A DNA stretch of 64,000 bases, taken from contig JAUJOD010000001.1 of assembly GCA_030447865.1 (NCBI GenBank), positions 248,001-312,000 of the forward strand. The letters are read 5' to 3'. The notes under the pieces were generated by a model. That model was not told the DNA's origin. It saw nothing but the letters and a program-made list of their open reading frames with translations, and searched no databases. The translations under genes were made by a program, and so were the position numbers. The stretch comes from Nocardioidaceae bacterium (GTDB lineage Bacteria; Actinomycetota; Actinomycetes; Propionibacteriales; Nocardioidaceae). This document shows, piece by piece, positions 1 through 64,000 of this stretch (position 1 is the first letter of the stretch; each line of letters opens with the position of its first letter).

Positions 1-266
1 GTAGGCACCTTCTTGCCGTCGACTTCGACGAGCAGCATCACGTTGGACACGTGGATGGGGGACTCCTGGGTGATGATGCCGCCCGTGGTGCCGCTTCGGC
101 CGCCTTTGTTGACGATCTTGGTGTGCCGCTTGACGCGGTTGACGCCCTCGACGATCACCCTGTTGTCGTCGGCGAGCACGGCGATGACCTTGCCCTCGGC
201 GCCCTTGTCCTTGCCTGCGATGACGCGGACGACGTCGCCCTTCTTGATGGTCAAAGTGGCGCCCAT
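1..266 (-). CDS. rplX: 50S ribosomal protein L24 (partial, C-terminus outside window)
   Basis: L24 is an early assembly-initiating protein of the large subunit. The visible 88 residues start [13 protein letters not shown] and carry the KOW-type segment ([20 protein letters not shown], about residues 8-27) followed by the [16 protein letters not shown] stretch typical of L24. The ATG at 264-266 lies 2 bp after the rplN stop, so translation is probably coupled. The gene is truncated by the left window edge. It is the last visible member of the S10 operon read leftwards. Confidence 0.95.
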
Positions 267-268
267 GG

Positions 269-637
269 TCACAGCACCTCCGGCGCGAGCGAGATGATCT
301 TCATGAATCTCTTCTCCCGCAGCTCTCGACCCACTGGGCCGAAGATGCGGGTGCCGCGCGGCTCCCCGTCACCGCGCAAGATGACAGCGGCGTTCTCGTC
401 GAACCGGATGTAGGAGCCGTCGGGGCGGCGTCGTTCCTTCACGGTGCGCACCACCACAGCCCTGACGACGTCGCCCTTCTTCACGTTGCCGCCCGGAATG
501 GCGTCCTTGACGGTGGCGACGATCACGTCGCCGATGCCGGCGTACCGTCGACCGGAACCGCCGAGCACCCGGATGCACAAGATCTGCTTGGCACCGGTGT
601 TGTCGGCGACCTTCAGTCGCGACTCCTGCTGAATCAT
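269..637 (-). CDS. rplN: 50S ribosomal protein L14
   Basis: L14 is a 122-residue large-subunit protein near the factor-binding region. The start [17 protein letters not shown] and the [17 protein letters not shown] segment are diagnostic, and the length equals the family norm. It lies 9 bp after rpsQ and 2 bp before rplX, in standard S10-operon order. Nothing is unusual. Confidence 0.98.
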
Positions 638-646
638 CGGGGTCTC

Positions 647-955
647 CTACTTCGCCTTCTCGAGCACCTCGACGACGCGCCAGCGCTTGGTGGCCGACAA
701 CGGACGGGTCTCCATGATCAGGACCCGATCGCCGGTACCGCACTGGTTCTGCTCGTCGTGTGCCTTCAGCTTGCTGGTACGCCGCAACACCTTGCCGTAC
801 AGCGCGTGCTTGACCCGGTCCTCGACGGAGACGACAACCGTCTTGTCCATCTTGTCGCTGATCACGAGGCCTTCGCGGGCCTTGCGCCGGTTGCGCTGGG
901 GCTCCGATGCGGTCTCGACCGCGGTTGTCACTTCTTCGACGCTTGGCTCGCTCAT
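647..955 (-). CDS. rpsQ: 30S ribosomal protein S17
   Basis: S17 is a primary 16S rRNA-binding OB-fold protein. The core ([29 protein letters not shown]) is preceded by about 25 acidic/basic residues, giving 102 aa, longer than the roughly 85 aa of many bacteria but common in actinobacteria. The ATG overlaps the rpmC stop by 4 bp (ATGA), indicating translational coupling. Confidence 0.97.
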
Positions 956-1197
956 GCTGCGCCCTCTCCTTCGGTGTCAGCGGCGACGGGGGTGATGCCG
1001 AGCTCACGCTCGCGCAGGATGGTGTAGATCCTGGCGATGTCGCGGCGAACCGAGCGCAGTCTGCCGTGGGACTCAAGCTGTCCGGTCGCGGCCTGGAACC
1101 GGAGGTTGAACAGCTCCTCCTTGGACTCCTTCAGCTTCTCCTCCAGGGAGTCGTTGTCGAGGGTGCGCAGCTCAGTTGCTGTGGTCGTGGAAGCCAT
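952..1197 (-). CDS. rpmC: 50S ribosomal protein L29
   Basis: L29 is a small helical-hairpin protein next to the peptide exit tunnel, where it helps bind SRP and trigger factor. The core [26 protein letters not shown] is followed by the conserved [19 protein letters not shown] helix. It has 81 residues with a short acidic C-terminal tail. It overlaps rplP by one base and rpsQ by four. Confidence 0.97.
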
Positions 1198-1616
1198 CAG
1201 AAATCACTGCCTTCGCGACTGACGAACCGGCACTTCATCGGTAGCTTGTGCATCGCCCGGCGCAGCGCCTCGCGGGCGATCGGCTCCGGCACACCGGAGA
1301 GCTCGAACATCACCCGGCCCGGCTTGACGTTGGCGATCCACCACTCCGGCGAGCCCTTGCCCGAGCCCATCCGGGTCTCGGCCGGCTTCTTGGTCAGCGG
1401 CCGGTCGGGGTAGATGTTGATCCACACCTTGCCGCCACGCTTGATGTGGCGGGTCATGGCGATACGAGCGGACTCGATCTGGCGGTTGGTGACGTACGCC
1501 GGCTCGACCGCCTGGATGCCGTAGTCGCCGAACGAGAGCTTCGTGCCACCCTTGGCCATGCCGGTGCGCTTGGGGTGGTGCTGTTTACGGTGTTTGACCC
1601 TGCGAGGAATCAGCAT
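1197..1616 (-). CDS. rplP: 50S ribosomal protein L16
   Basis: L16 organises the A-site region of 23S rRNA. The 139 residues match family length. Diagnostic stretches are [24 protein letters not shown] at the N-terminus, [22 protein letters not shown] and the C-terminal [21 protein letters not shown]. The start lies 3 bp after the rpsC stop, and the stop overlaps the rpmC start by one base. Confidence 0.98.
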
Positions 1617-1619
1617 GAC

Positions 1620-2446
<827 letters not shown>

Positions 2447-2447
<1 letters not shown>

Positions 2448-2917
2448 TAGCGGGATCCTCCGGCGGTCTTGGTGGAACTCTTCTTGGCGGAGCTCTTCGT
2501 GGCGGCCCCGGCGGCTTTGCCACCAGCGACCGGTTGCACGACGAGCGTGATGTGGCTGGTGCGCTTGAGGATGCGGCTGGCGCGGCCCTGTGCGCGCGGT
2601 CGGAACCGCTTCAGCGTCGGACCTTCGTCGACGCGGGCAGCAGTGACGACGAGGCTGTTGCGCTCGAGACCCTCAGTTGTCGTGGCGTTCGCCACGGCGC
2701 TCTCGAGCACCTTGTAGACGGGCTCGCTGGCTGCCTGCGGCGCGAACCGCAGCGTCGCGAGCGCCTCGTCGACCGGCGCACCACGCACCATGTCGACGAC
2801 GCGGCGGGCCTTCATCGGCGTCACGCGAACGAAGCGTGCGACAGCGAAAGCACCCGGCTCGTCGCCGAGCAGGCTCTCGCGGCGGGCGCTGGCCCGCCGC
2901 CGCTCCATAACAGGCAT
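2447..2917 (-). CDS. rplV: 50S ribosomal protein L22
   Basis: L22 lines the peptide exit tunnel with a beta-hairpin. The core contains [32 protein letters not shown] and the hairpin segment [17 protein letters not shown]. The K/A/S-rich tail (last 25 residues) is typical of actinobacteria. The ATG at 2917 is preferred because GAGGAAG lies just upstream. An in-frame ATG three codons later (2908) is an alternative start. Confidence 0.96.
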
Positions 2918-2951
2918 GCTCTACTTCCTCGTCGTTGCGCGCAGCCCCGCG

Positions 2952-3233
2952 TCAGCGGCGGCGGCTCTTTCGGTCGTCCTTCTCGTGCCCACGGAAGGTG
3001 CGGGTGGGCGCAAACTCTCCGAGCTTGTGCCCGACCATGGCGTCGGTCACGAAGATCGGGACGTGCTTTCGCCCGTCGTGTACGGCGATCGTGTGGCCGA
3101 TCATGTCGGGGATGATCATCGAACGGCGTGACCACGTCTTGATCACGCTCTTGGTGCCCCTGTCGTTTTGCACGTCCACCTTCTTTTGCAGGTGGTCGTC
3201 GACGAACGGACCCTTCTTCAGGCTACGCGGCAT
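2952..3233 (-). CDS. rpsS: 30S ribosomal protein S19
   Basis: S19 sits in the head of the small subunit, contacting S13 and the A-site tRNA. The 93 residues equal family length. The start [19 protein letters not shown] and the core [43 protein letters not shown] are diagnostic. It is located between rplB and rplV in canonical order. Confidence 0.98.
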
Positions 3234-3250
3234 CGAAACTCACACCCTTC

Positions 3251-4081
<831 letters not shown>

Positions 4082-4110
4082 GAGTTCTCAGTCCTCGTCG
4101 TCGAGCCCGG

Positions 4111-4416
4111 TCAGGAGACCGGACCTCCGAAGATGTCGATGCGCTGTCCCTCGGCAAGGCTGACGATGGCGCGCTTGGTGCTGGGACGGCTGCCCCAGCC
4201 GGAGCGGGTACGGCGGCGCTTGCCGGGGCGGTTGATCGTGTTGACGCTGGTCACCTTCACGTTGAACACCTTCTCGACCGCGATCTTGATCTCGGTCTTG
4301 TTGGAGTCCGGGCGGACGAGGAAGGTGTACTTGTTCTGGTCGAGCAGCCCATAGGACTTCTCGCTTACCACCGGAGACAGCAGCACGTCACGGTGGTCCT
4401 TGTGGAGATTGCTCAC
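4111..4416 (-). CDS. rplW: 50S ribosomal protein L23
   Basis: L23 is the exit-tunnel docking site for trigger factor and SRP. The GTG start at 4414-4416 gives 101 residues beginning [22 protein letters not shown], which fits the family. Upstream in-frame codons lie inside rplD and are not used. The GTG overlaps the rplD stop as GTGA. The conserved [23 protein letters not shown] segment is present. Confidence 0.96.
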
Positions 4417-5084
4417 TGGTCCGCCTCCTCGGTGACTGGAGCCGACGTGCCCTTGGCGGCGGCGGGCCTGGCGACGAAGGCCTCCAGCGCAGCGCGCGTG
4501 AACACCACGTCGTCGCTGAGCAGCACGTCGTACGTGTTGAGCTGGTCGACCGCAAGGGTGTGAATCGCTTCGACGTTGCGCAGGCTGAGCCAACTGACAT
4601 CGTCGCCGCGTTCGAGCACGACCAGCGTGCGTGGTCGATCGGTGATCCTCGCCAGTGCGGCGACAGCCGACTTCGTCGAGGGCGTCGCGCCGGTGACCAG
4701 CGCCTCGACGATGTGGACCCGCCCCTCGCGGGCGCGATCGGAAAGCGCCCCGCGCAGGGCGGCGGCCTTCATCTTCTTCGGTGTGCGCTGTGCGTAGCCG
4801 CGGGGAGTCGGCCCGTGGACGATGCCGCCGCCGGTGAACTGCGGTGACCTGATCGACCCCTGGCGGGCCCGACCGGTGCCCTTTTGCCGGTACGGCTTGG
4901 CGCCACCGCCGGCGACCTCCGCACGCGACTTGGTGTCGTGCGTGCCCTGCCGGGCCGCGGCCAGCTGGGCGACGACGACCTGGTGGATCAGCGGGATGTT
5001 CACCTGTGCGTCGAAGATGTCGGCAGGTAGCTCGACACTGCCGGACTTGCTGCCGGTGGCGTCGATTACGTCGACCGTCGTCAT
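4413..5084 (-). CDS. rplD: 50S ribosomal protein L4
   Basis: L4 extends a loop into the exit tunnel near the macrolide site. In this 223-aa protein the tunnel loop [21 protein letters not shown] is intact. In enterobacteria L4 autoregulates the S10 operon, but no such leader structure can be claimed here. It overlaps rplC by 4 bp and rplW by 4 bp. Confidence 0.97.
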
Positions 5085-5743
5085 TTGCCGTCTCCCTTCG
5101 CCTTGGCTGCGCTGCGGACGATCACAACGGTGCCCTTGGGCCCGGGAACAGCGCCCTTCACCAAGAGCAGCCCCTTGTCGGCGTCGACGGCGTGCACGGT
5201 GAGGTTCTGGGTGGTGACGGTCTCGACGCCCATCCGGCCCGCCATCCGCAGGCCCTTGAAGACCCTCGCGGGGGTGGCGCAGCCACCGATGGAGCCGGGC
5301 TTACGGTGATTGCGGTGTGAACCGTGCGACGCGCTCACCCCGTGGAAGCCGTGGCGCTTCATCACGCCGGCGAATCCCTTGCCCTTGCTGGTGCCGGTGA
5401 CGTCGACTCTCTCGCCCGCGTTGAAGAGGTCAGCAGAGAGCTCCTGGCCGAGGGAGTAGCCGGCGGCGTCCGCCGTACGGATCTCGACAAGATGGCGACG
5501 AGGCGTCACGCCGGCTCGCGCGAAGTGACCGGCGAGTGGCTTGGTTACCTGAGTCGGCTTGACCTCGCCGAAACCTAGCTGCACGGCGGTGTAGCCGTCG
5601 GTGTCTGCGGAACGGACCTGGGTCACGACGTTGGAGGCGGCCGAGATCACCGTGACGGGGACGACCCGATTGTTCTCGTCCCAAACCTGCGTCATGCCGA
5701 GCTTCTTGCCCAACAACCCGCGTACGTTTCGTGTGGTGCTCAT
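5081..5743 (-). CDS. rplC: 50S ribosomal protein L3
   Basis: L3 nucleates 50S assembly and reaches toward the peptidyl-transferase centre. In the 220 residues the signature [31 protein letters not shown] (about residues 125-155) is intact, including the Q/H-containing loop tip. The start [23 protein letters not shown] is standard. It overlaps the rplD start (ATGA). Confidence 0.98.
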
Positions 5744-5757
5744 TGCCTGTCGGTCCC

Positions 5758-6066
5758 TCAGAGCTTGATCTCGATGTCGACACCGGCAGGAAGCTCGAGC
5801 CGCATCAGCGAGTCGACGGTCTTCGGCGTCGGGTCGAGAATGTCGATGAGCCGCTTGTGGGTGCGCATCTCGAAGTGCTCGCGGCTGTCCTTGTACTTGT
5901 GCGGCGACCGGATCACGCAGAAGACGTTCTTCTCCGTGGGAAGCGGCACCGGGCCAGCGACCTTCGCGCCAGTACGCATCACCGTGTCGACGATCTTGCG
6001 CGCCGACGAGTCGATGACCTCATGGTCATAGGCCTTGAGCCGGATCCGGATCTTCTGTCCCGCCAT
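5758..6066 (-). CDS. rpsJ: 30S ribosomal protein S10 (NusE)
   Basis: S10 is a small-subunit head protein and, as NusE, part of the Nus antitermination complex. The ATG at 6064-6066 gives [19 protein letters not shown] and 102 residues, the canonical length. The [39 protein letters not shown] core is complete. A longer reading frame upstream is leader sequence and not part of the protein. It is the first gene of the S10 operon, about 310 bp from the IS element end. Confidence 0.97.
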
Positions 6067-6139
6067 GCTCTCGCTTCGTCCTTCGCACTCGTTCCGCTGA
6101 TGGTTGTGCCGTCGGCCGCCCAGTGCCGTGGACCCGCGT

Positions 6140-6164
6140 CCGACCCCCGAGGTCGGGCGTGTCG
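6140..6164 (-). promoter_or_regulatory. Shared ribosomal-operon leader element, copy 1 (rpsJ leader)
   Basis: A 25-bp sequence in the 5' leader of rpsJ recurs without mismatch at 13637-13661 in the leader of rpsL. On the transcribed strand it reads CGACACGCCCGACCTCGGGG followed by GTCGG and can fold as a hairpin (CCGACC paired with GGTCGG). It is located about 75 bp upstream of the rpsJ start codon and downstream of the predicted promoter, so it is transcribed. A function as leader RNA element or protein site is inferred. Confidence 0.6.
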
Positions 6165-6339
6165 GTCGCTGGGCGCACGACGTGCCGATCACAAGGAAAC
6201 GGTTGGCTGGGCTGGGCAGTGACTCGACCGCCGGTCAGCGGCGAGTCATGGTGGAGTCTCCGTTTCGGCAGACCGACCAACTCAGACCTGCGAGTGGCTG
6301 TCCGGTCCGCCCCGGCGACGCCGCCTGGGCAACCCCGAT

Positions 6340-6369
6340 AGTTTGCCAGACGAGGCAGGTGGCTGCCAA
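6340..6369 (-). promoter_or_regulatory. Predicted rpsJ (S10 operon) promoter
   Basis: On the minus strand TTGGCA (6364-6369) is followed by an 18-bp spacer and CAAACT (6340-6345). This fits an actinobacterial housekeeping promoter with a strong -35 and moderate -10. The leader would be about 270 nt. The IS-element terminus at 6385 is only 15 bp upstream of the -35 box, so the promoter core survived insertion. Confidence 0.55.
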
Positions 6370-6376
6370 ATCGCCG

Positions 6377-6384
6377 CGTTGACC
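6377..6384. repeat. Target-site duplication, left copy (CGTTGACC)
   Basis: The 8-bp sequence CGTTGACC directly abuts the left terminal inverted repeat and is repeated exactly at 9154-9161 next to the right terminus. This is the footprint of transposition with an 8-bp staggered cut. Confidence 0.93.
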
Positions 6385-6404
6385 GGTAGTGGGTCAGTTT
6401 GAAT
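6385..6404. repeat. Left terminal inverted repeat
   Basis: GGTAGTGGGTCAGTTTGAAT pairs base for base with the right end. Read on the minus strand it also supplies the last sense codon and stop of the transposase gene (...S N stop). Confidence 0.93.
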
Positions 6405-7269
6405 CGGGAAGCTTGTAGTCGAGCAGGTTCACGATGTCTGTCAGCGTCCAGACCCGGTTCGCCTTGCCTGCCGCCATCGCGGGGGTGGTCTTACGGCCAC
6501 CGTTGGCCTTCGTGAGCGTTTGGTGTGGCCGAGCGAAGTTGTAGTAGACGAAGTGCAGCGACACGGCTGCGGTCAGGTTCTCGACCTTCTTGGAGAAGCC
6601 GTTGGTCAGCCGGGTGAAGCGGCGCATGCTCATCCGCATGGTGAGGTTCTGCCGCTCCACGTAGGACGTTGAGATGTGGGCCGGGTCAGGGTCGCCCTGC
6701 ACGATCCGAACATCGGTGCCGGTGCAGACGGCGGGGCTGTAGCGGCGCTCGTTGCCCTGTCCCTCGGGAGCGTCGTAGAGCTTGATCAGCATGGCGTAGT
6801 CCACGTCCGCGCCGAGCCGGTTCTCGACGGCGTTGAGGTAGGCATGGTGGCCGTCTGTGGTGAGTTGCATGCGGCGGTTCACGCGGAACGCCAGATCGTC
6901 AATTAGTGCCCTTGCGGAGTACGAAGAACGGTCACCGACGTACCAAGACGGCACAAGCTTGGTGTCAGCGTCGATCGCAGTCCACGTCCACACGTCGCCG
7001 TAGCCGAACTCACCTTCATGCTCAGCGGGGACGTTCTTGCGCTTGGCGTAGCAGAAGGACCAGATTTCGTCGCACTGGACGCGCTCGCAGTCCAGGTCGA
7101 GCAGTAACTCGTTGGCGGCGTAGGAGCAGGCGTCTCCTAGGTCGACCAGGAGTTTGGTGATCGTGTTCTTCGCTGCGCCGGTCGTGCGGACCGTGGCACG
7201 GATGCTCATTCCCTCGACCAGACACCCGACGATCTGCGCCCGCTTCTCCGTGCTCAACTTGTTCACCAT
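6394..7269 (-). CDS. IS1-family-like DDE transposase
   Basis: This gene catalyses strand transfer of the element. With the ATG at 7267-7269 it has 291 residues, beginning MVNKLSTEKRAQIVGCLVEG. An N-terminal helix-turn-helix (about residues 18-45, VRTTGAAKNTITKLL) precedes a DDE core with D67 (CDEIW), D139 (TTDG) and E205 (YVERQNL), the spacing and contexts seen in IS1-like enzymes. Upstream in-frame TTG/ATG codons coincide with promoter boxes, so this start is preferred; transcription would begin at or next to the ATG. The stop codon lies inside the left inverted repeat. The gene points toward rpsJ with no terminator between. The exact IS1 subgroup cannot be fixed by eye. Confidence 0.9.
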   Translation of the reverse strand: MVNKLSTEKRAQIVGCLVEGMSIRATVRTTGAAKNTITKLLVDLGDACSYAANELLLDLDCERVQCDEIWSFCYAKRKNVPAEHEGEFGYGDVWTWTAIDADTKLVPSWYVGDRSSYSARALIDDLAFRVNRRMQLTTDGHHAYLNAVENRLGADVDYAMLIKLYDAPEGQGNERRYSPAVCTGTDVRIVQGDPDPAHISTSYVERQNLTMRMSMRRFTRLTNGFSKKVENLTAAVSLHFVYYNFARPHQTLTKANGGRKTTPAMAAGKANRVWTLTDIVNLLDYKLPDSN

Positions 7270-7276
7270 ACTGACC

Positions 7277-7305
7277 ATTATGCTTGAGCGGTCAGGCAGT
7301 GTCAA
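7277..7305 (-). promoter_or_regulatory. Transposase promoter (near-consensus)
   Basis: On the minus strand TTGACA (7300-7305), a 17-bp spacer and CATAAT (7277-7282) form a near-perfect sigma-70-type promoter. The ATG follows after 7 bp, so the expected first transcribed base is the A of the start codon (leaderless mRNA). The spacer contains the repeat at 7286-7298. Confidence 0.75.
7286..7298. repeat. Internal repeat of the IS element, copy 1
   Basis: GAGCGGTCAGGCA occurs here, inside the transposase promoter spacer, and again at 8806-8818 across the start of the KGG-protein gene, in the same orientation. Extended five bases leftward the match is 17 of 18 (TGCTT versus TGCGT). It could be a binding site for an element-encoded protein; this is inference. 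Confidence 0.6.
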
Positions 7306-7381
7306 CGATGTGAGACCGTTGTTACAGCGTCGTTACTTTAATTAAGAGTTAGCGCCCAACTAGTCAGAGTACGATGACGTC

Positions 7382-8611
7382 ATGGCCAGCCCTATGTCTA
7401 AGACCGAACGAGTCAACCAGCTGCGCACGGTGTTCACTCCCCGCACACCCGTGCAGAACAAGGATCTGCTAGCGGGACGTCTAGATGAGGTCATCCGGAT
7501 CCTGACGGCACTTACCGAGCCGGGACTACATGTTGCCATCTATGGGGAGCGGGGTGTCGGCAAGTCTTCCCTGGCGAACGTTTTATCGCAGTTTGAAAAC
7601 TTCTCCAGCCCCGGTGTACCGATCCGGATTAACTGCACAACGTCTGACACGTTTAAGAACATCTGGGTCAAAGTGCTACGCAAAGGCATGCATCCTATTC
7701 CGGATGACTGGGCGTTCGGTAGCCCCGACCCAGATGAGATTCGGAGCATTCTAGAGGACGCGGCCTGGCCCTTCATTATCCTCGACGAGTTCGATCGGTG
7801 GGAGGATGACCCGGACGGGCTTAGTCTGATGGCCGACACAGTAAAAGCTCTCTCCGACCACGACGTCCGCACCAAACTGGTCATTGTGGGAGTTGCCGAC
7901 TCCATCGATCAACTTATCGGAGAACATGAATCTGTCCGGCGTGCGATCGAAGAGGTGCCCCTGCTTCGCATGTCACGTAGCGAGCTCCTTCGTATCCCCG
8001 TTGATGGCTTACGCCGAATCGGTATGGGGATAGACGAACGAGCGGCCTCGGCGATCGCCACCCTGTCGGAAGGCTTGCCGCACTTTGCCCATCTGTTGTC
8101 GCAACATGCCGCCATCCGGTGCGTACAGGATGACCGATCCCACGTCACCTTGGCCGACGTCTTGGACGCAATCCAAGCCGCTTTAGATCGCCACTCAGTC
8201 TTGAAGGCATACGAAACTGCCAAGGCTGCCCAGCGAAGGGACACCCTTTACGCCCGAGTACTGTTGGCGTGTGCGCTGGCCGAGAAGGACCGTCTGGGGT
8301 TCTTTGCTGCAGCCGATATTCGAGAACCCATGTTCCATATCATGGGAAGGCCCTACGCAATCCCGGCCTACGCTCCGCACTTGAAAGCCTTCACCGAGGT
8401 CGAACGAGGGCCAGTATTGAAACGTGAGGGTCCCGAACGTCGCTACCGGTATCGATTCGCGGACCCGTTGCTCCAACCTTTCGTTGTGCTAACAGCTCTC
8501 TCGGAGGGTTGGCTTCCGGAACACTACAAATCCTCGCTGTTCGCACAGGTTGGAGGCGACATACCTCAGGCTAAGGCTTCGCCGCCCAACGAGCCTGAGC
8601 AGCTCTTCTAG
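7382..8611 (+). CDS. Orc1/Cdc6-like AAA+ ATPase, passenger of the IS element
   Basis: The protein has 409 residues. The P-loop ATPase core shows Walker A GERGVGKSS (55-63), Walker B FIILDEFD (131-138), a sensor-1-like strand KLVIVGVADS (165-174) and a sensor-2-like helix SEGLPHFAHLL (229-239). Residues about 285-375 look like a winged-helix domain ending RRYRYRFADPLLQPFVVL. This architecture resembles Orc1/Cdc6 initiators and AAA_16 proteins. Its role here is unknown; target selection for the transposase (as TnsC, MuB, IstB and TniB do elsewhere) or a defence or regulatory role are possibilities. TACGAT at 7370-7375 lies 6 bp before the ATG and no ribosome-binding site is seen, so a leaderless transcript is likely. 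Codon use is less GC-biased than in flanking genes, which suggests horizontal transfer. Confidence 0.85.
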   Translation: MASPMSKTERVNQLRTVFTPRTPVQNKDLLAGRLDEVIRILTALTEPGLHVAIYGERGVGKSSLANVLSQFENFSSPGVPIRINCTTSDTFKNIWVKVLRKGMHPIPDDWAFGSPDPDEIRSILEDAAWPFIILDEFDRWEDDPDGLSLMADTVKALSDHDVRTKLVIVGVADSIDQLIGEHESVRRAIEEVPLLRMSRSELLRIPVDGLRRIGMGIDERAASAIATLSEGLPHFAHLLSQHAAIRCVQDDRSHVTLADVLDAIQAALDRHSVLKAYETAKAAQRRDTLYARVLLACALAEKDRLGFFAAADIREPMFHIMGRPYAIPAYAPHLKAFTEVERGPVLKREGPERRYRYRFADPLLQPFVVLTALSEGWLPEHYKSSLFAQVGGDIPQAKASPPNEPEQLF

Positions 8612-8819
8612 CGATCTCGGCTCGCTGTTCGGGCGTGAGTTTCGCCGCGCGCGCCTTGCCACCCTTCAGCCCGCCACGTCGCCCCAGCGAAACGGCGGCT
8701 GGGTCTTTGCCGTCGTCCGGAGCCGGAGCTTGAGGCTTGTCCTTGTCGGTGGTGTCAGCGACGATGGAAGCGGCAAGTTCGTTTATGTCGCGTGGGCGCT
8801 TGCGTGAGCGGTCAGGCAT
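8571..8819 (-). CDS. Small basic KGG-repeat protein, passenger of the IS element
   Basis: The protein has 82 residues. The N-terminus is charged (MPDRSRKRPRDINELA) and the C-terminal third reads SLGRRGGLKGGKARAAKLTPEQRAEIARRAAQARW, a glycine/lysine/alanine module found in many small actinobacterial proteins and likened to histone-H1 tails or nucleic-acid binding. The function is not known. It is convergent with the ATPase gene and overlaps its 3' end by 41 bp. The ATG at 8817-8819 follows TATCCT (minus strand, 8826-8831) by 6 bp, again allowing a leaderless transcript. The 13-bp internal repeat covers its start codon. Confidence 0.7.
   Translation of the reverse strand: MPDRSRKRPRDINELAASIVADTTDKDKPQAPAPDDGKDPAAVSLGRRGGLKGGKARAAKLTPEQRAEIARRAAQARWAAKP
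8806..8818. repeat. Internal repeat of the IS element, copy 2
   Basis: GAGCGGTCAGGCA, identical to 7286-7298, spans the first codons of the KGG-protein gene. In both places the minus strand reads TGCCTGACCGCTC. Confidence 0.6.
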
Positions 8820-8838
8820 ACGTTGAGGATACCTTACG

Positions 8839-9144
8839 ATGACTAGTGACAGTCGGCTCCCATACGTCTGGCTGATCGTCCACGTGGCGGCAATCGCAGC
8901 AGCCACGACCTTTCTCGCCGTAGTAATACATGAGCCGGTGGTTGACGCCAACATAGGTGCGGGTTTCGCGATGCTGGCCCTCGCCGCGCTGGGGATGCCG
9001 TGGTCGCTGCTGGTCTTTAGTGGCGTCATACCTGAGGGGCGCGACTTCGCGGAAACATCGCTGTTCATCGCGTTCGCACTGGCCAACGTGCTGATCCACG
9101 GGCTCCTTGCGCTTTGGCTAACCAAGCGACGTCATTCAAACTGA
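8839..9144 (+). CDS. Small three-helix membrane protein, passenger of the IS element
   Basis: The protein has 101 residues with three predicted transmembrane segments at about 9-30, 38-60 and 72-95, and a basic tail TKRRHSN. No family was recognised. GAGG at 8825-8828 is a possible ribosome-binding site ten bases from the ATG. Its last two codons and TGA stop lie inside the right terminal inverted repeat, mirroring the transposase at the other end. It diverges from the KGG-protein gene with only 19 bp between starts, so the two may share regulation. It may anchor or act with the ATPase, but that is speculation. Confidence 0.65.
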   Translation: MTSDSRLPYVWLIVHVAAIAAATTFLAVVIHEPVVDANIGAGFAMLALAALGMPWSLLVFSGVIPEGRDFAETSLFIAFALANVLIHGLLALWLTKRRHSN

Positions 9145-9153
9145 CCCACTACC
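9134..9153. repeat. Right terminal inverted repeat
   Basis: This is the exact reverse complement of the left 20-bp terminus. It contains the stop codon of the small membrane-protein gene. Confidence 0.93.
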
Positions 9154-9161
9154 CGTTGACC
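9154..9161. repeat. Target-site duplication, right copy (CGTTGACC)
   Basis: This copy is identical to 6377-6384 and directly abuts the right inverted repeat. Confidence 0.93.
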
Positions 9162-9225
9162 CATACGGCGTGAGACCTCACGCTGCCTCCCCCTGTCAAG
9201 GCGGGTCGGCACCCACCATCGCCCG

Positions 9226-9287
9226 CCCTCGACTTGTCAGGCTCCGCCAGGCGGAAGAGTGTCCTCTACAGCCTGACAAGTCGAGGG
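9226..9287 (-). terminator. Terminator after tuf
   Basis: An 18-bp perfect stem (CCCTCGACTTGTCAGGCT at 9226-9243 with its complement at 9270-9287) encloses a 26-nt loop that holds a second small GC hairpin. It starts 13 bp beyond the tuf stop. There is no U-tract, as is common in high-GC actinobacteria. It ends the rpsL-rpsG-fusA-tuf operon. Confidence 0.8.
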
Positions 9288-9300
9288 GAGGGGCGTCAGG

Positions 9301-10494
<1,194 letters not shown>

Positions 10495-10551
10495 TTGGAC
10501 TTCCTCCTGTTATGAGTTACTCGTTACGTGTACGTCGGGCGGCCGGGGCGG

Positions 10552-12657
10552 CTACTCGCCGCGAACCTTCTGGATGATCTCGTCGGCGACGCTCCTGGGA
10601 ACCTCGGCGTACGAATCGAACTGCATCGAGTACGACGCGCGACCTTGGGTCTTGGACCGCAGATCACCAACGTATCCAAACATCTCCGAGAGGGGAACCA
10701 GACCCTTGACGAGCTTGGCGCCCCCCAGCCCCTCCTCCATCGCCTGGATCTGGCCGCGACGGGAGTTCAGGTCACCGATGACGTCACCCATGTAGTCCTC
10801 AGGCGTGGTGACCTCCACGGCCATCATCGGCTCGAGCAGTACGGGGTCGGCCTTGCGCGCGGCCTCCTTGAACACCATGCGGCCGGCCATCTTGAACGCC
10901 ATCTCCGAGGAGTCGACATCGTGGTAGGCGCCGTCTTGGAGCGTCACCTTGATGTCGACCATCGGGTAGCCGGCGAGGACGCCGAACTCCATCGCCTCCT
11001 GGATGCCTTCGTCGACCGGCGGGATGTACTCGCGGGGGATGCGGCCGCCGGTGACCGCGTTGACGAACTCGTAGCCGCCGTCGCCGTCACCGCCGGTGGG
11101 CTCCATGTCGATGATGACCTTCGCGAACTGGCCCGACCCACCCGTTTGCTTCTTGTGGACGTAGTCGACCTTGGTGACGGGGCGGCGGATGGTCTCGCGG
11201 TAGGCGACCTGAGGCTTGCCGACGTTGGCGTCGACGCGGAACTCGCGGCGCATCCGGTCGACCAGCACCTCGAGGTGCAGCTCACCCATCCCGGCGATGA
11301 TCGTCTGCCCGGTCTCCTCGTCGGTGCGCACCTGGAACGTGGGGTCTTCCTCCGACAGCCGCTGGATCGCCGTACCGAGCTTCTCCTGGTCGCCCTTGGA
11401 CTTGGGCTCGATGGCGACGTGGATCACCGGGGCGGGGAAGGTCATCGACTCCAGCACCACTGGGGCGTTGATGTCGCACAGCGTCTCGCCGGTGGTGGTG
11501 TCCTTCAGCCCCATCACGGCGACGATGTGGCCGGCGCCGACAGTGGCGATCTCCTCGCGCTTGTTCGCGTGCATCCGGTAGATCTTGCCGATCCGCTCGC
11601 GCCGACCCTTGGTGGGGTTGAGCACGTTGGTACCGGTGTCGAGCCGACCGGAGTACACCCGCAGGTAGGTCAGCTTGCCGAGGTGCGGGTCGGCCATGAT
11701 CTTGAAGGCCAACGCGGCGAACGGCTCGGACTCGTCCGGCCGCCGCTGGACCACGACCTCCTCGTCCTTCACGTCATGTCCTTCGACCGCGGGAAGCTCC
11801 ACCGGCGAGGGAAGGTAGGCAACGACCGCGTCGAGCAGCGGCTGCACCCCCTTGTTCTTGAAGGCCGTGCCGGTGAGCACCGGGGTCAGCTTGTCGGCGA
11901 CGGTGGCGCGTCGAATCGCAGCCTGGAGCGCCTCGACCGAGGGCTCCTCGCCCTCGAGGTAGAGCTCCATCATCTCGTCGTCGGCTTCGGCGATGGTCTC
12001 CAGGAGCCGGTCACGCCACTCGGCAGCCGCGTCCTTGTGGGACGCCGGGATCTCCTCGACGGTGTAGTCCTCGCCCTTGACGGTCTCGCCGCGCCAGGTC
12101 AGCGCCCGCATGGCGACGAGGTCGACGACGCCGATGAAGTCGGCCTCGGTGCCGATCGGGATCTGCAGAACCAGGGGTACGGCGCCCAGGCGCGACTCGA
12201 TCATCTCGACACAGCGGTGGAACTCGGCGCCGGTGCGGTCGAGCTTGTTGACAAAGCACAGCCGCGGCACGCGGTAGCGGTTCGCCTGCCGCCACACCGT
12301 CTCAGACTGCGGCTCGACGCCCGCGACGCCGTCGAACACGGCGACAGCACCGTCGAGAACCCGCAGCGAACGCTCCACCTCGACGGTGAAGTCGACGTGG
12401 CCGGGGGTGTCGATGATGTTGATCGTGTGGTCTTTCCACGTGCAGGTCGTCGCGGCCGAGGTGATCGTGATGCCGCGCTCTTGCTCCTGCTCCATCCAGT
12501 CCATCGTGGCGGCGCCCTCGTGGACCTCACCCATCTTGTAGTTGATGCCGGTGTAGAACAGGATCCGCTCGGTCGTGGTCGTCTTACCGGCGTCGATGTG
12601 CGCCATGATGCCGATGTTGCGGACCCGGCGGAGGTCGGTGGTGATCTCGGTTGCCAC
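10552..12657 (-). CDS. fusA: Translation elongation factor G
   Basis: EF-G is the translocation GTPase. The 701 residues show AHIDAGKT (19-26), DTPGHVDF and NKLD motifs, then domains II-V with the conserved [26 protein letters not shown] block. The length is normal. It is co-transcribed with rpsL, rpsG and tuf. Confidence 0.99.
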
Positions 12658-12744
12658 GGTTGGCGGTTCCCTAACGGTGTAGAGGTCGATGGGCGGGAAG
12701 AGACGGGTACGGCGGCCGACGGAGGCGGGCGGCGTACCCCTCGC

Positions 12745-13215
12745 TCACCAGCGGTAGTGCGCGAACGCCTTGTTGGACTCGGCCATCTTGTGCGTGTCCT
12801 CGCGACGCTTCACGGCGGCGCCCAGCCCGTTGGAGGCGTCGAGCAGCTCGTTCATCAGCCGTTCGGACATGGTCTTCTCGCGACGGGCCTGTGAGTACTG
12901 CACGAGCCACCGCAGGGCAAGCGTCGTGGCCCGGTTGGGGCGCACCTCGACCGGCACCTGGTAGGTGGCGCCGCCGACGCGGCGGCTCTTGACCTCGAGG
13001 GTCGGCTTGACGTTGTCGAGAGCCCGCCTCAGCGTCACCACCGGGTCGGTGCCGCTCTTGTTGCGGCAGCCCTCGAGCGCAGTGTGGACGATCTTTTCGG
13101 CGACCTGCTTCTTGCCGTCGACGAGCACCTTGTTGACGAGCTGGGTGACCAACGGGCTGCCGTAGACCGGGTCGATCTCGATCGGACGCTTAGGAGCCGG
13201 ACCCTTGCGTGGCAT
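12745..13215 (-). CDS. rpsG: 30S ribosomal protein S7
   Basis: S7 nucleates the small-subunit head. The ATG at 13213-13215 gives [20 protein letters not shown] and 156 residues, the usual length; an open frame continuing further upstream runs through rpsL and is not coding. Its start overlaps the rpsL stop by one base. [20 protein letters not shown] is the standard C-terminus. Confidence 0.98.
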
Positions 13216-13589
13216 TAGCGCTTCTCCTTCTTCGCGCCGTAGCGGCTGCGAGCCTGCTTGCGGTTCTTGACGCCCTGGGTGTCGAGGGAGCCGCGGATGA
13301 TCTTGTAGCGCACGCCGGGAAGGTCCTTCACGCGGCCGCCGCGGACGAGCACGATGGAGTGCTCCTGCAGGTTGTGACCAACGCCGGGGATGTACGCCGT
13401 CACCTCCATGCCGCTGGTCAGGCGCACCCGCGCGACCTTGCGGAGCGCGGAGTTCGGCTTCTTCGGGGTAGTGGTGTAGACACGCGTGCACACGCCGCGA
13501 CGCTGAGGGGACCCCTTCAGCGCCGGCGTCTTGGTCTTCGACACCTTGTCCTGGCGGCCCTTGCGGACCAGCTGCTGGATGGTGGGCAC
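13215..13589 (-). CDS. rpsL: 30S ribosomal protein S12
   Basis: S12 guards decoding accuracy. It has 124 residues from a GTG start at 13587-13589. Residues K43 (TPKKPNS) and K88 (GRVKDLPGV), the sites of streptomycin-resistance mutations, are both the sensitive wild-type lysines. The D89 beta-methylthiolation site is present. It is the first gene of the str operon, with a leader of about 210 nt. Confidence 0.98.
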
Positions 13590-13636
13590 CGCGTGGTTCT
13601 CTTTCCTGTCGGCAACGCTTCGGCTGTCTGCGACGA

Positions 13637-13661
13637 CCGACCCCCGAGGTCGGGCGTGTCG
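13637..13661 (-). promoter_or_regulatory. Shared ribosomal-operon leader element, copy 2 (rpsL leader)
   Basis: All 25 bases are identical to 6140-6164. It is transcribed within the rpsL leader, about 48-72 bp upstream of the GTG start, and can form the same CCGACC/GGTCGG hairpin. Confidence 0.6.
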
Positions 13662-13805
13662 CCCGCTCCCAGGTCACAGGCTCCGAGCGCCTGCTCGGGT
13701 CTGTGGAGGTCTTGCGCAGACCTCGCGGCTGCGCAGGAAGCACTTCAAGGGGCGCCGTCTGCCTGGCACACGAGAGTGCCCGGAACGCTCCAGGCACGGA
13801 TGTTA

Positions 13806-13834
13806 AGGGTACCGGGTGGCTGTATCGGGGTCAA
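13806..13834 (-). promoter_or_regulatory. rpsL operon promoter
   Basis: Minus strand: TTGACC (13829-13834), a 17-bp spacer and TACCCT (13806-13811). The spacing and both hexamers fit the main vegetative sigma factor well. The transcript would begin near 13800, giving a leader of about 210 nt that contains the shared element. Confidence 0.75.
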
Positions 13835-13909
13835 AACAAGCGGTCAGAGGGTGCTTGGCTTGGTGCAGATGTCAGATGACCTCCGCAACCGCAACCACCT
13901 GGCTTGGAG

Positions 13910-15433
13910 TCAGCGGTGTTGAGCCGAGCGGGACCACCGGGGTTCGTTGGGTGCACCGAACCAGGTGGTTAGCGCGTCCTGGAGCCCCCGGTGGGTTGAA
14001 TCTCCCGCCCAGGCCACGTATCCGTCGGGCCGAATCAAAACGGCAGCGGGAGCAGTGACCCCGCCAAGTACCGGAAGCTCCCAGGTGCCGACGTATTCCG
14101 CGTCGATCAACTGAACCCGATCCGCCCAGGGAGTGATGTCGAGACCGCCGGGCTCACCGAGGTTGAGCAGCACGGGGCGGGCATTGTGCAACAGGGTGAA
14201 GACCCGCAGCGCGCCGTCGGCGGTGACCAGGTCGAGATCGGGCATGCGGCGTCCGAGCAGCGGGTGTCCGTCGCCCAGGTCGTAGTGAATGCCCAGGCCG
14301 GACATCTCCGCGGCGAGTCGTCGGCGAGGCTCGCCCATGCCGAGGAGCTCAGACATGATGTCGCGCAGTGCCTCCGTGCGTTCGCCGGGGCGGAGAAGCG
14401 CGATCTGCGCCATCGTGTTGCGCAGCACGCGGGCTCCGACCGGGTGGCGCTCGGCGTGGTAGGTGTCGAGGAGGCTGTCCGGCGATGTCCGGTTGACCAC
14501 CTGCGCAAGCTTCCATCCGAGATTCACCGCATCATGCACACCGGTATTGAGGCCCTGTCCACCAGTCGGGGCATGCACGTGTGCGGCTTCGCCCGCCAGC
14601 AGCACCCGTCGGTCGCGGTAGGCCGCGGCCTGCCGACTCACATCAGTGAATCTGGAGGTCCAGGTGGGACTGTGGACACCGTAATCGGTCCCGTAGACGG
14701 CGATGAGCGCCTCGCTGAGATCGCGCAGGGTGGGTTCGCTGGTGCTTGGGTGCTGTTCGGTCACCATGACCCCTATCGGCCCGCTATCCCCGTAGACCAC
14801 CTGGCCGTCGCGGATCTCGTACTCCACTCGACCCAGGGCATGGACGCCGAGAGCGTCGCGGCGGATGCCCAACGCCGGCTCCTCGGCCATCTCGACCTCG
14901 GCGATAAGAAAGCTCGTCGTCGGATCCCACCCGGGGAACTCGATGCCGGCTGCCTTACGGATCAGACTGCGTCCTCCGTCGCACCCAACGAGATACTCCG
15001 CCCGCAATGACCGGTTGTCGGACACCGCGACATCGACGCCGGTGTCGTCCTGCGCGAGACCGGTCACTTCTCGTCCGCGATAGATCGTCACCTCCAGCTC
15101 GCCGACCCAACCGGCCAGCAGGCGCTCGATGTGGTTCTGCCACAGACCCAGCCCATAGTTGTGCCGGGTGGGAAAGTCGCTGATGTCCAAAGGGATCATG
15201 GAGAATCCCGCGACCTGGGCCACCTGCCCCTGCGAGAGGAACCGATCGGCGATTCCACGCTGATCGAGGATCTCAATGGTGCGTGAGTGCAGACCGCCAG
15301 CGCGCCTTCCGGGGAGGTCCTGACTGACACGCCGCTCGACAATGGCAACGTCCACGCCGGCCAACGCCAACTCGCCCGCCAGCATCAGCCCTGTCGGACC
15401 TCCCCCCGCGATCACCACCGCATGTTCGATCAT
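13910..15433 (-). CDS. FAD-dependent aromatic monooxygenase (PHBH fold)
   Basis: The protein has 507 residues. The GGGPTG dinucleotide-binding loop is at 10-15, the DG motif is GCDGGRSLIR and the GD-like motif is LLAGEAAHVHAPTGGQGLN, with Glu where most relatives have Asp. A thioredoxin-like C-terminal domain follows. Relatives include hydroxylases of polyketide tailoring and rifampicin monooxygenase (Rox), and the substrate cannot be told from sequence alone. The ATG at 15433 is chosen because GAGGGTGG lies just upstream and the FAD loop starts nine residues in. It stands alone, reading toward rpsL, with no clear terminator before the rpsL promoter. Confidence 0.85.
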   Translation of the reverse strand: MIEHAVVIAGGGPTGLMLAGELALAGVDVAIVERRVSQDLPGRRAGGLHSRTIEILDQRGIADRFLSQGQVAQVAGFSMIPLDISDFPTRHNYGLGLWQNHIERLLAGWVGELEVTIYRGREVTGLAQDDTGVDVAVSDNRSLRAEYLVGCDGGRSLIRKAAGIEFPGWDPTTSFLIAEVEMAEEPALGIRRDALGVHALGRVEYEIRDGQVVYGDSGPIGVMVTEQHPSTSEPTLRDLSEALIAVYGTDYGVHSPTWTSRFTDVSRQAAAYRDRRVLLAGEAAHVHAPTGGQGLNTGVHDAVNLGWKLAQVVNRTSPDSLLDTYHAERHPVGARVLRNTMAQIALLRPGERTEALRDIMSELLGMGEPRRRLAAEMSGLGIHYDLGDGHPLLGRRMPDLDLVTADGALRVFTLLHNARPVLLNLGEPGGLDITPWADRVQLIDAEYVGTWELPVLGGVTAPAAVLIRPDGYVAWAGDSTHRGLQDALTTWFGAPNEPRWSRSAQHR

Positions 15434-15661
15434 CGCCACCCTCCGGGCACTCCGCCGGTCGCGACCAGCGCAAGACAACCCTCGACCCCCCACGCACGCA
15501 TCTCGCATCCCCCTACTTCCGCAAGTTCTCGCTCGCCTCGGCGGACGATTCTGCGGCACGACCCGGGTCTTGCCGCAAGCCCCCCAACCCGCTATATGTT
15601 GAGAGTGAGAGGAGCGATTACCCTCCTCCCTTGATCTTCTGCCGTGGGACGCGGCTGGTGA

Positions 15662-16846
15662 CTACGCTGGATGGCGGATGGCGTCACGCGCGTCGGCGTA
15701 CCGGATCACCTCGAAGCTGATCAGTCCGACCAGTACGGCGGTGAGCACCCCCAGTGCCGCCAGCGCCGGCAACGCGCCAACCAGCAGTGGCGCCAACAGC
15801 AGCAGGACGGCCACGCATAGTCGGGGTCGATTGATCGACCCGATGTTTCGCTGCCGGAAGGCAAGGTGAGCCAGCAGGTAGGTGGCTACGCCGCCGTACA
15901 TCGCCCAGAGCGGGCCGGTTGCCAGCGGCTCCGAGAGCGGATGGTGCTCGGTGTCGGCGACGTACTCCGTCACCTTCTTGAGGCCGAGGGCTAGGTAGAC
16001 GATGCCGGCGACCATTGGGAAGTGCAGGTAGGTGTAGGAGTCCCGCGCCAGCCGCGTTCGGTCGCTGCCGGACAGCCCGGCGAGCGTTCGCTCGGCCACC
16101 GGAGCGACGACGTCGAAGTACGCCCACCACAACGCGACGGTGACGGCGAGGCCGAGCAGGGCAGCGGCGACTACGGGTGTCGTGATGGCTTGTCCGCCAA
16201 CGCCGACACCGATCGCCACGATCGACTCACCGAGGGCGATGATGATGATCAGTCCGTGCCGCTCGGCAAAGTGTCGAGCGGATGGGAGCCGCCAATCGCT
16301 GCCAGCCAAGTAGACGCCCGTGTAGTCGACAACGAGGGCGAGCGCCCAGCACCCAGTCTGGGCTGGTCCGCCGAGGGCCGCACCGACAACAAGCAGGACC
16401 GCGGCGATCGTGACGGGTACGGCGGTGCGCGCGAGCTGTCGTCGTAAGCCGGCGTCTCCCCCGGCAGCGATCGCGAAAACCGCCAGGTGACCGAGACGCA
16501 CGACGCCAAGGCTCACGGCCAGGGCAATCGGCGCGTGCAGGCCGCTCCCGGAGTCGCCCCACGCCTCGGGGATCGTGAGCGCAACGACGAACATCGCCGC
16601 CATCGCGGTCATCAGACTCGCCCGGATGAGACCTTCGTCAGCCCGCGCCTGATTGCCCAGCCAGGCGTAGCTGCACCAGGCCCACCAGAGCAAAGCGAGC
16701 AACACCAGGCCGCGAAACGCGCCACGCCACGTCAGGTCCTCGGCCATGAAGGACGTCACCTGGGTGATGGCGAAGACGAAAACCAGGTCGAAGAACAGCT
16801 CTAACGTCGTTACGCCATGGCCCTCGCGGGTCGGCCGCACCAGCAC
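15662..16846 (-). CDS. LtrA-like low-temperature-requirement family membrane protein
   Basis: This is a polytopic membrane protein of about 394 residues. The family signature TTLELFFDLVFVFAITQVT is near the N-terminus and about ten further hydrophobic segments follow, with a HFAERHGLIIIIALGESIVAIG block. The LtrA family has no firmly established biochemical role. The start is uncertain: GTG at 16844-16846 (VLVRPTREGHGV) is given because relatives begin close to this point, but the frame is open to 16987. It lies 38 bp downstream of the RHH-like gene and may be cotranscribed with it. Confidence 0.8.
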   Translation of the reverse strand: MLVRPTREGHGVTTLELFFDLVFVFAITQVTSFMAEDLTWRGAFRGLVLLALLWWAWCSYAWLGNQARADEGLIRASLMTAMAAMFVVALTIPEAWGDSGSGLHAPIALAVSLGVVRLGHLAVFAIAAGGDAGLRRQLARTAVPVTIAAVLLVVGAALGGPAQTGCWALALVVDYTGVYLAGSDWRLPSARHFAERHGLIIIIALGESIVAIGVGVGGQAITTPVVAAALLGLAVTVALWWAYFDVVAPVAERTLAGLSGSDRTRLARDSYTYLHFPMVAGIVYLALGLKKVTEYVADTEHHPLSEPLATGPLWAMYGGVATYLLAHLAFRQRNIGSINRPRLCVAVLLLLAPLLVGALPALAALGVLTAVLVGLISFEVIRYADARDAIRHPA

Positions 16847-16884
16847 TCGTGGGCGGCTACTGCCCGGCGGCAACCCCGGGCCTG

Positions 16885-17409
16885 CTAACCCGGGCCCTGA
16901 GCGCGGACGGCGTGCACTTGCTCCATCGCACTTCGCAGCTCCTGCAGCCACTCTTCGCTGTGCTGTTCGACAAGCTTCACGCACCACGCCAGCGCCTCTG
17001 AGCGCGAGCGCGCCACGCCAGCTTCCACCAGGGTGTCGAGCACCTGGCGTTGCGGTTGCCGAAGCCGGGTCATCGCGGGTACGGCGAGGTGGGTGAATGT
17101 CGCCGTACGATCGCCGAGGCGCACCCCCCAGGACACCTTGCGGTCAAAGCGGTGCTCGGCCTCTCGGGCGATCTTGATCCGCGCGTCTCGCGTCTCTTCT
17201 CGCCACGACGATGCTCGACCCGCGGCCGCCTCGGCGTGTGCCTCGTCTGTCGCGTCGGCCTCGAGCTCGACGGGGTCGAGTTGCACGCGGACGGTGATCT
17301 CGTCCCGGTCAACGGTGATGTCTGGGCTCAATGTGGTCCACTCGCTCGGGAGCCGGCCGGTGAACCAGGCCCGGATGTCGTCTGCAGTGGGTTCTGTCAT
17401 TGCCGTCAT
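16885..17409 (-). CDS. Putative RHH-type regulator
   Basis: The protein has 174 residues. No full-length family was recognised. Residues about 110-150 (TRLRQPQRQVLDTLVEAGVARSRSEALAWCVKLV) look like a ribbon-helix-helix module: a short strand, helix A, then helix B beginning at the SRSEA turn. The N-terminal part is acidic and resembles no known domain. Three ATTAC boxes at 8-bp spacing directly abut the start codon, which is what an autoregulating RHH protein would bind. The alternative start is ATG at 17400. The neighbouring LtrA gene could be a target. Confidence 0.6.
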   Translation of the reverse strand: MTAMTEPTADDIRAWFTGRLPSEWTTLSPDITVDRDEITVRVQLDPVELEADATDEAHAEAAAGRASSWREETRDARIKIAREAEHRFDRKVSWGVRLGDRTATFTHLAVPAMTRLRQPQRQVLDTLVEAGVARSRSEALAWCVKLVEQHSEEWLQELRSAMEQVHAVRAQGPG

Positions 17410-17410
17410 G

Positions 17411-17431
17411 ATTACACGATTACATCATTAC
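17411..17431. promoter_or_regulatory. Three ATTAC boxes at 8-bp spacing (candidate operator)
   Basis: ATTAC occurs at 17411-17415, 17419-17423 and 17427-17431, immediately upstream of the RHH-like gene. Direct repeats of short boxes with 7-10 bp period are typical operators for ribbon-helix-helix dimers. Assignment to this protein is inference. Confidence 0.55.
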
Positions 17432-17470
17432 GTGGAAGATGCAAGGTGTTGTCGTTCACACGGCGGCCCG

Positions 17471-17662
17471 TCAGGCCCCCACAGTCGGCGGCGAGGCACC
17501 GGGCCCAGCCTGAGGCCCGCCTTGCCGCTTGGAGATCCAACCAATCACCGCCGCAAGGGCCAGGACACCCGCCAGCACGGCTGCAACGGTCAGCAACTCC
17601 CCCTTCAGCAGCCAGTAGCCGACGATGCCGCCCGCCAACATCACCACCCCCGCGAGGTACAC
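17471..17662 (-). CDS. Small two-helix membrane protein
   Basis: The protein has 63 residues if translated from GTG at 17660-17662. Two hydrophobic segments (YLAGVVMLAGGIVGYWLL and LLTVAAVLAGVLALAAVIGWI) are joined by KGE, followed by a G/P/A-rich tail. No family was recognised. It starts 14 bp downstream of the preceding membrane-protein stop, so coupling is likely. An upstream in-frame ATG at 17740 would overlap that gene by 64 bp and is less likely. Confidence 0.5.
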   Translation of the reverse strand: MYLAGVVMLAGGIVGYWLLKGELLTVAAVLAGVLALAAVIGWISKRQGGPQAGPGASPPTVGA

Positions 17663-17676
17663 AAGCGCGTCTTGTC

Positions 17677-18111
17677 TCAGGGGAGCAGGGTGAGCCCAAG
17701 CCCGATGACTGCCAGCGTCGCCAGCAGGCTGACCAGCCATCGTCGGTTGCCGTCGGCGGTGAGCAGTCGGTCGCTAGCCGCTGCCCCAGCGGCAAACGCC
17801 GCCGTCACGCCAATCAGCACAATGAACGTCATCCACTCGAAGTCGCGGTTGGCCGCCAGGGTCGCGGCGACGAACAGTGCAGTCACCGCCAATGACGCAG
17901 CGACTATCGCGAGGCCGAGCGGCAGAGCGGACCGGGTGTCCCTGTGCCCAGCGTGCTGGGCCGCCGACGTGGCGTCCACGGGCCGAGGGCCCGCCTGCGC
18001 AGTCACCGCCCGGTACACCCGGTCGGCCTGCTGAGGGTGCAGCGTGCCGTCAACGACGAGCGGATCAAGTGCGGCGTGCAGCGGATCAACGGGGGGCTGT
18101 TCGTGCGTCAT
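17677..18111 (-). CDS. Hypothetical membrane protein
   Basis: The protein has 144 residues. A soluble N-terminus (about 1-58, MTHEQPPVDPLHAALDPLVVDGTLHPQQADRVYRAV) resembles a helical domain often seen before membrane helices in actinobacterial proteins of unknown role. Three to four transmembrane segments follow (ALPLGLAIVAASLAVTALFVAATLA, MTFIVLIGVTAAFAAGAAAS, WLVSLLATLAVIGLGLTLL). It forms a pair with the two-helix gene downstream. No function is assigned. Confidence 0.65.
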   Translation of the reverse strand: MTHEQPPVDPLHAALDPLVVDGTLHPQQADRVYRAVTAQAGPRPVDATSAAQHAGHRDTRSALPLGLAIVAASLAVTALFVAATLAANRDFEWMTFIVLIGVTAAFAAGAAASDRLLTADGNRRWLVSLLATLAVIGLGLTLLP

Positions 18112-18200
18112 GGCGGGACGATATCGGCCGTCGGAGTCACCGAGGGGCACGCGAGCCGAGTCGCTGACCGGGACTCGCCCAGACGCTTCCCCTCAGTCGT

Positions 18201-18440
18201 TCAGCAGCACCTTCGCCAGCAGCGCTGCGGCTTATGCGGCGGTTGCGGAAGCACCGAGATGCCGACGTGCGGGAGCCGGGCTGCGAGGCCGACTGCATAG
18301 TCTTGGTACTCCGCCATGCGCGGTATCTCCACCCGCAGCCCGCGCAGCGCCGCGACGGCGTACGGCTGCATCGTCACCAGCGCACCACCCATCCGTTGTC
18401 GCCACTGCCTACCGCGCCGCCCTCCCCGTACCTGTCCCAC
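18201..18440 (-). pseudogene. Remnant of a threonine-aldolase-like (beta-eliminating lyase) gene
   Basis: The translated frame holds WRQRMGGALVTMQPYAVAALRGL and IPRMAEYQDYAVGLAARLPHVGISVLPQPPHKP, which match the C-terminal domain of PLP-dependent low-specificity threonine aldolases. The PLP-binding half is missing, the upstream reading frame changes, and downstream the coding-like sequence AALLAKVLLND continues in a different frame. It therefore appears to be a decayed fragment. The rest of the gap 18112-18473 shows no intact gene. Confidence 0.45.
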
Positions 18441-18473
18441 ATCTGGGCGTCGTCCGGGGCTGCTTCGAACGCA

Positions 18474-19775
18474 TCAGCGCAACTGTGGAACCGCCAGCGC
18501 CAGGCTGAAGTTCGGCATCGTCGCGGGGTCGGTCAGCCGACTCAACTCACCGCTCTGGTAGTTCCAGGCCACCAGTACGCGCTGCTGGTGGACCGAAAAC
18601 ACCAGTGTCTCGTCGTCCAACCAGCCAAACAGCTTTGCGTTCTCCGCCCAGTGGAACGCCCGCATCGGGAGTTCGGCCAGCAGCTCGCCGGATTCTGGGT
18701 CGACGACGAGGATTCCGTCTTGATCCTCGACTCCCTTCGACCCCGACCACCCCCGCACGGCACGACTAACGGCCATCACGTCTCGGACGGCGGGGGCCAC
18801 GACGTACAGCTCGACATCCAATGTGACGCGTTCGGTCAACCGATCACCCTGGTAGCGCCAGACCTGGCAGAGCCCACAGTCCCAGTTCCGCAGTTCGACA
18901 ACCGTGCCGTCCGGCGTGAAGGCGGCCTGCGTGGCGTCGTAGGGCACCGGCTGCACATCGCCGCTCGACACGTCAATCAGCCAGCCATGTCTCGGACGCA
19001 GTGACGTGTAGAACGTCGCTGGGCCGGTCATGATCTGAGTGCCGTCGGGTGACCAATGCGTCGCCCGGCCCACCCACGGCGGCACGTCGTTCGCCGGAAT
19101 GTCGAACCTGCGGGACAACCCGCTGGTCAGGTCGACCACCGCGAGGCCACCCGGCTGCGGAAGCGCCAACTGGCGTCCGTCGGGTGAGATCGGCGACCCC
19201 CCGACCAACGACACCACCGAACCGTCGCTGAAACTCGGCTCGAGTCCAGGAGTGTCCAGTTGTCGCCACCGGCGGTCGTCACCGAGGACTCGGATGTCGA
19301 GCACCCGTCCGGGCATCTGTACAACGGCGAGGGCGGCCTCGACTGGGTCTTCAGAGAGGGCCGATGCGGTCTGGTTTCGCGGGTCGAGGCTTGGCGGCAG
19401 CCGGGTGTCGAGCATAGGGAGCTGGTCAACGTCGACGTTGTCCCACGGCGGCTGGTTGATCCGGCGCAACCGCTCGGTGAGCGTCTCCGGGTCAGGCTCG
19501 GAGGGCGACGGTGTGGTTGCCGGGGTGGAGGCCGTTTCGGGAGCGGTCGAGACGGCGGTCTGCGTCGCCGGAGGCACCGAGCGGTCGAGAGTTGGAGGGT
19601 TGGCTATCAGCGCGGTGACCAGAGCAACGCCAGCGGCGGCCCCGGCGACGATGGCGAAGCGCTGACGCCGGTCCTGCTGCACGGCGGTTCGCCAGGCGCG
19701 CTCCCCCACAGCTGGGTCGGCTCGCAAGTCTCCAACGCTTCGCTGGAGCAGCGTCCGCAACTGGTCGTGGTTCAT
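18474..19775 (-). CDS. Membrane-anchored beta-propeller protein, partner of ECF sigma factor
   Basis: The protein has 433 residues. A cytoplasmic N-terminus of about 38 residues (MNHDQLRTLLQRSVGDLRADPAVGERAWRTAV) precedes one transmembrane helix (about 40-58), then a T/P-rich linker and an extracytoplasmic domain with repeated SPDG/DLTSG motifs (ISPDGRQLALPQPGGLAVVDLTSG, WSPDGTQIMTG, FTPDGTVVELRN) like TolB/WD40-type propellers. It overlaps the sigma gene by 4 bp, so it is probably an anti-sigma factor or sensor; no HxxxCxxC zinc motif is visible. Confidence 0.75.
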   Translation of the reverse strand: MNHDQLRTLLQRSVGDLRADPAVGERAWRTAVQQDRRQRFAIVAGAAAGVALVTALIANPPTLDRSVPPATQTAVSTAPETASTPATTPSPSEPDPETLTERLRRINQPPWDNVDVDQLPMLDTRLPPSLDPRNQTASALSEDPVEAALAVVQMPGRVLDIRVLGDDRRWRQLDTPGLEPSFSDGSVVSLVGGSPISPDGRQLALPQPGGLAVVDLTSGLSRRFDIPANDVPPWVGRATHWSPDGTQIMTGPATFYTSLRPRHGWLIDVSSGDVQPVPYDATQAAFTPDGTVVELRNWDCGLCQVWRYQGDRLTERVTLDVELYVVAPAVRDVMAVSRAVRGWSGSKGVEDQDGILVVDPESGELLAELPMRAFHWAENAKLFGWLDDETLVFSVHQQRVLVAWNYQSGELSRLTDPATMPNFSLALAVPQLR

Positions 19776-20320
19776 CTGGTGTCACCTTCGCCTGTCAGCT
19801 CCATGAGCTCCGGGGCCTGTTCCCGCAGTCGGCGCAGGGCGGCTGCCGTCTGGCTTTTCACAGTGCCGACACTGACTCCGAGCGCGGCCGCCGCTTCGAC
19901 TTCGGTCAGGTCCTCGACGTACCGGAGCACGACCACCGCTCGCTGCTTCGCAGTGAGCCTCGCCAGTGCCTGCTGGACCAGCATCGCGTGCTCAGGGGCG
20001 CCGCCAGCTTGTTGCACCAAGTCGCGCACCTCCGCGACGGGCACTTCACGTCGCGACCGCCACCACGAGATGGAGTCGTGGTAGATCACCTTGCGGATGT
20101 AGGCGTCAGGGTTGGTGTCTCTCAGTTTGCCCCAGCGCCGAGCGACCTTCACCAGCGCCTCCTGCAGGAGATCCTCCGCGCGCTGCCTGTCGCCGGTCAG
20201 CAGGTACGTCGACCGGAGCAGCGGATCGCGGCGAGCGGCCACCCAGGCGGTGAAGGAGTCCCGCGCCTCGTCACTGTCGAGCACCCCGCTCCTTCCCACT
20301 GGCTCGGCCGAACCATCCAC
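19772..20320 (-). CDS. SigE-family ECF RNA polymerase sigma factor
   Basis: The protein has 182 residues. Region 2 (FTAWVAARRDPLLRSTYLLTGDRQRAEDLLQEALVKVARRW, about 24-64) and region 4 (LARLTAKQRAVVVLRYVEDLTEVEAAAALGVSVGTVKSQTAAALRRLRE, about 121-169) are complete. The pattern matches the actinobacterial SigE-type ECF group. The GTG at 20318-20320 lies just after an ECF-like promoter, giving a probably leaderless transcript and autoregulation. It is translationally coupled to the membrane partner. Confidence 0.88.
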   Translation of the reverse strand: MDGSAEPVGRSGVLDSDEARDSFTAWVAARRDPLLRSTYLLTGDRQRAEDLLQEALVKVARRWGKLRDTNPDAYIRKVIYHDSISWWRSRREVPVAEVRDLVQQAGGAPEHAMLVQQALARLTAKQRAVVVLRYVEDLTEVEAAAALGVSVGTVKSQTAAALRRLREQAPELMELTGEGDTR

Positions 20321-20325
20321 CTACT

Positions 20326-20353
20326 AACGGTTGCGCCGTGGGAAAAGGTTGCC
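20326..20353 (-). promoter_or_regulatory. ECF-type promoter of the sigma operon
   Basis: Minus strand GGCAACC (20347-20353), 17 bp, then CGTT (20326-20329). This AACC/CGTT pair with about 17-bp spacing is the hallmark of ECF-dependent, usually autoregulated, promoters. It sits directly downstream of the rpoC terminator. Confidence 0.6.
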
Positions 20354-20361
20354 TCCAACCT

Positions 20362-20397
20362 AAAAAGGGCGGCCACCCCGATGTCGGGGTGGCCGCC
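20362..20397 (-). terminator. Intrinsic terminator of the rpoBC operon
   Basis: Minus strand: a 14-bp GC stem (GGCGGCCACCCCGA paired with its complement, 2-nt loop) is followed by CTTTTT. It lies 30 bp after the rpoC stop and insulates the sigma operon. Confidence 0.92.
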
Positions 20398-20426
20398 GCT
20401 TGGATTGCCTGCGCCGGGGGCTGGGT

Positions 20427-24302
<3,876 letters not shown>

Positions 24303-24377
24303 GTGATTTCCTTTGTCTGGTTTCTTCAGGGTTCAGCTGGGGGTTGGACTGGTTCAACTGGTCTGCCTCGCCAACAA

Positions 24378-24393
24378 GTTGGCTTCGGCCAAC
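24378..24393 (-). other. Hairpin in the rpoB-rpoC intergenic region
   Basis: GTTGGC and GCCAAC enclose a 4-nt loop, which is CGAA on the transcribed strand. It may be a processing or pausing site between rpoB and rpoC. No U-tract follows, so termination is not expected. Confidence 0.4.
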
Positions 24394-24419
24394 TCCAGCG
24401 ATGAGGAGTCTGAGCTCGC

Positions 24420-27400
24420 TCAGACTTCCTCAACGCTGGAGATCCCTTCGTTGGGGCGCCGGGCCAGGTCGATGCCGAGCTCCTCGGCAGCTCGGAAGAC
24501 GTCCTCGTCGGTGTCGCGCATGTCCATGGCGACACCGTCGCTGGACAGCACCTCGACGTTGAGGCACAGCGACTGCATCTCCTTGACCAGCACCTTGAAC
24601 GACTCAGGGATACCGGGTTCGGGGATGTTCTCGCCCTTCACGATTGCCTCGTAGACCTTCACCCGGCCGAGCACGTCGTCGGACTTGATCGTGAGCAGCT
24701 CCTGCAGCGCGTACGCGGCGCCGTACGCCTCCAGCGCCCACACCTCCATCTCGCCGAACCGCTGGCCACCGAACTGCGCCTTACCGCCCAGCGGCTGCTG
24801 GGTGATCATCGAGTACGGGCCGGTCGAGCGGGCATGGATCTTGTCGTCGACCAGGTGGTTGAGCTTGATGATGTAGGTGTAGCCGACGGCGACCGGAGCC
24901 GGGAACGGCTCGCCGGTGCGTCCGTCGAACAACCTGGCCTTGCCGTCGAGCCCGACCAGTTGCTCACCGTCGCGGTTGGGGCGAGCCGAGGCCAGCAGGC
25001 CGGCGATCTCGTCCTCGCGCGCGCCGTCGAACACCGGAGTGGCCACCAAGGTGTTGCCGGGGGCGTCGCTCATCCCGATGCTCGACAGGCGCTGCTTCCA
25101 GTCGGTGTCGTCGCCTTGCACGCTCCAGCCGTTCTTGGCCACCCACCCCAGGTGCGTCTCGAGCACCTGGCCGATGTTCATGCGGCCGGGTACGCCGAGC
25201 GGGTTGAGGATGATGTCGACGGGGGTGCCGTCTTCGAGGAACGGCATGTCCTCAGCCGGCAGGATCTTGGAGATGACGCCCTTGTTGCCGTGCCGGCCGG
25301 CGAGCTTGTCGCCGTCGGAGATCTTGCGCTTCTGAGCGACGTACACCCGGATCAGCTGGTTGACGCCCGGGGGGAGCTCGTCGTCTTCCTCACGGTCGAA
25401 CACGCGTACGCCGATGACGATGCCACTCTCGCCGTGCTTGACCTTGAGTGAGGTGTCGCGCACTTCGCGCGCCTTCTCACCAAAGATCGCCCGGAGCAGC
25501 CGCTCTTCGGGTGTCAGCTCGGTCTCGCCCTTCGGCGTGACCTTGCCCACCAGCACGTCGCCCGGCACGACTTCAGCACCGATGCGGATGATCCCGCGCT
25601 CGTCGAGGTCGGCCAGCATCTCGTCGGAGACGTTGGGGATGTCGCGGGTGATCTCCTCCGGCCCCAGCTTGGTGTCGCGGGCGTCGACCTCGTGCTCCTC
25701 GATGTGGATCGAGGTGAGGACGTCCTCCTGCACCAGGCGCTGGCTCAAGATGATCGCGTCTTCGTAGTTGTGGCCCTCCCACGGCATGTACGCGACGAGC
25801 AGGTTGCGCCCAAGCGCCATCTCGGCGGCGTCCGTGCTGGGCCCGTCAGCGATCGGCTGACCCGACTCGACCCGGTCGCCTTCGGAGACCACCGGCCGCT
25901 GGTTGACGCAGGTGCCCTGGTTGGACCGGCGGAACTTCGACAGCCGGTAGGTCTCGTACCGGCCACCGTCCTCCATCACCTCGATCGAGTCAGCGGACAC
26001 CTCGGTGACGACGCCGGCCGTTTTCGCGACGAGCACGTCGCCGGCGTCGACAGCCGCGCGGTACTCCATGCCGGTGCCGACGAGCGGCGCTTCGGCACGG
26101 ATAAGCGGCACCGCCTGGCGCTGCATGTTGGCGCCCATGAGCGCCCGGTTGGCGTCGTCGTGCTCGAGGAACGGGATCAGCGCGGTCGCCACCGACACCA
26201 TCTGACGCGGTGAGACGTCCATGTAGTCGACGTCGCCGCCGGGGACGTAGTCGACCTCGCCACGACGCTCCCGGACGAGCACCCGCTCCTCGGCGAACGT
26301 GTTGTCGTCGCTGAGCGGCGCGTTGGCCTGCGCGATGACGACCCGGTCCTCTTCGTCGGCGGTGAGGTACGCGATCTGGTCGGTGACCACTCCATCGACG
26401 ACCTTGCGGTACGGCGTCTCGACGAACCCATAGGCGTTGACCCGCCCGAACGTCGACAGCGACCCGATCAGCCCGATGTTGGGACCTTCGGGGGTCTCGA
26501 TCGGGCACATGCGGCCGTAGTGGGACGGGTGGACGTCACGGACCTCGAAGCCGGCCCGCTCGCGCGAGAGGCCACCGGGGCCCAGCGCCGACAGCCGGCG
26601 TTTGTGGGTGAGCCCGGCCAGCGGGTTGATCTGGTCCATGAACTGGCTGAGCTGGGAGGTCCCGAAGAACTCCTTGAGCGCGGCCACCACCGGGCGGATG
26701 TTGATCAGGGTCTGCGGGGTGATCGCCTCGACGTCCTGCGTCGTCATGCGCTCGCGCACGACCCGCTCCATCCGGGCCAGACCCGTGCGCAGCTGGTTCT
26801 GAATCAGCTCGCCCACGGTGCGCAGGCGGCGGTTGCCGAAGTGATCGATGTCGTCGGGTTCGACGACGACATCACCGCGCGGCGACTGCATCGTCTGGCG
26901 GCCGTCGTGCAGCAACACGATGTAGCGGATCGCCGCAACGATGTCGTCAATCGTCAGCGTCTGGGCGTCGAACGGCTCGTCCTGGCCCAGCTTCTTGTTG
27001 ATCTTGTAGCGACCCACCTTCGCCAGGTCGTAGCGCTTGGGGTTGAAGTAGTAGTTCGTCAGCAGTGTCTGGGCAGCCTCCCGGGTGGGTGGCTCGCCCG
27101 GACGCAACTTGCGGTAGATGTCCAACAGCGCGTCGTCTTGGCCGGAGGTGTGGTCCTTCTCCAGGGTCAGGCGGATCGACTCGAACTCGCCGAACTCCTC
27201 GAGGATCTGCGCCTCGCTCCACCCCAGCGCCTTCAGCAAGACGGTGACATTCTGCTTGCGCTTGCGGTCGAGCCGCACGCCCACCATGTCGCGCTTGTCG
27301 ATCTCGAACTCGAGCCACGCGCCGCGCGAGGGGATGATCTTCGCGCTGAAGACGTCCTTGTCGGACGTCTTGTCGATGCTGCGCTCGAAGTACACCCCCG

Positions 27401-27923
27401 GTGAGCGCACCAGCTGTGAGACGACGACCCGCTCGGTGCCGTTGACGATGAACGTGCCCTTGTCGGTCATCAGGGGGAAATCGCCCATGAAGACCGTCTG
27501 GCTCTTGATCTCGCCGGTCTCGTTGTTCATGAACTCAGCGGTCACGAACAGCGGAGCGGCGTAGGTGAAGTCGCGCTCCTTGCACTCTTCTACCGTGTTC
27601 TTCGGCGGCTCGAAGCGGTGGTCTCGAAACGACAGGCTCATCGTTCCGGAGAAGTCCTCGATCGGTGAGATCTCTTCAAAGATCTCCTCGAGACCGGACT
27701 TGGAGAAGTCGCCGCGATCCGTTGAGCGGGCGGTGCCGGTGCGGTCCTGCCAGGTTTGGTTGCCGATCAGCCAGTTGAAGCTGTCGGCCTGCAGGGCCAA
27801 TAGGTCTGGGACCTCAAGAGGTTCGGCGATCTTTGCAAACGACACGCGGGGAGTGCCATCGGCGGTTATGAAGGTGGAACGGTTAGCGGAAAGGTTGGTG
27901 CTGGGGTTGCGCGAGGCGGCCAA
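24420..27923 (-). CDS. rpoB: RNA polymerase beta subunit
   Basis: The protein has 1167 residues from a TTG start (27921-27923) with GGAAGGACG upstream. The rifampicin region reads [31 protein letters not shown]: residue 432 is Ile (codon ATC, 26628-26630) where most bacteria have Asn (E. coli N518), and 436 is Ala (E. coli S522). D516, H526 and S531 equivalents are wild type. The remaining core blocks ([28 protein letters not shown]-like segment, C-terminal [13 protein letters not shown]) are intact. It is transcribed from its own promoter behind the rplL terminator. Confidence 0.99.
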
Positions 27924-28020
27924 GAGGCGTCCTTCCGAGGGCTCGCTGACTCATCACAAAGCGCATGCCAAGGCCACCCGGGTGTGGGAAGAGGGTGAGC
28001 GGAAGGCAGCGCAAAGATGC

Positions 28021-28049
28021 AGTCTACCTCAAGGGCCTACTGCTGTCGA
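28021..28049 (-). promoter_or_regulatory. rpoB promoter
   Basis: Minus strand TCGACA (28044-28049), 17 bp, TAGACT (28021-28026), about 97 bp upstream of the rpoB start codon. It lies downstream of the terminator that follows rplL, so rpoBC can be expressed independently of rplJL. Confidence 0.6.
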
Positions 28050-28186
28050 ACGGTGCTGGCGACCGCAATGACCTCAAGCGAAGCATGCCGACCCGTCCGC
28101 GAGTTGAACTGGAGGTGAGCATGTCGCGCCTGCCCCCCAGAGTCAAGCAGCGACTGGCACCCTGTGCGTGGATTGCGTTGTCCCCG

Positions 28187-28222
28187 CAAGAAGCGGCCGT
28201 CCTGGAGGACAGCCGCTTCTTG
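28187..28222 (-). terminator. Terminator/attenuator between rplL and rpoB
   Basis: CAAGAAGCGGC (28187-28197) and its exact complement GCCGCTTCTTG (28212-28222) enclose GTCCT/AGGAC, extending the stem. It starts 22 bp after the rplL stop. No long U-tract follows. The position agrees with the known rplL-rpoB attenuator. Confidence 0.8.
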
Positions 28223-28244
28223 TTGAGTTGGCGTGCGAGTCCCG

Positions 28245-28634
28245 CTACTTCACCGAGACGGAGGCGCCGGCGGCCTCGAGGGCTTCGCGGGCCTTCTCGG
28301 CGGCATCCTTGGCGACCTTCTCAAGGATGGGCTTGGGGGCCGCCTCCACGAGGTCCTTCGCCTCCTTCAGTCCGAGGCTGGTCAGCGAGCGGACCTCCTT
28401 GATGACCTGGATCTTCTTGTCACCAGCTGCCTCGAGGACGACATCGAACTCGTCTTGCTCCTCGACCTCGGCGGTCTCGGTGGCTCCGCCTGCTGGCGCG
28501 CTGGGCGCGAAGGCGGCAGGGGCGGCCGCGGTAACGCCGAAGGTGTCTTCGAACTGCTTTACGAACTCGCTGAGCTCAAGAAGTGTCATCTCCTTGAAGG
28601 CATCGAGCAGGTCGTCGGTGCTGAGCTTCGCCAT
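28245..28634 (-). CDS. rplL: 50S ribosomal protein L7/L12
   Basis: L7/L12 is the stalk protein that recruits translational GTPases. The ATG at 28632-28634 gives 129 residues starting [32 protein letters not shown]. After an A/P-rich hinge, the C-terminal domain has [31 protein letters not shown]. It lies 68 bp after rplJ. Confidence 0.98.
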
Positions 28635-28702
28635 GGTGGCGTTCCTTCCGTAATGCTGGCTCACTTCGGGTGAGCGCGGGCTGGGGGGCGGGTTTGTGGT
28701 GG

Positions 28703-29326
28703 TTAGCTCTCGGGGGTCGGCTCGTCGGCGGGAGGTGCAGTCGTTTCCGGGGTCGCCTCGGCGGCCGTAGGGCCGTCGGGCGACTCAGGCGCTGCAGCCG
28801 AGTCGGCAGCATCTTCCTCCGCCTTTGCCTGCAGTGCCCCCGCGAGCCGGGCGACCTGGGCAAGTGGGGCGTTGAACAAGAACACAGCGTTCTGCAGCGA
28901 CGCCGTGAACGCACCGGCCAGTTTGGCGAGCAGCACCTCGCGCGACTCGAGGTCGGCGATCTTGGCGATCTCGTCCACCGTGAGCGGCTTGCCGTCGAGC
29001 ACCCCACCTTTGATCACCAGCGGCGAGTTCGCTCGGGCGAAGTCCCGCAGGCTCTTCGCCGCCTCGACAGGGTCGCCCTTGACGAAAGCGATCGCCGATG
29101 GGCCGGTGAGCAACTCGTCGAAGCTGTCGACGCCTGCTTGCTTGGCGGCGATCTTGGTCAGCGTGTTCTTCACTACCGCGTAGCTGGCGTGGTCTCCGAG
29201 TGAGCGACGCAGGTCTTGCAGCTGCTTCACGCTGAGACCCCGGTACTCCGTCAGGACGGCTCCACTGGAGTTACGGAACTCATCGGTCAACTCGGCGACA
29301 GCCGTCGCCTTGTCGGGGCGGGCCAT
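28703..29326 (-). CDS. rplJ: 50S ribosomal protein L10
   Basis: L10 anchors the L7/L12 stalk and autoregulates by binding its leader. The 207 residues begin [43 protein letters not shown], with the rRNA-binding domain, then the L12-binding helix, and end in an acidic E/T/P-rich tail of about 35 residues. That tail is longer than usual but common in high-GC actinobacteria. Confidence 0.97.
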
Positions 29327-29415
29327 AGGTCTCCTTCGACGTCGGTCGGCACCTCAGCCGCGCGGTAGGTCCACCCACGCGTGGAGCCCCACGAGAGCGG
29401 GTGCCTCCACACAGC

Positions 29416-29477
29416 GTGGCCCCCACAAAACGCAGAACGCCCCATGCAGGCGCACGGGGCTCGACCAGCATCTGGTC
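29416..29477 (-). promoter_or_regulatory. L10-type leader RNA of rplJ
   Basis: In the roughly 240-nt untranslated leader of rplJ, three adjacent hairpins are visible: GACCAG/CTGGTC (29463-29477), GCCCC/GGGGC with further pairs (29439-29460) and GTGG/CCAC (29416-29426). The AGACCAGAUGCUGGUCGAGC core is the kind of kink-turn region bound by L10(L12)4 in the known L10 leader family. A covariance-model search was not possible here. Confidence 0.6.
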
Positions 29478-29571
29478 TGACACGTTCACCTGCGCGGGCC
29501 GCCCGCGGGTGCGGGGCCTTCGACTGAGCTCAACCAACAGAACTCAGCAACCGGCGGTCTTTGGTGTCGCC

Positions 29572-29601
29572 AGGGTACGCCGAGAGCGCGGTGCGAGCCA
29601 A
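29572..29601 (-). promoter_or_regulatory. rplJ-rplL promoter
   Basis: Minus strand TTGGCT (29596-29601), 18 bp, TACCCT (29572-29577). It shares the TACCCT -10 with the rpsL promoter. Transcription from near 29566 gives a leader of about 240 nt that includes the L10 hairpins. Confidence 0.6.
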
Positions 29602-29612
29602 ATCACCGGGTG

Positions 29613-29661
29613 GGTTTGTGGCGGATCCCCGGCACGTGGTGCCGGCGACACTCCACAAACC
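29613..29661. repeat. Nested inverted repeat (49 bp)
   Basis: The outer arms GGTTTGTGG and CCACAAACC flank an inner palindrome CCGGCAC-GTG-GTGCCGG. It lies between the rplJ promoter and the APH-like gene, in a region without coding signal (29602-29861 otherwise shows nothing I can name). It could form a cruciform or a bidirectional terminator. Confidence 0.6.
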
Positions 29662-29861
29662 GAGCGCCAGCGCCCAACCGGCGAAACGGATGAACGCCCG
29701 GCGAGGCGGTTAGATCGCCGTGATCTCAGGTAGTCCACCTCACCCGCCTGCTCCATCGCGAACCGTTCCAGATGGTGACGGCCATCCAGCAGCCGGGTCA
29801 CTGCCTCTGGCGGGTTAGAAAACCCCTATCGCCGCAGCTCTTGACGAATAGGCTCGCGCTC

Positions 29862-30806
29862 ATGACCGACGGCGACTGGAGGGATGGCGGGTTCACGCAG
29901 CGTCGGCCCTCCGTCGAGACTCTCGCCTGGGTTGCGGCGTCGATGGGTCGGGGCAGTCGCATCGTTGGCTATCGCCGATTGACCGGTGGCGTCTGCTCCG
30001 CCGTGCATCGGCTGACTGTCGAGCGACGTGGAATGCGAACGTTCGTCGTACTGCGGCAGTACCCGGGCGGGCTTGGCCTGCAGGGGAGCTTGGAGAAGGA
30101 GATCGCCAACCTTGGTGTGGTGGCGGGAAGCGGGCTCCCTGTTCCGAGCATCCTGGCTACTGATGTTGCTGGTGCTTCGACGGGGGGCGCGCCATCGTTG
30201 CTGATGACACGGTTGCAGGGGCATGTTCACCTCAATCCGGCGGAACCTCGGTCGTGGATGACGAGGATCGCGGAGATTGCTGTATTGCTGCATTCCCTCG
30301 ATCTCCCCGCGAAGATGTTCAGACCTTGGACGGATTCTTGGATCGCTCCTCTAGACGGGTTTCAGGTGCCGGTCGACGCACAGAAGCCGGCTGTGTGGAA
30401 GGCGGCGTTTGGTGTCATGGCGGCGCCGCCGCCAAAGGACACTGCCGTCTTTCTGCACTGCGATCTCCTGCCTGTCAACATGCTGTGGTCGCGCGGGAGG
30501 ATTACTGGACTGACCGACTGGAACTCCATCCATCGGGGGGCGCGCGCGATTGACGTCGGGCACTGTCGGCGATACTTGGCGGCGCTCTACTCGCCCGAGT
30601 GGTCGGAGCAGCTTCGGTCGCTCTATGAGTCGATCGCCGGGGTGACTCTCGATCCGTGGTGGGACCTGTATGCCCTGCTGCACTATGACGATAGTGGGCC
30701 GAAGTGGATCCGTAGTCAGGTCGCTGGGCGCCGTCCCGTCGATGTGCCCGGCATGACTTCCCGGGTCGAGGTCGCTATCGAGACAGCGCTACGGCGCCTC
30801 GGGTAA
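29862..30806 (+). CDS. Aminoglycoside-phosphotransferase-family protein
   Basis: The protein has 314 residues and an APH/choline-kinase-like fold. The catalytic loop is FLHCDLLPVNMLW (H199, D201, N206) with Cys in place of the usual Gly, and the metal-binding motif is LTDWNSIHRGARAIDVGH (D219). The nucleotide loop region TGGVCSAVHRLTV is recognisable. The substrate is unknown; most chromosomal members are not resistance enzymes. The ATG at 29862 is preceded by TAGGCT seven bases away and lacks a ribosome-binding site, so it may be leaderless. Confidence 0.75.
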   Translation: MTDGDWRDGGFTQRRPSVETLAWVAASMGRGSRIVGYRRLTGGVCSAVHRLTVERRGMRTFVVLRQYPGGLGLQGSLEKEIANLGVVAGSGLPVPSILATDVAGASTGGAPSLLMTRLQGHVHLNPAEPRSWMTRIAEIAVLLHSLDLPAKMFRPWTDSWIAPLDGFQVPVDAQKPAVWKAAFGVMAAPPPKDTAVFLHCDLLPVNMLWSRGRITGLTDWNSIHRGARAIDVGHCRRYLAALYSPEWSEQLRSLYESIAGVTLDPWWDLYALLHYDDSGPKWIRSQVAGRRPVDVPGMTSRVEVAIETALRRLG

Positions 30807-30914
30807 TTGCGGGTTCCCTAATGGTCGCTCTCCGGGTTCTGGTATGCCGCACAGACCCCTGCACGAAGGCCGGTCGCACTCGCATCAATCACCGGCTAAT
30901 AACGCGACACCACA

Positions 30915-31730
30915 CTAGAGGCTGAACTCGCTCACCTTGTTAGCCGGTGGGGCCTCGACGTCGACCGGCTCGCCGTACTTCGAGAAGTTCGCCTCGAAGG
31001 TGCCGGCGCTTCCCATCCCGACCGACATCTTGATCGGGAGATTGTCGCTGTCGACGTAGACCTCGGTGGTCACCTCGTCGGGAAGTCCCAGGGTTGAGGT
31101 GTCTTGGCCCTCGAACGCGGGGTTGGCCGCGAGCATCTTGTCGGTGTCGACAGTGACCGAGTAGTGCCGCGTCTCGACACCGTTAACGCTCTCGATCCCC
31201 ATGTCCTTGAAGCGCGTGACACCCTCCAGGTAAGCGGTGAAGTTTGCCGGGTTCGTGGCCTCGAACAACTGGGAGAAGGGGTTGTTGGGATCGCGGACGT
31301 CGACCTTGATCCACGGTTTGCCGGGGGCCGCGCTCATGCCGGCACCCTTCACGTAGAGCGCCCTGTCAAGCACGACGATCTCGAGTTGTTCAGCACCGAT
31401 GTCGAAGGACATGTCCATCGCCACGTTCTCAAGGTCGCCGAGGTTGTCGATGTCCCCTGACATGTTGCCGCTTTGGCCGGAGGCCTCGATCGTCGCCTCG
31501 AAGTGGGCGCTGCCGGCTTCAGCCTGAGCGGCAGCCAGCTTCGAGGCGAAGTTCTCCTCGGTCAAGACAGGAACGGCTGGCTCTGGAGTTTGCGTCGTCT
31601 GCTCGGCCGTGGTCTGCTCCGCAGAGGTTCCCTCGCCAGTAGCCACGTCTCCACTGTCACTGCACCCAACCAGGCCGAGCGCTAGCCCGGCCGCGATCAT
31701 CGACACACCGAAGCGTCGGAGCTTGAACAC
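30915..31730 (-). CDS. LppX/LprG-like lipoprotein
   Basis: The protein has 271 residues from GTG at 31728-31730, with GGGGG upstream. The signal peptide ends in the lipobox LVGC (C23), followed by a T/E/Q-rich linker. The mature domain (AGSAHFEATIEASGQSGNMSGDI..., LYVKGAGM..., PWIKVDV, TTEVYVDSDNLPIKM) matches the actinobacterial LppX/LprAFG fold that binds lipids or glycolipids on the outer face of the membrane. The gene follows rplA by 86 bp; that gap contains a GGCGGT/ACCGCC hairpin. Confidence 0.8.
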   Translation of the reverse strand: MFKLRRFGVSMIAAGLALGLVGCSDSGDVATGEGTSAEQTTAEQTTQTPEPAVPVLTEENFASKLAAAQAEAGSAHFEATIEASGQSGNMSGDIDNLGDLENVAMDMSFDIGAEQLEIVVLDRALYVKGAGMSAAPGKPWIKVDVRDPNNPFSQLFEATNPANFTAYLEGVTRFKDMGIESVNGVETRHYSVTVDTDKMLAANPAFEGQDTSTLGLPDEVTTEVYVDSDNLPIKMSVGMGSAGTFEANFSKYGEPVDVEAPPANKVSEFSL

Positions 31731-31816
31731 CGAGAACCCCCAGAAGTTGGTGATGGTGCCCCCAGCGTACGCGGCGGTTCGGCGCACCGCCCAGACAGCG
31801 CCCGCCGGCGTACGGA

Positions 31817-32533
31817 CTAGACCGCGTCGTCCTCGGCTGCCACGTTCCGGGTGCGATTCGGGTCGACCGGGATGCCGGGACCCATGGTCGTCGAGAACGT
31901 CACCTTGCGCAGGTAGCGACCCTTGGAGCTGGCCGGCTTCAGCCGGAGCACCTCGTCGAGAGCGGCTGCGTAGTTCTCTGCCAGGGCTTGGACAGGGAAG
32001 GACGCCTTGCCGATGATGGCGTGGAGGTTGGCGTGCCGGTCGACTCGGAATTCGATCTTCCCGCCCTTGATGTCGCTGACCGCCTTTGCGACGTTGGGGG
32101 TGACAGTCCCGGTCTTGGGGTTGGGCATCAGACCACGGGGTCCGAGCACCCGGCCCAGCCGGCCCACCTTGCCCATCATGTCGGGCGTCGCCACCACTGC
32201 GTCGAAGTCAAGCCATCCACCGTTGACCTTGTCGATGAGCTCGTCACCGCCCACGTAGTCGGCGCCAGCCGCCCGCGCCTCTTCGGCCTTGTCGCCGACC
32301 GCGAACACCAGCACGCGCGCCGTCTTGCCTGTCCCGTGGGGCAGGTTGACCGTGCCACGCACCATTTGGTCGGCCTTCCGGGGGTCGACACCCAGCCGCA
32401 TCGCGACGTCAACTGTCGGGTCGAACTTTTGAGTTGCGCTTTCCTTGGCCAGTTTGATGGCCTCCAGAGGCGCGTAGAGGCGGTCCTTGTCGATCTTTTC
32501 GCTGGCGGCTGCGTAAGCCTTGCTGCGCTGCAT
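31817..32533 (-). CDS. rplA: 50S ribosomal protein L1
   Basis: L1 forms the mobile E-site stalk and regulates its operon in many bacteria. The ATG at 32531-32533 ([25 protein letters not shown]) has AAGGGGA at good spacing and gives 238 residues; an ATG six codons upstream is less likely. The signatures [19 protein letters not shown] and the [10 protein letters not shown] tail are present. Confidence 0.97.
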
Positions 32534-32655
32534 GAGCTGGTTCCCCTTCATTGAGCTTTCAGTGGTGAGCTACCAGGTGTGGTCTGCGGGCCAGCGCGGC
32601 CCTGCCACGGGTTACGGGAGGCTGCCTGAGTCCCCGGGGTCAGCCAGCTGTCGGG

Positions 32656-33087
32656 TCAGCTGTCGACGGTCACGCCCATCGACCGTGCGGTCCCTTCGAC
32701 GATCTTCATGGCAGCGTCGACATCGGTGGCGTTGAGGTCGGGCAGCTTCGTCGTCGCGATCTCACGCACCTGGTCGCGGCTGATCTTGCCGACCTTGTCC
32801 TTGTGGGGGACCGACGAGCCCTTCGCCAGACCGGCGGCCTTCTTGATCAGCTCAGCGGCTGGTGGCGTCTTGGTGATGAAGGTGAACGAGCGGTCTTCGT
32901 AGATCGTGATCTCGACAGGGATCACGTCGCCGCGCATGGCCTCCGTGGCTGCGTTGTAGGCCTTGCAGAACTCCATGATGTTGACGCCGTGCGGACCGAG
33001 AGCGGTACCGACGGGAGGTGCCGGGGTCGCGGCACCGGCCTGCAGCTGCACCTTGACGAGCGCTGCGATCTTCTTCCTGGGAGGCAT
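32656..33087 (-). CDS. rplK: 50S ribosomal protein L11
   Basis: L11 forms the GTPase-associated centre and thiostrepton site. The 143 residues begin [45 protein letters not shown]. The C-terminal RNA-binding domain includes [21 protein letters not shown]. It lies 15 bp after nusG and 122 bp before rplA. Confidence 0.98.
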
Positions 33088-33102
33088 GGTGTGGTCCTTT
33101 CC

Positions 33103-33822
33103 TCACGCCTTCTGGATCTGGCTGAAGCTGAGGTCGACCGGCGTCTCGCGCCCGAAGATCTCGACAAGCGCCTTGACCCGTTGGGCGTCGAGGTTGATCT
33201 CGGTGATGGTGGCGTGCAAGGTGGCGAACGGTCCGTCGACGACGATGACCGAGTCACCGGCATAGAAGTCGGTGAACTCCACCTGCTTCTGCTTCTTCTG
33301 AGCAGGCGCCTGGCTTTCCTCGACAATGGCTGGTGCGAGCATTGCCTCGACCTCGTCGAGGCTGAGCGGCACCGGCTGGTGGCTGTGCCCGACGAAGCCG
33401 GTGACCGACGGCGTATGCCGGACCGCCGCCCAGGACTCGTCGGTGAGCTCCATCCGCACCAGCACATAGCCGGGCAGAACGGTACGGCGTACCATCCGCC
33501 GCTGCCCGTTCTTGATCTCGGCAACCTCTTCCTGCGGCACGTGGACCTCGTAGATGAAGTCCTCCATGTTCAGCGAGCTGATGCGGTTCTCGAGGTTGTT
33601 CTTGACCCGATTCTCCATGCCGGAGTACGTGTGCACGACGAACCACTCGCCCGGCTTGGTGCGTAACGCCTCGCGGAACTCCTCGAGCGGGTCTGCCGCT
33701 GGCGAGTCGATGTCGGCTCCGCTGTCTGCGACAGCGGAGTCCGCCGAGGCGGTCGCTGCCTGCAGGTCGTCGTCTGAGTCGGTTGACTCGCCGACGGAGT
33801 TGGACACAGATTGCTCAGTCAC
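33103..33822 (-). CDS. nusG: Transcription termination/antitermination factor NusG
   Basis: The protein has 239 residues from a GTG start. An acidic, unstructured N-terminus of about 60 residues precedes the NGN domain ([23 protein letters not shown]) and the C-terminal KOW domain ([51 protein letters not shown]). The acidic extension is typical of actinobacterial NusG. It lies 35 bp after secE. Confidence 0.97.
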
Positions 33823-33857
33823 TGAACTTGCTCACTTACTCGTCATTGGGCGGCGCG

Positions 33858-34097
33858 TCATCCGAAGATCTCGAACATGACCGTGTTGAACCCGTAGTCG
33901 AGCAACGAGACCAGCGCGATCATGAACAGTACGAACACCAAGACCACCATGAAGTAGGTGACCAGCTGCTCTCTGGTTGGCCAGATGACCTTGCGCAACT
34001 CGGCGATCACTTGGCGGAAGAACAGCCCAAGACTCGGCCGGCCGCCACTGGCTGGGCGTCGCTCGCTCGATGAGCTCGTGGAGCGGATGTCTGTCAC
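33858..34097 (-). CDS. secE: Protein translocase subunit SecE
   Basis: The protein has 79 residues from GTG at 34095-34097 with AAGGAGGAG upstream. A polar N-terminus is followed by the amphipathic RQVIAELRKVIWPTREQL segment and one transmembrane helix (VTYFMVVLVFVLFMIALVSLLDYGF). It is the single-helix form used by most Gram-positives and stabilises SecY. It is cotranscribed behind tRNA-Trp. Confidence 0.95.
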   Translation of the reverse strand: MTDIRSTSSSSERRPASGGRPSLGLFFRQVIAELRKVIWPTREQLVTYFMVVLVFVLFMIALVSLLDYGFNTVMFEIFG

Positions 34098-34133
34098 AGC
34101 TCCTCCTTCCTCAAGGGATCGGGTCGTGCGTCG

Positions 34134-34206
34134 CAGGGCAGGAGGGACTCGAACCCCCAACCGCCGGTTTTGGAGACCGGTGCTCTGCCAATTGAGCCAC
34201 TGCCCT
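34134..34206 (-). tRNA. tRNA-Trp (CCA)
   Basis: The 73-nt cloverleaf has acceptor AGGGCAG/CTGCCCT, anticodon loop CTCCAAA with CCA, T arm GGGGGTTCGAGTCCC and discriminator G. The 3' CCA is not encoded. It lies 36 bp upstream of secE, a conserved linkage. Confidence 0.97.
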
Positions 34207-34239
34207 CCGGCCGCTCCTGCACGTCGTACGCCGTGCGAG

Positions 34240-34256
34240 CCGACCGCCGAGGTCAG
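34240..34256 (-). promoter_or_regulatory. Degenerate copy of the shared leader element (upstream of tRNA-Trp/secE)
   Basis: The minus strand reads CTGACCTCGGCGGTCGG preceded by TGCC. Compared with the rpsJ/rpsL element the changes are C to T and G to C, which keep the hairpin through a G-U pair. It lies 34 bp upstream of tRNA-Trp. Whether it is transcribed is not certain. Confidence 0.4.
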
Positions 34257-34401
34257 GGCATAACGAACTCCGGTGCAGATGCCACCAAGCACCCGAGTGT
34301 ACGGGGTCGACGGTGGCCGGGTCGAACCGAGCACGACCATAGTGGTCGCGCGAGCCCCGACTCCTGGCCGGCGGGCCGCGTCAGGATGCGACGATGAGGA
34401 C

Positions 34402-35625
34402 ATGACGCGAAGCCGAGCCGGAGCCGTGCACACTCGCCGCATCTCAGACCGGGTGGTCAGCATCACCGAGTCGGCCACCTTGGCTGTCGATGCGAAGGCG
34501 AAGGAGATGAAGGAAGCCGGGCGGCCGGTCATCAGCTTCGGCGCCGGCGAGCCGGACTTCGCCACTCCCGACTACATCGTGGCGGCCGCCGCGGAGGCGG
34601 TGGGAGACCCCCGCAACCACCGCTACACACCGACCGGCGGGCTTCCTGACCTCAAGCAGGCGATCGTCGACAAGACCCGGCGCGACTCGGGTCTGCGGGT
34701 CGAACCCAGCCAGGTCCTGGTGACCAACGGCGGCAAGCAGGCGGTGTACCAGAGCTTCGCCACCTTGCTCAACCCGGGGGACGAGGTGCTGCTGCCGACG
34801 CCGTACTGGACGACGTACCCCGAGGCGATCGCGCTCGCCGGCGGGGGCAGTGTGGAGGTCCTCGCCGACGAGACCCAGCACTACCTGGTGACTGTCGACC
34901 AGCTCGAGGCTGCGCGCACCGAACGCACCAAGGCGCTGCTGTTCTGCTCGCCGTCGAACCCGACAGGTTCGGTGTACTCGCCGGACCAGGTCGCCGAGAT
35001 CGGCAGCTGGGCGGTCGAGCACGGGATCTGGGTGGTCACCGACGAAATCTACGAGCACCTGACGTACGGCGACGCGGTGGCGCGGTCGATCGCTGTCGAG
35101 ACCCCCGAGCTGGCGGACACCTGTGTGGTGCTCAACGGCGTCGCCAAGACCTACGCGATGACCGGCTGGCGGGTCGGCTGGATGCTCGGACCAGCCGATG
35201 TCATCAAGGCTGCCACGAACCTGCAGTCCCATCTCACCTCCAACGTCTGCAACATCGCCCAGCGCGCGGCGGTGGCGGCCGTGTCGGGTGACTTGACCGC
35301 GGTGGAGCGGATGCGGGCGGCGTTCGACCAGCGCCGTCGCACGATCGTGAAGATGCTCAACGACGTCGACGGGTTTGAGTGCCCGGAGCCGCTGGGCGCC
35401 TTCTACGCCTACCCCAGCGTCAAAGGTGCCCTCGGCCGGGACCTCGGTGGTCGGCGCGCCGGCTCCTCGGCGGAGCTGGCCGAGCTCATCCTCAAGCAGG
35501 CGGAGGTCGCCGTCGTACCCGGTGAAGCGTTCGGCAGTCCTGGCTACCTGCGGTTGTCCTACGCGCTCGGTGACGACGACCTGGTCGAGGGCGTCAGCCG
35601 CCTCCAACGCCTCTTCTCCCGTTGA
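34402..35625 (+). CDS. PLP-dependent aspartate-type aminotransferase
   Basis: The protein has 407 residues of fold type I, subgroup I-gamma. The PLP lysine is K249 in [16 protein letters not shown]; the conserved Asn/Tyr contacts ([17 protein letters not shown]) and the C-terminal LRLSYA arginine are present. It probably acts as aspartate aminotransferase (oxaloacetate/2-oxoglutarate), though prephenate or alanine specificity cannot be excluded. The ATG at 34402 is chosen because the homologous core begins about 12 residues later. It overlaps add by 4 bp. Confidence 0.9.
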
Positions 35626-36770
35626 GCCTTCCCCTTTCCGACCGGTCCCTCTCGGCGCTGCCGAAGGCGCACCTCCACCTGCATTTCACCGGCTCGATGC
35701 GGCACCGCACCGTGCTCGAACTGGCCGATGAGCAAGGCATCCGGTTGCCCGAATCGCTCACCGTCGACTGGCCACCGACGTTGTCGGCGGCCGACGAGAA
35801 GGGCTGGTTCCGGTTCCAGCGGCTCTACGACATCGCCCGCTCCGTCGTCCGCTCGGAGGCCGCGGTACGGCGACTGGTGCGCGAGGCCGCCGAGGACGAC
35901 GCCGCCGAGGGCTCCCGCTGGCTGGAGCTGCAGGTCGACCCGAGCGGGTACGCCAGCCCCTTCGGCGGGATCACCGCCTTCGTCGACCTCGTCCTCGACG
36001 CGGCCCGCGCCGCCAGCGGGGATACGGGGGTGGAGGTCAGGCTCGTCATCGCAGCCAACCGCACCCGACATCCCCTTGACGCTCGAACGCTCGCGCGACT
36101 CGCCGCCCAGTACGCCGGCCGAGGAGTCGTCGGATTCGGGCTCTCCAACGACGAGCGGCGCGGCGACGCGTTGTCGTTCGCCAAGGCGTTCCAGATCGCC
36201 GAGCGGGCTGGACTGCTCGCCGTACCCCACGGCGGCGAGCTCCGGGGGCCGGACAGTGTCTGGTCGTGCCTGCACGGGCTCAAGGCGCGGCGGCTCGGCC
36301 ACGGCGTGCGCTCGGTCGAAGACCCGCAGCTGGTGGCGCACCTCGCCGAGGCCGGCGTCACGCTCGAGGTGTGTCCGTCGTCGAACGTCTCGCTCGGGCT
36401 CTTCGGCTCGTTGGCCGACGTACCCGTGCGGCAGCTGTTCGACGCGGGCGTGCCGATCTCGCTTGCGGCCGACGATCCGCTGTTGTTCGGCAGCCGGCTG
36501 CTGACCCAGTACGAAGCCGCCCGCACCATCTACGGGTTCGGCGACGATCACCTGGCTGAGCTGGCCCGGATGTCGGTGCGTGGGTCGGCCGCACCCGACG
36601 ATGTACGGCGAGAGCTGCTGGCCGGCATCGACACTTGGTTGGCCTCGCCGCCGCGGGTCTCAGCCGAGGGAGCAGCCGACCAGCACGGGCTCGGGCTGCA
36701 GCTCGATGCCGAAGCGCGCCAGCACACCGGCGCGGATCTCGGTGGCGAGCGCCAGCAGGTCCGCCGCTGA
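35622..36770 (+). CDS. add: Adenosine deaminase-family protein
   Basis: This gene deaminates adenosine or deoxyadenosine to inosine. The protein has 382 residues from a TTG overlapping the preceding stop (TTGA). Metal and catalytic motifs are [12 protein letters not shown] (H17, H19), VPHGGEL, LGHGVRS and AADDPLLFG. The family body ends near residue 345; the last roughly 37 residues (from [12 protein letters not shown]) lie antisense to the 3' end of murB, a 111-bp convergent overlap, and resemble no conserved domain. Confidence 0.88.
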
Positions 36771-37691
36771 TGCGCCGCCTCTGTTGGTCAGCGCCAGTGT
36801 GTGCTTGCTGGACACTCTCGCGTCGCCGGTGCCGTACCCGCGGCTGAACCCGGCCCGCTCCACGAGCCAGGCCGCGCTCGTCTTGACCCGGCCGTCCGGC
36901 TGCTCCCAAGCGGGCGCGCCGGGTGGCACGGCGCTTTGCGGCACGAACGGGTTCATGAAGAACGACCCGGCGCTCCACGTGTCGTGGTCGGTCTCGTCGA
37001 GCACCATCCCCTTGGAGCGGCGCAGCGAGAGGACGGCGGCGCGGACGTCACCCGCCGGCACCCGCGCTCCTGCCTCGACGCCGAGACGGCGGGTCAGCTC
37101 GGCGTACTGGATGGGGGCTCCCAGCAAACCGCGGCGGAACCGGAACGTGACAGCCCCGACGACGTACCGGCCGGGTGTCTGCTTGAAGCGGCTGGTCCGG
37201 TAGCCGAACCCGCAGTCCGCACTGGCGAACGTGCGGTGCCGCCGTTCCAACCGGTCGTAGGCGTGCACCTGGGCGATGGTCTGCGCCACCTCCTGGCCGT
37301 ACGCGCCGACGTTCTGGATCGGTACGGCGCCCACCGTGCCCGGGATGCCGGCCAGCGCCTCTACCCCGACCCACTGCTCCGCAACGGCACGCGCCACCAA
37401 CGCGTCCCAGTCCTCCCCGGCTTCCACCCTCACCTCGACCCCTGCGTCGACGTCATCCGCTACGGCGATCCCCGAGGTAGCGACCCGCACCACGGCTCCG
37501 TCGAACCCGACGTCTGCGACCACGAGGTTGCTCCCCCCGCCGAGAACGAGGACCGGAGTGCCGAGCTCGTCGAGAGCCGCCACGGCGTCGTACAGGGCTG
37601 GTCGGGTGGTGGTCTCCACGAAGGCCGCCGCCGGCCCGCCGAGGCGCAGGGTGGTCCAGGCGGCGAGCCGCTCACCGGCTCGTGTCAGCAC
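36660..37691 (-). CDS. murB: UDP-N-acetylenolpyruvoylglucosamine reductase
   Basis: MurB reduces UDP-GlcNAc-enolpyruvate to UDP-MurNAc in peptidoglycan synthesis. The 343 residues include FAD-binding LVLGGGSNLVVAD, IPGTVGAVPIQNVGAYGQE and the catalytic serine in SAGSFFMNP; the C-terminal Glu lies in LQPEPVLVG. The GTG start overlaps the hadB stop by 7 bp. The 3' end overlaps add. Confidence 0.96.
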   Translation of the reverse strand: MLTRAGERLAAWTTLRLGGPAAAFVETTTRPALYDAVAALDELGTPVLVLGGGSNLVVADVGFDGAVVRVATSGIAVADDVDAGVEVRVEAGEDWDALVARAVAEQWVGVEALAGIPGTVGAVPIQNVGAYGQEVAQTIAQVHAYDRLERRHRTFASADCGFGYRTSRFKQTPGRYVVGAVTFRFRRGLLGAPIQYAELTRRLGVEAGARVPAGDVRAAVLSLRRSKGMVLDETDHDTWSAGSFFMNPFVPQSAVPPGAPAWEQPDGRVKTSAAWLVERAGFSRGYGTGDARVSSKHTLALTNRGGASAADLLALATEIRAGVLARFGIELQPEPVLVGCSLG

Positions 37692-38086
37692 CGCACGGTT
37701 GCCTTCGTCATGCCCAGCACCTTCGTGCCGGCGTTGGTGACGGTCAGCTCGACCGACGCGAGGCCGTCCTCGACGCCCGTGACGCGGCCGCTTACGTCGA
37801 CCCAGGTGCCCTCGTCGTCGTCGGGAACCACCACCGGCTTGGTGAACCGGGCCCCGAACGACTCCACCCTGGCCGGGTCACCGACCCAGGCGACCAGCGC
37901 CTGCCCAACGAGCGCAAGCGTGTACATGCCGTGGGCGACGACGCCGGGCAGGCCGACCGACGTGGCGACCCGGTCGCTCCAGTGGATCGGGTTGAAGTCG
38001 CCGGACGCGCCGGCGTACCGGATCAGGTCGGCGCGGGTGACGGCGTACGACTGCGGCTCGAACTCGTGGCCGACGTCCCAGCTCAT
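37685..38086 (-). CDS. hadB: MaoC-like (R)-hydratase, HadB-type
   Basis: This is a hot-dog-fold dehydratase acting on 3-hydroxyacyl thioesters. The 133 residues contain the hydratase motif YAGASGDFNPIHWSDRVATSVGLPGVVAHGMYTLAL, with catalytic D and H in place. It overlaps hadA by 4 bp and is the catalytic partner of HadA in the mycobacterial HadAB dehydratase. The substrate in this probably mycolate-free genome is unknown. Confidence 0.85.
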   Translation of the reverse strand: MSWDVGHEFEPQSYAVTRADLIRYAGASGDFNPIHWSDRVATSVGLPGVVAHGMYTLALVGQALVAWVGDPARVESFGARFTKPVVVPDDDEGTWVDVSGRVTGVEDGLASVELTVTNAGTKVLGMTKATVRC

Positions 38087-38496
38087 GCGCCACCAGCGCG
38101 ATGCACGAGCGTTGCGTACGCCGTACAGACGTGCTCCCCCTCGACGGAGAGTATCTCCGTGCGGGTGCCGATCATGTCCATCCCCGCGGCCGCCCGCAGG
38201 GAGTCGATCTGGAGTGTGCCGGTGAGCGTGTCACCAGCCCGCACCGGTCTGGACTGCTCGAACCGTTGGTCGCCGTGCACGACGTGGCGCAACTCGATGC
38301 CGACCCCTGGTTGGGCCAAGAACTCCGCCATCGCCTGAAACGCTACGACGATCGGGAACGTGAGTGGCGCGACGTCGCCGTCCCCGAAAAGCGCGGACCT
38401 GGTCGCCTCGGCGAACTCGCGGATCTTCTCCCGGCTCACGGTGTACGGCGCGGTCGGCGCGAAGACGCGCCCGGTCAAGGCCGGGTCAAGAGCCAT
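38083..38496 (-). CDS. hadA: MaoC-like dehydratase subunit, HadA-type
   Basis: The protein has 137 residues from ATG at 38494-38496 (MALDPALTGRVFAPTAPYTVSREKIREFAEAT). Its hot-dog fold lacks the full D/H catalytic pair, as in mycobacterial HadA, which binds the acyl chain while HadB catalyses. It lies 23 bp downstream of rpmG. No strong ribosome-binding site is visible. Linkage rpmG-hadA-hadB is conserved in actinobacteria. Confidence 0.82.
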   Translation of the reverse strand: MALDPALTGRVFAPTAPYTVSREKIREFAEATRSALFGDGDVAPLTFPIVVAFQAMAEFLAQPGVGIELRHVVHGDQRFEQSRPVRAGDTLTGTLQIDSLRAAAGMDMIGTRTEILSVEGEHVCTAYATLVHRAGGA

Positions 38497-38519
38497 GACG
38501 TGACCGCTACGGTCGGCGG

Positions 38520-38690
38520 TCAGCGAGTCTCGCGGTGCGGCTGGTGCGTGCGGCACCGTGGGCAGTACTTCTTCAGCTCGAGCCGGTCTGGGTCGTTACG
38601 CCGGTTCTTGCTTGTGATGTAGTTGCGCTCCTTGCACTCTGTGCAGGCCAAGGTGATCTTCGGTCGGATCTCGGTGCTCTTGCTGGCCAC
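38520..38690 (-). CDS. rpmG: 50S ribosomal protein L33
   Basis: The protein has 56 residues from GTG at 38688-38690: it starts [20 protein letters not shown] and ends [12 protein letters not shown]. Both zinc-binding pairs (CTEC and CPRC) are present, so this is the C+ zinc form. The [21 protein letters not shown] core is standard. It follows tRNA-Thr and tRNA-Met. Confidence 0.95.
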
Positions 38691-38766
38691 GGGAAGCCTC
38701 GTTTCACAGGTCTCGTCAAGCTGTTCGAATCGTGCTGGCGGGCGTGCTGCGATGTCGCGTCGGCAG

Positions 38767-38840
38767 TAGCGGGGGCGGGACTTGAACCCGCGACACCACG
38801 ATTATGAGCCGTGTGCTCTGACCACCTGAGCTACCCCGCC
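38767..38840 (-). tRNA. tRNA-Met (CAT, elongator)
   Basis: 74 nt with anticodon loop CTCATAA, acceptor GGCGGGG/CCCCGCT and T arm GCGGGTTCAAGTCCCGC. The first acceptor pair is G-U, so it is not the mismatched C-A initiator type, and the anticodon stem lacks three consecutive G-C pairs. CCA is not encoded. Confidence 0.93.
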
Positions 38841-38887
38841 GCGGAACCGGCGCCGTACCCAATGCTCAGGCGAGGCTCCGACTCCAG

Positions 38888-38960
38888 AGCCCCAATACGG
38901 AATCGAACCGTAGACCTTCTCCTTACCATGGAGACGCTCTACCGACTGAGCTATTGGGGC
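38888..38960 (-). tRNA. tRNA-Thr (GGT)
   Basis: 73 nt with acceptor GCCCCAA/TTGGGGC, anticodon stem TCTCC/GGAGA, loop ATGGTAA with GGT, and T arm TACGGTTCGATTCCGTA. CCA is not encoded. It leads the tRNA-Thr, tRNA-Met, rpmG cluster. Confidence 0.95.
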
Positions 38961-38999
38961 AAGCGACGTTGAAGGATACACAGCGCCGCGTTGCTCCCG

Positions 39000-39383
39000 C
39001 TAATCGAGATCGGCGCCAAGGCCCGGCTGCTGATAGATGCCCATCAGGTTGCCGGCCGGATCTGCAAACCACGCGAAGATCTCATTCTCGTCGGGGTCGA
39101 CGGGTCGAACCACTAGGCCACCCGCTGCCGCCACACGGCGCAGCGCGGCGACAGCATCGTGCACCATCAGGTAGATCAACGCGCCAGGCTCGGGCATAGG
39201 TTCGCGGTCCAGTCGCCACACCCCGCTCACCTGACCGACGCTGTCGTCGAAGGCCGTCGCCCCGTCTGCGCGCTGCCGAATCCTCCAGTTGAAGACCTGC
39301 TCGTAGAACCGCGATGACTCTGCAACGTCGGTGGCGGGAATCTCGATGTAGCAGATCTTCCCGTGGGCATACTCACCTGACAT
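39000..39383 (-). CDS. VOC-family (glyoxalase/bleomycin-resistance fold) protein
   Basis: The protein has 127 residues from ATG at 39381-39383 with GAAGGGAG upstream. A single vicinal-oxygen-chelate domain has KICYIEIPATDVAESSRFYEQVFNWRI at the first repeat and DENEIFAWFADPAGNLMGIYQ at the second. The metal ligands suggested are H/E-poor, so the catalytic role is uncertain. The substrate is unknown. It follows the AraC-type gene in the same direction. Confidence 0.8.
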   Translation of the reverse strand: MSGEYAHGKICYIEIPATDVAESSRFYEQVFNWRIRQRADGATAFDDSVGQVSGVWRLDREPMPEPGALIYLMVHDAVAALRRVAAAGGLVVRPVDPDENEIFAWFADPAGNLMGIYQQPGLGADLD

Positions 39384-39451
39384 GGGTTGCTCCCTTCGTC
39401 CTCCTTCACTGTGCCGCGCCATGGTTGGCGCAGGATAGGAAGAAAGTGGAG

Positions 39452-40249
39452 CTACAGCGGCTGATGGTTCCACTCGCCCGGTGACCTGGGCTGGAACTCA
39501 CTTGGGGTGACGCCGGCGAGCTCCCCGAAGTCGTGGATCAGGTGTGACTGGTCGTAGTAGCCGTTTGCCGCAGCGAGCGCTGGCCAATCCGGAGCGCCAT
39601 TCTTCGGCATTACGGCGAGGGTCCGCTGCAGCCGACGTACGCGCGAGAACCGCTTGGGAGTCATTCCCACCTGCTGCTCGAACCGGCGGATGAACGGCTT
39701 CGGTGTGGTGCCGAACTGCTCGACCACACTGCGCACGGCCGTCCCCCGGTGGAGTTCGCCGACAGCCTCGATCAGTCCCGGATCCGGCTCAGCCGCTTGG
39801 GCGAGTTGCTCGACCAGCACCTGCTCGAGCACGGCCAGCTTCGCCTCCGGAGTTCGTGCATCCAGCACGCGTTGGCACCGGCCCGCGCAGTCCCGCGCCA
39901 AGATCTCGCCAAGCGGCATGATCGCATCGCGCACCGCAGCGGCGGAGATACCCAGGAAGGGTGCCGCCGCGCCAAGCCGGAAGCTGACCGCGACCATGCC
40001 TCGCTGTGGCTGGGTGGAGACCACGCTGTGCCGGCTACGCGGCCCGACCAGTGACCAACCAGCAGCCGCGTGCTCGCGACCCGAGTCGTCATACGTCGAG
40101 AAATCGCTGCCATCGAGCGTCATCAGCAGCAGCATGTCGGCTGTGGGGATCATCCGCTCACGATCGTGGGGCAGGTCGTCAGCGACGTACTGGATGGAGT
40201 GTACGAACGGCCGCAGCGCCTGGGAGTGCGGCCGTCGCACGAGGTACAT
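39452..40249 (-). CDS. AraC-family transcriptional regulator
   Basis: The protein has 265 residues with the double helix-turn-helix at the C-terminus (GTAVRSVVEQFGTTPKPFIRRFEQQVGMTPKRFSRVRRLQRTLA and YYDQSHLIHDFGELAGVTPSEF). The N-terminal sensing domain (MYLVRRPHSQALRPFVHSIQYV) resembles that of DUF6597-type AraC regulators. The start ATG at 40247-40249 matches related proteins. It reads toward the VOC gene, which is its likely target. Confidence 0.85.
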   Translation of the reverse strand: MYLVRRPHSQALRPFVHSIQYVADDLPHDRERMIPTADMLLLMTLDGSDFSTYDDSGREHAAAGWSLVGPRSRHSVVSTQPQRGMVAVSFRLGAAAPFLGISAAAVRDAIMPLGEILARDCAGRCQRVLDARTPEAKLAVLEQVLVEQLAQAAEPDPGLIEAVGELHRGTAVRSVVEQFGTTPKPFIRRFEQQVGMTPKRFSRVRRLQRTLAVMPKNGAPDWPALAAANGYYDQSHLIHDFGELAGVTPSEFQPRSPGEWNHQPL

Positions 40250-40319
40250 GTGAGGTGATGCTACGCGGAGGTGGGCAGGCGCTTTGGTCGGCTGAGGCAA
40301 GCGCCCTAGTCTCGCTGCC

Positions 40320-41135
40320 ATGACTTCAGACCCCACCGAGAACCGTCCGTACGCCGCTCGTCCGGTGCGCATCGGCGTACAGCTGCAACCGCAGCACGCC
40401 GAGTACGCCGACATCCGGCGGGCCGCGGCGAAGGCCGAGGAGCTGGGCGTTGACGCGCTCTTCAACTGGGACCACTTCTTCCCCCTCAACGGCGAGCCAG
40501 AGGGAAAGCACTTCGAGTGCTGGACCATGTTGGGCGCCTGGGCCGAAGCCACGGAGCGGGTCGAGATCGGCGCCCTCGTCACCTGCAACAGCTACCGCAA
40601 CCCCGAGCTGCTCGCTGACATGGCCCGCACGGTCGACCACATCAGCGGCGGCCGGCTGATCCTCGGCATCGGCTCCGGCTGGTTCGAGAAGGACTACAAC
40701 GAGTACGGCTACGAGTTCGGTACGGCGGGTGGCCGGCTCGATGCCCTCGCTGAAGCGTTGCCGCGCATCACCGCCCGCTGGGGAAGGCTCAACCCGCCAC
40801 CCACCCGTGACATCCCCGTGCTGGTTGGCGGCGGCGGAGAGCGCAAGACCCTCCGTATCGTCGCCGAGCACGCCGACATCTGGCACGGGTTCGGCGACGC
40901 CGACACCATCGCGCGCAAGCACGACGTGCTCGACGACTGGTGCGCGAAGGTCGGGCGCAACCCGGCTGATATCGAGCGCTCCGCCGGAACCCGCGACGCC
41001 GATCCCGGCAAGGCAGGACAGCCGCTGTATGAGGTCGGCACCCGGTTCTTCACGGTCAGTGTCGGTGGTCCGGACTTCGATCTGAGCCCCATCAGCGACT
41101 GGGTGCAGTGGCGCGACGAGATGAACGGCTCATGA
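40320..41135 (+). CDS. LLM-class F420-type oxidoreductase
   Basis: The protein has 271 residues with a luciferase-like TIM barrel. Motifs RIGVQLQPQHAEYADIRRAAAKAEELGVDALFNWDHFFP, SYRNPELLADMARTVDHISGGRLILGIGSGWFEKDYNEYGY and PVLVGGGGERKTLRIVAEHADIWH are typical of actinobacterial F420-dependent members. The substrate is unknown. Its stop codon (41133-41135) directly abuts the 3' CCA of the convergent tRNA-Tyr gene. Confidence 0.87.
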   Translation: MTSDPTENRPYAARPVRIGVQLQPQHAEYADIRRAAAKAEELGVDALFNWDHFFPLNGEPEGKHFECWTMLGAWAEATERVEIGALVTCNSYRNPELLADMARTVDHISGGRLILGIGSGWFEKDYNEYGYEFGTAGGRLDALAEALPRITARWGRLNPPPTRDIPVLVGGGGERKTLRIVAEHADIWHGFGDADTIARKHDVLDDWCAKVGRNPADIERSAGTRDADPGKAGQPLYEVGTRFFTVSVGGPDFDLSPISDWVQWRDEMNGS

Positions 41136-41220
<85 letters not shown>

Positions 41221-41312
41221 AAGGTCGCTGCGTCCCACTGCTCGGCGGGCGCGTAGCGGTCGAAAGAATACCCTAGGTCGACGCGGAAGCCCGCGGCAGA
41301 GAAGGAGGATCC

Positions 41313-41807
41313 ATGGCCGGCGACTCATCGTTCGACATCGTCAGCAAGATCGACCAGCAGGAAGTCGACAACGCGCTGAACCAGGCCGCCCGAGAGATCT
41401 CGCAGCGCTTCGACTTCAAGAACACCGGTGCCTCCATCAAGCGGCAGGGCGACGCCGGGGTCGCGGTGACTGCCAATGCCGACGAGCGGGCATTGGCAGT
41501 GGTTGATGTGTTCAGGGAGAAGCTGATCAAGCGCGGCCAGTCGCTGAAGATCCTCGACGTGGGCGAGCCGCGGTCGTCGGGCAAGGAGGTGAAGATCGAC
41601 ATCGATCTGCGCGAGGGGATCAGCCAGGAGCAGGCGAAGAAGGTCTCCAAGCTGATCCGGGACGAGGGCCCGAAGGGGGTCAAGGTCCAAGTGCAGGGCG
41701 AGGAGCTACGGGTGAGCAGCAAGAAGCGCGATGACCTCCAGGCCGTGATCGCGCTGGTCAAGGAGCAGGACTACGACTTCGCCGTCCAGTTCACCAACTA
41801 CCGCTGA
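41313..41807 (+). CDS. yajQ: YajQ-family nucleotide-binding protein
   Basis: The protein has 164 residues. YajQ proteins are two-domain ferredoxin-like folds; some bind cyclic di-GMP and others RNA. Diagnostic stretches are [32 protein letters not shown] at the start and the C-terminal [38 protein letters not shown] precedes the ATG. It stands alone. Confidence 0.95.
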
Positions 41808-41861
41808 TCTTGCCCGTTTCCTAGTCTGCGTTGTCGTTGCTCGTCAGTCGGAGAGTCCGGG

Positions 41862-42131
41862 TCAACACCGTGTACGCCGAGCTGACGCATCAGGTCGCTC
41901 GTTGCCGTCTGATGCGGCCTGAACCGCGGCAGCCTCTCCGAGCCGTTTTCCGGCGAAGGCGCAGAGGGCGACGTACGCACCGGTACCGGTAACGCGGCGG
42001 ATCGCACCGGGCACATCGGCTCGACGCAGGCGGACAGGCGGCATCGGACCGCCACAACGAGGACACGTTGGTTCATCACATCGTGATCTTCTGTGGTGGG
42101 AGCAGGGCACGCCGGGAGTCTCGTCTTGCAT
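41862..42131 (-). CDS. Small hypothetical protein with a zinc-ribbon-like CxxC (weak)
   Basis: A possible 89-residue frame from ATG 42131 contains CDEPTCPRCGG followed by ADVPGAIRRVTGTGAYVALCAFAGKRLG. The second half of a zinc ribbon would be expected to read CxxC but shows CAFAG, and a different frame continues with DLMRQLGVHGVDPDSPTDEQ. It may be a decayed gene. No ribosome-binding site is seen. Apart from this the gap 41808-42159 shows nothing recognisable. Confidence 0.25.
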   Translation of the reverse strand: MQDETPGVPCSHHRRSRCDEPTCPRCGGPMPPVRLRRADVPGAIRRVTGTGAYVALCAFAGKRLGEAAAVQAASDGNERPDASARRTRC

Positions 42132-42159
42132 GGCGCCTGGGCCGCCTCGGATTCGAGCC

Positions 42160-42561
42160 CTACTCATCGAGGTCAACGCGACGCAGCGAGACCTTCGAGA
42201 CGGCGAAGAGCGCTGCCCCAGCACCCGTGGCTTGACTCCATATCGCATCGTGATGCCGGATGAAGCAGTCCGCCATGGCCCGCGAGGTCAGGTTGCCAGA
42301 CGTGAGGCAGAAGACGCGCACACCGCGGGCGATCAGCGTCTGGCGCTCGGCCGTGCGGTACTTGATCCGCTCGTCCTTCATGAGCACCGGCCAGCCCCGC
42401 TCACCTGCGAGCCGCAGCCATGTGACATCGTCAACGGCCTCGTCTTGCGGCACCCCGTAGTGCTCCGACAACGTGACCAGAGACCAGCCGCTATCCCGAA
42501 GGAGCCCGGGCACCCGCACGCGTCCCAGGCTGCGGTCGACGAAGAACAGCGGCCCCGGCAC
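42160..42561 (-). CDS. VapC45-like PIN-domain toxin
   Basis: The protein has 133 residues from GTG at 42559-42561. The compact PIN-like fold has FFVDRSLGR near the N-terminus, DVTWLRLAGERGWPVLMKDERIKYR centrally and FCLTSGNLTS toward the end; the acidic residues in the first two would bind the catalytic metal. It follows the DUF433/MerR-like antitoxin by 11 bp with GAGG between them, an order and size like M. tuberculosis Rv2018-Rv2019 (VapB45-VapC45). RNase activity is inferred. Confidence 0.72.
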   Translation of the reverse strand: MPGPLFFVDRSLGRVRVPGLLRDSGWSLVTLSEHYGVPQDEAVDDVTWLRLAGERGWPVLMKDERIKYRTAERQTLIARGVRVFCLTSGNLTSRAMADCFIRHHDAIWSQATGAGAALFAVSKVSLRRVDLDE

Positions 42562-42572
42562 CGTCTACGGCC

Positions 42573-43298
42573 TCAGTTCGTCTTGACGACCTGGCGAACC
42601 GCGTCCTCAAGCTCGAGGAAGGGGATGCCGTATTCCTCGGCGACCACGGACAGCTCCTCCCCGGCCCGGAAGAGCGACAACGCGTCCTCAAGGCGCGCTC
42701 CACCGTGGGTGAAGATCGGCTGTCCGAAGGAGCGGCTGACGTCGGCAACCAGGTGCGCGTGCTCGAAGCCGAGGAGCGGGACAGCGGTGGCGAATCCGTC
42801 GGCGCCGAACACGATGCGCTGCAGGTGGCCCGACACCACCTCGGGGAAGACTCGCTGTCCGTGGCGCACGACGACGAGCTGGCGCACCGCGTCTGCTTCG
42901 TCGCCCCCAGCCTTTCCGGCGCAGTCGAAAAGGACCTCGGCACCGTCCGTGAAGAGCTTCTCGGAAGCAAGCGCGTGCTCAACGCCCATCTCGGCGTTGA
43001 GTCGCTCCAGCGCCGGGCGAATGCGCTGCATGGGGACGCCACTCAGGCGGATCGCAGCCAGCGCGTAGCCCTCGGCAAGCCCAATAAACGGGATCGCCGG
43101 ACCTCGATGGCCGAGCTTCCCGACGGCGGTGATAACCGGCTGCCCGGCGACCTCGCGCCCCTCGATGACGGAGTGATAGCCGCGCGACCAGTTGCGGAAC
43201 GTCGACTGAGAGAGGCCCAGGAAGCGCGACGCCTCGGCCTGCGTGTAGAGCGGTGCGTCGAACTTGTCGACGGCCGACTCGGCTTCGAGAACGGTCAC
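42573..43298 (-). CDS. VapB45-like antitoxin with DUF433 domain
   Basis: The protein has 241 residues from GTG at 43296-43298, with GAGAGGAGG ideally spaced. The N-terminus DAPLYTQAEASRFLGLSQSTFRNWSRGYHS is a MerR-type DNA-binding helix-turn-helix. The C-terminal part (GEELSVVAEEYGIPFLELEDAVRQ, about 212-236) is the DUF433 module. The two together identify VapB45-type antitoxins, which would repress the pair and neutralise the PIN protein. The length matches the family. Confidence 0.75.
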   Translation of the reverse strand: MTVLEAESAVDKFDAPLYTQAEASRFLGLSQSTFRNWSRGYHSVIEGREVAGQPVITAVGKLGHRGPAIPFIGLAEGYALAAIRLSGVPMQRIRPALERLNAEMGVEHALASEKLFTDGAEVLFDCAGKAGGDEADAVRQLVVVRHGQRVFPEVVSGHLQRIVFGADGFATAVPLLGFEHAHLVADVSRSFGQPIFTHGGARLEDALSLFRAGEELSVVAEEYGIPFLELEDAVRQVVKTN

Positions 43299-43530
43299 GG
43301 TTGCCTCCTCTCCTTGGGCGGGTGATACTCCATCATGACGCACGCCGGAGACACTTCAGGCCGTCCCGGCGACCCGTCCCGAGTCCGCAGAGAGTCCGCA
43401 AGAGATCGAGGATAGCCGTGATCAACCACTCCGCGGCGCACGAACGGACCACCGATTCCCGCTCAACTGGCCCCCACCAGGGCCAGCCATGCACCACCAC
43501 CCAGCTCACCAACCTTCGCTGAATCGGCCC

Positions 43531-44565
43531 ATGCGGGCGGTCCAGTTCACGGCGTACGGCGACCCGCCCACGCTGGTCTCGATCGCGCCGCCTGCCTGCC
43601 CACCCGACGGGGTGCTGATCAAGGTCCATGCCACCGGCGTCTGTCGGTCGGACTGGCACGCCTGGCGGGGGCACGACCCGGTGCGGTTGCCGCACGTGCC
43701 GGGGCACGAACTTGCGGGCGTGGTCGCCGAGGTAGGCCCCGAAGTAACGCGTCGTAAGGTCGGCGAGCGGGTCACGGTGCCGTTCGTCTGCGGCTGTGGA
43801 CGCTGCGAGTTCTGCCTGGCCGGCGACGCGCAGGTGTGCCCGCACCAGACCCAGCCGGGGTTCACCGGACCCGGCTCGTTCGCCGAGCTGGTGCCGATCC
43901 ACGCAGCTGACCATAACGTCGTGCCGCTTCCCGACTCGGTGGACTTCGTGACGGCGGCGTCTCTCGGCTGCCGGTTCGCCACGGCGTACCGCGCCCTCAC
44001 CGCTCATGGCAGGGTCCAGCGCGGCGACTGGGTGGCGGTCCACGGGTGCGGCGGCGTCGGCCTCTCTGCAGTGATAATCGCAACGGCACTTGGCGCACGC
44101 GTCGTGGCGATCGACGTCTCACCGGCGGCCTTGCTCCGAGCCGGCGAGCTCGGCGGGGAAGCCCTCATCTCCGGTGGCGACGACACCGCGGCCCGAGTCG
44201 TGGAGGTGACCGGGGGTGGCGCCCACGTCTCCCTTGACGCAGTTGGATCTACGGCCACCGCGCTCTCGTCGGTCGACTGCCTGCGGCCACGTGGGCGACA
44301 CGTTCAGGTCGGCCTGCTGCTCGGCCGGCACTCGACTCCCCCGCTGCCCATGGACCGGGTCGTCGCCAACGAGCTGGAGATCCACGGCTCACACGGCATG
44401 GCCGCCCGCGACTATCCAGCTCTCCTTGAGCTGGTCGAGTCCGGAGCGCTGCGCCCCGACCTGCTTGTCGGACAGGTGATCGGACTCGAGCAGGCAGGCG
44501 CCGCGCTGGCCGCCATGAGTCGGCCTGCGACCACGGCCGGCATCACGGTCATCCGCCTGCACTAA
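43531..44565 (+). CDS. Zinc-dependent alcohol dehydrogenase (MDR family)
   Basis: The protein has 344 residues. The catalytic zinc site is C38 with H59-E60 (PGHE) and the structural zinc site is C89, C92, C95 and C103 (CGRCEFCLAGDAQVC). The Rossmann motif is VHGCGGVGLSAV. The ATG at 43531 gives the family start MRAVQFTAYGDP; an earlier ATG adds an unlikely H/P-rich leader. The substrate is unknown. It is monocistronic, ending at a strong hairpin. Confidence 0.9.
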   Translation: MRAVQFTAYGDPPTLVSIAPPACPPDGVLIKVHATGVCRSDWHAWRGHDPVRLPHVPGHELAGVVAEVGPEVTRRKVGERVTVPFVCGCGRCEFCLAGDAQVCPHQTQPGFTGPGSFAELVPIHAADHNVVPLPDSVDFVTAASLGCRFATAYRALTAHGRVQRGDWVAVHGCGGVGLSAVIIATALGARVVAIDVSPAALLRAGELGGEALISGGDDTAARVVEVTGGGAHVSLDAVGSTATALSSVDCLRPRGRHVQVGLLLGRHSTPPLPMDRVVANELEIHGSHGMAARDYPALLELVESGALRPDLLVGQVIGLEQAGAALAAMSRPATTAGITVIRLH

Positions 44566-44580
44566 CGGGCGACGGAGCTC

Positions 44581-44635
44581 GAGATGCGCGAGAATGCTGC
44601 CGCAAGACCGCTCAGACAGCATTCTGACGCATCTC
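44581..44635. terminator. Bidirectional terminator-like hairpin
   Basis: Two nested perfect arms, GAGATGCG/CGCATCTC (44581-44588 and 44628-44635) and GAATGCTG/CAGCATTC (44592-44599 and 44617-44624), separated by symmetric 3-nt bulges. It lies between the convergent dehydrogenase and MMPL genes and can serve both. Confidence 0.75.
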
Positions 44636-44692
44636 GGCGGCCCCTCACTTCCCCTAGGGTGTGATCAAGCGGGACGGCGGACTGCCGCTGAC

Positions 44693-46810
44693 TCAGCCGG
44701 TGGACTCGCGGAGGCCGTAACGCTCCCACCAGCGGCGCAGCGGCCCCGGTGCCCACCAGTTGGCTCCTCCCAGCAGTCGCATGGTCGCTGGCACCAGCAG
44801 CGCCCGCACGACCGTGGCGTCGACGATGATCGCGACGATCATGCCCACCCCGATCAGCTTGATGAACGTGATCCCCGACGTCGCGAACGCCCCGATCACG
44901 ACCACCAGCAGCAGGGCTGCACTGGTAATGATCCGCCCGGTGCGCTGCAGTCCGAGGGCGACCGCTTCTGTGTTGTCATGGGTCTGGTCCCACGCCTCCC
45001 GCACCCGCGAGAGCAGGAACACCTCGTAGTCCATCGACAGCCCGAAGAGGATCGCCAGCATCAAGATCGGCTGCGTGGCGTCGATGAACCCGGTCGGTGT
45101 AAAGCCCAGCGCGTCGGCGAAATGGCCGTCTTGGAAGATCCACACCACCACGCCGAATGACGCCACGATGGATATCGCGTTCATGACCACCGCCTTGATC
45201 GGCAACACGACAGAGCCGAAGGCAACGAACAACAGGCCAAACATGACCAAGACAACAAGCACCGCCATCACCGGCAGCGTGCTGGCCAACGAGTCCAGCA
45301 GATCGACAAGCTGAGCCGTCTCACCGCCGATCAGGGCGCTGGCTCCCACTGGTGGAGCGACACTACGGAGCTGCTCGACGAGGTGCCGGGCCTCCTCCGA
45401 CTGTGGGTCGGCTGCGTACCGGGCTTCCAGCAGGGCGGCGCCGTCTTGCTCGGCCGACACCGTCACCTCCTGCACCCCGGGCACGGAGTCCAGCCGGTCG
45501 ACGTACGCAGCGAGCGACGAAGCTGAGGCGCCTGTCACCATCACCTCCGCAGCGGAAGCATCCCCACCGGGGAAGTCAGCGGCCAGCCGCTCCGCGACCA
45601 CTCGGCTCCCAGTCGATTCGGGCAGCACCCGCTCGTCGACACTGCCGAAGTTGACCCGCAGGAACGGCGCCCCGATGGCCAGCAGGACGACCACTATCGA
45701 CACTGCGTAGACGACCGGTCGCCGCATCACGCTGCGCGCGACCGCGGCCCAGCCTCCGTCATCCGTCTCGGTCGCGGCACGCCGTCTGCGCCACGGCAGC
45801 GCCAGTGCGTCCACCCGGTGACCCAGTACGGCGAGCAGCGCGGGCAGCACGGTGAGCGCCGCCGCCATCGCCACCAGCACCGCCGCCATGCCGCCAAAGC
45901 CCATTGACTGCAGGAAGTTCTGGGGGAACAACAGCAGCGAGGCGAGCGCCGAGGCGACGATGAGCCCGGAGAACGCAACCGTGCGACCGGCCGTCGCCAT
46001 CGTCTGCGCTACGGCGTCAGCCACGCTTGCGCTACGGGGCAGCTCCTCGCGGAACCTGCTGACCATGAACAGCGCATAGTCGATCGCCAGACCGAGCCCG
46101 AGCAGGGTGATCACATTGATGGCAAAAATCGAGACGTCGGTGAACAGCGAAAGCACCCGCAACAACATGAACGCACCGAGGATCGCGATACCGCCGACCA
46201 CGAGCGGCAGCACCGCAGCGACGAGGCCGCCAAGGATCAGCAAGCACAAGACCAGCACGATCGGCAGCGAGACAGCCTCCGCGCGGCCGATGTCCTCGCC
46301 CACCTGTTCCCCGACATCGAAGAAGACAGCACTCGGGCCGCCGTACGACGTCTCCAGCCCCGGGGCGGCGAGGTCGTCCTTGACCGCCTGATAGCTCGCA
46401 TCAAGCTCGTCGTCGTCGTTACCGACAAGGGTGATCGCGGCATAGGTGGCATGCCGGTCAGTGGAGACGAAAGCCGGCGACCCGGTGTCGTAGTAGCTGA
46501 CGGCACGCTCGATGTCGCTACGGGGCAGGTCTTTGAGCGTCTGGGTGACGGCGGCACGGAACTGCGGATCGTCCACCGTCAGCTCGGCGTCTTCGTACAG
46601 CACGACCACATCGGCGGCGGTGCGGCCGAAGACCTCGGCGGCCTGCGCACTAGCCGCCGCCGATTCGCTGTCGGGGTCCTCGAAGCCGCCACCGGACAGC
46701 GCGCCGAAGACGCCCGTCCCCCACAAGGCGGCAACGGCGACGAACACCGCCCCAGCCACGAGCACAGCGAACCGGCGACGATGGACGAGGTGGCCCCAGC
46801 GGTGAAACAT
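44693..46810 (-). CDS. MMPL-family RND transporter
   Basis: The protein has 705 residues: an N-terminal transmembrane helix, a periplasmic-type domain (about 35-170), five helices including the LGLAIDYALFMVSRFREEL segment, a second extracytoplasmic domain (about 390-520) and five more helices with FGLSMDYEVFLLSRVREAWDQT. The paired D-Y motifs are the proton relay of this family. Such exporters move lipids or drugs. AAGGGAGC precedes the ATG. It is divergent from a TetR gene with operator palindromes between. Confidence 0.92.
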   Translation of the reverse strand: MFHRWGHLVHRRRFAVLVAGAVFVAVAALWGTGVFGALSGGGFEDPDSESAAASAQAAEVFGRTAADVVVLYEDAELTVDDPQFRAAVTQTLKDLPRSDIERAVSYYDTGSPAFVSTDRHATYAAITLVGNDDDELDASYQAVKDDLAAPGLETSYGGPSAVFFDVGEQVGEDIGRAEAVSLPIVLVLCLLILGGLVAAVLPLVVGGIAILGAFMLLRVLSLFTDVSIFAINVITLLGLGLAIDYALFMVSRFREELPRSASVADAVAQTMATAGRTVAFSGLIVASALASLLLFPQNFLQSMGFGGMAAVLVAMAAALTVLPALLAVLGHRVDALALPWRRRRAATETDDGGWAAVARSVMRRPVVYAVSIVVVLLAIGAPFLRVNFGSVDERVLPESTGSRVVAERLAADFPGGDASAAEVMVTGASASSLAAYVDRLDSVPGVQEVTVSAEQDGAALLEARYAADPQSEEARHLVEQLRSVAPPVGASALIGGETAQLVDLLDSLASTLPVMAVLVVLVMFGLLFVAFGSVVLPIKAVVMNAISIVASFGVVVWIFQDGHFADALGFTPTGFIDATQPILMLAILFGLSMDYEVFLLSRVREAWDQTHDNTEAVALGLQRTGRIITSAALLLVVVIGAFATSGITFIKLIGVGMIVAIIVDATVVRALLVPATMRLLGGANWWAPGPLRRWWERYGLRESTG

Positions 46811-46827
46811 GGGTGCGCTCCCTTACG

Positions 46828-46875
46828 GTTAACGGCGTTAACGAGTACAGTGTTAACTATGCTAACGCCGTTAAC
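46828..46875. promoter_or_regulatory. TetR operator region (two palindromes)
   Basis: Two palindromes, TTAACGGCGTTAA (46829-46841) and TAACGCCGTTA (46863-46873), lie with centres 33 bp apart (about three helical turns), with a further GTTAAC at 46852-46857. They fill the 101-bp divergent gap between the MMPL and TetR genes. Confidence 0.8.
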
Positions 46876-46911
46876 AGTTGTCAAGCGCCGCAACAAACAG
46901 AGGCGGTGAAG

Positions 46912-47655
46912 ATGCAGCGAACACCAGGTGGCCGACCGCCAGCCTCCGTCGGCGCGCTTCGTCGTGAGCGACGGGACGCGACAGAGGCCGAGATCAGAGC
47001 GACCGCTCGTCGGCTGCTGGTCCAGGAGGGCGACGCCATGTCGTTGCGGGCCATCGCGCGGGCGATGGGGCTGACGGCGCCGGCGCTGTACCGCTACTAC
47101 GCCAACTACGAGGACCTGGTCAGCGCGTTGGCGGTTGACGTGTACGACGAGTTGGTGGCGACGCTGGAGCAGGCGCGCGACGGCGTGCCCGACGACGACG
47201 TCGCAACCAGGCTGTTTGCCGTCAGTCGGGCCTTCCGGAGCTGGTCACTGGAACATCCGCCGGAGTTTCGACTGCTGTTCGCCAACCCCATAACCCGGCC
47301 GGCGAACACCGAGCGGCCGGACACCCTGGCAGCTGCGGGGCAGCGGTTCGGGAAGGTCTTCGGCGACCTGGTTGCCGAACTGTGGCGACGACGTGAGTTC
47401 CCCGCCGCCAGTGAAGCGGGCCGCCACCCGCAGGTCGCCGACCAGCTAGCCGTGCACCCGTTGGCGGCCGCTGGTGTGCTCCCACCCGATGCGTTGTACG
47501 TGTTCCTACGCTGCTGGGCCCGGCTCTACGGCATGGTGACGATGGAGGTGTTCGGGCACCTTCGGTGGGCCTTGGCCGACTCCGAACCGGTGTTCGAGGA
47601 CATGCTCGCCGACAACGCCCGGGCGCTGGGCATCCTCGACCAGCGCCGCCAGTGA
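46912..47655 (+). CDS. TetR-family regulator of the MMPL exporter
   Basis: The protein has 247 residues. The DNA-binding domain has MSLRAIARAMGLTAPALYRYYANYEDLVSAL (about 43-73). The C-terminal domain (TetR_C_13/WHG-like, with SWSLEHPPEFRLLFANP) would bind the inducer. The ATG at 46912 has GAGGCGGTGA upstream. The divergent arrangement and operator palindromes indicate repression of both genes, relieved by an exported compound. Confidence 0.88.
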   Translation: MQRTPGGRPPASVGALRRERRDATEAEIRATARRLLVQEGDAMSLRAIARAMGLTAPALYRYYANYEDLVSALAVDVYDELVATLEQARDGVPDDDVATRLFAVSRAFRSWSLEHPPEFRLLFANPITRPANTERPDTLAAAGQRFGKVFGDLVAELWRRREFPAASEAGRHPQVADQLAVHPLAAAGVLPPDALYVFLRCWARLYGMVTMEVFGHLRWALADSEPVFEDMLADNARALGILDQRRQ

Positions 47656-47703
47656 CGCGTAAACTGGGGACAGCAGACGCGGGGGCCGGGTAGGAAGGTC
47701 ACG

Positions 47704-49572
47704 GTGGCCAAGCAGGTCAAGCAGCTTGACCGAGTCATCATTCGGTTCGCCGGTGACTCCGGCGACGGGATGCAGCTAACGGGTGACCGGTTCACCCACG
47801 AGACAGCAGCGTTCGGCAACGACCTTTCGACGTTGCCGAACTTCCCCGCCGAGATCCGCGCTCCCGCCGGCACCCTGCCTGGGGTCTCGTCGTTTCAGCT
47901 GCACTTCGCCGACCACGACATCTTGACCCCCGGTGACGCTCCCGACGTGCTGGTCGCCATGAACCCCGCGGCGCTGCGGGCCAACACCAAGGACCTGGCA
48001 GCCGGCGCGACGATCATCGTCGACACTCACGACTTCACGGCGCGCAATCTCACCCGGGCGGGTTACGCCGCCAACCCACTCGAGGATGGCTCACTCGACA
48101 AGTTCAGCCTGCACAGCGTCGATCTCACCGCGCTGACCGTTGAGGCGATCAAGGAGTTCGGACTCACCCGCAAGGACGCCGGGCGCACCAAGAACATGTT
48201 CGCGTTGGGCCTGTTGTCCTGGCTGTACGGGCGCCCGGTCGAGTCAACCGAGGCGTACTTGACCAAGCGGTTTGCCAGCAAGCCCGACATCCGCGACGCG
48301 AACCTGGCAGCGTTTCGGGCCGGGTGGAACTTCGGTGAGACAACAGAGGGCTTCGCGGTCTCCTACGAGGTCAAGCCGGCGCCCATGCGAGTCGGCACCT
48401 ACCGCAACATCACCGGAAACCTGGCGCTGAGCTATGGACTGGTAACTGCGTCCGTGCGGTCGCGGCTGCCGCTCTTCCTGGGCGCCTACCCGATCACGCC
48501 GGCCTCCGACATCCTGCACGAGTTGAGCAAGCACAAGCGATTCGGTGTCGTCACCTTCCAAGCTGAGGACGAGATCGCCGGAATCGGCGCCGCCTTGGGC
48601 GCCTCCTTCGGCGGCTCACTTGGTGTCACCACCACGTCTGGGCCGGGCATCGCACTGAAGAGCGAGACAATCGGCTTGGCCGTGTCGCTCGAGCTGCCGC
48701 TGATTGTCGTCGATGTGCAGCGCGGCGGACCGTCGACCGGGCTTCCCACCAGGACCGAGCAGTCTGACCTCCTGCAGGCGATGTTCGGGCGAAACGGTGA
48801 GGCTCCGGTCGCCATCGTCGCGCCGCAATCTCCCGGGGACTGCTTCGACGCGGCCGTGGAGGCCGCCCGGATCGCTGTCACCTACCGCACGCCGGTCATG
48901 CTATTGTCCGACGGCTACCTCGCCAACGGCTCGGAGCCGTGGCAGCTGCCCGACCTCGACAACCTGCCAACGATCGACCCTGCCTTCGCCACCGCGGCCA
49001 ACCACGAGACCGAGGTCGGCGACCGCGAGTTCTGGCCGTACAAGCGAGACCCGGAGACGCTGGCCCGACCGTGGGCCATCCCCGGTACGCCGGACCTCGA
49101 GCACCGGGTGGGAGGGCTCGAGAAGGCCGACGGGCACGGCAGCATCTCCTACGACCCAACCAACCACGACCTGATGGTGCGAACGCGGCAGGCGAAGATC
49201 GACCGCATCGCCGACTCCATCGGCCCGCTGGAGGTCGACGACCCGAGCGGCCAGGCGCGGCTGCTCGTGTTGGGGTGGGGCTCGACGTACGGCCCGATCG
49301 GCGCAGCGTGTCGCCGGCTTCGCCGCCACGGGCTCGACGTCGCCCAAGCCCACCTGCGGCACCTCAACCCGTTCCCCAGCAACCTCGGTGAGGTCCTGCG
49401 GCGCTACGACCGGGTCGTCGTACCCGAAATGAACCTCGGTCAGCTCGGCTTGTTGTTGCGGGCGAAATACCTCGTCGACGTGATCGGTTACACCCAGGTA
49501 CGCGGCCTGCCTTTCACCGCCACCGAGCTTGAGGCTGTCTTCACCACCACCATCGAGGAACTGCACCGATGA
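47704..49572 (+). CDS. korA: 2-oxoglutarate:ferredoxin oxidoreductase, alpha subunit
   Basis: The protein has 622 residues from GTG at 47704 with AGGAAGGT upstream. The N-terminal gamma domain (RVIIRFAGDSGDGMQLTGDRF, about 11-31) is fused to the alpha domain (FLGAYPITPASDILHELSK, FQAEDEIAGIGAALGASFGG, TTTSGPGIALKSETIGLAVSLELP), as in actinobacterial KorA. The enzyme oxidatively decarboxylates 2-oxoglutarate to succinyl-CoA, reducing ferredoxin. It is translationally coupled to korB. Confidence 0.95.
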   Translation: MAKQVKQLDRVIIRFAGDSGDGMQLTGDRFTHETAAFGNDLSTLPNFPAEIRAPAGTLPGVSSFQLHFADHDILTPGDAPDVLVAMNPAALRANTKDLAAGATIIVDTHDFTARNLTRAGYAANPLEDGSLDKFSLHSVDLTALTVEAIKEFGLTRKDAGRTKNMFALGLLSWLYGRPVESTEAYLTKRFASKPDIRDANLAAFRAGWNFGETTEGFAVSYEVKPAPMRVGTYRNITGNLALSYGLVTASVRSRLPLFLGAYPITPASDILHELSKHKRFGVVTFQAEDEIAGIGAALGASFGGSLGVTTTSGPGIALKSETIGLAVSLELPLIVVDVQRGGPSTGLPTRTEQSDLLQAMFGRNGEAPVAIVAPQSPGDCFDAAVEAARIAVTYRTPVMLLSDGYLANGSEPWQLPDLDNLPTIDPAFATAANHETEVGDREFWPYKRDPETLARPWAIPGTPDLEHRVGGLEKADGHGSISYDPTNHDLMVRTRQAKIDRIADSIGPLEVDDPSGQARLLVLGWGSTYGPIGAACRRLRRHGLDVAQAHLRHLNPFPSNLGEVLRRYDRVVVPEMNLGQLGLLLRAKYLVDVIGYTQVRGLPFTATELEAVFTTTIEELHR

Positions 49573-50561
49573 CCACCAACCTGCCCACGCCGGGACTGCG
49601 CGACGTACCGACAGCCGAGACACCGATGACGCGGAAGGACTTCGCCAGCGACCAGGAGGTGCGCTGGTGCCCCGGATGTGGGGACTACATCATCTTGGCA
49701 GCGGTGCAGGGGTTCCTGCCGACGTTGGGGCTGCGCAAGGAGAACATCGTCTTCGTCTCAGGGATCGGCTGCTCGTCGAGGTTCCCGTACTACCTCGAGA
49801 CCTACGGCATGCACTCGATCCACGGTCGGGCGCCGGCGATCGCCACCGGTCTGGCGACAGCCCGGCCCGACCTGTCGGTGTGGGTGGTGACCGGTGACGG
49901 GGACGCGCTGTCGATCGGGGGCAACCACCTGATCCACGCGCTGCGGCGCAACGTCAACCTGACGATCCTGCTGTTCAACAACCGCATCTACGGGCTCACG
50001 AAGGGCCAGTACTCGCCGACCTCAGAGCCGGGCAAGATCACCAAGTCGACGCCGATGGGCTCGGTGGACCGGCCGTTCAACCCGGTGTCGCTGGCGCTCG
50101 GCGCCGAGGCGACGTTTGTCGCCCGCACGCTGGACTCCGACCGGGCGCACCTCACCGAGGTCCTGCAGGCGGCGGCCTCCCACCGCGGCACGAGCCTGGT
50201 GGAGATCTACCAGAACTGCCCGATCTTCAACGACGGCGCCTTCGACGTACTCAAGGACAAGGAGCAAGCCGAGGCCCGGCTCGTGCGGCTCGAGCACGGC
50301 AAGCCGGTGCGCATCGGTGAGCGGGAGTGGATCCACGACGCGCACGCCGACGATCCCAGTCGGGCCTTCGAGATCTCCCGCCTCGACGACGGCACGATGG
50401 CGCACGTGCCGATCGGCATCTTCCGGCAGGTCGAGCGGCCGACGTACGACGACCAGGTGCGCAGCCAGCTCACCTCCGCAGCCGCAACTCAGGGCGAGGG
50501 TGACCTGGACGCGTTGATCGCGGGCAGCGACACCTGGACGGTCAGCCACGCTCCGTCATGA
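49569..50561 (+). CDS. korB: 2-oxoglutarate:ferredoxin oxidoreductase, beta subunit
   Basis: The protein has 330 residues and overlaps korA by ATGA. The thiamine-diphosphate motif VTGDGDALSIGGNHLIHALRRNVNLTILLFNNRIYGLTKGQYSPTS and the cysteines CPGCG and GIGCSSRF (4Fe-4S ligands) are intact. Its 3' end overlaps the convergent secreted-protein gene by 20 bp. Confidence 0.95.
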   Translation: MTTNLPTPGLRDVPTAETPMTRKDFASDQEVRWCPGCGDYIILAAVQGFLPTLGLRKENIVFVSGIGCSSRFPYYLETYGMHSIHGRAPAIATGLATARPDLSVWVVTGDGDALSIGGNHLIHALRRNVNLTILLFNNRIYGLTKGQYSPTSEPGKITKSTPMGSVDRPFNPVSLALGAEATFVARTLDSDRAHLTEVLQAAASHRGTSLVEIYQNCPIFNDGAFDVLKDKEQAEARLVRLEHGKPVRIGEREWIHDAHADDPSRAFEISRLDDGTMAHVPIGIFRQVERPTYDDQVRSQLTSAAATQGEGDLDALIAGSDTWTVSHAPS

Positions 50562-51249
50562 AGACGCCGCTGTAGGAGCGGATGTACTTCGTGCTCGCCG
50601 GCGTTGTGACTCGCCAGAACCACCGGCCGTTGCGCGGCGCCCCAACGGTGAAGCTCCAGCCGCCCTTGCCACCAGCCTTCGTGCTCCTCACCTGGTCCCA
50701 GCCGCAGGTCGCGCACGAGCGCTTGTGCAGATTCACCCGCTGGTGGCCGTAGTCCGGCGTCACGCGACCGTGGAAGCGCCCCGTGCCGTCCTCGAGCTGC
50801 GCGTGGAAGTGCCGGTGCACGAACACCGTCGTGCGGGCGTGTGACGGCTGCAGGTTGCGGTTGCCGCGGTAGCGCACCTGGTACTTCGCGTTGGCCACGG
50901 AGCTCGCAACGAAGGTGAACGATGGGTAGTCGGACTTGGTGGTGTACCTGGTCTGCAGGTAGTTCCACTGCCGCGTGCCGTTGATCTTGCGGAACAGCTT
51001 GACCCGTACGCCGCGCACGGCGCCCTGCTGGCCGTTGACCGTGGCCGCCACCTGGCCGCGAATCGTGGTGTTGGAGCCATAGCCCCTGATGTGGTCGAAG
51101 CGGAAGAAGCGGACCGAGGTGTCGTAGCGCGACGCCGCCTCGCTCGTACTTGGCGCCTGGGCTGTCGGCGACGCGGCGGTTGTCGGAGCCGGCACGCCCA
51201 ACAACGCGGCAGCAGAGACACCGACCAGTGTTGAGCGGAGGAGCTTCAT
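50542..51249 (-). CDS. Secreted protein of unknown function
   Basis: The protein has 235 residues from ATG at 51247-51249. The signal peptide MKLLRSTLVGVSAAALLGVPAPTTAA has a cleavage site near residue 26. The mature part shows two beta-rich, Ig-like repeats: IRGQVAATVNGQQGAVRGVRVKLFRK...YQVRYRGNRNLQPS and FHGRVTPDYGHQRVNLHKRSCATCGWDQV...WRVTTPAS. This pattern is common in actinobacterial exported proteins but no enzyme motif is seen. It is convergent with korB. Confidence 0.75.
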   Translation of the reverse strand: MKLLRSTLVGVSAAALLGVPAPTTAASPTAQAPSTSEAASRYDTSVRFFRFDHIRGYGSNTTIRGQVAATVNGQQGAVRGVRVKLFRKINGTRQWNYLQTRYTTKSDYPSFTFVASSVANAKYQVRYRGNRNLQPSHARTTVFVHRHFHAQLEDGTGRFHGRVTPDYGHQRVNLHKRSCATCGWDQVRSTKAGGKGGWSFTVGAPRNGRWFWRVTTPASTKYIRSYSGVFMTERG

Positions 51250-51357
51250 GGGGGCCATCCTGATTGAGGCGCTGCGCTTTCGCAGCCCAGCACCGCAGCA
51301 CACTCACCGTGCTAGGCTGCGGCAGTTTCTCACATCCCACGGGGGAAGGCCACTGCC

Positions 51358-52767
51358 ATGCCGAGATTGCCATGGATTGGCGCGCTGTGTGCCCTCGTTG
51401 TCTTCGGTAGTAGCGCCTTGGAACCTGCCAGCGCCAGCCTGCCGACGTACGACGAGGCGCGGTCGCATCCCATTGAGGATCCCTACTACCCCGCCAAGGG
51501 TGATCCGCGCTTCGACGCGCTGCACTATGACCTCGATCTGCGCTGGTCACCGAAGACCCGCACGCTCCATGGAGTCGCCACCATCGACTTCCGGGCAACA
51601 CAGGACACCACCTCCCTCCAGCTCGACCTCGGTAAGCCGCTCGAGGTCAGCTCAGTGCTGCTGGACGGCGCACGGCCGGTTGCGACGTCACATTCTGGCA
51701 ACGTGCTGGTCCTTAGAACCGGCAGGCTGTGGCGGGGAGAACGCCACACGCTGACGATCACCTATGCCGGCACCCCTCAGCCGGTGCGAGCACCCACGAC
51801 GCGCACCGATTTGCTCACCGTCGGGTGGACGACCACGCGATCGGGTGCGGTATGGACGATGCAGGAGCCGTTCGGGGCGTTCACCTGGTACCCGGTCAAC
51901 GACCACCCGTCCGACAAGGCGTTCTACGACGCTCACATCGACGTGCCCGGCAAATGGGTGGGCATCTTCAACGGCGAACTCATCGACCGAACAACCCGCG
52001 GCGGGCGCACCGTCACCGACTGGCACCTAGCGTCCCCCGCGGCCAGCTACCTGATCACGATCGCCATCGGAGACTACGTCCATCGAAGTGACACCGGTCC
52101 GCGCGGATTGCCAATCACCTACTGGGTGCCCGCCGGGCGCACCGACATGGTGCGATCGCTGCGGGAAATGCCGTCGCTGCTGCGGTGGCTTGAGTCCAAA
52201 CTCGGTCGGTTCCCGTTCGACCGCATAGGCGCGGTAATGGTGCCATCGAGTTCGGCGATGGAGACCCAGACCCTGATGACACTGGGAGTGCGGACGTACA
52301 GCCGAGACATGCGCGGCTTGCTTGTGCATGAACTTGCGCACCAATGGTTCGGCGACAGCGTGACACCGAACAACTGGAAGGATCTGTGGCTCAACGAGGG
52401 CTTCGCCACCTACATGGACAAGTGGTGGGGCGCCCAGCATCGCGGTCTCCCGATGGGGTATTGGGTCTGGTACTGGACGATGAGCGACCAGCGTTGGCGA
52501 AACCAAGACGGCCCTCCCGGTGCCTACGACCGAAAAGAGTTCGCCGACACCTGCGTCTACTACTGCAGCGCGCTCATGCTGCGCGAACTCCGAGGCAAGA
52601 TCGGCGCGAAGACGTTCGACGCGTCGTTGCGCCGCTGGGTGCAAAGCCACGAGGGCGACAACGCCAGCCGCGCGACGTACATCAGGTGGCTCAACGACTT
52701 CACCGGTCGAAACCTGGGGCCGTGGCTCAGGCACTGGCTGACCGCTGAGAGATCTCCGGCTCGTTAG
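51358..52767 (+). CDS. Secreted M1-family metallopeptidase
   Basis: The protein has 469 residues. A signal peptide (about 1-27) precedes a beta-sandwich N-terminal domain and a thermolysin-like domain with HELAHQWFG (H324, E325, H328) and the third zinc ligand E347 in LWLNEGFATY. The substrate motif is SSAMETQTL in place of GAMEN. The ERAP-like C-terminal domain is missing, so this is the short M1 form, an extracellular aminopeptidase. Confidence 0.9.
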   Translation: MPRLPWIGALCALVVFGSSALEPASASLPTYDEARSHPIEDPYYPAKGDPRFDALHYDLDLRWSPKTRTLHGVATIDFRATQDTTSLQLDLGKPLEVSSVLLDGARPVATSHSGNVLVLRTGRLWRGERHTLTITYAGTPQPVRAPTTRTDLLTVGWTTTRSGAVWTMQEPFGAFTWYPVNDHPSDKAFYDAHIDVPGKWVGIFNGELIDRTTRGGRTVTDWHLASPAASYLITIAIGDYVHRSDTGPRGLPITYWVPAGRTDMVRSLREMPSLLRWLESKLGRFPFDRIGAVMVPSSSAMETQTLMTLGVRTYSRDMRGLLVHELAHQWFGDSVTPNNWKDLWLNEGFATYMDKWWGAQHRGLPMGYWVWYWTMSDQRWRNQDGPPGAYDRKEFADTCVYYCSALMLRELRGKIGAKTFDASLRRWVQSHEGDNASRATYIRWLNDFTGRNLGPWLRHWLTAERSPAR

Positions 52768-52854
52768 CAGCGGCCGACTGGGGCTGGCACCGGTTGGAAT
52801 GCGAGTCAGCAGCAAGACATAGGGACAGCCCTGACACCGGCTAGGGTTTCTGGT

Positions 52855-53802
52855 GTGTCAGAAGAACGCCGTGGCCTGCTGCTCGGTGTGCTCGCGTTCG
52901 GACTGTGGGGCATGTTCCCCCTCTACTGGCCGCTGCTGAAACCGACCAGCGCCGCCGAGATCCTCGCGCATCGGGTGCTCTGGTCGCTGCTCTTGATGGT
53001 GCTGCTCCTGGTCGTGCTGCGCCGAGTCACAGCACTGCGAGCGCTGTGGACCCTCCCGAGGGTCAGGTACGCGATGCTCGCTGCCGGTGTGGTGATCGGC
53101 TTCAACTGGTTTACCTACATCTGGGGGGTCAACAACGGCCACGTCGTGGAGACGTCGCTCGGCTATTACATCAACCCCCTGGTGACTGTCTTGCTGGCGG
53201 TGGTGGTGCTCGGTGAGCGGCTCCGCCGGTGGCAATGGGCGGCGCTGGCGATCGGCGGACTGGCGGTGATTGTGCTGAGCTGGGAGCTTGGCCGTCCTCC
53301 CTGGATCTCCCTGGTCCTCGCGTTCAGCTTCGGCACCTATGGACTGCTCAAGAAGCAGGCGGCCGCCGGACCCGTCGAGGGGTTGACCTACGAAACGCTG
53401 GTACTGGTGCCCTTCGCCGTCGGGTACCTGATCTGGCTGTCGTACGTCGACCAGGCATCCGGTTGGTCCCACGGCGTCGACCACGTCGCGCTGCTTGCCA
53501 CAACTGGCCTCGTGACCGCGTTGCCATTGCTGTGCTTCGCCGGAGCGGCCAACCGCATTCCGCTCGCCACCGTCGGCCTGCTTCAGTACATCGCGCCAAC
53601 TGTGCAGTTCCTGCTGGGGGTCTTCGTCTTCGACGAGCCGATGTCGACAGTCCGCTGGATCGGCTTTGCGCTGGTCTGGCTGGCCCTGATGGTCCTGACC
53701 GTCGATTCGGTCGCAGCGCTGCGCCGACGTAATGCCGCGGCAGCCGCCGACTCAACCGCCACCTCCACCCTTGCCGAGACGTCAGCCAAGGCCCAGTTTT
53801 GA
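52855..53802 (+). CDS. rarD: EamA-family permease, RarD type
   Basis: The protein has 315 residues from GTG at 52855. Ten hydrophobic segments include the RarD hallmarks ERRGLLLGVLAFGLWGMFPLYW at the N-terminus and NWFTYIWGVNNGHVVETSLGYYINPLV. The C-terminus YIAPTVQFLLGVFVFDEPM is typical. RarD proteins are putative drug/metabolite exporters of unsettled substrate. Its stop overlaps the start of the DUF3995 gene (TTGA). Confidence 0.88.
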   Translation: MSEERRGLLLGVLAFGLWGMFPLYWPLLKPTSAAEILAHRVLWSLLLMVLLLVVLRRVTALRALWTLPRVRYAMLAAGVVIGFNWFTYIWGVNNGHVVETSLGYYINPLVTVLLAVVVLGERLRRWQWAALAIGGLAVIVLSWELGRPPWISLVLAFSFGTYGLLKKQAAAGPVEGLTYETLVLVPFAVGYLIWLSYVDQASGWSHGVDHVALLATTGLVTALPLLCFAGAANRIPLATVGLLQYIAPTVQFLLGVFVFDEPMSTVRWIGFALVWLALMVLTVDSVAALRRRNAAAAADSTATSTLAETSAKAQF

Positions 53803-54367
53803 CGGCGGGTCGACCCGCTGTTGACGTCTCACCGACTGGTCCACCGGCTCCGTCCAGCGGCCGCAGGGCGTTTACCCGTGCCGTTGGGTACGCCGCGGCT
53901 GCCTGCGCGTTCCTGTTCGCGGCGGTGAGCTTCTATTGGGGTGCCGGAGGGACACTGGGCCTCGCCACCGCCGGCAGGAAGCGGTCGAGCTGTCCAAGTC
54001 TCGCAACGTCGGGATCTTTGTGGCCCTGTGGTTTGTCGGGTTCGTAAAGGTCGCCGGGGGCCTGCTAGCGCTCGCTCTCATCCAGCCATGGGGAGAGAGG
54101 TGCTTCCGCCGCTGGATGCTGCTCTCCGCCGGCTGGGGCGGAGCTGTGCTGCTGGTGCTGTACGGCACCGTCAACATCGGTGTCCAGTTGCTCATCATCA
54201 CCGGCGTGATGCAGGCACCGGCGGACATGGACTGGTATGGGTTCTACGGTCACCTTTATCTATGGGAGCCCTGGTTCGTGGTCTGGGGGCTTCTGCTCGG
54301 CCTCACAACCTTCTCCTACGCCGTAGACACCCGCTCAGCCGGAACCGGAACCGCACACCGTCACTAG
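53799..54367 (+). pseudogene. DUF3995-family membrane protein, frameshifted
   Basis: The N-terminal part (TTG start; VGYAAAACAFLFAAVSFYWGAGGTLGLATAG) is in one frame, and the rest (EAVELSKSRNVGIFVALWFVGFVKVAGGLLALALIQPWG...WEPWFVVWGLLLGLTTFSYAVD) is in another. The break is at about 53970-53980, consistent with loss of one base in the codons for the expected GGEAVEL. Four transmembrane helices remain readable. It is translationally coupled to rarD. It could be a true pseudogene or a sequencing error. Confidence 0.8.
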
Positions 54368-54371
54368 TTCG

Positions 54372-55295
54372 TCAGAGTTGCTTGCTGAACCGGGACGCGG
54401 TGTACAGCCGCTGGAAACCTGCCGCTTCATACACCGACAAGGCGTTGGTCACGTTGTCGAGGTCGGCACCGAGGCCTACGCGCTGGTAGCCAGCGGCCTG
54501 GAACGTCGCCAGCGCCCACGTCAGGAGGTAGCGGCCCAGACCGCGGCCGCGAAACTCCGGCACCAGGCCGAAGTTCTTCACCCACGCACCGCCGAGCTCC
54601 GCATCTTGCCGGTTGCCCTGCAGCAACCCCGCAACAGCCCAGTCACCACTGTCGCTTCGCACCTCCAGCAGCCACCACTGCGACGGGTCGTTGACCTCGG
54701 CTGATGACATCCGCGCCGCCCACTCGTCGTACGGCTCGCTGACTGTCTCTGGTGAGTCGCTGAAAACCTGCTGAAGTGTCGAGTGGTACAGCGGCCACTC
54801 ATGCTCGTCGGCGAGTCGTACCCGAACACCATCGCGGACCGCCGGTGGACGCTCTGCGCCGGTCAGATCCCGGTTGAACCGGACATGCGTGGCGGTCAGC
54901 TGGTAACCGCGCCGCACCAGCAGGTCCCGGCCAGGTCCAGCCATGACCCACAGCTCCAGCAGGGGCGGCGAGTCCTCGTGCGCCCAGTCCTGCTCGGCCT
55001 GGACGACGAGCGTTTCGAACAGCTCTCGGCTACCGGGTTCGACGATCACTTCCAGGTCGATGCGCGGCCTTTCGCCCCCTACCCTGCTCGGCACCATCAC
55101 CCCGACCGGTGCGCCGTCCGCTCGGGTCAGCAGCACCGACTTGTCCAGCGCCGCCCGGGGGTCACGCAGCAGCGAGTCGATGTCAGCGAGGGAGATGTCG
55201 ATGTCGCCCAACTCGTCGAGGTCGACGGCTTCGTACAGCGGCAACAGCAGCTCGGCATCCTCCGGCCGGGCCTGGCGGGCTTGCAGATCCTGCAT
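54372..55295 (-). CDS. Two-domain GNAT acetyltransferase
   Basis: The protein has 307 residues with two GNAT folds. The C-terminal fold has the acetyl-CoA motif FGLVPEFRGRGLGRYLLTWALATFQAAGY and the GADLDNVTNALSVYEAAGFQR tail; the N-terminal fold is degenerate. The layout is like mycothiol-synthase-type proteins, but specificity cannot be assigned. The start is ATG at 55295; TTG at 55307 is possible. It lies 18 bp after the polyprenyl synthase. Confidence 0.82.
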   Translation of the reverse strand: MQDLQARQARPEDAELLLPLYEAVDLDELGDIDISLADIDSLLRDPRAALDKSVLLTRADGAPVGVMVPSRVGGERPRIDLEVIVEPGSRELFETLVVQAEQDWAHEDSPPLLELWVMAGPGRDLLVRRGYQLTATHVRFNRDLTGAERPPAVRDGVRVRLADEHEWPLYHSTLQQVFSDSPETVSEPYDEWAARMSSAEVNDPSQWWLLEVRSDSGDWAVAGLLQGNRQDAELGGAWVKNFGLVPEFRGRGLGRYLLTWALATFQAAGYQRVGLGADLDNVTNALSVYEAAGFQRLYTASRFSKQL

Positions 55296-55313
55296 CACGT
55301 AAGCCAAAACCAG

Positions 55314-56309
55314 CTAGGAGGTGCGGGTGGTCACCAGGTCGCACAGCTCGACCAGCGCCTGCCGCGCCGGGATGTCGGGCAAGGTCTCGAGGAGCGCTCT
55401 GGCGGCGTCGGTACGGCGTTGCACCTCCGCGCGGGCCTGGTCCAGGGCGGGGGCGCTGCGGAGCAGCTGAAGCGTCTCGGCGCGCTCTGCGTCATCGGTC
55501 AACGGCCGCGAGAGCAGGTCCCGCAGGCGGGAGTCGCCCTCGCGTTGGCCCTGTCGCGCCAGCAACGTCGGTAGGGTAGGGACGCCTTCGCGCAGGTCGG
55601 TGCCGGGGGTCTTTCCGGAGACAGCTTTCTCACCGGTGATGTCGAGGACGTCGTCGGAGAGCTGGAACGCCGTACCGATCTGCTCACCGAAATCGGTGAG
55701 TGTCTCCTCGGTCTCTGGCGGCACACCCGCGAGCCGAGCCCCGAACCGCGCCGATGTCGCGATCAGTGAGCCGGTCTTGTCGGCGACGACCGAGAGGTAG
55801 TGAGCAACCGGGTCCTCGCCTTCGCGCGGTCCGACCGTCTCACGGATCTGTCCTTGCACCAGCCGCGCGAACGTCTGGGCCTGGATGCGTACGCAGTCCG
55901 GCCCCAGGTCGGCCACGATGGCTGACGCCCGGGCGAACAGGAAGTCACCGGTGAGGATGGCGACGCAGTTGTCCCACCTCGCGTTGGCACTCTGCGCGCC
56001 TCGGCGCAGGTCCGCCTGGTCCATCACGTCGTCGTGGTACAGCGTCGCCAGGTGCGTGAGCTCCACGACCAGGGCAGCCGGTACAACGCCCGCACCCTGG
56101 CTGTCACCGAACTCCGCCGCCAGCACGACCAGGAGTGGCCGGAATCGCTTGCCGCCGGCGGCCAGCAGGTGCCGGGCCGCCTCGTCGACGAAGTCCACGT
56201 CGGACTGCACGGCCAGGGCGAGTTCCTTCTCGATCTCGGCGAGCCGCGCCCGGACCCGGTGTTCGAGATCGGTGCTGGCGATCGACAGGCCCAGCGATGA
56301 CGTAGCCAT
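55314..56309 (-). CDS. Long-chain polyprenyl diphosphate synthase
   Basis: The protein has 331 residues. The aspartate-rich motifs are DDVMD (93-97) and DDVLD (219-223), with GGKRFRPLL and GKTPGTDLREGVPTLP typical of actinobacterial menaquinone side-chain synthases. Small residues at the fourth and fifth positions before the first motif (A88, T89) fit a long-chain product. Location directly behind nuoN ties it to quinone supply for complex I. Confidence 0.9.
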   Translation of the reverse strand: MATSSLGLSIASTDLEHRVRARLAEIEKELALAVQSDVDFVDEAARHLLAAGGKRFRPLLVVLAAEFGDSQGAGVVPAALVVELTHLATLYHDDVMDQADLRRGAQSANARWDNCVAILTGDFLFARASAIVADLGPDCVRIQAQTFARLVQGQIRETVGPREGEDPVAHYLSVVADKTGSLIATSARFGARLAGVPPETEETLTDFGEQIGTAFQLSDDVLDITGEKAVSGKTPGTDLREGVPTLPTLLARQGQREGDSRLRDLLSRPLTDDAERAETLQLLRSAPALDQARAEVQRRTDAARALLETLPDIPARQALVELCDLVTTRTS

Positions 56310-56316
56310 GGCCTCG

Positions 56317-57924
56317 TCAGCGGATGAACTGGCCGGCCTGGCGGGCCAGGTCGAGCACGGGCTGGGGGACGACTCCGAGCACCAGGGTCATGGTCGCTCC
56401 GACGGTGATCGCCGCGGTTGTCAAGATGCTGGGCACGGCGACCGTCGGCCCGTCACCGACCGGGTCGGAGAAGAACATCAGCACGATCACGCGCACGTAG
56501 AAGAAGGCCGCCACCGCGCTCATCAGCACAGCCACGACGACCAGCGGCCACGCGCCACCCGCCCAGGCGGCGGCGAACACCATCCACTTGCCGGTGAAGC
56601 CGCTCGTCAGCGGGATGCCGGCGAAGGCGAGCAGGAAGAAAGCGAAGACGCCGGCCAGCACCGGGGCCTCCTTGCCGAGTCCAGCCCAGCGCGACAGGTG
56701 CGTCGTCTCACCGCCTGCGTCTCGTACGAGGGTGACGACGGCGAAGGCACCGATCGTCGCGAAGCCATAGGTGACGAGGTAGAACAACACCGCCTGCAGG
56801 CTGGTCACCTGCGTGTCGCCCACCTCAGCGGCTGACTGAACGCCGACGAAGCCGGTGATGACGAAGCCGGCGTGGGCGATCGAGGAGTACGCCAGCATGC
56901 GTTTGACGTCGGTCTGGGTGATCGCGATGACCGACCCCACCGCCATGGTCAGCGCGGCGATGACCCACATGACCGGCAGCCACTCCCAGTTGGCGGCCCC
57001 GAAGGCGACGTAGAAGACCCGCAGCAGGGCGCCGAAGGCGGCGATCTTGGTGCAGGCAGCCATGAACGCGGTCACGGCCGTCGGAGCGCCTTGGTAGACG
57101 TCGGGCGTCCACGCGTGGAACGGGGCCGCGCCCACCTTGAACAACAGGCCGACGGCCATCAGCCCCATCCCGACGAGCAGCATGCTGGTGGCGCCGGCGC
57201 GCGCCGAGATGGCCGTGTCGATGGCGGCTAGCTGGAAGCTGCCCGCAAACCCGTAGACGAGTGCGATGCCGTACAGGAATAGGGCCGAGGAGAAGGCGCC
57301 GAGCAGGAAATACTTCATCGCCGCCTCTTGGCTGATCAGGCGGCGACGCCGGGCCAGCCCGCACAGCAGGTACAACGGCAGCGACAAGACCTCGAGCGCG
57401 ACGAACATCGTCAGCAGGTCGTTGGCCGCGGGGAACAGCATCATGCCGCCCAGCGCGAACATCATCAGCGGGAAGACCTCGGTGTGCTCGACCCCGCGGG
57501 AGGCCGCCTCCCTTTCGGCGTCGGTGCCGGGCAGCGCAGCCGCCTGGCCGGCGAAAGCCGTGAGCCCGCCCTCGAGGTGCCGCTCGGCGAACAGCAGCAC
57601 GCTGAGCAGCCCGAACACCAACAAGATGCCCCACAAGAACAGCGCCGGACCGTCGACGGCGATCGCTCCGACCGCCTCCAGGCTGCCCAGCGAGACCCCA
57701 CCGTGGTGCGATGGGGCGTCCCCGGCGACGAGCACGACAGCGATGAGCGCCGCGAGCAGCCCGACGAGGCTCAGCACCGTGTTGATGGCGTAGCGGAGCC
57801 GACGCGGCGCGAACGCCTCGACGAGGACGCCGGCCAGCGCCACCCCGAAGACGATCAGCAGCGGCGACAGCCTGCCGTAGTTGAGGTGCGGCGCGTCGAA
57901 CGCCCGGTCGGCCAACGGAATCAC
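56317..57924 (-). CDS. nuoN: NADH-quinone oxidoreductase subunit N
   Basis: The protein has 535 residues and is an antiporter-like proton-pumping subunit with about 14 helices. The FKVGAAPFHAWTPDVYQGAPTAVTAFMAACTKIAAFGALLR segment holds the helix-7/8 lysine and the conserved PxHxW motif. It overlaps nuoM by 4 bp. Confidence 0.97.
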   Translation of the reverse strand: MIPLADRAFDAPHLNYGRLSPLLIVFGVALAGVLVEAFAPRRLRYAINTVLSLVGLLAALIAVVLVAGDAPSHHGGVSLGSLEAVGAIAVDGPALFLWGILLVFGLLSVLLFAERHLEGGLTAFAGQAAALPGTDAEREAASRGVEHTEVFPLMMFALGGMMLFPAANDLLTMFVALEVLSLPLYLLCGLARRRRLISQEAAMKYFLLGAFSSALFLYGIALVYGFAGSFQLAAIDTAISARAGATSMLLVGMGLMAVGLLFKVGAAPFHAWTPDVYQGAPTAVTAFMAACTKIAAFGALLRVFYVAFGAANWEWLPVMWVIAALTMAVGSVIAITQTDVKRMLAYSSIAHAGFVITGFVGVQSAAEVGDTQVTSLQAVLFYLVTYGFATIGAFAVVTLVRDAGGETTHLSRWAGLGKEAPVLAGVFAFFLLAFAGIPLTSGFTGKWMVFAAAWAGGAWPLVVVAVLMSAVAAFFYVRVIVLMFFSDPVGDGPTVAVPSILTTAAITVGATMTLVLGVVPQPVLDLARQAGQFIR

Positions 57925-59471
57925 TGCGACGACCCCTCTTCCTCGGCGGCCACGGTCGGGTCGGGGTCGCTGGCGCCGACGTGCTCGAGCAGCCTGTCGA
58001 CTGTTGGGTTGACCACGTCGAGTGCCGGCTTCGGGAAGAAGCCGAGGGCGACGATCAGCGCCACCAGCGGTGCCAGTGCTGCCAACTCGCGGGGACGCAG
58101 GTCAGGCAGGTGCCGAGTCGACTCCCGCACCGGCCCGGTCATGGTCTGCTGGTACATCAACAAGATGTACACCGCGGCCAGCACCATCCCCAGGGTGGCG
58201 AGCACCGCGGCCAGCACCGACGTGGTGAAGGTGCCGGAGAGCACGAGGAACTCGCTCACGAACGGGGCGAGGCCCGGCAGCGACAGGCTGGAGAGCCCGG
58301 CCACCAAGAAGATGCCGGCCAGCATCGGCGCGGCCCGCTCCACTCCGCCGTAGTCGGTGATGAGCTTCGAGCCGCGCCGGCTGATCAAGAAACCGGTGAC
58401 GAGGAACAGCGCTGCGGTCGAGACGCCGTGGTTGAACATGTACAGCGCCGACCCGACCTGCCCCTGGCTGGTGAAGGCGAAGATGCCGAGCACCATGAAC
58501 CCGAAGTGCGAGATCGACGTGTAGGCGATCAGCCGCCGGATGTCGTTCTGCCCGATGGCCAGCAGGGCGCCGTACAGGACCGAGATGACGGCCAGCGTCA
58601 TCACGACAGGAGTGGCCCACCGCGACGCCTCCGGGAACAGGCCGAGGCAGAACCGCATCATGCCGAACGTGCCGATCTTGTCGAGCACGCTGACCAGCAG
58701 CACCGAGGTGCCGGGCGTGGCCTCACTTGCGGCATCGGGCAGCCACGTGTGCACCGGCCACATCGGCGCCTTCACCGCGAACGCGATGAAGAAGCCGAGG
58801 AACAGCCATCTGCCGGTGGCGGTGCCCATGTCGCCCGAGAGCGCCATCAGATCCTCGAGGCGGTACGACGGCCCGCCGGCGGAGTCGGCCGACACGACGT
58901 ACAACCCCACGACCGAGGCGAGCATCAGCAGACCGCCGACCAGGCTGTACAGCAAGAACTTCACCGCAGCGTAGGACCGCCGAGCGCTGCCGAAACCGCC
59001 GATTAGGAAGTAGATCGGCACCAGCGTGGCCTCGAACAACACGTAGAACAAGAAGACGTCGGTGGCCGCGAAGACACCGATGGCCAGCCCCTCCAGCGCG
59101 AGCACCCAGGCGAAGAACGCGTTGCTGCTCCACCGCCCCTCGTCGGCGTCGCGCCACGAGGACAGAATCACCACCGGGGTCAAGATCGTCGTCAACAGCA
59201 CCAGCAGCAGCCCGAGCCCGTCGAGCCCGACGGCGTAGTGCGCGCCGAACGCCGGGATCCAGTCGTACTCCTCGACGAACTGGAAGCCGCCGCCGGCATC
59301 GAACTGCACCGCGACGACCAACGAGAGGGCGAGCACGACCGCCGAAAGGCCAAGGGCGAACGCCCGGGCAAGTGAGCTGCCGCGCGGCATGACGACGACG
59401 GCGACCGCGCCCAGCAGCGGCAGCGCCACCAGGATCGTCAACCAGGGGATGAAGGTCCCGCTCCCGCTCAT
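57921..59471 (-). CDS. nuoM: NADH-quinone oxidoreductase subunit M
   Basis: The protein has 516 residues. The conserved transmembrane Glu is in [19 protein letters not shown], and [41 protein letters not shown] carries the channel lysines. It overlaps nuoL and nuoN by 4 bp each. Confidence 0.97.
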
Positions 59472-61342
59472 GCGAGCCTCACCGCCAGCAGGCCGAGGAC
59501 CAGCAAGGCGGAGCCGGCCAGCATCGACAGCGCGTAGGTGCGGACGAAGCCGGTCTGCCAGCGCCTGACGCGACCGGACGTACCTCCCACCAGCGCGGCC
59601 AGGCCGTTCACTGCTCCGTCGACGCCGCGGTTGTCGACCTGGACGAGCGAGCGGGTGAGCTGCTGGCCGGGCCGCATGAAGGCTGCTTCGTTCACCGCGT
59701 CGCCGTACAGGTCAGCGCGGGCTGCCCGGGTCAGCAGGGACACCCGGGTCGGCGCCTCCGGCGAGATCTTGTCGCGGCGGTAGATCAGGAAAGCCACGAC
59801 GATGCCCGCGGCCACCATGGCGAGCACCAGCAGCGTGATCAGCAACGGAGACAAGAGGGCCTCGTGGTGCTCTTCGACGCCGACGACTGGCTCGAGCCAC
59901 TCAACGATCCAGTTGTTGAGGAGCAGCGCGCCGCCCACGACCGAGCCCGCGGCCAGCACGACGAGCGGCGCCGTCATCACCAGTGGCGACTCGTGCGGGT
60001 GTACGTCGCGTTGCCAGCGCTTCTCGCTGAGGAACGTCATGATCATCAGCCGGGTCATGTAGAAGGCGGTGATCCCCGCACCGATGAGCGCACCGACCCC
60101 GATGTACACGTTCTCGTTGAAGGCGGCCTCGATGATGCGGTCCTTGGACCAGAAGCCGGCCAGGCCGGGGAAGCCGATGATCGCGAGGTAGCCGCAGGCG
60201 AAGGTGATGAAGGTGATCGGCAGGGCCGCGCGCAACGCGCCGTACCTGCGCATGTTGACGTCGTCGTTCATCGCGTGCATCACCGAGCCGGCACCGAGGA
60301 ACAGGTTGGCCTTGAAGAAGCCGTGGGTGAGCAGGTGGAAGATCGCGAACGCGTAACCGGCCGGCCCGATGCCCGCGGCCAGCATCATGTAGCCGATCTG
60401 GCTCATCGTGGAGCCGGCCAACGCCTTCTTGATGTCGTCCTTGGCGCACCCGATCACCGCGCCCCACAGCAGCGTGACAAGGCCGACGATCACGACCGCG
60501 GTCTGCGCGACTTCGGTCTCGGCGTACACGAAGTGCGACCGGGTGACCAGGTAGACGCCAGCGGTCACCATCGTCGCCGCATGGATCAGCGCGGAGACCG
60601 GGGTGGGGCCCTCCATCGCGTCGAGCAGCCAGCTCTGCAACGGCACCTGGGCTGACTTGCCGGCGGCTCCGAGGAGCAGCAAGAGCCCGAGCGCGGTGGC
60701 CAGCGCCGCCGAGGCGCTCTCCATGCCCTCGGCGACACCGGCGAAGGAGGTGCTGCCGAAGGAGGCGAACATCAACATGATGGCCAGCGCCATGCCGACG
60801 TCGCCGACCCGGTTGACAACGAACGCCTTCTTGGCGGCGACGGCGGCGGAGTCCTTGTACTGCCAAAAACCGATGAGCAGGTACGACGCGAGGCCGACTC
60901 CCTCCCAGCCCAAGAACACCGCCAGGTAGTCGTCGGCCAGCACCAGGGTCAACATGGCGGCGACGAACAGGTTCAGGTAGCCGAAGAAGCGGCGACGGCG
61001 CGGGTCGGCGGCCATGTAGCCGATCGAGTAGACGTGGATGAGGCTGCCGACGCCGGTGATCAGCAGCACGAACAGGGCCGACAGTTGATCGAACAGCAGG
61101 TCGAAGTCGACCTGGAAGGAGTTGACGTCGATCCAGGTGAACAGGTGCTGCTGCAGCGGCTCGCCGCCGCCGGCCTGCAGGTCAAGGAACGCGAGCACGG
61201 CAATGACGAACGATGCGATCGGGGCGAGGGTGCCGAGGACGTGACCCCATCGGTCGGTCCAGCGGCCGCCCACCAGCAGCACAGCGGCGCTGGCGGCCGG
61301 GATCGCGATGATCAAGGCCAGCAAGCTCGAGATGGAATCCAT
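59468..61342 (-). CDS. nuoL: NADH-quinone oxidoreductase subunit L
   Basis: The protein has 624 residues, the distal antiporter-like subunit with the long lateral helix at the C-terminus. [16 protein letters not shown] and [38 protein letters not shown] are diagnostic, with the essential lysine and Asp in place. It lies 13 bp after nuoK. Confidence 0.97.
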
Positions 61343-61355
61343 CAGGGCGCAGACC

Positions 61356-61655
61356 TCAGTACTTGAGCAGGCTGGCGTCGTCGACTGACGCCGAGCGACG
61401 GGTGCGGAAGATGGTCATGATGATCGCAAGACCGACAACCACCTCAGCGGCAGCCACCACCATCACGAAGAAGGCGGCGATCTGTCCGTCGAGGTTCCCG
61501 TGCTGGCGGGCGAAGGTGACGAACGCGAGGTTGCTGGCGTTGAGCATGAGCTCAACGCACATGAACACCACTATCGCGTTCCGGCGGACTAGCACGCCCA
61601 GCGTGCCGATGGAGAACAGCAACGCCGAGAGCACGAGGAAAGGCGTGGGGCTCAC
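61356..61655 (-). CDS. nuoK: NADH-quinone oxidoreductase subunit K
   Basis: The protein has 99 residues with three helices. The buried glutamates of the proton path are in [13 protein letters not shown] and [14 protein letters not shown]. The length is standard. It overlaps nuoJ by 4 bp. Confidence 0.96.
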
Positions 61656-62422
61656 CGGTCACCACCGCCACGAAGCACGTTCGTCTCGTCGTCGACTCGA
61701 GCGATCGCCGCTCGGTCGGCTTCGACGTCGCGCACGGTGCCCCGAGCGCGCATGACCCGGGAGATCGAAAGCTCCGACGGGGTGCCGTCAGGCAACAGCG
61801 CCGGAGTGTCGACCGAGTTGTGGCGGGCGAACGTGCCCGGCCCCGGTAGCGGACCTGGGTGGACGCCGCGGTCGGCGTAGTCCCGCATCCGCTGCAGGGC
61901 CATGTCACGCTGGGTCGGCTTCGCCGACAGCCGTTCGCGGTGGGCGAGAACCATGGCGCCGACAGCGGCGGTGATGAGCAGCGCGCTCGTCACCTCGAAC
62001 GCGAAGACGTAGTTGCTGAACAGCAGTCGAGCAACTCCCGGCACGTTCCCGTCGATGTTGGCCTCGTCGAGCCCGACGACCGCGCCGACGGTGACTTGGG
62101 CGAGTCCGGCGACGAGGACGATCGCGAACAGCAGCCCCACGGCGATCGCGAGTAACCGTTGGCCGCGCAGCGTCTCGACCAACGAGTCCGAGGCGTCGAC
62201 GCCGACGAGCATCAGTACGAAGAGGAACAGCATCAGCACGGCACCGGTGTAGACGATGATCTGCACTGCGAACAGGAACGGCGCGTCCTGCGCGGCGTAC
62301 AGAATGGCCAGCGACACCATGACGACGGCCAGCATCAGCGCGGAGTGGACAGCCTTGCGCGACACCACCATGCCGAGCGCGCACACCACCATCAGCGGTG
62401 CGAGGATCCAGAACGCGATCAC
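61652..62422 (-). CDS. nuoJ: NADH-quinone oxidoreductase subunit J
   Basis: The protein has 256 residues. Five helices in the first roughly 165 residues include [19 protein letters not shown] (the pi-bulge helix). The C-terminal extension of about 90 hydrophilic residues is longer than in E. coli but usual for actinobacteria. It overlaps nuoI (ATGA) and nuoK. Confidence 0.95.
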
Positions 62423-62967
62423 CGCGGCACCTGCCCGTCGCCGGCGTCGACCGTCGTCGTCTGCGCACCGCGGTAGTAGTCCGCCTCGGCACCGAGCCGC
62501 ATGTCGTGCGGTGGCTCCTCCATACCCGGCAGCAGCGGCGCCAGCAGGTCATGCTTCTCATAGATGAGGTCGGCGCGCGAGGAGTCGGCAAGCTCGTACT
62601 CGTTGGTCATCGTGAGCGCGCGGGTCGGGCAGGCCTCGATGCACAGCCCGCAAAGGATGCAGCGCAGGTAGTTGATCTGGTAGACCCGGCCGTAGCGCTC
62701 CCCGGGCGAGAACCGCTCGTCGGCGGTGTTGTCGCCGCCCTCGACGTAGATGGCGTCAGCGGGGCACGCCCACGCGCACAGCTCGCAGCCCACACACTTC
62801 TCCAGGCCGTCGGGCCACCGGTTGAGCTGGTGGCGGCCATGGAAGCGAGGGGCAGTCGGCCGCTTCTCGAACGGGTACTCCTCGGTGACGACCCGCTTGA
62901 ACATGGTGCGAAACGTGACGCCAAAGCCGGCGATCGGATCCCAGAACTGCTCCTTGACGCTAGCCAC
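62419..62967 (-). CDS. nuoI: NADH-quinone oxidoreductase subunit I
   Basis: The protein has 182 residues from GTG at 62965-62967, with AGGAGAG upstream; a longer open frame runs back into nuoH and is not used. Two 4Fe-4S motifs, C58/C61/C64/C68 ([12 protein letters not shown]) and C103/C106/C109/C113 ([12 protein letters not shown]), form clusters N6a and N6b. It overlaps nuoH by 8 bp. Confidence 0.96.
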
Positions 62968-64000
62968 GGATGCTCTCCTGTTCCCGCACCGGCGGCACCG
63001 GATAGCCGCCGGCGAACGCGTCGTCGTCGGACCCCGTCCGCGCCGCCCGCTTCTCCGCCTTCTCCGCGGTGTCGTCGGAGTCGTCGTCGCCGACGAAGCT
63101 GAGCAGGACGACCACGAGCACGGCTGCCGCGGCTGCGCCGAGGAGATAGCGCTGGTCGATTGGCCCCTCGAGCGTGACGGCACGGACGGTTGCCACCAGG
63201 ATTGTCCAGATGAGCGCCCCGGGAATCAGCCACTTCCAGCCGAACTGCATGAACTGGTCGTAGCGCAACCGCGGCAGCGTGCCACGCAGCCACACGAAGA
63301 TGAACACGAAGAACATCACCTTGCCCAGGAACCACAGCACCGGCCAGTAACCGGAGTTGGCGCCGTCCCACAGCGACAGCGGCCAGGGCGCACGCCAGCC
63401 GCCCAGGAACATCGTGGTTGCCAGCATCGACACCGTCACCATGTTGATGTACTCGGCAAGGAAGAAGAACGCGAACTTGATCGAGGAGTACTCCGTGTGG
63501 AAACCGCCGACCAGCTCGCCCTCCGCCTCGGCAAGGTCGAACGGCGCCCGGTTGGTCTCGCCCACCATCGAGATCGTGTAGATCACGAACGACGGGAACA
63601 AGATGACGCCGAACCACCAGTCGCTTTGGGCCGCCACGATCCCCGACGTCGACATCGAGCCGGCGTACAGGAACACCGCGACCAGCGACAGGCCCATCGC
63701 CACCTCGTAGGAGATCACCTGAGCCGACGACCGCAGCGCACCGAGCAGCGAGTACGTCGATCCGGACGACCAGCCGGCGAGCACGATGCCGTAGACGCCG
63801 ATCGAGGCGATGGCGAGGATGTAGAGCACACCCACCGGCAGGTCGGTGAGCTGTAGCGGCGTGGTCACGTCGCTGAACGGGACGTCGACAACCGGACCGA
63901 ACGGGATGACTGCGACAGCCATGAAGGCGGGGATCGCCGCGAGCAGCGGCGCGGCGATGTAGATGACCTTGTCGGCCGCCCGGGGGACGATGTCTTCCTT
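62960..64000 (-). CDS. nuoH: NADH-quinone oxidoreductase subunit H (partial, N-terminus outside window)
   Basis: 347 codons are visible. The quinone-chamber loops [37 protein letters not shown] and [26 protein letters not shown] are intact. A hydrophilic C-terminal tail of about 50 residues ([19 protein letters not shown]) is typical of actinobacteria. The coding frame is open to the right window edge, and upstream nuo genes lie beyond it. Confidence 0.97.

Follow-up and report, generated by a model that had tools for sequence, protein, structure and literature searches.

Compact IS1-related transposons that pair a transposase gene with a small KGG protein gene and carry exchangeable, often defence-like cargo

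The window, the whole stretch of 64,000 nucleotides that was analyzed, contains an insertion of 2,769 bp between tuf and rpsJ (positions 6385–9153; read directly from the sequence and recomputed). The transposase end of this element carries the 20-bp terminal inverted repeat GGTAGTGGGTCAGTTTGAAT (6385–6404, plus strand), and the KGG end carries its exact reverse complement (9134–9153, minus strand; 20/20). The 8-bp target duplication CGTTGACC can be read on both sides, at 6377–6384 and at 9154–9161. Inside these borders lie four genes: an IS1-related DDE transposase encoded by a single open reading frame (291 aa, 6394–7269, minus strand), an Orc1/Cdc6-type AAA+ ATPase with a C-terminal winged helix (409 aa, 7382–8611, plus strand), a KGG protein (82 aa, 8571–8819, minus strand) and a small membrane protein (101 aa, 8839–9144, plus strand). 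The ATPase gene and the KGG gene run towards each other and share 41 bp, and the stop codon of the membrane gene falls within the right terminal repeat. An earlier note on this DNA had described perfect 20-bp inverted repeats, an 8-bp duplication and three further genes fully inside the ends, all of which is borne out. In three of seven related genomes, the gap between tuf and rpsJ measures about 240–600 bp and holds no such insert; in the other four, no rpsJ match falls within the sequence covered. Besides this full copy, the genome of the window contains a single partial, decayed one, for which no right end was found in a 12-kb stretch at up to six mismatches.

The prediction of an IS1-related element whose ends enclose additional genes was confirmed. 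The Pfam model DDE_Tnp_IS1 (PF03400) matches the transposase above its gathering score (25.9 vs 24.1 bits), and relatives on three plasmids are annotated by NCBI as "IS1 family transposase". The best start codon, ATG at 7269 on the minus strand, yields the catalytic residues D67, D139 and E205 that had been assigned from the sequence. When 109 transposases are aligned (that of the window with those of 108 resolved relatives), these residues are retained in 108, 109 and 108 sequences, respectively (alignment positions 69, 141 and 207). Members of the IS1 family duplicate 8–10 bp of target, which includes the 8 bp found here. Canonical IS1 has two overlapping frames joined by a frameshift. Since the window transposase is one continuous frame of 291 codons and this two-frame arrangement is absent, we call the element IS1-related rather than IS1; the NCBI equivalog model for IS1, NF033558, also scores it below cut-off (56.7 vs 100 bits). 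Further likenesses to IS1 are ends that start with GGT, the short target duplication, and a small first gene close to one end, whose placement is reminiscent of insA. In contrast to IS1, the resolved elements of the lineage span 1.3–6.7 kb and carry cargo, their transposase frame is single, and the small first gene codes for a KGG protein, for which no relation to InsA was detected, although the two were not compared directly. ISMhu11-type IS1 elements in ISfinder have a single ORF and lengths of up to about 4.6 kb. They resemble the present lineage in both respects, and because of these lengths the passengers of that branch may already be catalogued. In the literature searched, we saw no KGG gene, shared operator or defence cargo in this group.

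Relatives of the transposase were screened for similar ends at 164 loci, 80 from genomes, 80 from viral contigs and 4 from plasmids; the genome loci are 80 relatives kept out of at least 580 (at least 591 stretches matched). By the selection rule used, matching ends with an exact duplication were found at 108 of these loci, 105 of them distinct (58/80 genome, 47/80 viral-contig and 3/4 plasmid loci). This recurrence of like ends and exact 8-bp duplications at 108 of 164 other loci excludes that the window element is a chance arrangement. The resolved genome loci come from at least 12 phyla, 12 being named among the 53 of 58 loci with an assigned phylum. The terminal repeats of the lineage are close to GGTAGTGGGTCAGTTTGAA, and the insertion sites of the 108 elements show a preference that is weak and palindromic (A at −17/−16, T at +7/+8). 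Locus L027 has good ends with neither a duplication nor a KGG gene, and at locus L263 two end repeats occur with the matching duplication absent. The earlier note had proposed a search for the same ends and the same four genes at other loci: the ends, the transposase and the KGG gene do recur, and the ATPase gene does so at a few loci; the membrane gene was absent from the other elements examined.

The genes carried between and around the KGG and transposase genes differ among elements. Cargo can also follow the transposase gene, which is why a seed-based end search missed many right ends and gave way to the wider search behind the counts above. A simple script called 276 cargo frames, some of which will be wrong, and 105 of the 108 elements contain at least one called frame of 95 aa or more. 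Clusters of 14, 11, 10, 8 and 5 elements together account for 48/108. Scans of representatives with PADLOC and Pfam gave names that include RosmerTA antitoxin, PD-lambda-2, Fic, SIR2 and type IIG restriction. The commonest cluster (14/108) matches the PADLOC models for RmrA, both in its representative and in the genome-set members scanned, and combines a helix-turn-helix with an ImmA/IrrE-type protease domain. In this respect it resembles RosmerTA (RmrA/RmrT; PMC10440598). It differs in that a family search with one representative partner identified no toxin. At a threshold of 1e-5, 126 cargo frames matched 242 PADLOC families, the top ones in 7–8 members, whereas 126 flank frames, out of 277, matched 55 families, each of the 25 listed in one member; this comparison has to be read knowing that the flank frames are longer (median 244 vs 184 aa) and mostly housekeeping, and that some PADLOC models describe generic helix-turn-helix proteins and methylases. 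Cargo of the P63C, ClpP-like and proteasome-like kinds does not belong to the known defence genes, and much of the cargo belongs to no recognised family.

The KGG gene, which the earlier note had listed with the cargo and had allowed might never recur between these ends, behaves differently. It is the conserved partner of the transposase gene, located inside the ends, upstream of and in line with it in 96 of 108 elements (54/58 genome, 39/47 viral-contig and 3/3 plasmid). Usually the gene lies just inside the end opposite the transposase; in 42 of these 96 elements, its ATG is 64–68 bp away from the outer end. KGG is not indispensable, since three elements match on the opposite strand only and nine have no match at the threshold used (one of these, L146, has a short match in a laxer search). 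When the KGG profile alone was run against 394 genomes of the class, seven were matched, and five of these have an end repeat within a locus of about 3.2 kb; the other two, L264 and L266, have none. A tblastn search found no KGG gene in plasmids, probably because of the low-complexity filter, given that the profile matches all four plasmid loci. No relative of solved structure was found, and a Foldseek search with the predicted model (pLDDT 80.5, pTM 0.37) gave no match.

One could argue that KGG is merely the commonest passenger, hitch-hiking by its position near the end. The nine elements that lack it would agree with this. However, KGG distances track transposase distances over 95 elements (Mantel r = 0.42, 0/2000 permutations), which is not the case for three of the four cargo families tested (r = −0.02 for RosmerTA antitoxin-like, n = 14; 0.05 for P63C, n = 9; −0.32 for ClpP-like, n = 8). 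Within these same three subsets, KGG tracks the transposase with r = 0.75, 0.63 and 0.67. The fourth family, PD-lambda-2-like cargo, does track the transposase (r = 0.55, 11 elements), and in these 11 elements KGG does so weakly (r = 0.19, 262/2000). The often fixed place of the KGG gene and a candidate operator that it has in common with the transposase gene also speak against a passenger, and we regard this explanation as highly improbable.

This candidate operator is the palindrome TGCnTGAnCGnTCAnGCA, which marks the 5′ ends of the KGG and transposase genes. In the window it occurs with no mismatch at 7281–7298 (repeat D4), within the spacer of the transposase promoter, and at 8801–8818, where it overlaps the beginning of the KGG gene. 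These are the sole sites with two or fewer mismatches in the 64 kb. The promoter (7277–7305, minus strand) consists of TTGACA at 7305–7300, a 17-nt spacer and CATAAT at 7282–7277 (11/12), and is the only promoter-like match in 6300–9320, with 0.7 expected from shuffles. With its ATG 7 nt past CATAAT, the transposase transcript is probably leaderless. The KGG gene of the window has no good upstream promoter (6/12 mismatches in the best), because the membrane gene lies in between. Among relatives, a promoter with at most 2/12 mismatches precedes the transposase gene in 65% of 100 5′ regions (1.8% of shuffles), and 56% of 41 left ends contain one at up to three mismatches (2.6% of shuffles). When up to three mismatches are allowed, 48 palindromes lie on the transposase side; 35 of them overlap the best promoter's spacer by at least 14 nt and 13 do not.

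In the 108 elements (336,622 bp), the palindrome gives 49 matches at KGG 5′ ends and 46 at transposase 5′ ends; 10 matches lie elsewhere. Since the motif was first noticed in repeat D4 of the window and in some of the left ends of this collection, the KGG count is partly circular; the transposase count is not, with the exception of the window. Outside the elements the palindrome is near-absent, with 3 matches in 560,634 bp of flanks vs 105 inside. At the transposase gene it is present in 42 elements; 300 random palindromes of similar composition averaged 0.15 and reached 8 at most. With up to two mismatches, these sites occur in 42/99 KGG-bearing elements vs 0/9 KGG-less elements (Fisher p = 0.012); with up to three, in 52/99 vs 0/9 (p = 0.003). 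The KGG-less elements may simply be more distant, and 57/99 KGG-bearing elements, as well as the ATPase-bearing L187 and L146/L201, have no site with up to two mismatches at the transposase gene.

These observations suggest that KGG may repress both the transposase gene and its own. The transposase itself could instead bind the palindrome through an N-terminal helix-turn-helix, leaving KGG as an architectural or assembly helper of transposition. A stretch resembling one can be seen in the transposase (HTH_23, E 0.15, below cut-off), and GGTCAGT, a piece of the end repeat, is present around the start of the transposase gene in the window and in several relatives. On the other hand, the nine KGG-less elements have no palindrome at the transposase gene even though the transposase is present, and the palindrome is not part of the terminal repeats. 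We therefore consider binding by the transposase unlikely.

We then turn to the remaining two genes of the window, which appear to be its cargo. The membrane gene is probably host-derived. It was found in no other element examined, as the earlier note had envisaged for a one-off capture, and no relatives were found in plasmids. Its best relative, a 51% identical gene, lies at another site of this genome that has no such ends close by, and matches to Pfam and NCBIfam are weak and below cut-off.

The ATPase had been called Orc/Cdc6-like with a winged helix, and fold comparison of the predicted model (pLDDT 91.5) agrees with an initiator-type AAA+ fold of this kind. The closest folds are those of Orc1/Cdc6 and two archaeal ATPases (Z 19.8–20.7; for example, 2qby_A with Z 20.3, rmsd 8.1 and 328 aligned residues, and 2v1u_A with Z 20.1), ahead of TnsC (7ufi: Z 16.5, rmsd 3.8, 268 aligned) and MuB (8xvb: Z 15.4, rmsd 3.3, 234 aligned). 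Because the Orc1/Cdc6 family model TIGR02928 scores it far under cut-off (23 vs 181 bits), we name the protein Orc-like and not a member of Orc1/Cdc6. PADLOC has no match for it at 1e-5; for its relative in L065 there is a weak match to mad8 (E 7e-9, 33.6 bits). At E 1e-15 the ATPase is confined to the genome of the window among 394 genomes of the class, and at 1e-3 weak matches appear in 7 other genomes of 147. In viral contigs, a single-sequence search confirmed no close relatives, and a search with a four-row alignment found 69.

TnsC, MuB, IstB and TniB are partners of their own transposases, and Tn7-like elements use a TnsC-type AAA+ partner. By analogy, the earlier note had suggested that an IS1-family lineage acquired this ATPase to choose targets for, or to regulate, its transposase; this might hold at least for a sub-branch. 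Consistent with this idea, TnsC and MuB appear in the fold list, the ATPase gene adjoins and diverges from the transposase gene at all five loci that show both (the window, L065, L083, L146/L201 and L187/L188), and three of these (the window, L146/L201 and L187/L188) have exact duplications at their ends. The divergence is weak support, since the cargo gene beside the transposase gene, whatever its kind, diverges from it in 54 of 108 elements and points the same way in 47. By tblastn, the ATPase was found in 2 of the 80 genome-set relatives (L065, complete, and L083, cut by a contig end), while 58 of the same 80 resolve as elements that evidently transposed. With these two and the few more from the ATPase-side search, we can reject a constant partnership: the ATPase does recur, but nearly all other elements of the lineage move without it. 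Of the 69 relatives in viral contigs, 4 adjoin a transposase of this type or a KGG gene with an end repeat, and 65 have neither in the stretch covered. Outside these elements, 27 loci were compared, and no other neighbour gene is shared by more than 3 of them. The weak target preference is common to 108 elements, with the ATPase noted in one of them, and the Orc1/Cdc6 and archaeal folds are closer than TnsC. A role in target choice or regulation is thus very doubtful. Judged from these sequence comparisons, the ATPase is most likely cargo of a defensive or other accessory type, and a cargo role in phage interaction, offered by the same note as an alternative, fits the cargo of relatives better than targeting and may hold for this ATPase as well.

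Recurring ends and duplications, the linkage and correlated distances of KGG and transposase, the variety of cargo and the shared palindrome make it probable that these elements form one lineage of compact IS1-related transposons, in which a constant core travels with a variable load. This core comprises terminal repeats near GGTAGTGGGTCAGTTTGAA, the single-ORF DDE transposase with its 8-bp duplication, and the small KGG protein. The load, often toxin-antitoxin-like or anti-phage-like modules, sits between and around the KGG and transposase genes and differs from one element to the next; in the window it is the Orc1/Cdc6-like ATPase and the small membrane protein. KGG, made from the end of the element, would bind the palindrome and repress its own and the transposase gene, as InsA represses in IS1, and so keep transposition low regardless of load, which in turn may repay by protecting the host or the element. 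More tentatively, and with somewhat less confidence than an even chance, these could be minimal defence transposons of IS1 descent that cross phyla, with one operator shared by transposase and repressor and a swappable slot; KGG would then be a new class of repressor, and the unassigned genes in the slot, including the ATPase, candidate defence systems.

Transposons with exchangeable passengers have precedents. Tn3-family transposons carry toxin-antitoxin genes (PMC7157771) and resemble the present elements in small size, in exchangeable toxin-antitoxin genes and in a fixed place near their own regulatory site; they differ in their transposase, in a resolvase with a res site and in having no KGG protein. 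Tn7-like elements with defence cargo likewise serve as conduits of defence genes between distant hosts (PMC8649781); in contrast, our lineage is far smaller and has an AAA+ gene in few elements. The titles and abstracts searched, a weak basis with most subscription papers and ISfinder outside their scope, hold no description of a KGG–transposase pairing or of IS1-related defence transposons; one lead, PMC3606827, was discarded, as "KGG" there denotes a Walker motif. If our interpretation is correct, the conserved KGG protein gains a testable function, a cargo slot with exact borders allows position-based discovery of defence or toxin-antitoxin genes, and the much studied IS1 line has a branch, present in at least 12 phyla, of small carriers that regulate themselves and transport defence-like genes. 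Such a branch is easily missed, because the transposase is annotated as "IS1 family" and its KGG partner in relatives as "histone H1" or hypothetical.

The element of the window (6385–9153) is 2,769 bp long, has inverted ends that match perfectly over 20 bp, and is bordered by an 8-bp duplication, all read from the window sequence and all correctly described in the earlier note. It is flanked by tuf (9301–10494, minus strand) on one side and by rpsJ (upstream part of 5758–6192, minus strand) on the other. In three of seven related genomes these two genes are about 240–600 bp apart; in the remaining four stretches no match to rpsJ was found. Followed in the direction of the transposase, it runs from the right end (9153) through the membrane gene (8839–9144, against), the gene for the 82-residue KGG protein (8571–8819, with), the ATPase gene (7382–8611, against), and the transposase gene (6394–7269, with) to the left end (6385). 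Over the ATPase gene the G+C content falls to about 0.53–0.58, compared with 0.63–0.70 in the surroundings. A perfect 18-bp inverted repeat 3′ of tuf (9226–9287) is probably the tuf terminator, and the element sits between this repeat and rpsJ.

Related loci were collected by protein searches with the transposase (best 80 of 580 relatives on genome contigs, best 80 of 121 on viral contigs), together with four plasmid loci drawn from 18 records. An element was counted as resolved if an end like GGTAGTGGGTCAGTTTGAA occurred on both sides together with a duplication that was exact over 8 bp or more; cargo was allowed on either side. This definition resolved 108 of 164 loci, the window excluded (58/80 genome, 47/80 viral-contig, and 3/4 plasmid loci), or 105 elements after removal of three repeats of others. 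Many unresolved loci are cut by contig ends, and others show good ends but lack a duplication. Resolved elements span 1.3–6.7 kb (median 3.07 kb, n = 108). The 53 of 58 resolved genome loci with a phylum name, mostly from metagenome assemblies, fall into 12 phyla, and the element also resides on plasmids of the named isolates Mesorhizobium loti, Hoeflea sp., and Acidiphilium multivorum. The flanks of the 108 elements display a weak target preference, palindromic about the duplication: 0.41 and 0.48 for A at −17 and −16, 0.48 and 0.44 for T at +7 and +8.

What recurs between these ends is the KGG gene. A profile search found a relative of it upstream of the transposase and in the same direction at 64/80 genome, 66/80 viral, and 4/4 plasmid loci, and inside 96 of the 108 resolved elements (54/58, 39/47, and 3/3). 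In three further resolved elements a KGG match lies near the transposase on the opposite strand. At the profile threshold used, the remaining nine contain no match, although one of them (L146) gives a short one in a laxer search. The KGG start codon lies 64–68 bp from the outer end in 42 elements, and pairwise distances of transposase and KGG correlate (r = 0.42, n = 95, 0 of 2000 permutations). A search with KGG only matched seven of 394 genomes of the class, five of them (the window's own counted) with the end repeat in the locus and two without. An alignment of 61 proteins shows a common helix, DxNxLAxxIVxxAT, and a part reading GRxGGxKGGxARAxxLxxxxRxEIAxKAAxxRW. The structure model is helical (pLDDT 80.5, pTM 0.37), and no solved structure resembling it was found. 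In the Mycobacterium interjectum element, the KGG protein (L012:4679–5062) bears an insert that resembles HicB on visual inspection; the whole protein had no match in NCBIfam. In two P63C cargo proteins (L014:4826–5869 and L058:4787–5971), a stretch near the start matches the C-terminal part of KGG, as if one motif served in both proteins.

The earlier note had proposed that the ATPase may be an acquired partner for targeting or regulation, but the well-chosen test it suggested, recurrence of the same ends and genes elsewhere, singles out KGG instead. The ATPase has an Orc1/Cdc6-type fold (model pLDDT 91.5), closest to an archaeal Walker ATPase (Z 20.7) and Orc1/Cdc6 (20.3); the target-selecting type of partner is represented by lower scores for TnsC (16.5) and MuB (15.4). 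By sequence it scores far under the Orc1/Cdc6 cut-off. Together with this element type, the ATPase occurs in the window (both genes seen, ends and duplication), at L065 (ends, no duplication), at L083 (cut by the contig), at L146/L201 (same contig; ends and duplication), at L187/L188 (two views of a single element, with ends GGTACTGGTAAAGTTTGAA and duplication AAGTCAAC), and probably at L242, where KGG and an end repeat lie at a contig end. It is divergent from the transposase in all five loci showing both genes; cargo in general is divergent in 54 cases and co-directed in 47. Of 69 ATPase relatives on viral contigs, 65 show, within the stretch examined, neither the element's transposase nor a KGG gene accompanied by an end repeat (for two of the 65 there is a weak KGG-like match, but no end repeat), and both were likewise absent around the two plasmid relatives inspected. 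Since the ATPase is mostly found without the element's transposase and KGG, it is, on this comparative sequence evidence, a passenger that would have either joined the lineage repeatedly or been passed on inside it. That it chooses targets for the transposase is very improbable. The L065 copy matches MADS mad8 weakly, which is at most a hint of a role in defence.

The transposase and KGG genes of the window share an 18-bp repeat at their 5′ ends, the palindrome TGCnTGAnCGnTCAnGCA. Its sites at 7281–7298 (transposase side) and 8801–8818 (KGG side) are both perfect and are the only two in 64 kb at up to two mismatches. At the same limit, the 108 elements contain 105 matches, of which 49 mark the 5′ end of a KGG gene, 46 that of a transposase gene (in 42 elements), and 10 lie elsewhere; their flanks contain three in 560,634 bp. 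For 300 random palindromes, the number of elements with a transposase-side match averaged 0.15 (maximum 8). Where the KGG gene has its usual start, 34/41 ends have a −35-like box starting at base 31, and 31/41 have a −10-like box whose last base is 6 nt from the ATG; the palindrome is found within the spacer or, if the protein begins MPDRS or similar, over the start codon. Transposase promoters are near consensus (at most two of 12 mismatches in 65%, versus 1.8% of shuffles), with the ATG often 6–7 nt past the −10 box, and the palindrome covers their spacer in 35/48 sites. In the window the promoter reads TTGACA-17-CATAAT, with the palindrome within the spacer and the ATG 7 nt on. Transposase-side palindromes occur in 42/99 KGG-bearing versus 0/9 KGG-less elements (p = 0.012); by the pattern used, 57/99 KGG-bearing elements have none. 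The shared palindrome is the trace that one repressor common to both genes would be expected to leave, and KGG is, apart from the transposase itself, the sole constant gene that could encode it. A piece of the end repeat, GGTCAGT, lies between −10 box and transposase ATG in the window (7270–7276) and several relatives, perhaps as a second, transposase-bound control site.

Cargo is varied: frames called with our own gene caller in the 108 elements number 276, in 191 clusters. Five clusters, named after scanned genome-set members or representatives rather than every member, cover 48 elements: RosmerTA antitoxin-like (14), PD-lambda-2_B-like (11, nine of them sharing one kind of second gene), P63C (10), ClpP-like (8), and proteasome-like (5). 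Cargo genes met once or rarely encode Fic (SoFic model, E 5e-47), a SIR2-like protein, a restriction enzyme of type IIG (E 1e-266), a methylase that includes an Mrr part, an HEC-04-like ATPase, and PD-lambda-5_A. Flank frames scanned in the same way gave no such defence-like matches in numbers. For three clusters, cargo distances do not track transposase distances (r = −0.02, 0.05, −0.32), whereas KGG in those elements gives 0.75, 0.63, and 0.67; the PD-lambda-2-like cluster is the exception (cargo 0.55, KGG 0.19). An element from the window's class (L262; ends present, duplication GGACTGAC) encodes a KGG 86% identical to that of the window, but the cargo beside its transposase is a gene resembling the RosmerTA antitoxin (36% to its best match, the L028 gene), with another small gene. 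We consider it likely that the lineage combines a fixed core, with KGG as regulator, and exchangeable cargo.

The element is IS1-related, yet fails two marks of canonical IS1. Single-ORF IS1 relatives with passengers may already be catalogued in ISfinder; our literature search found neither the KGG–transposase pairing nor the shared site nor the defence-like load of such elements.

A related element in genome G198 (contig C50, L263:5538–8713), with a transposase 79% identical to that of the window and ends without a matching duplication, lies between rpoC-like and rpsL-like frames and thus shares the ribosomal gene neighbourhood of the window element. The element's membrane protein has a 51% identical counterpart encoded in the window's own genome (C3:432337–432627), with no end repeats nearby, which suggests that the element acquired its membrane gene from the host line. 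The same genome holds a decayed relative (contig C8 near 117,911; L253:5911 onward) with one perfect end repeat and a NUDIX-like frame; neither a transposase nor a second end was found in the 12-kb stretch. Its KGG gene is broken, yet a perfect palindrome is kept at the start.
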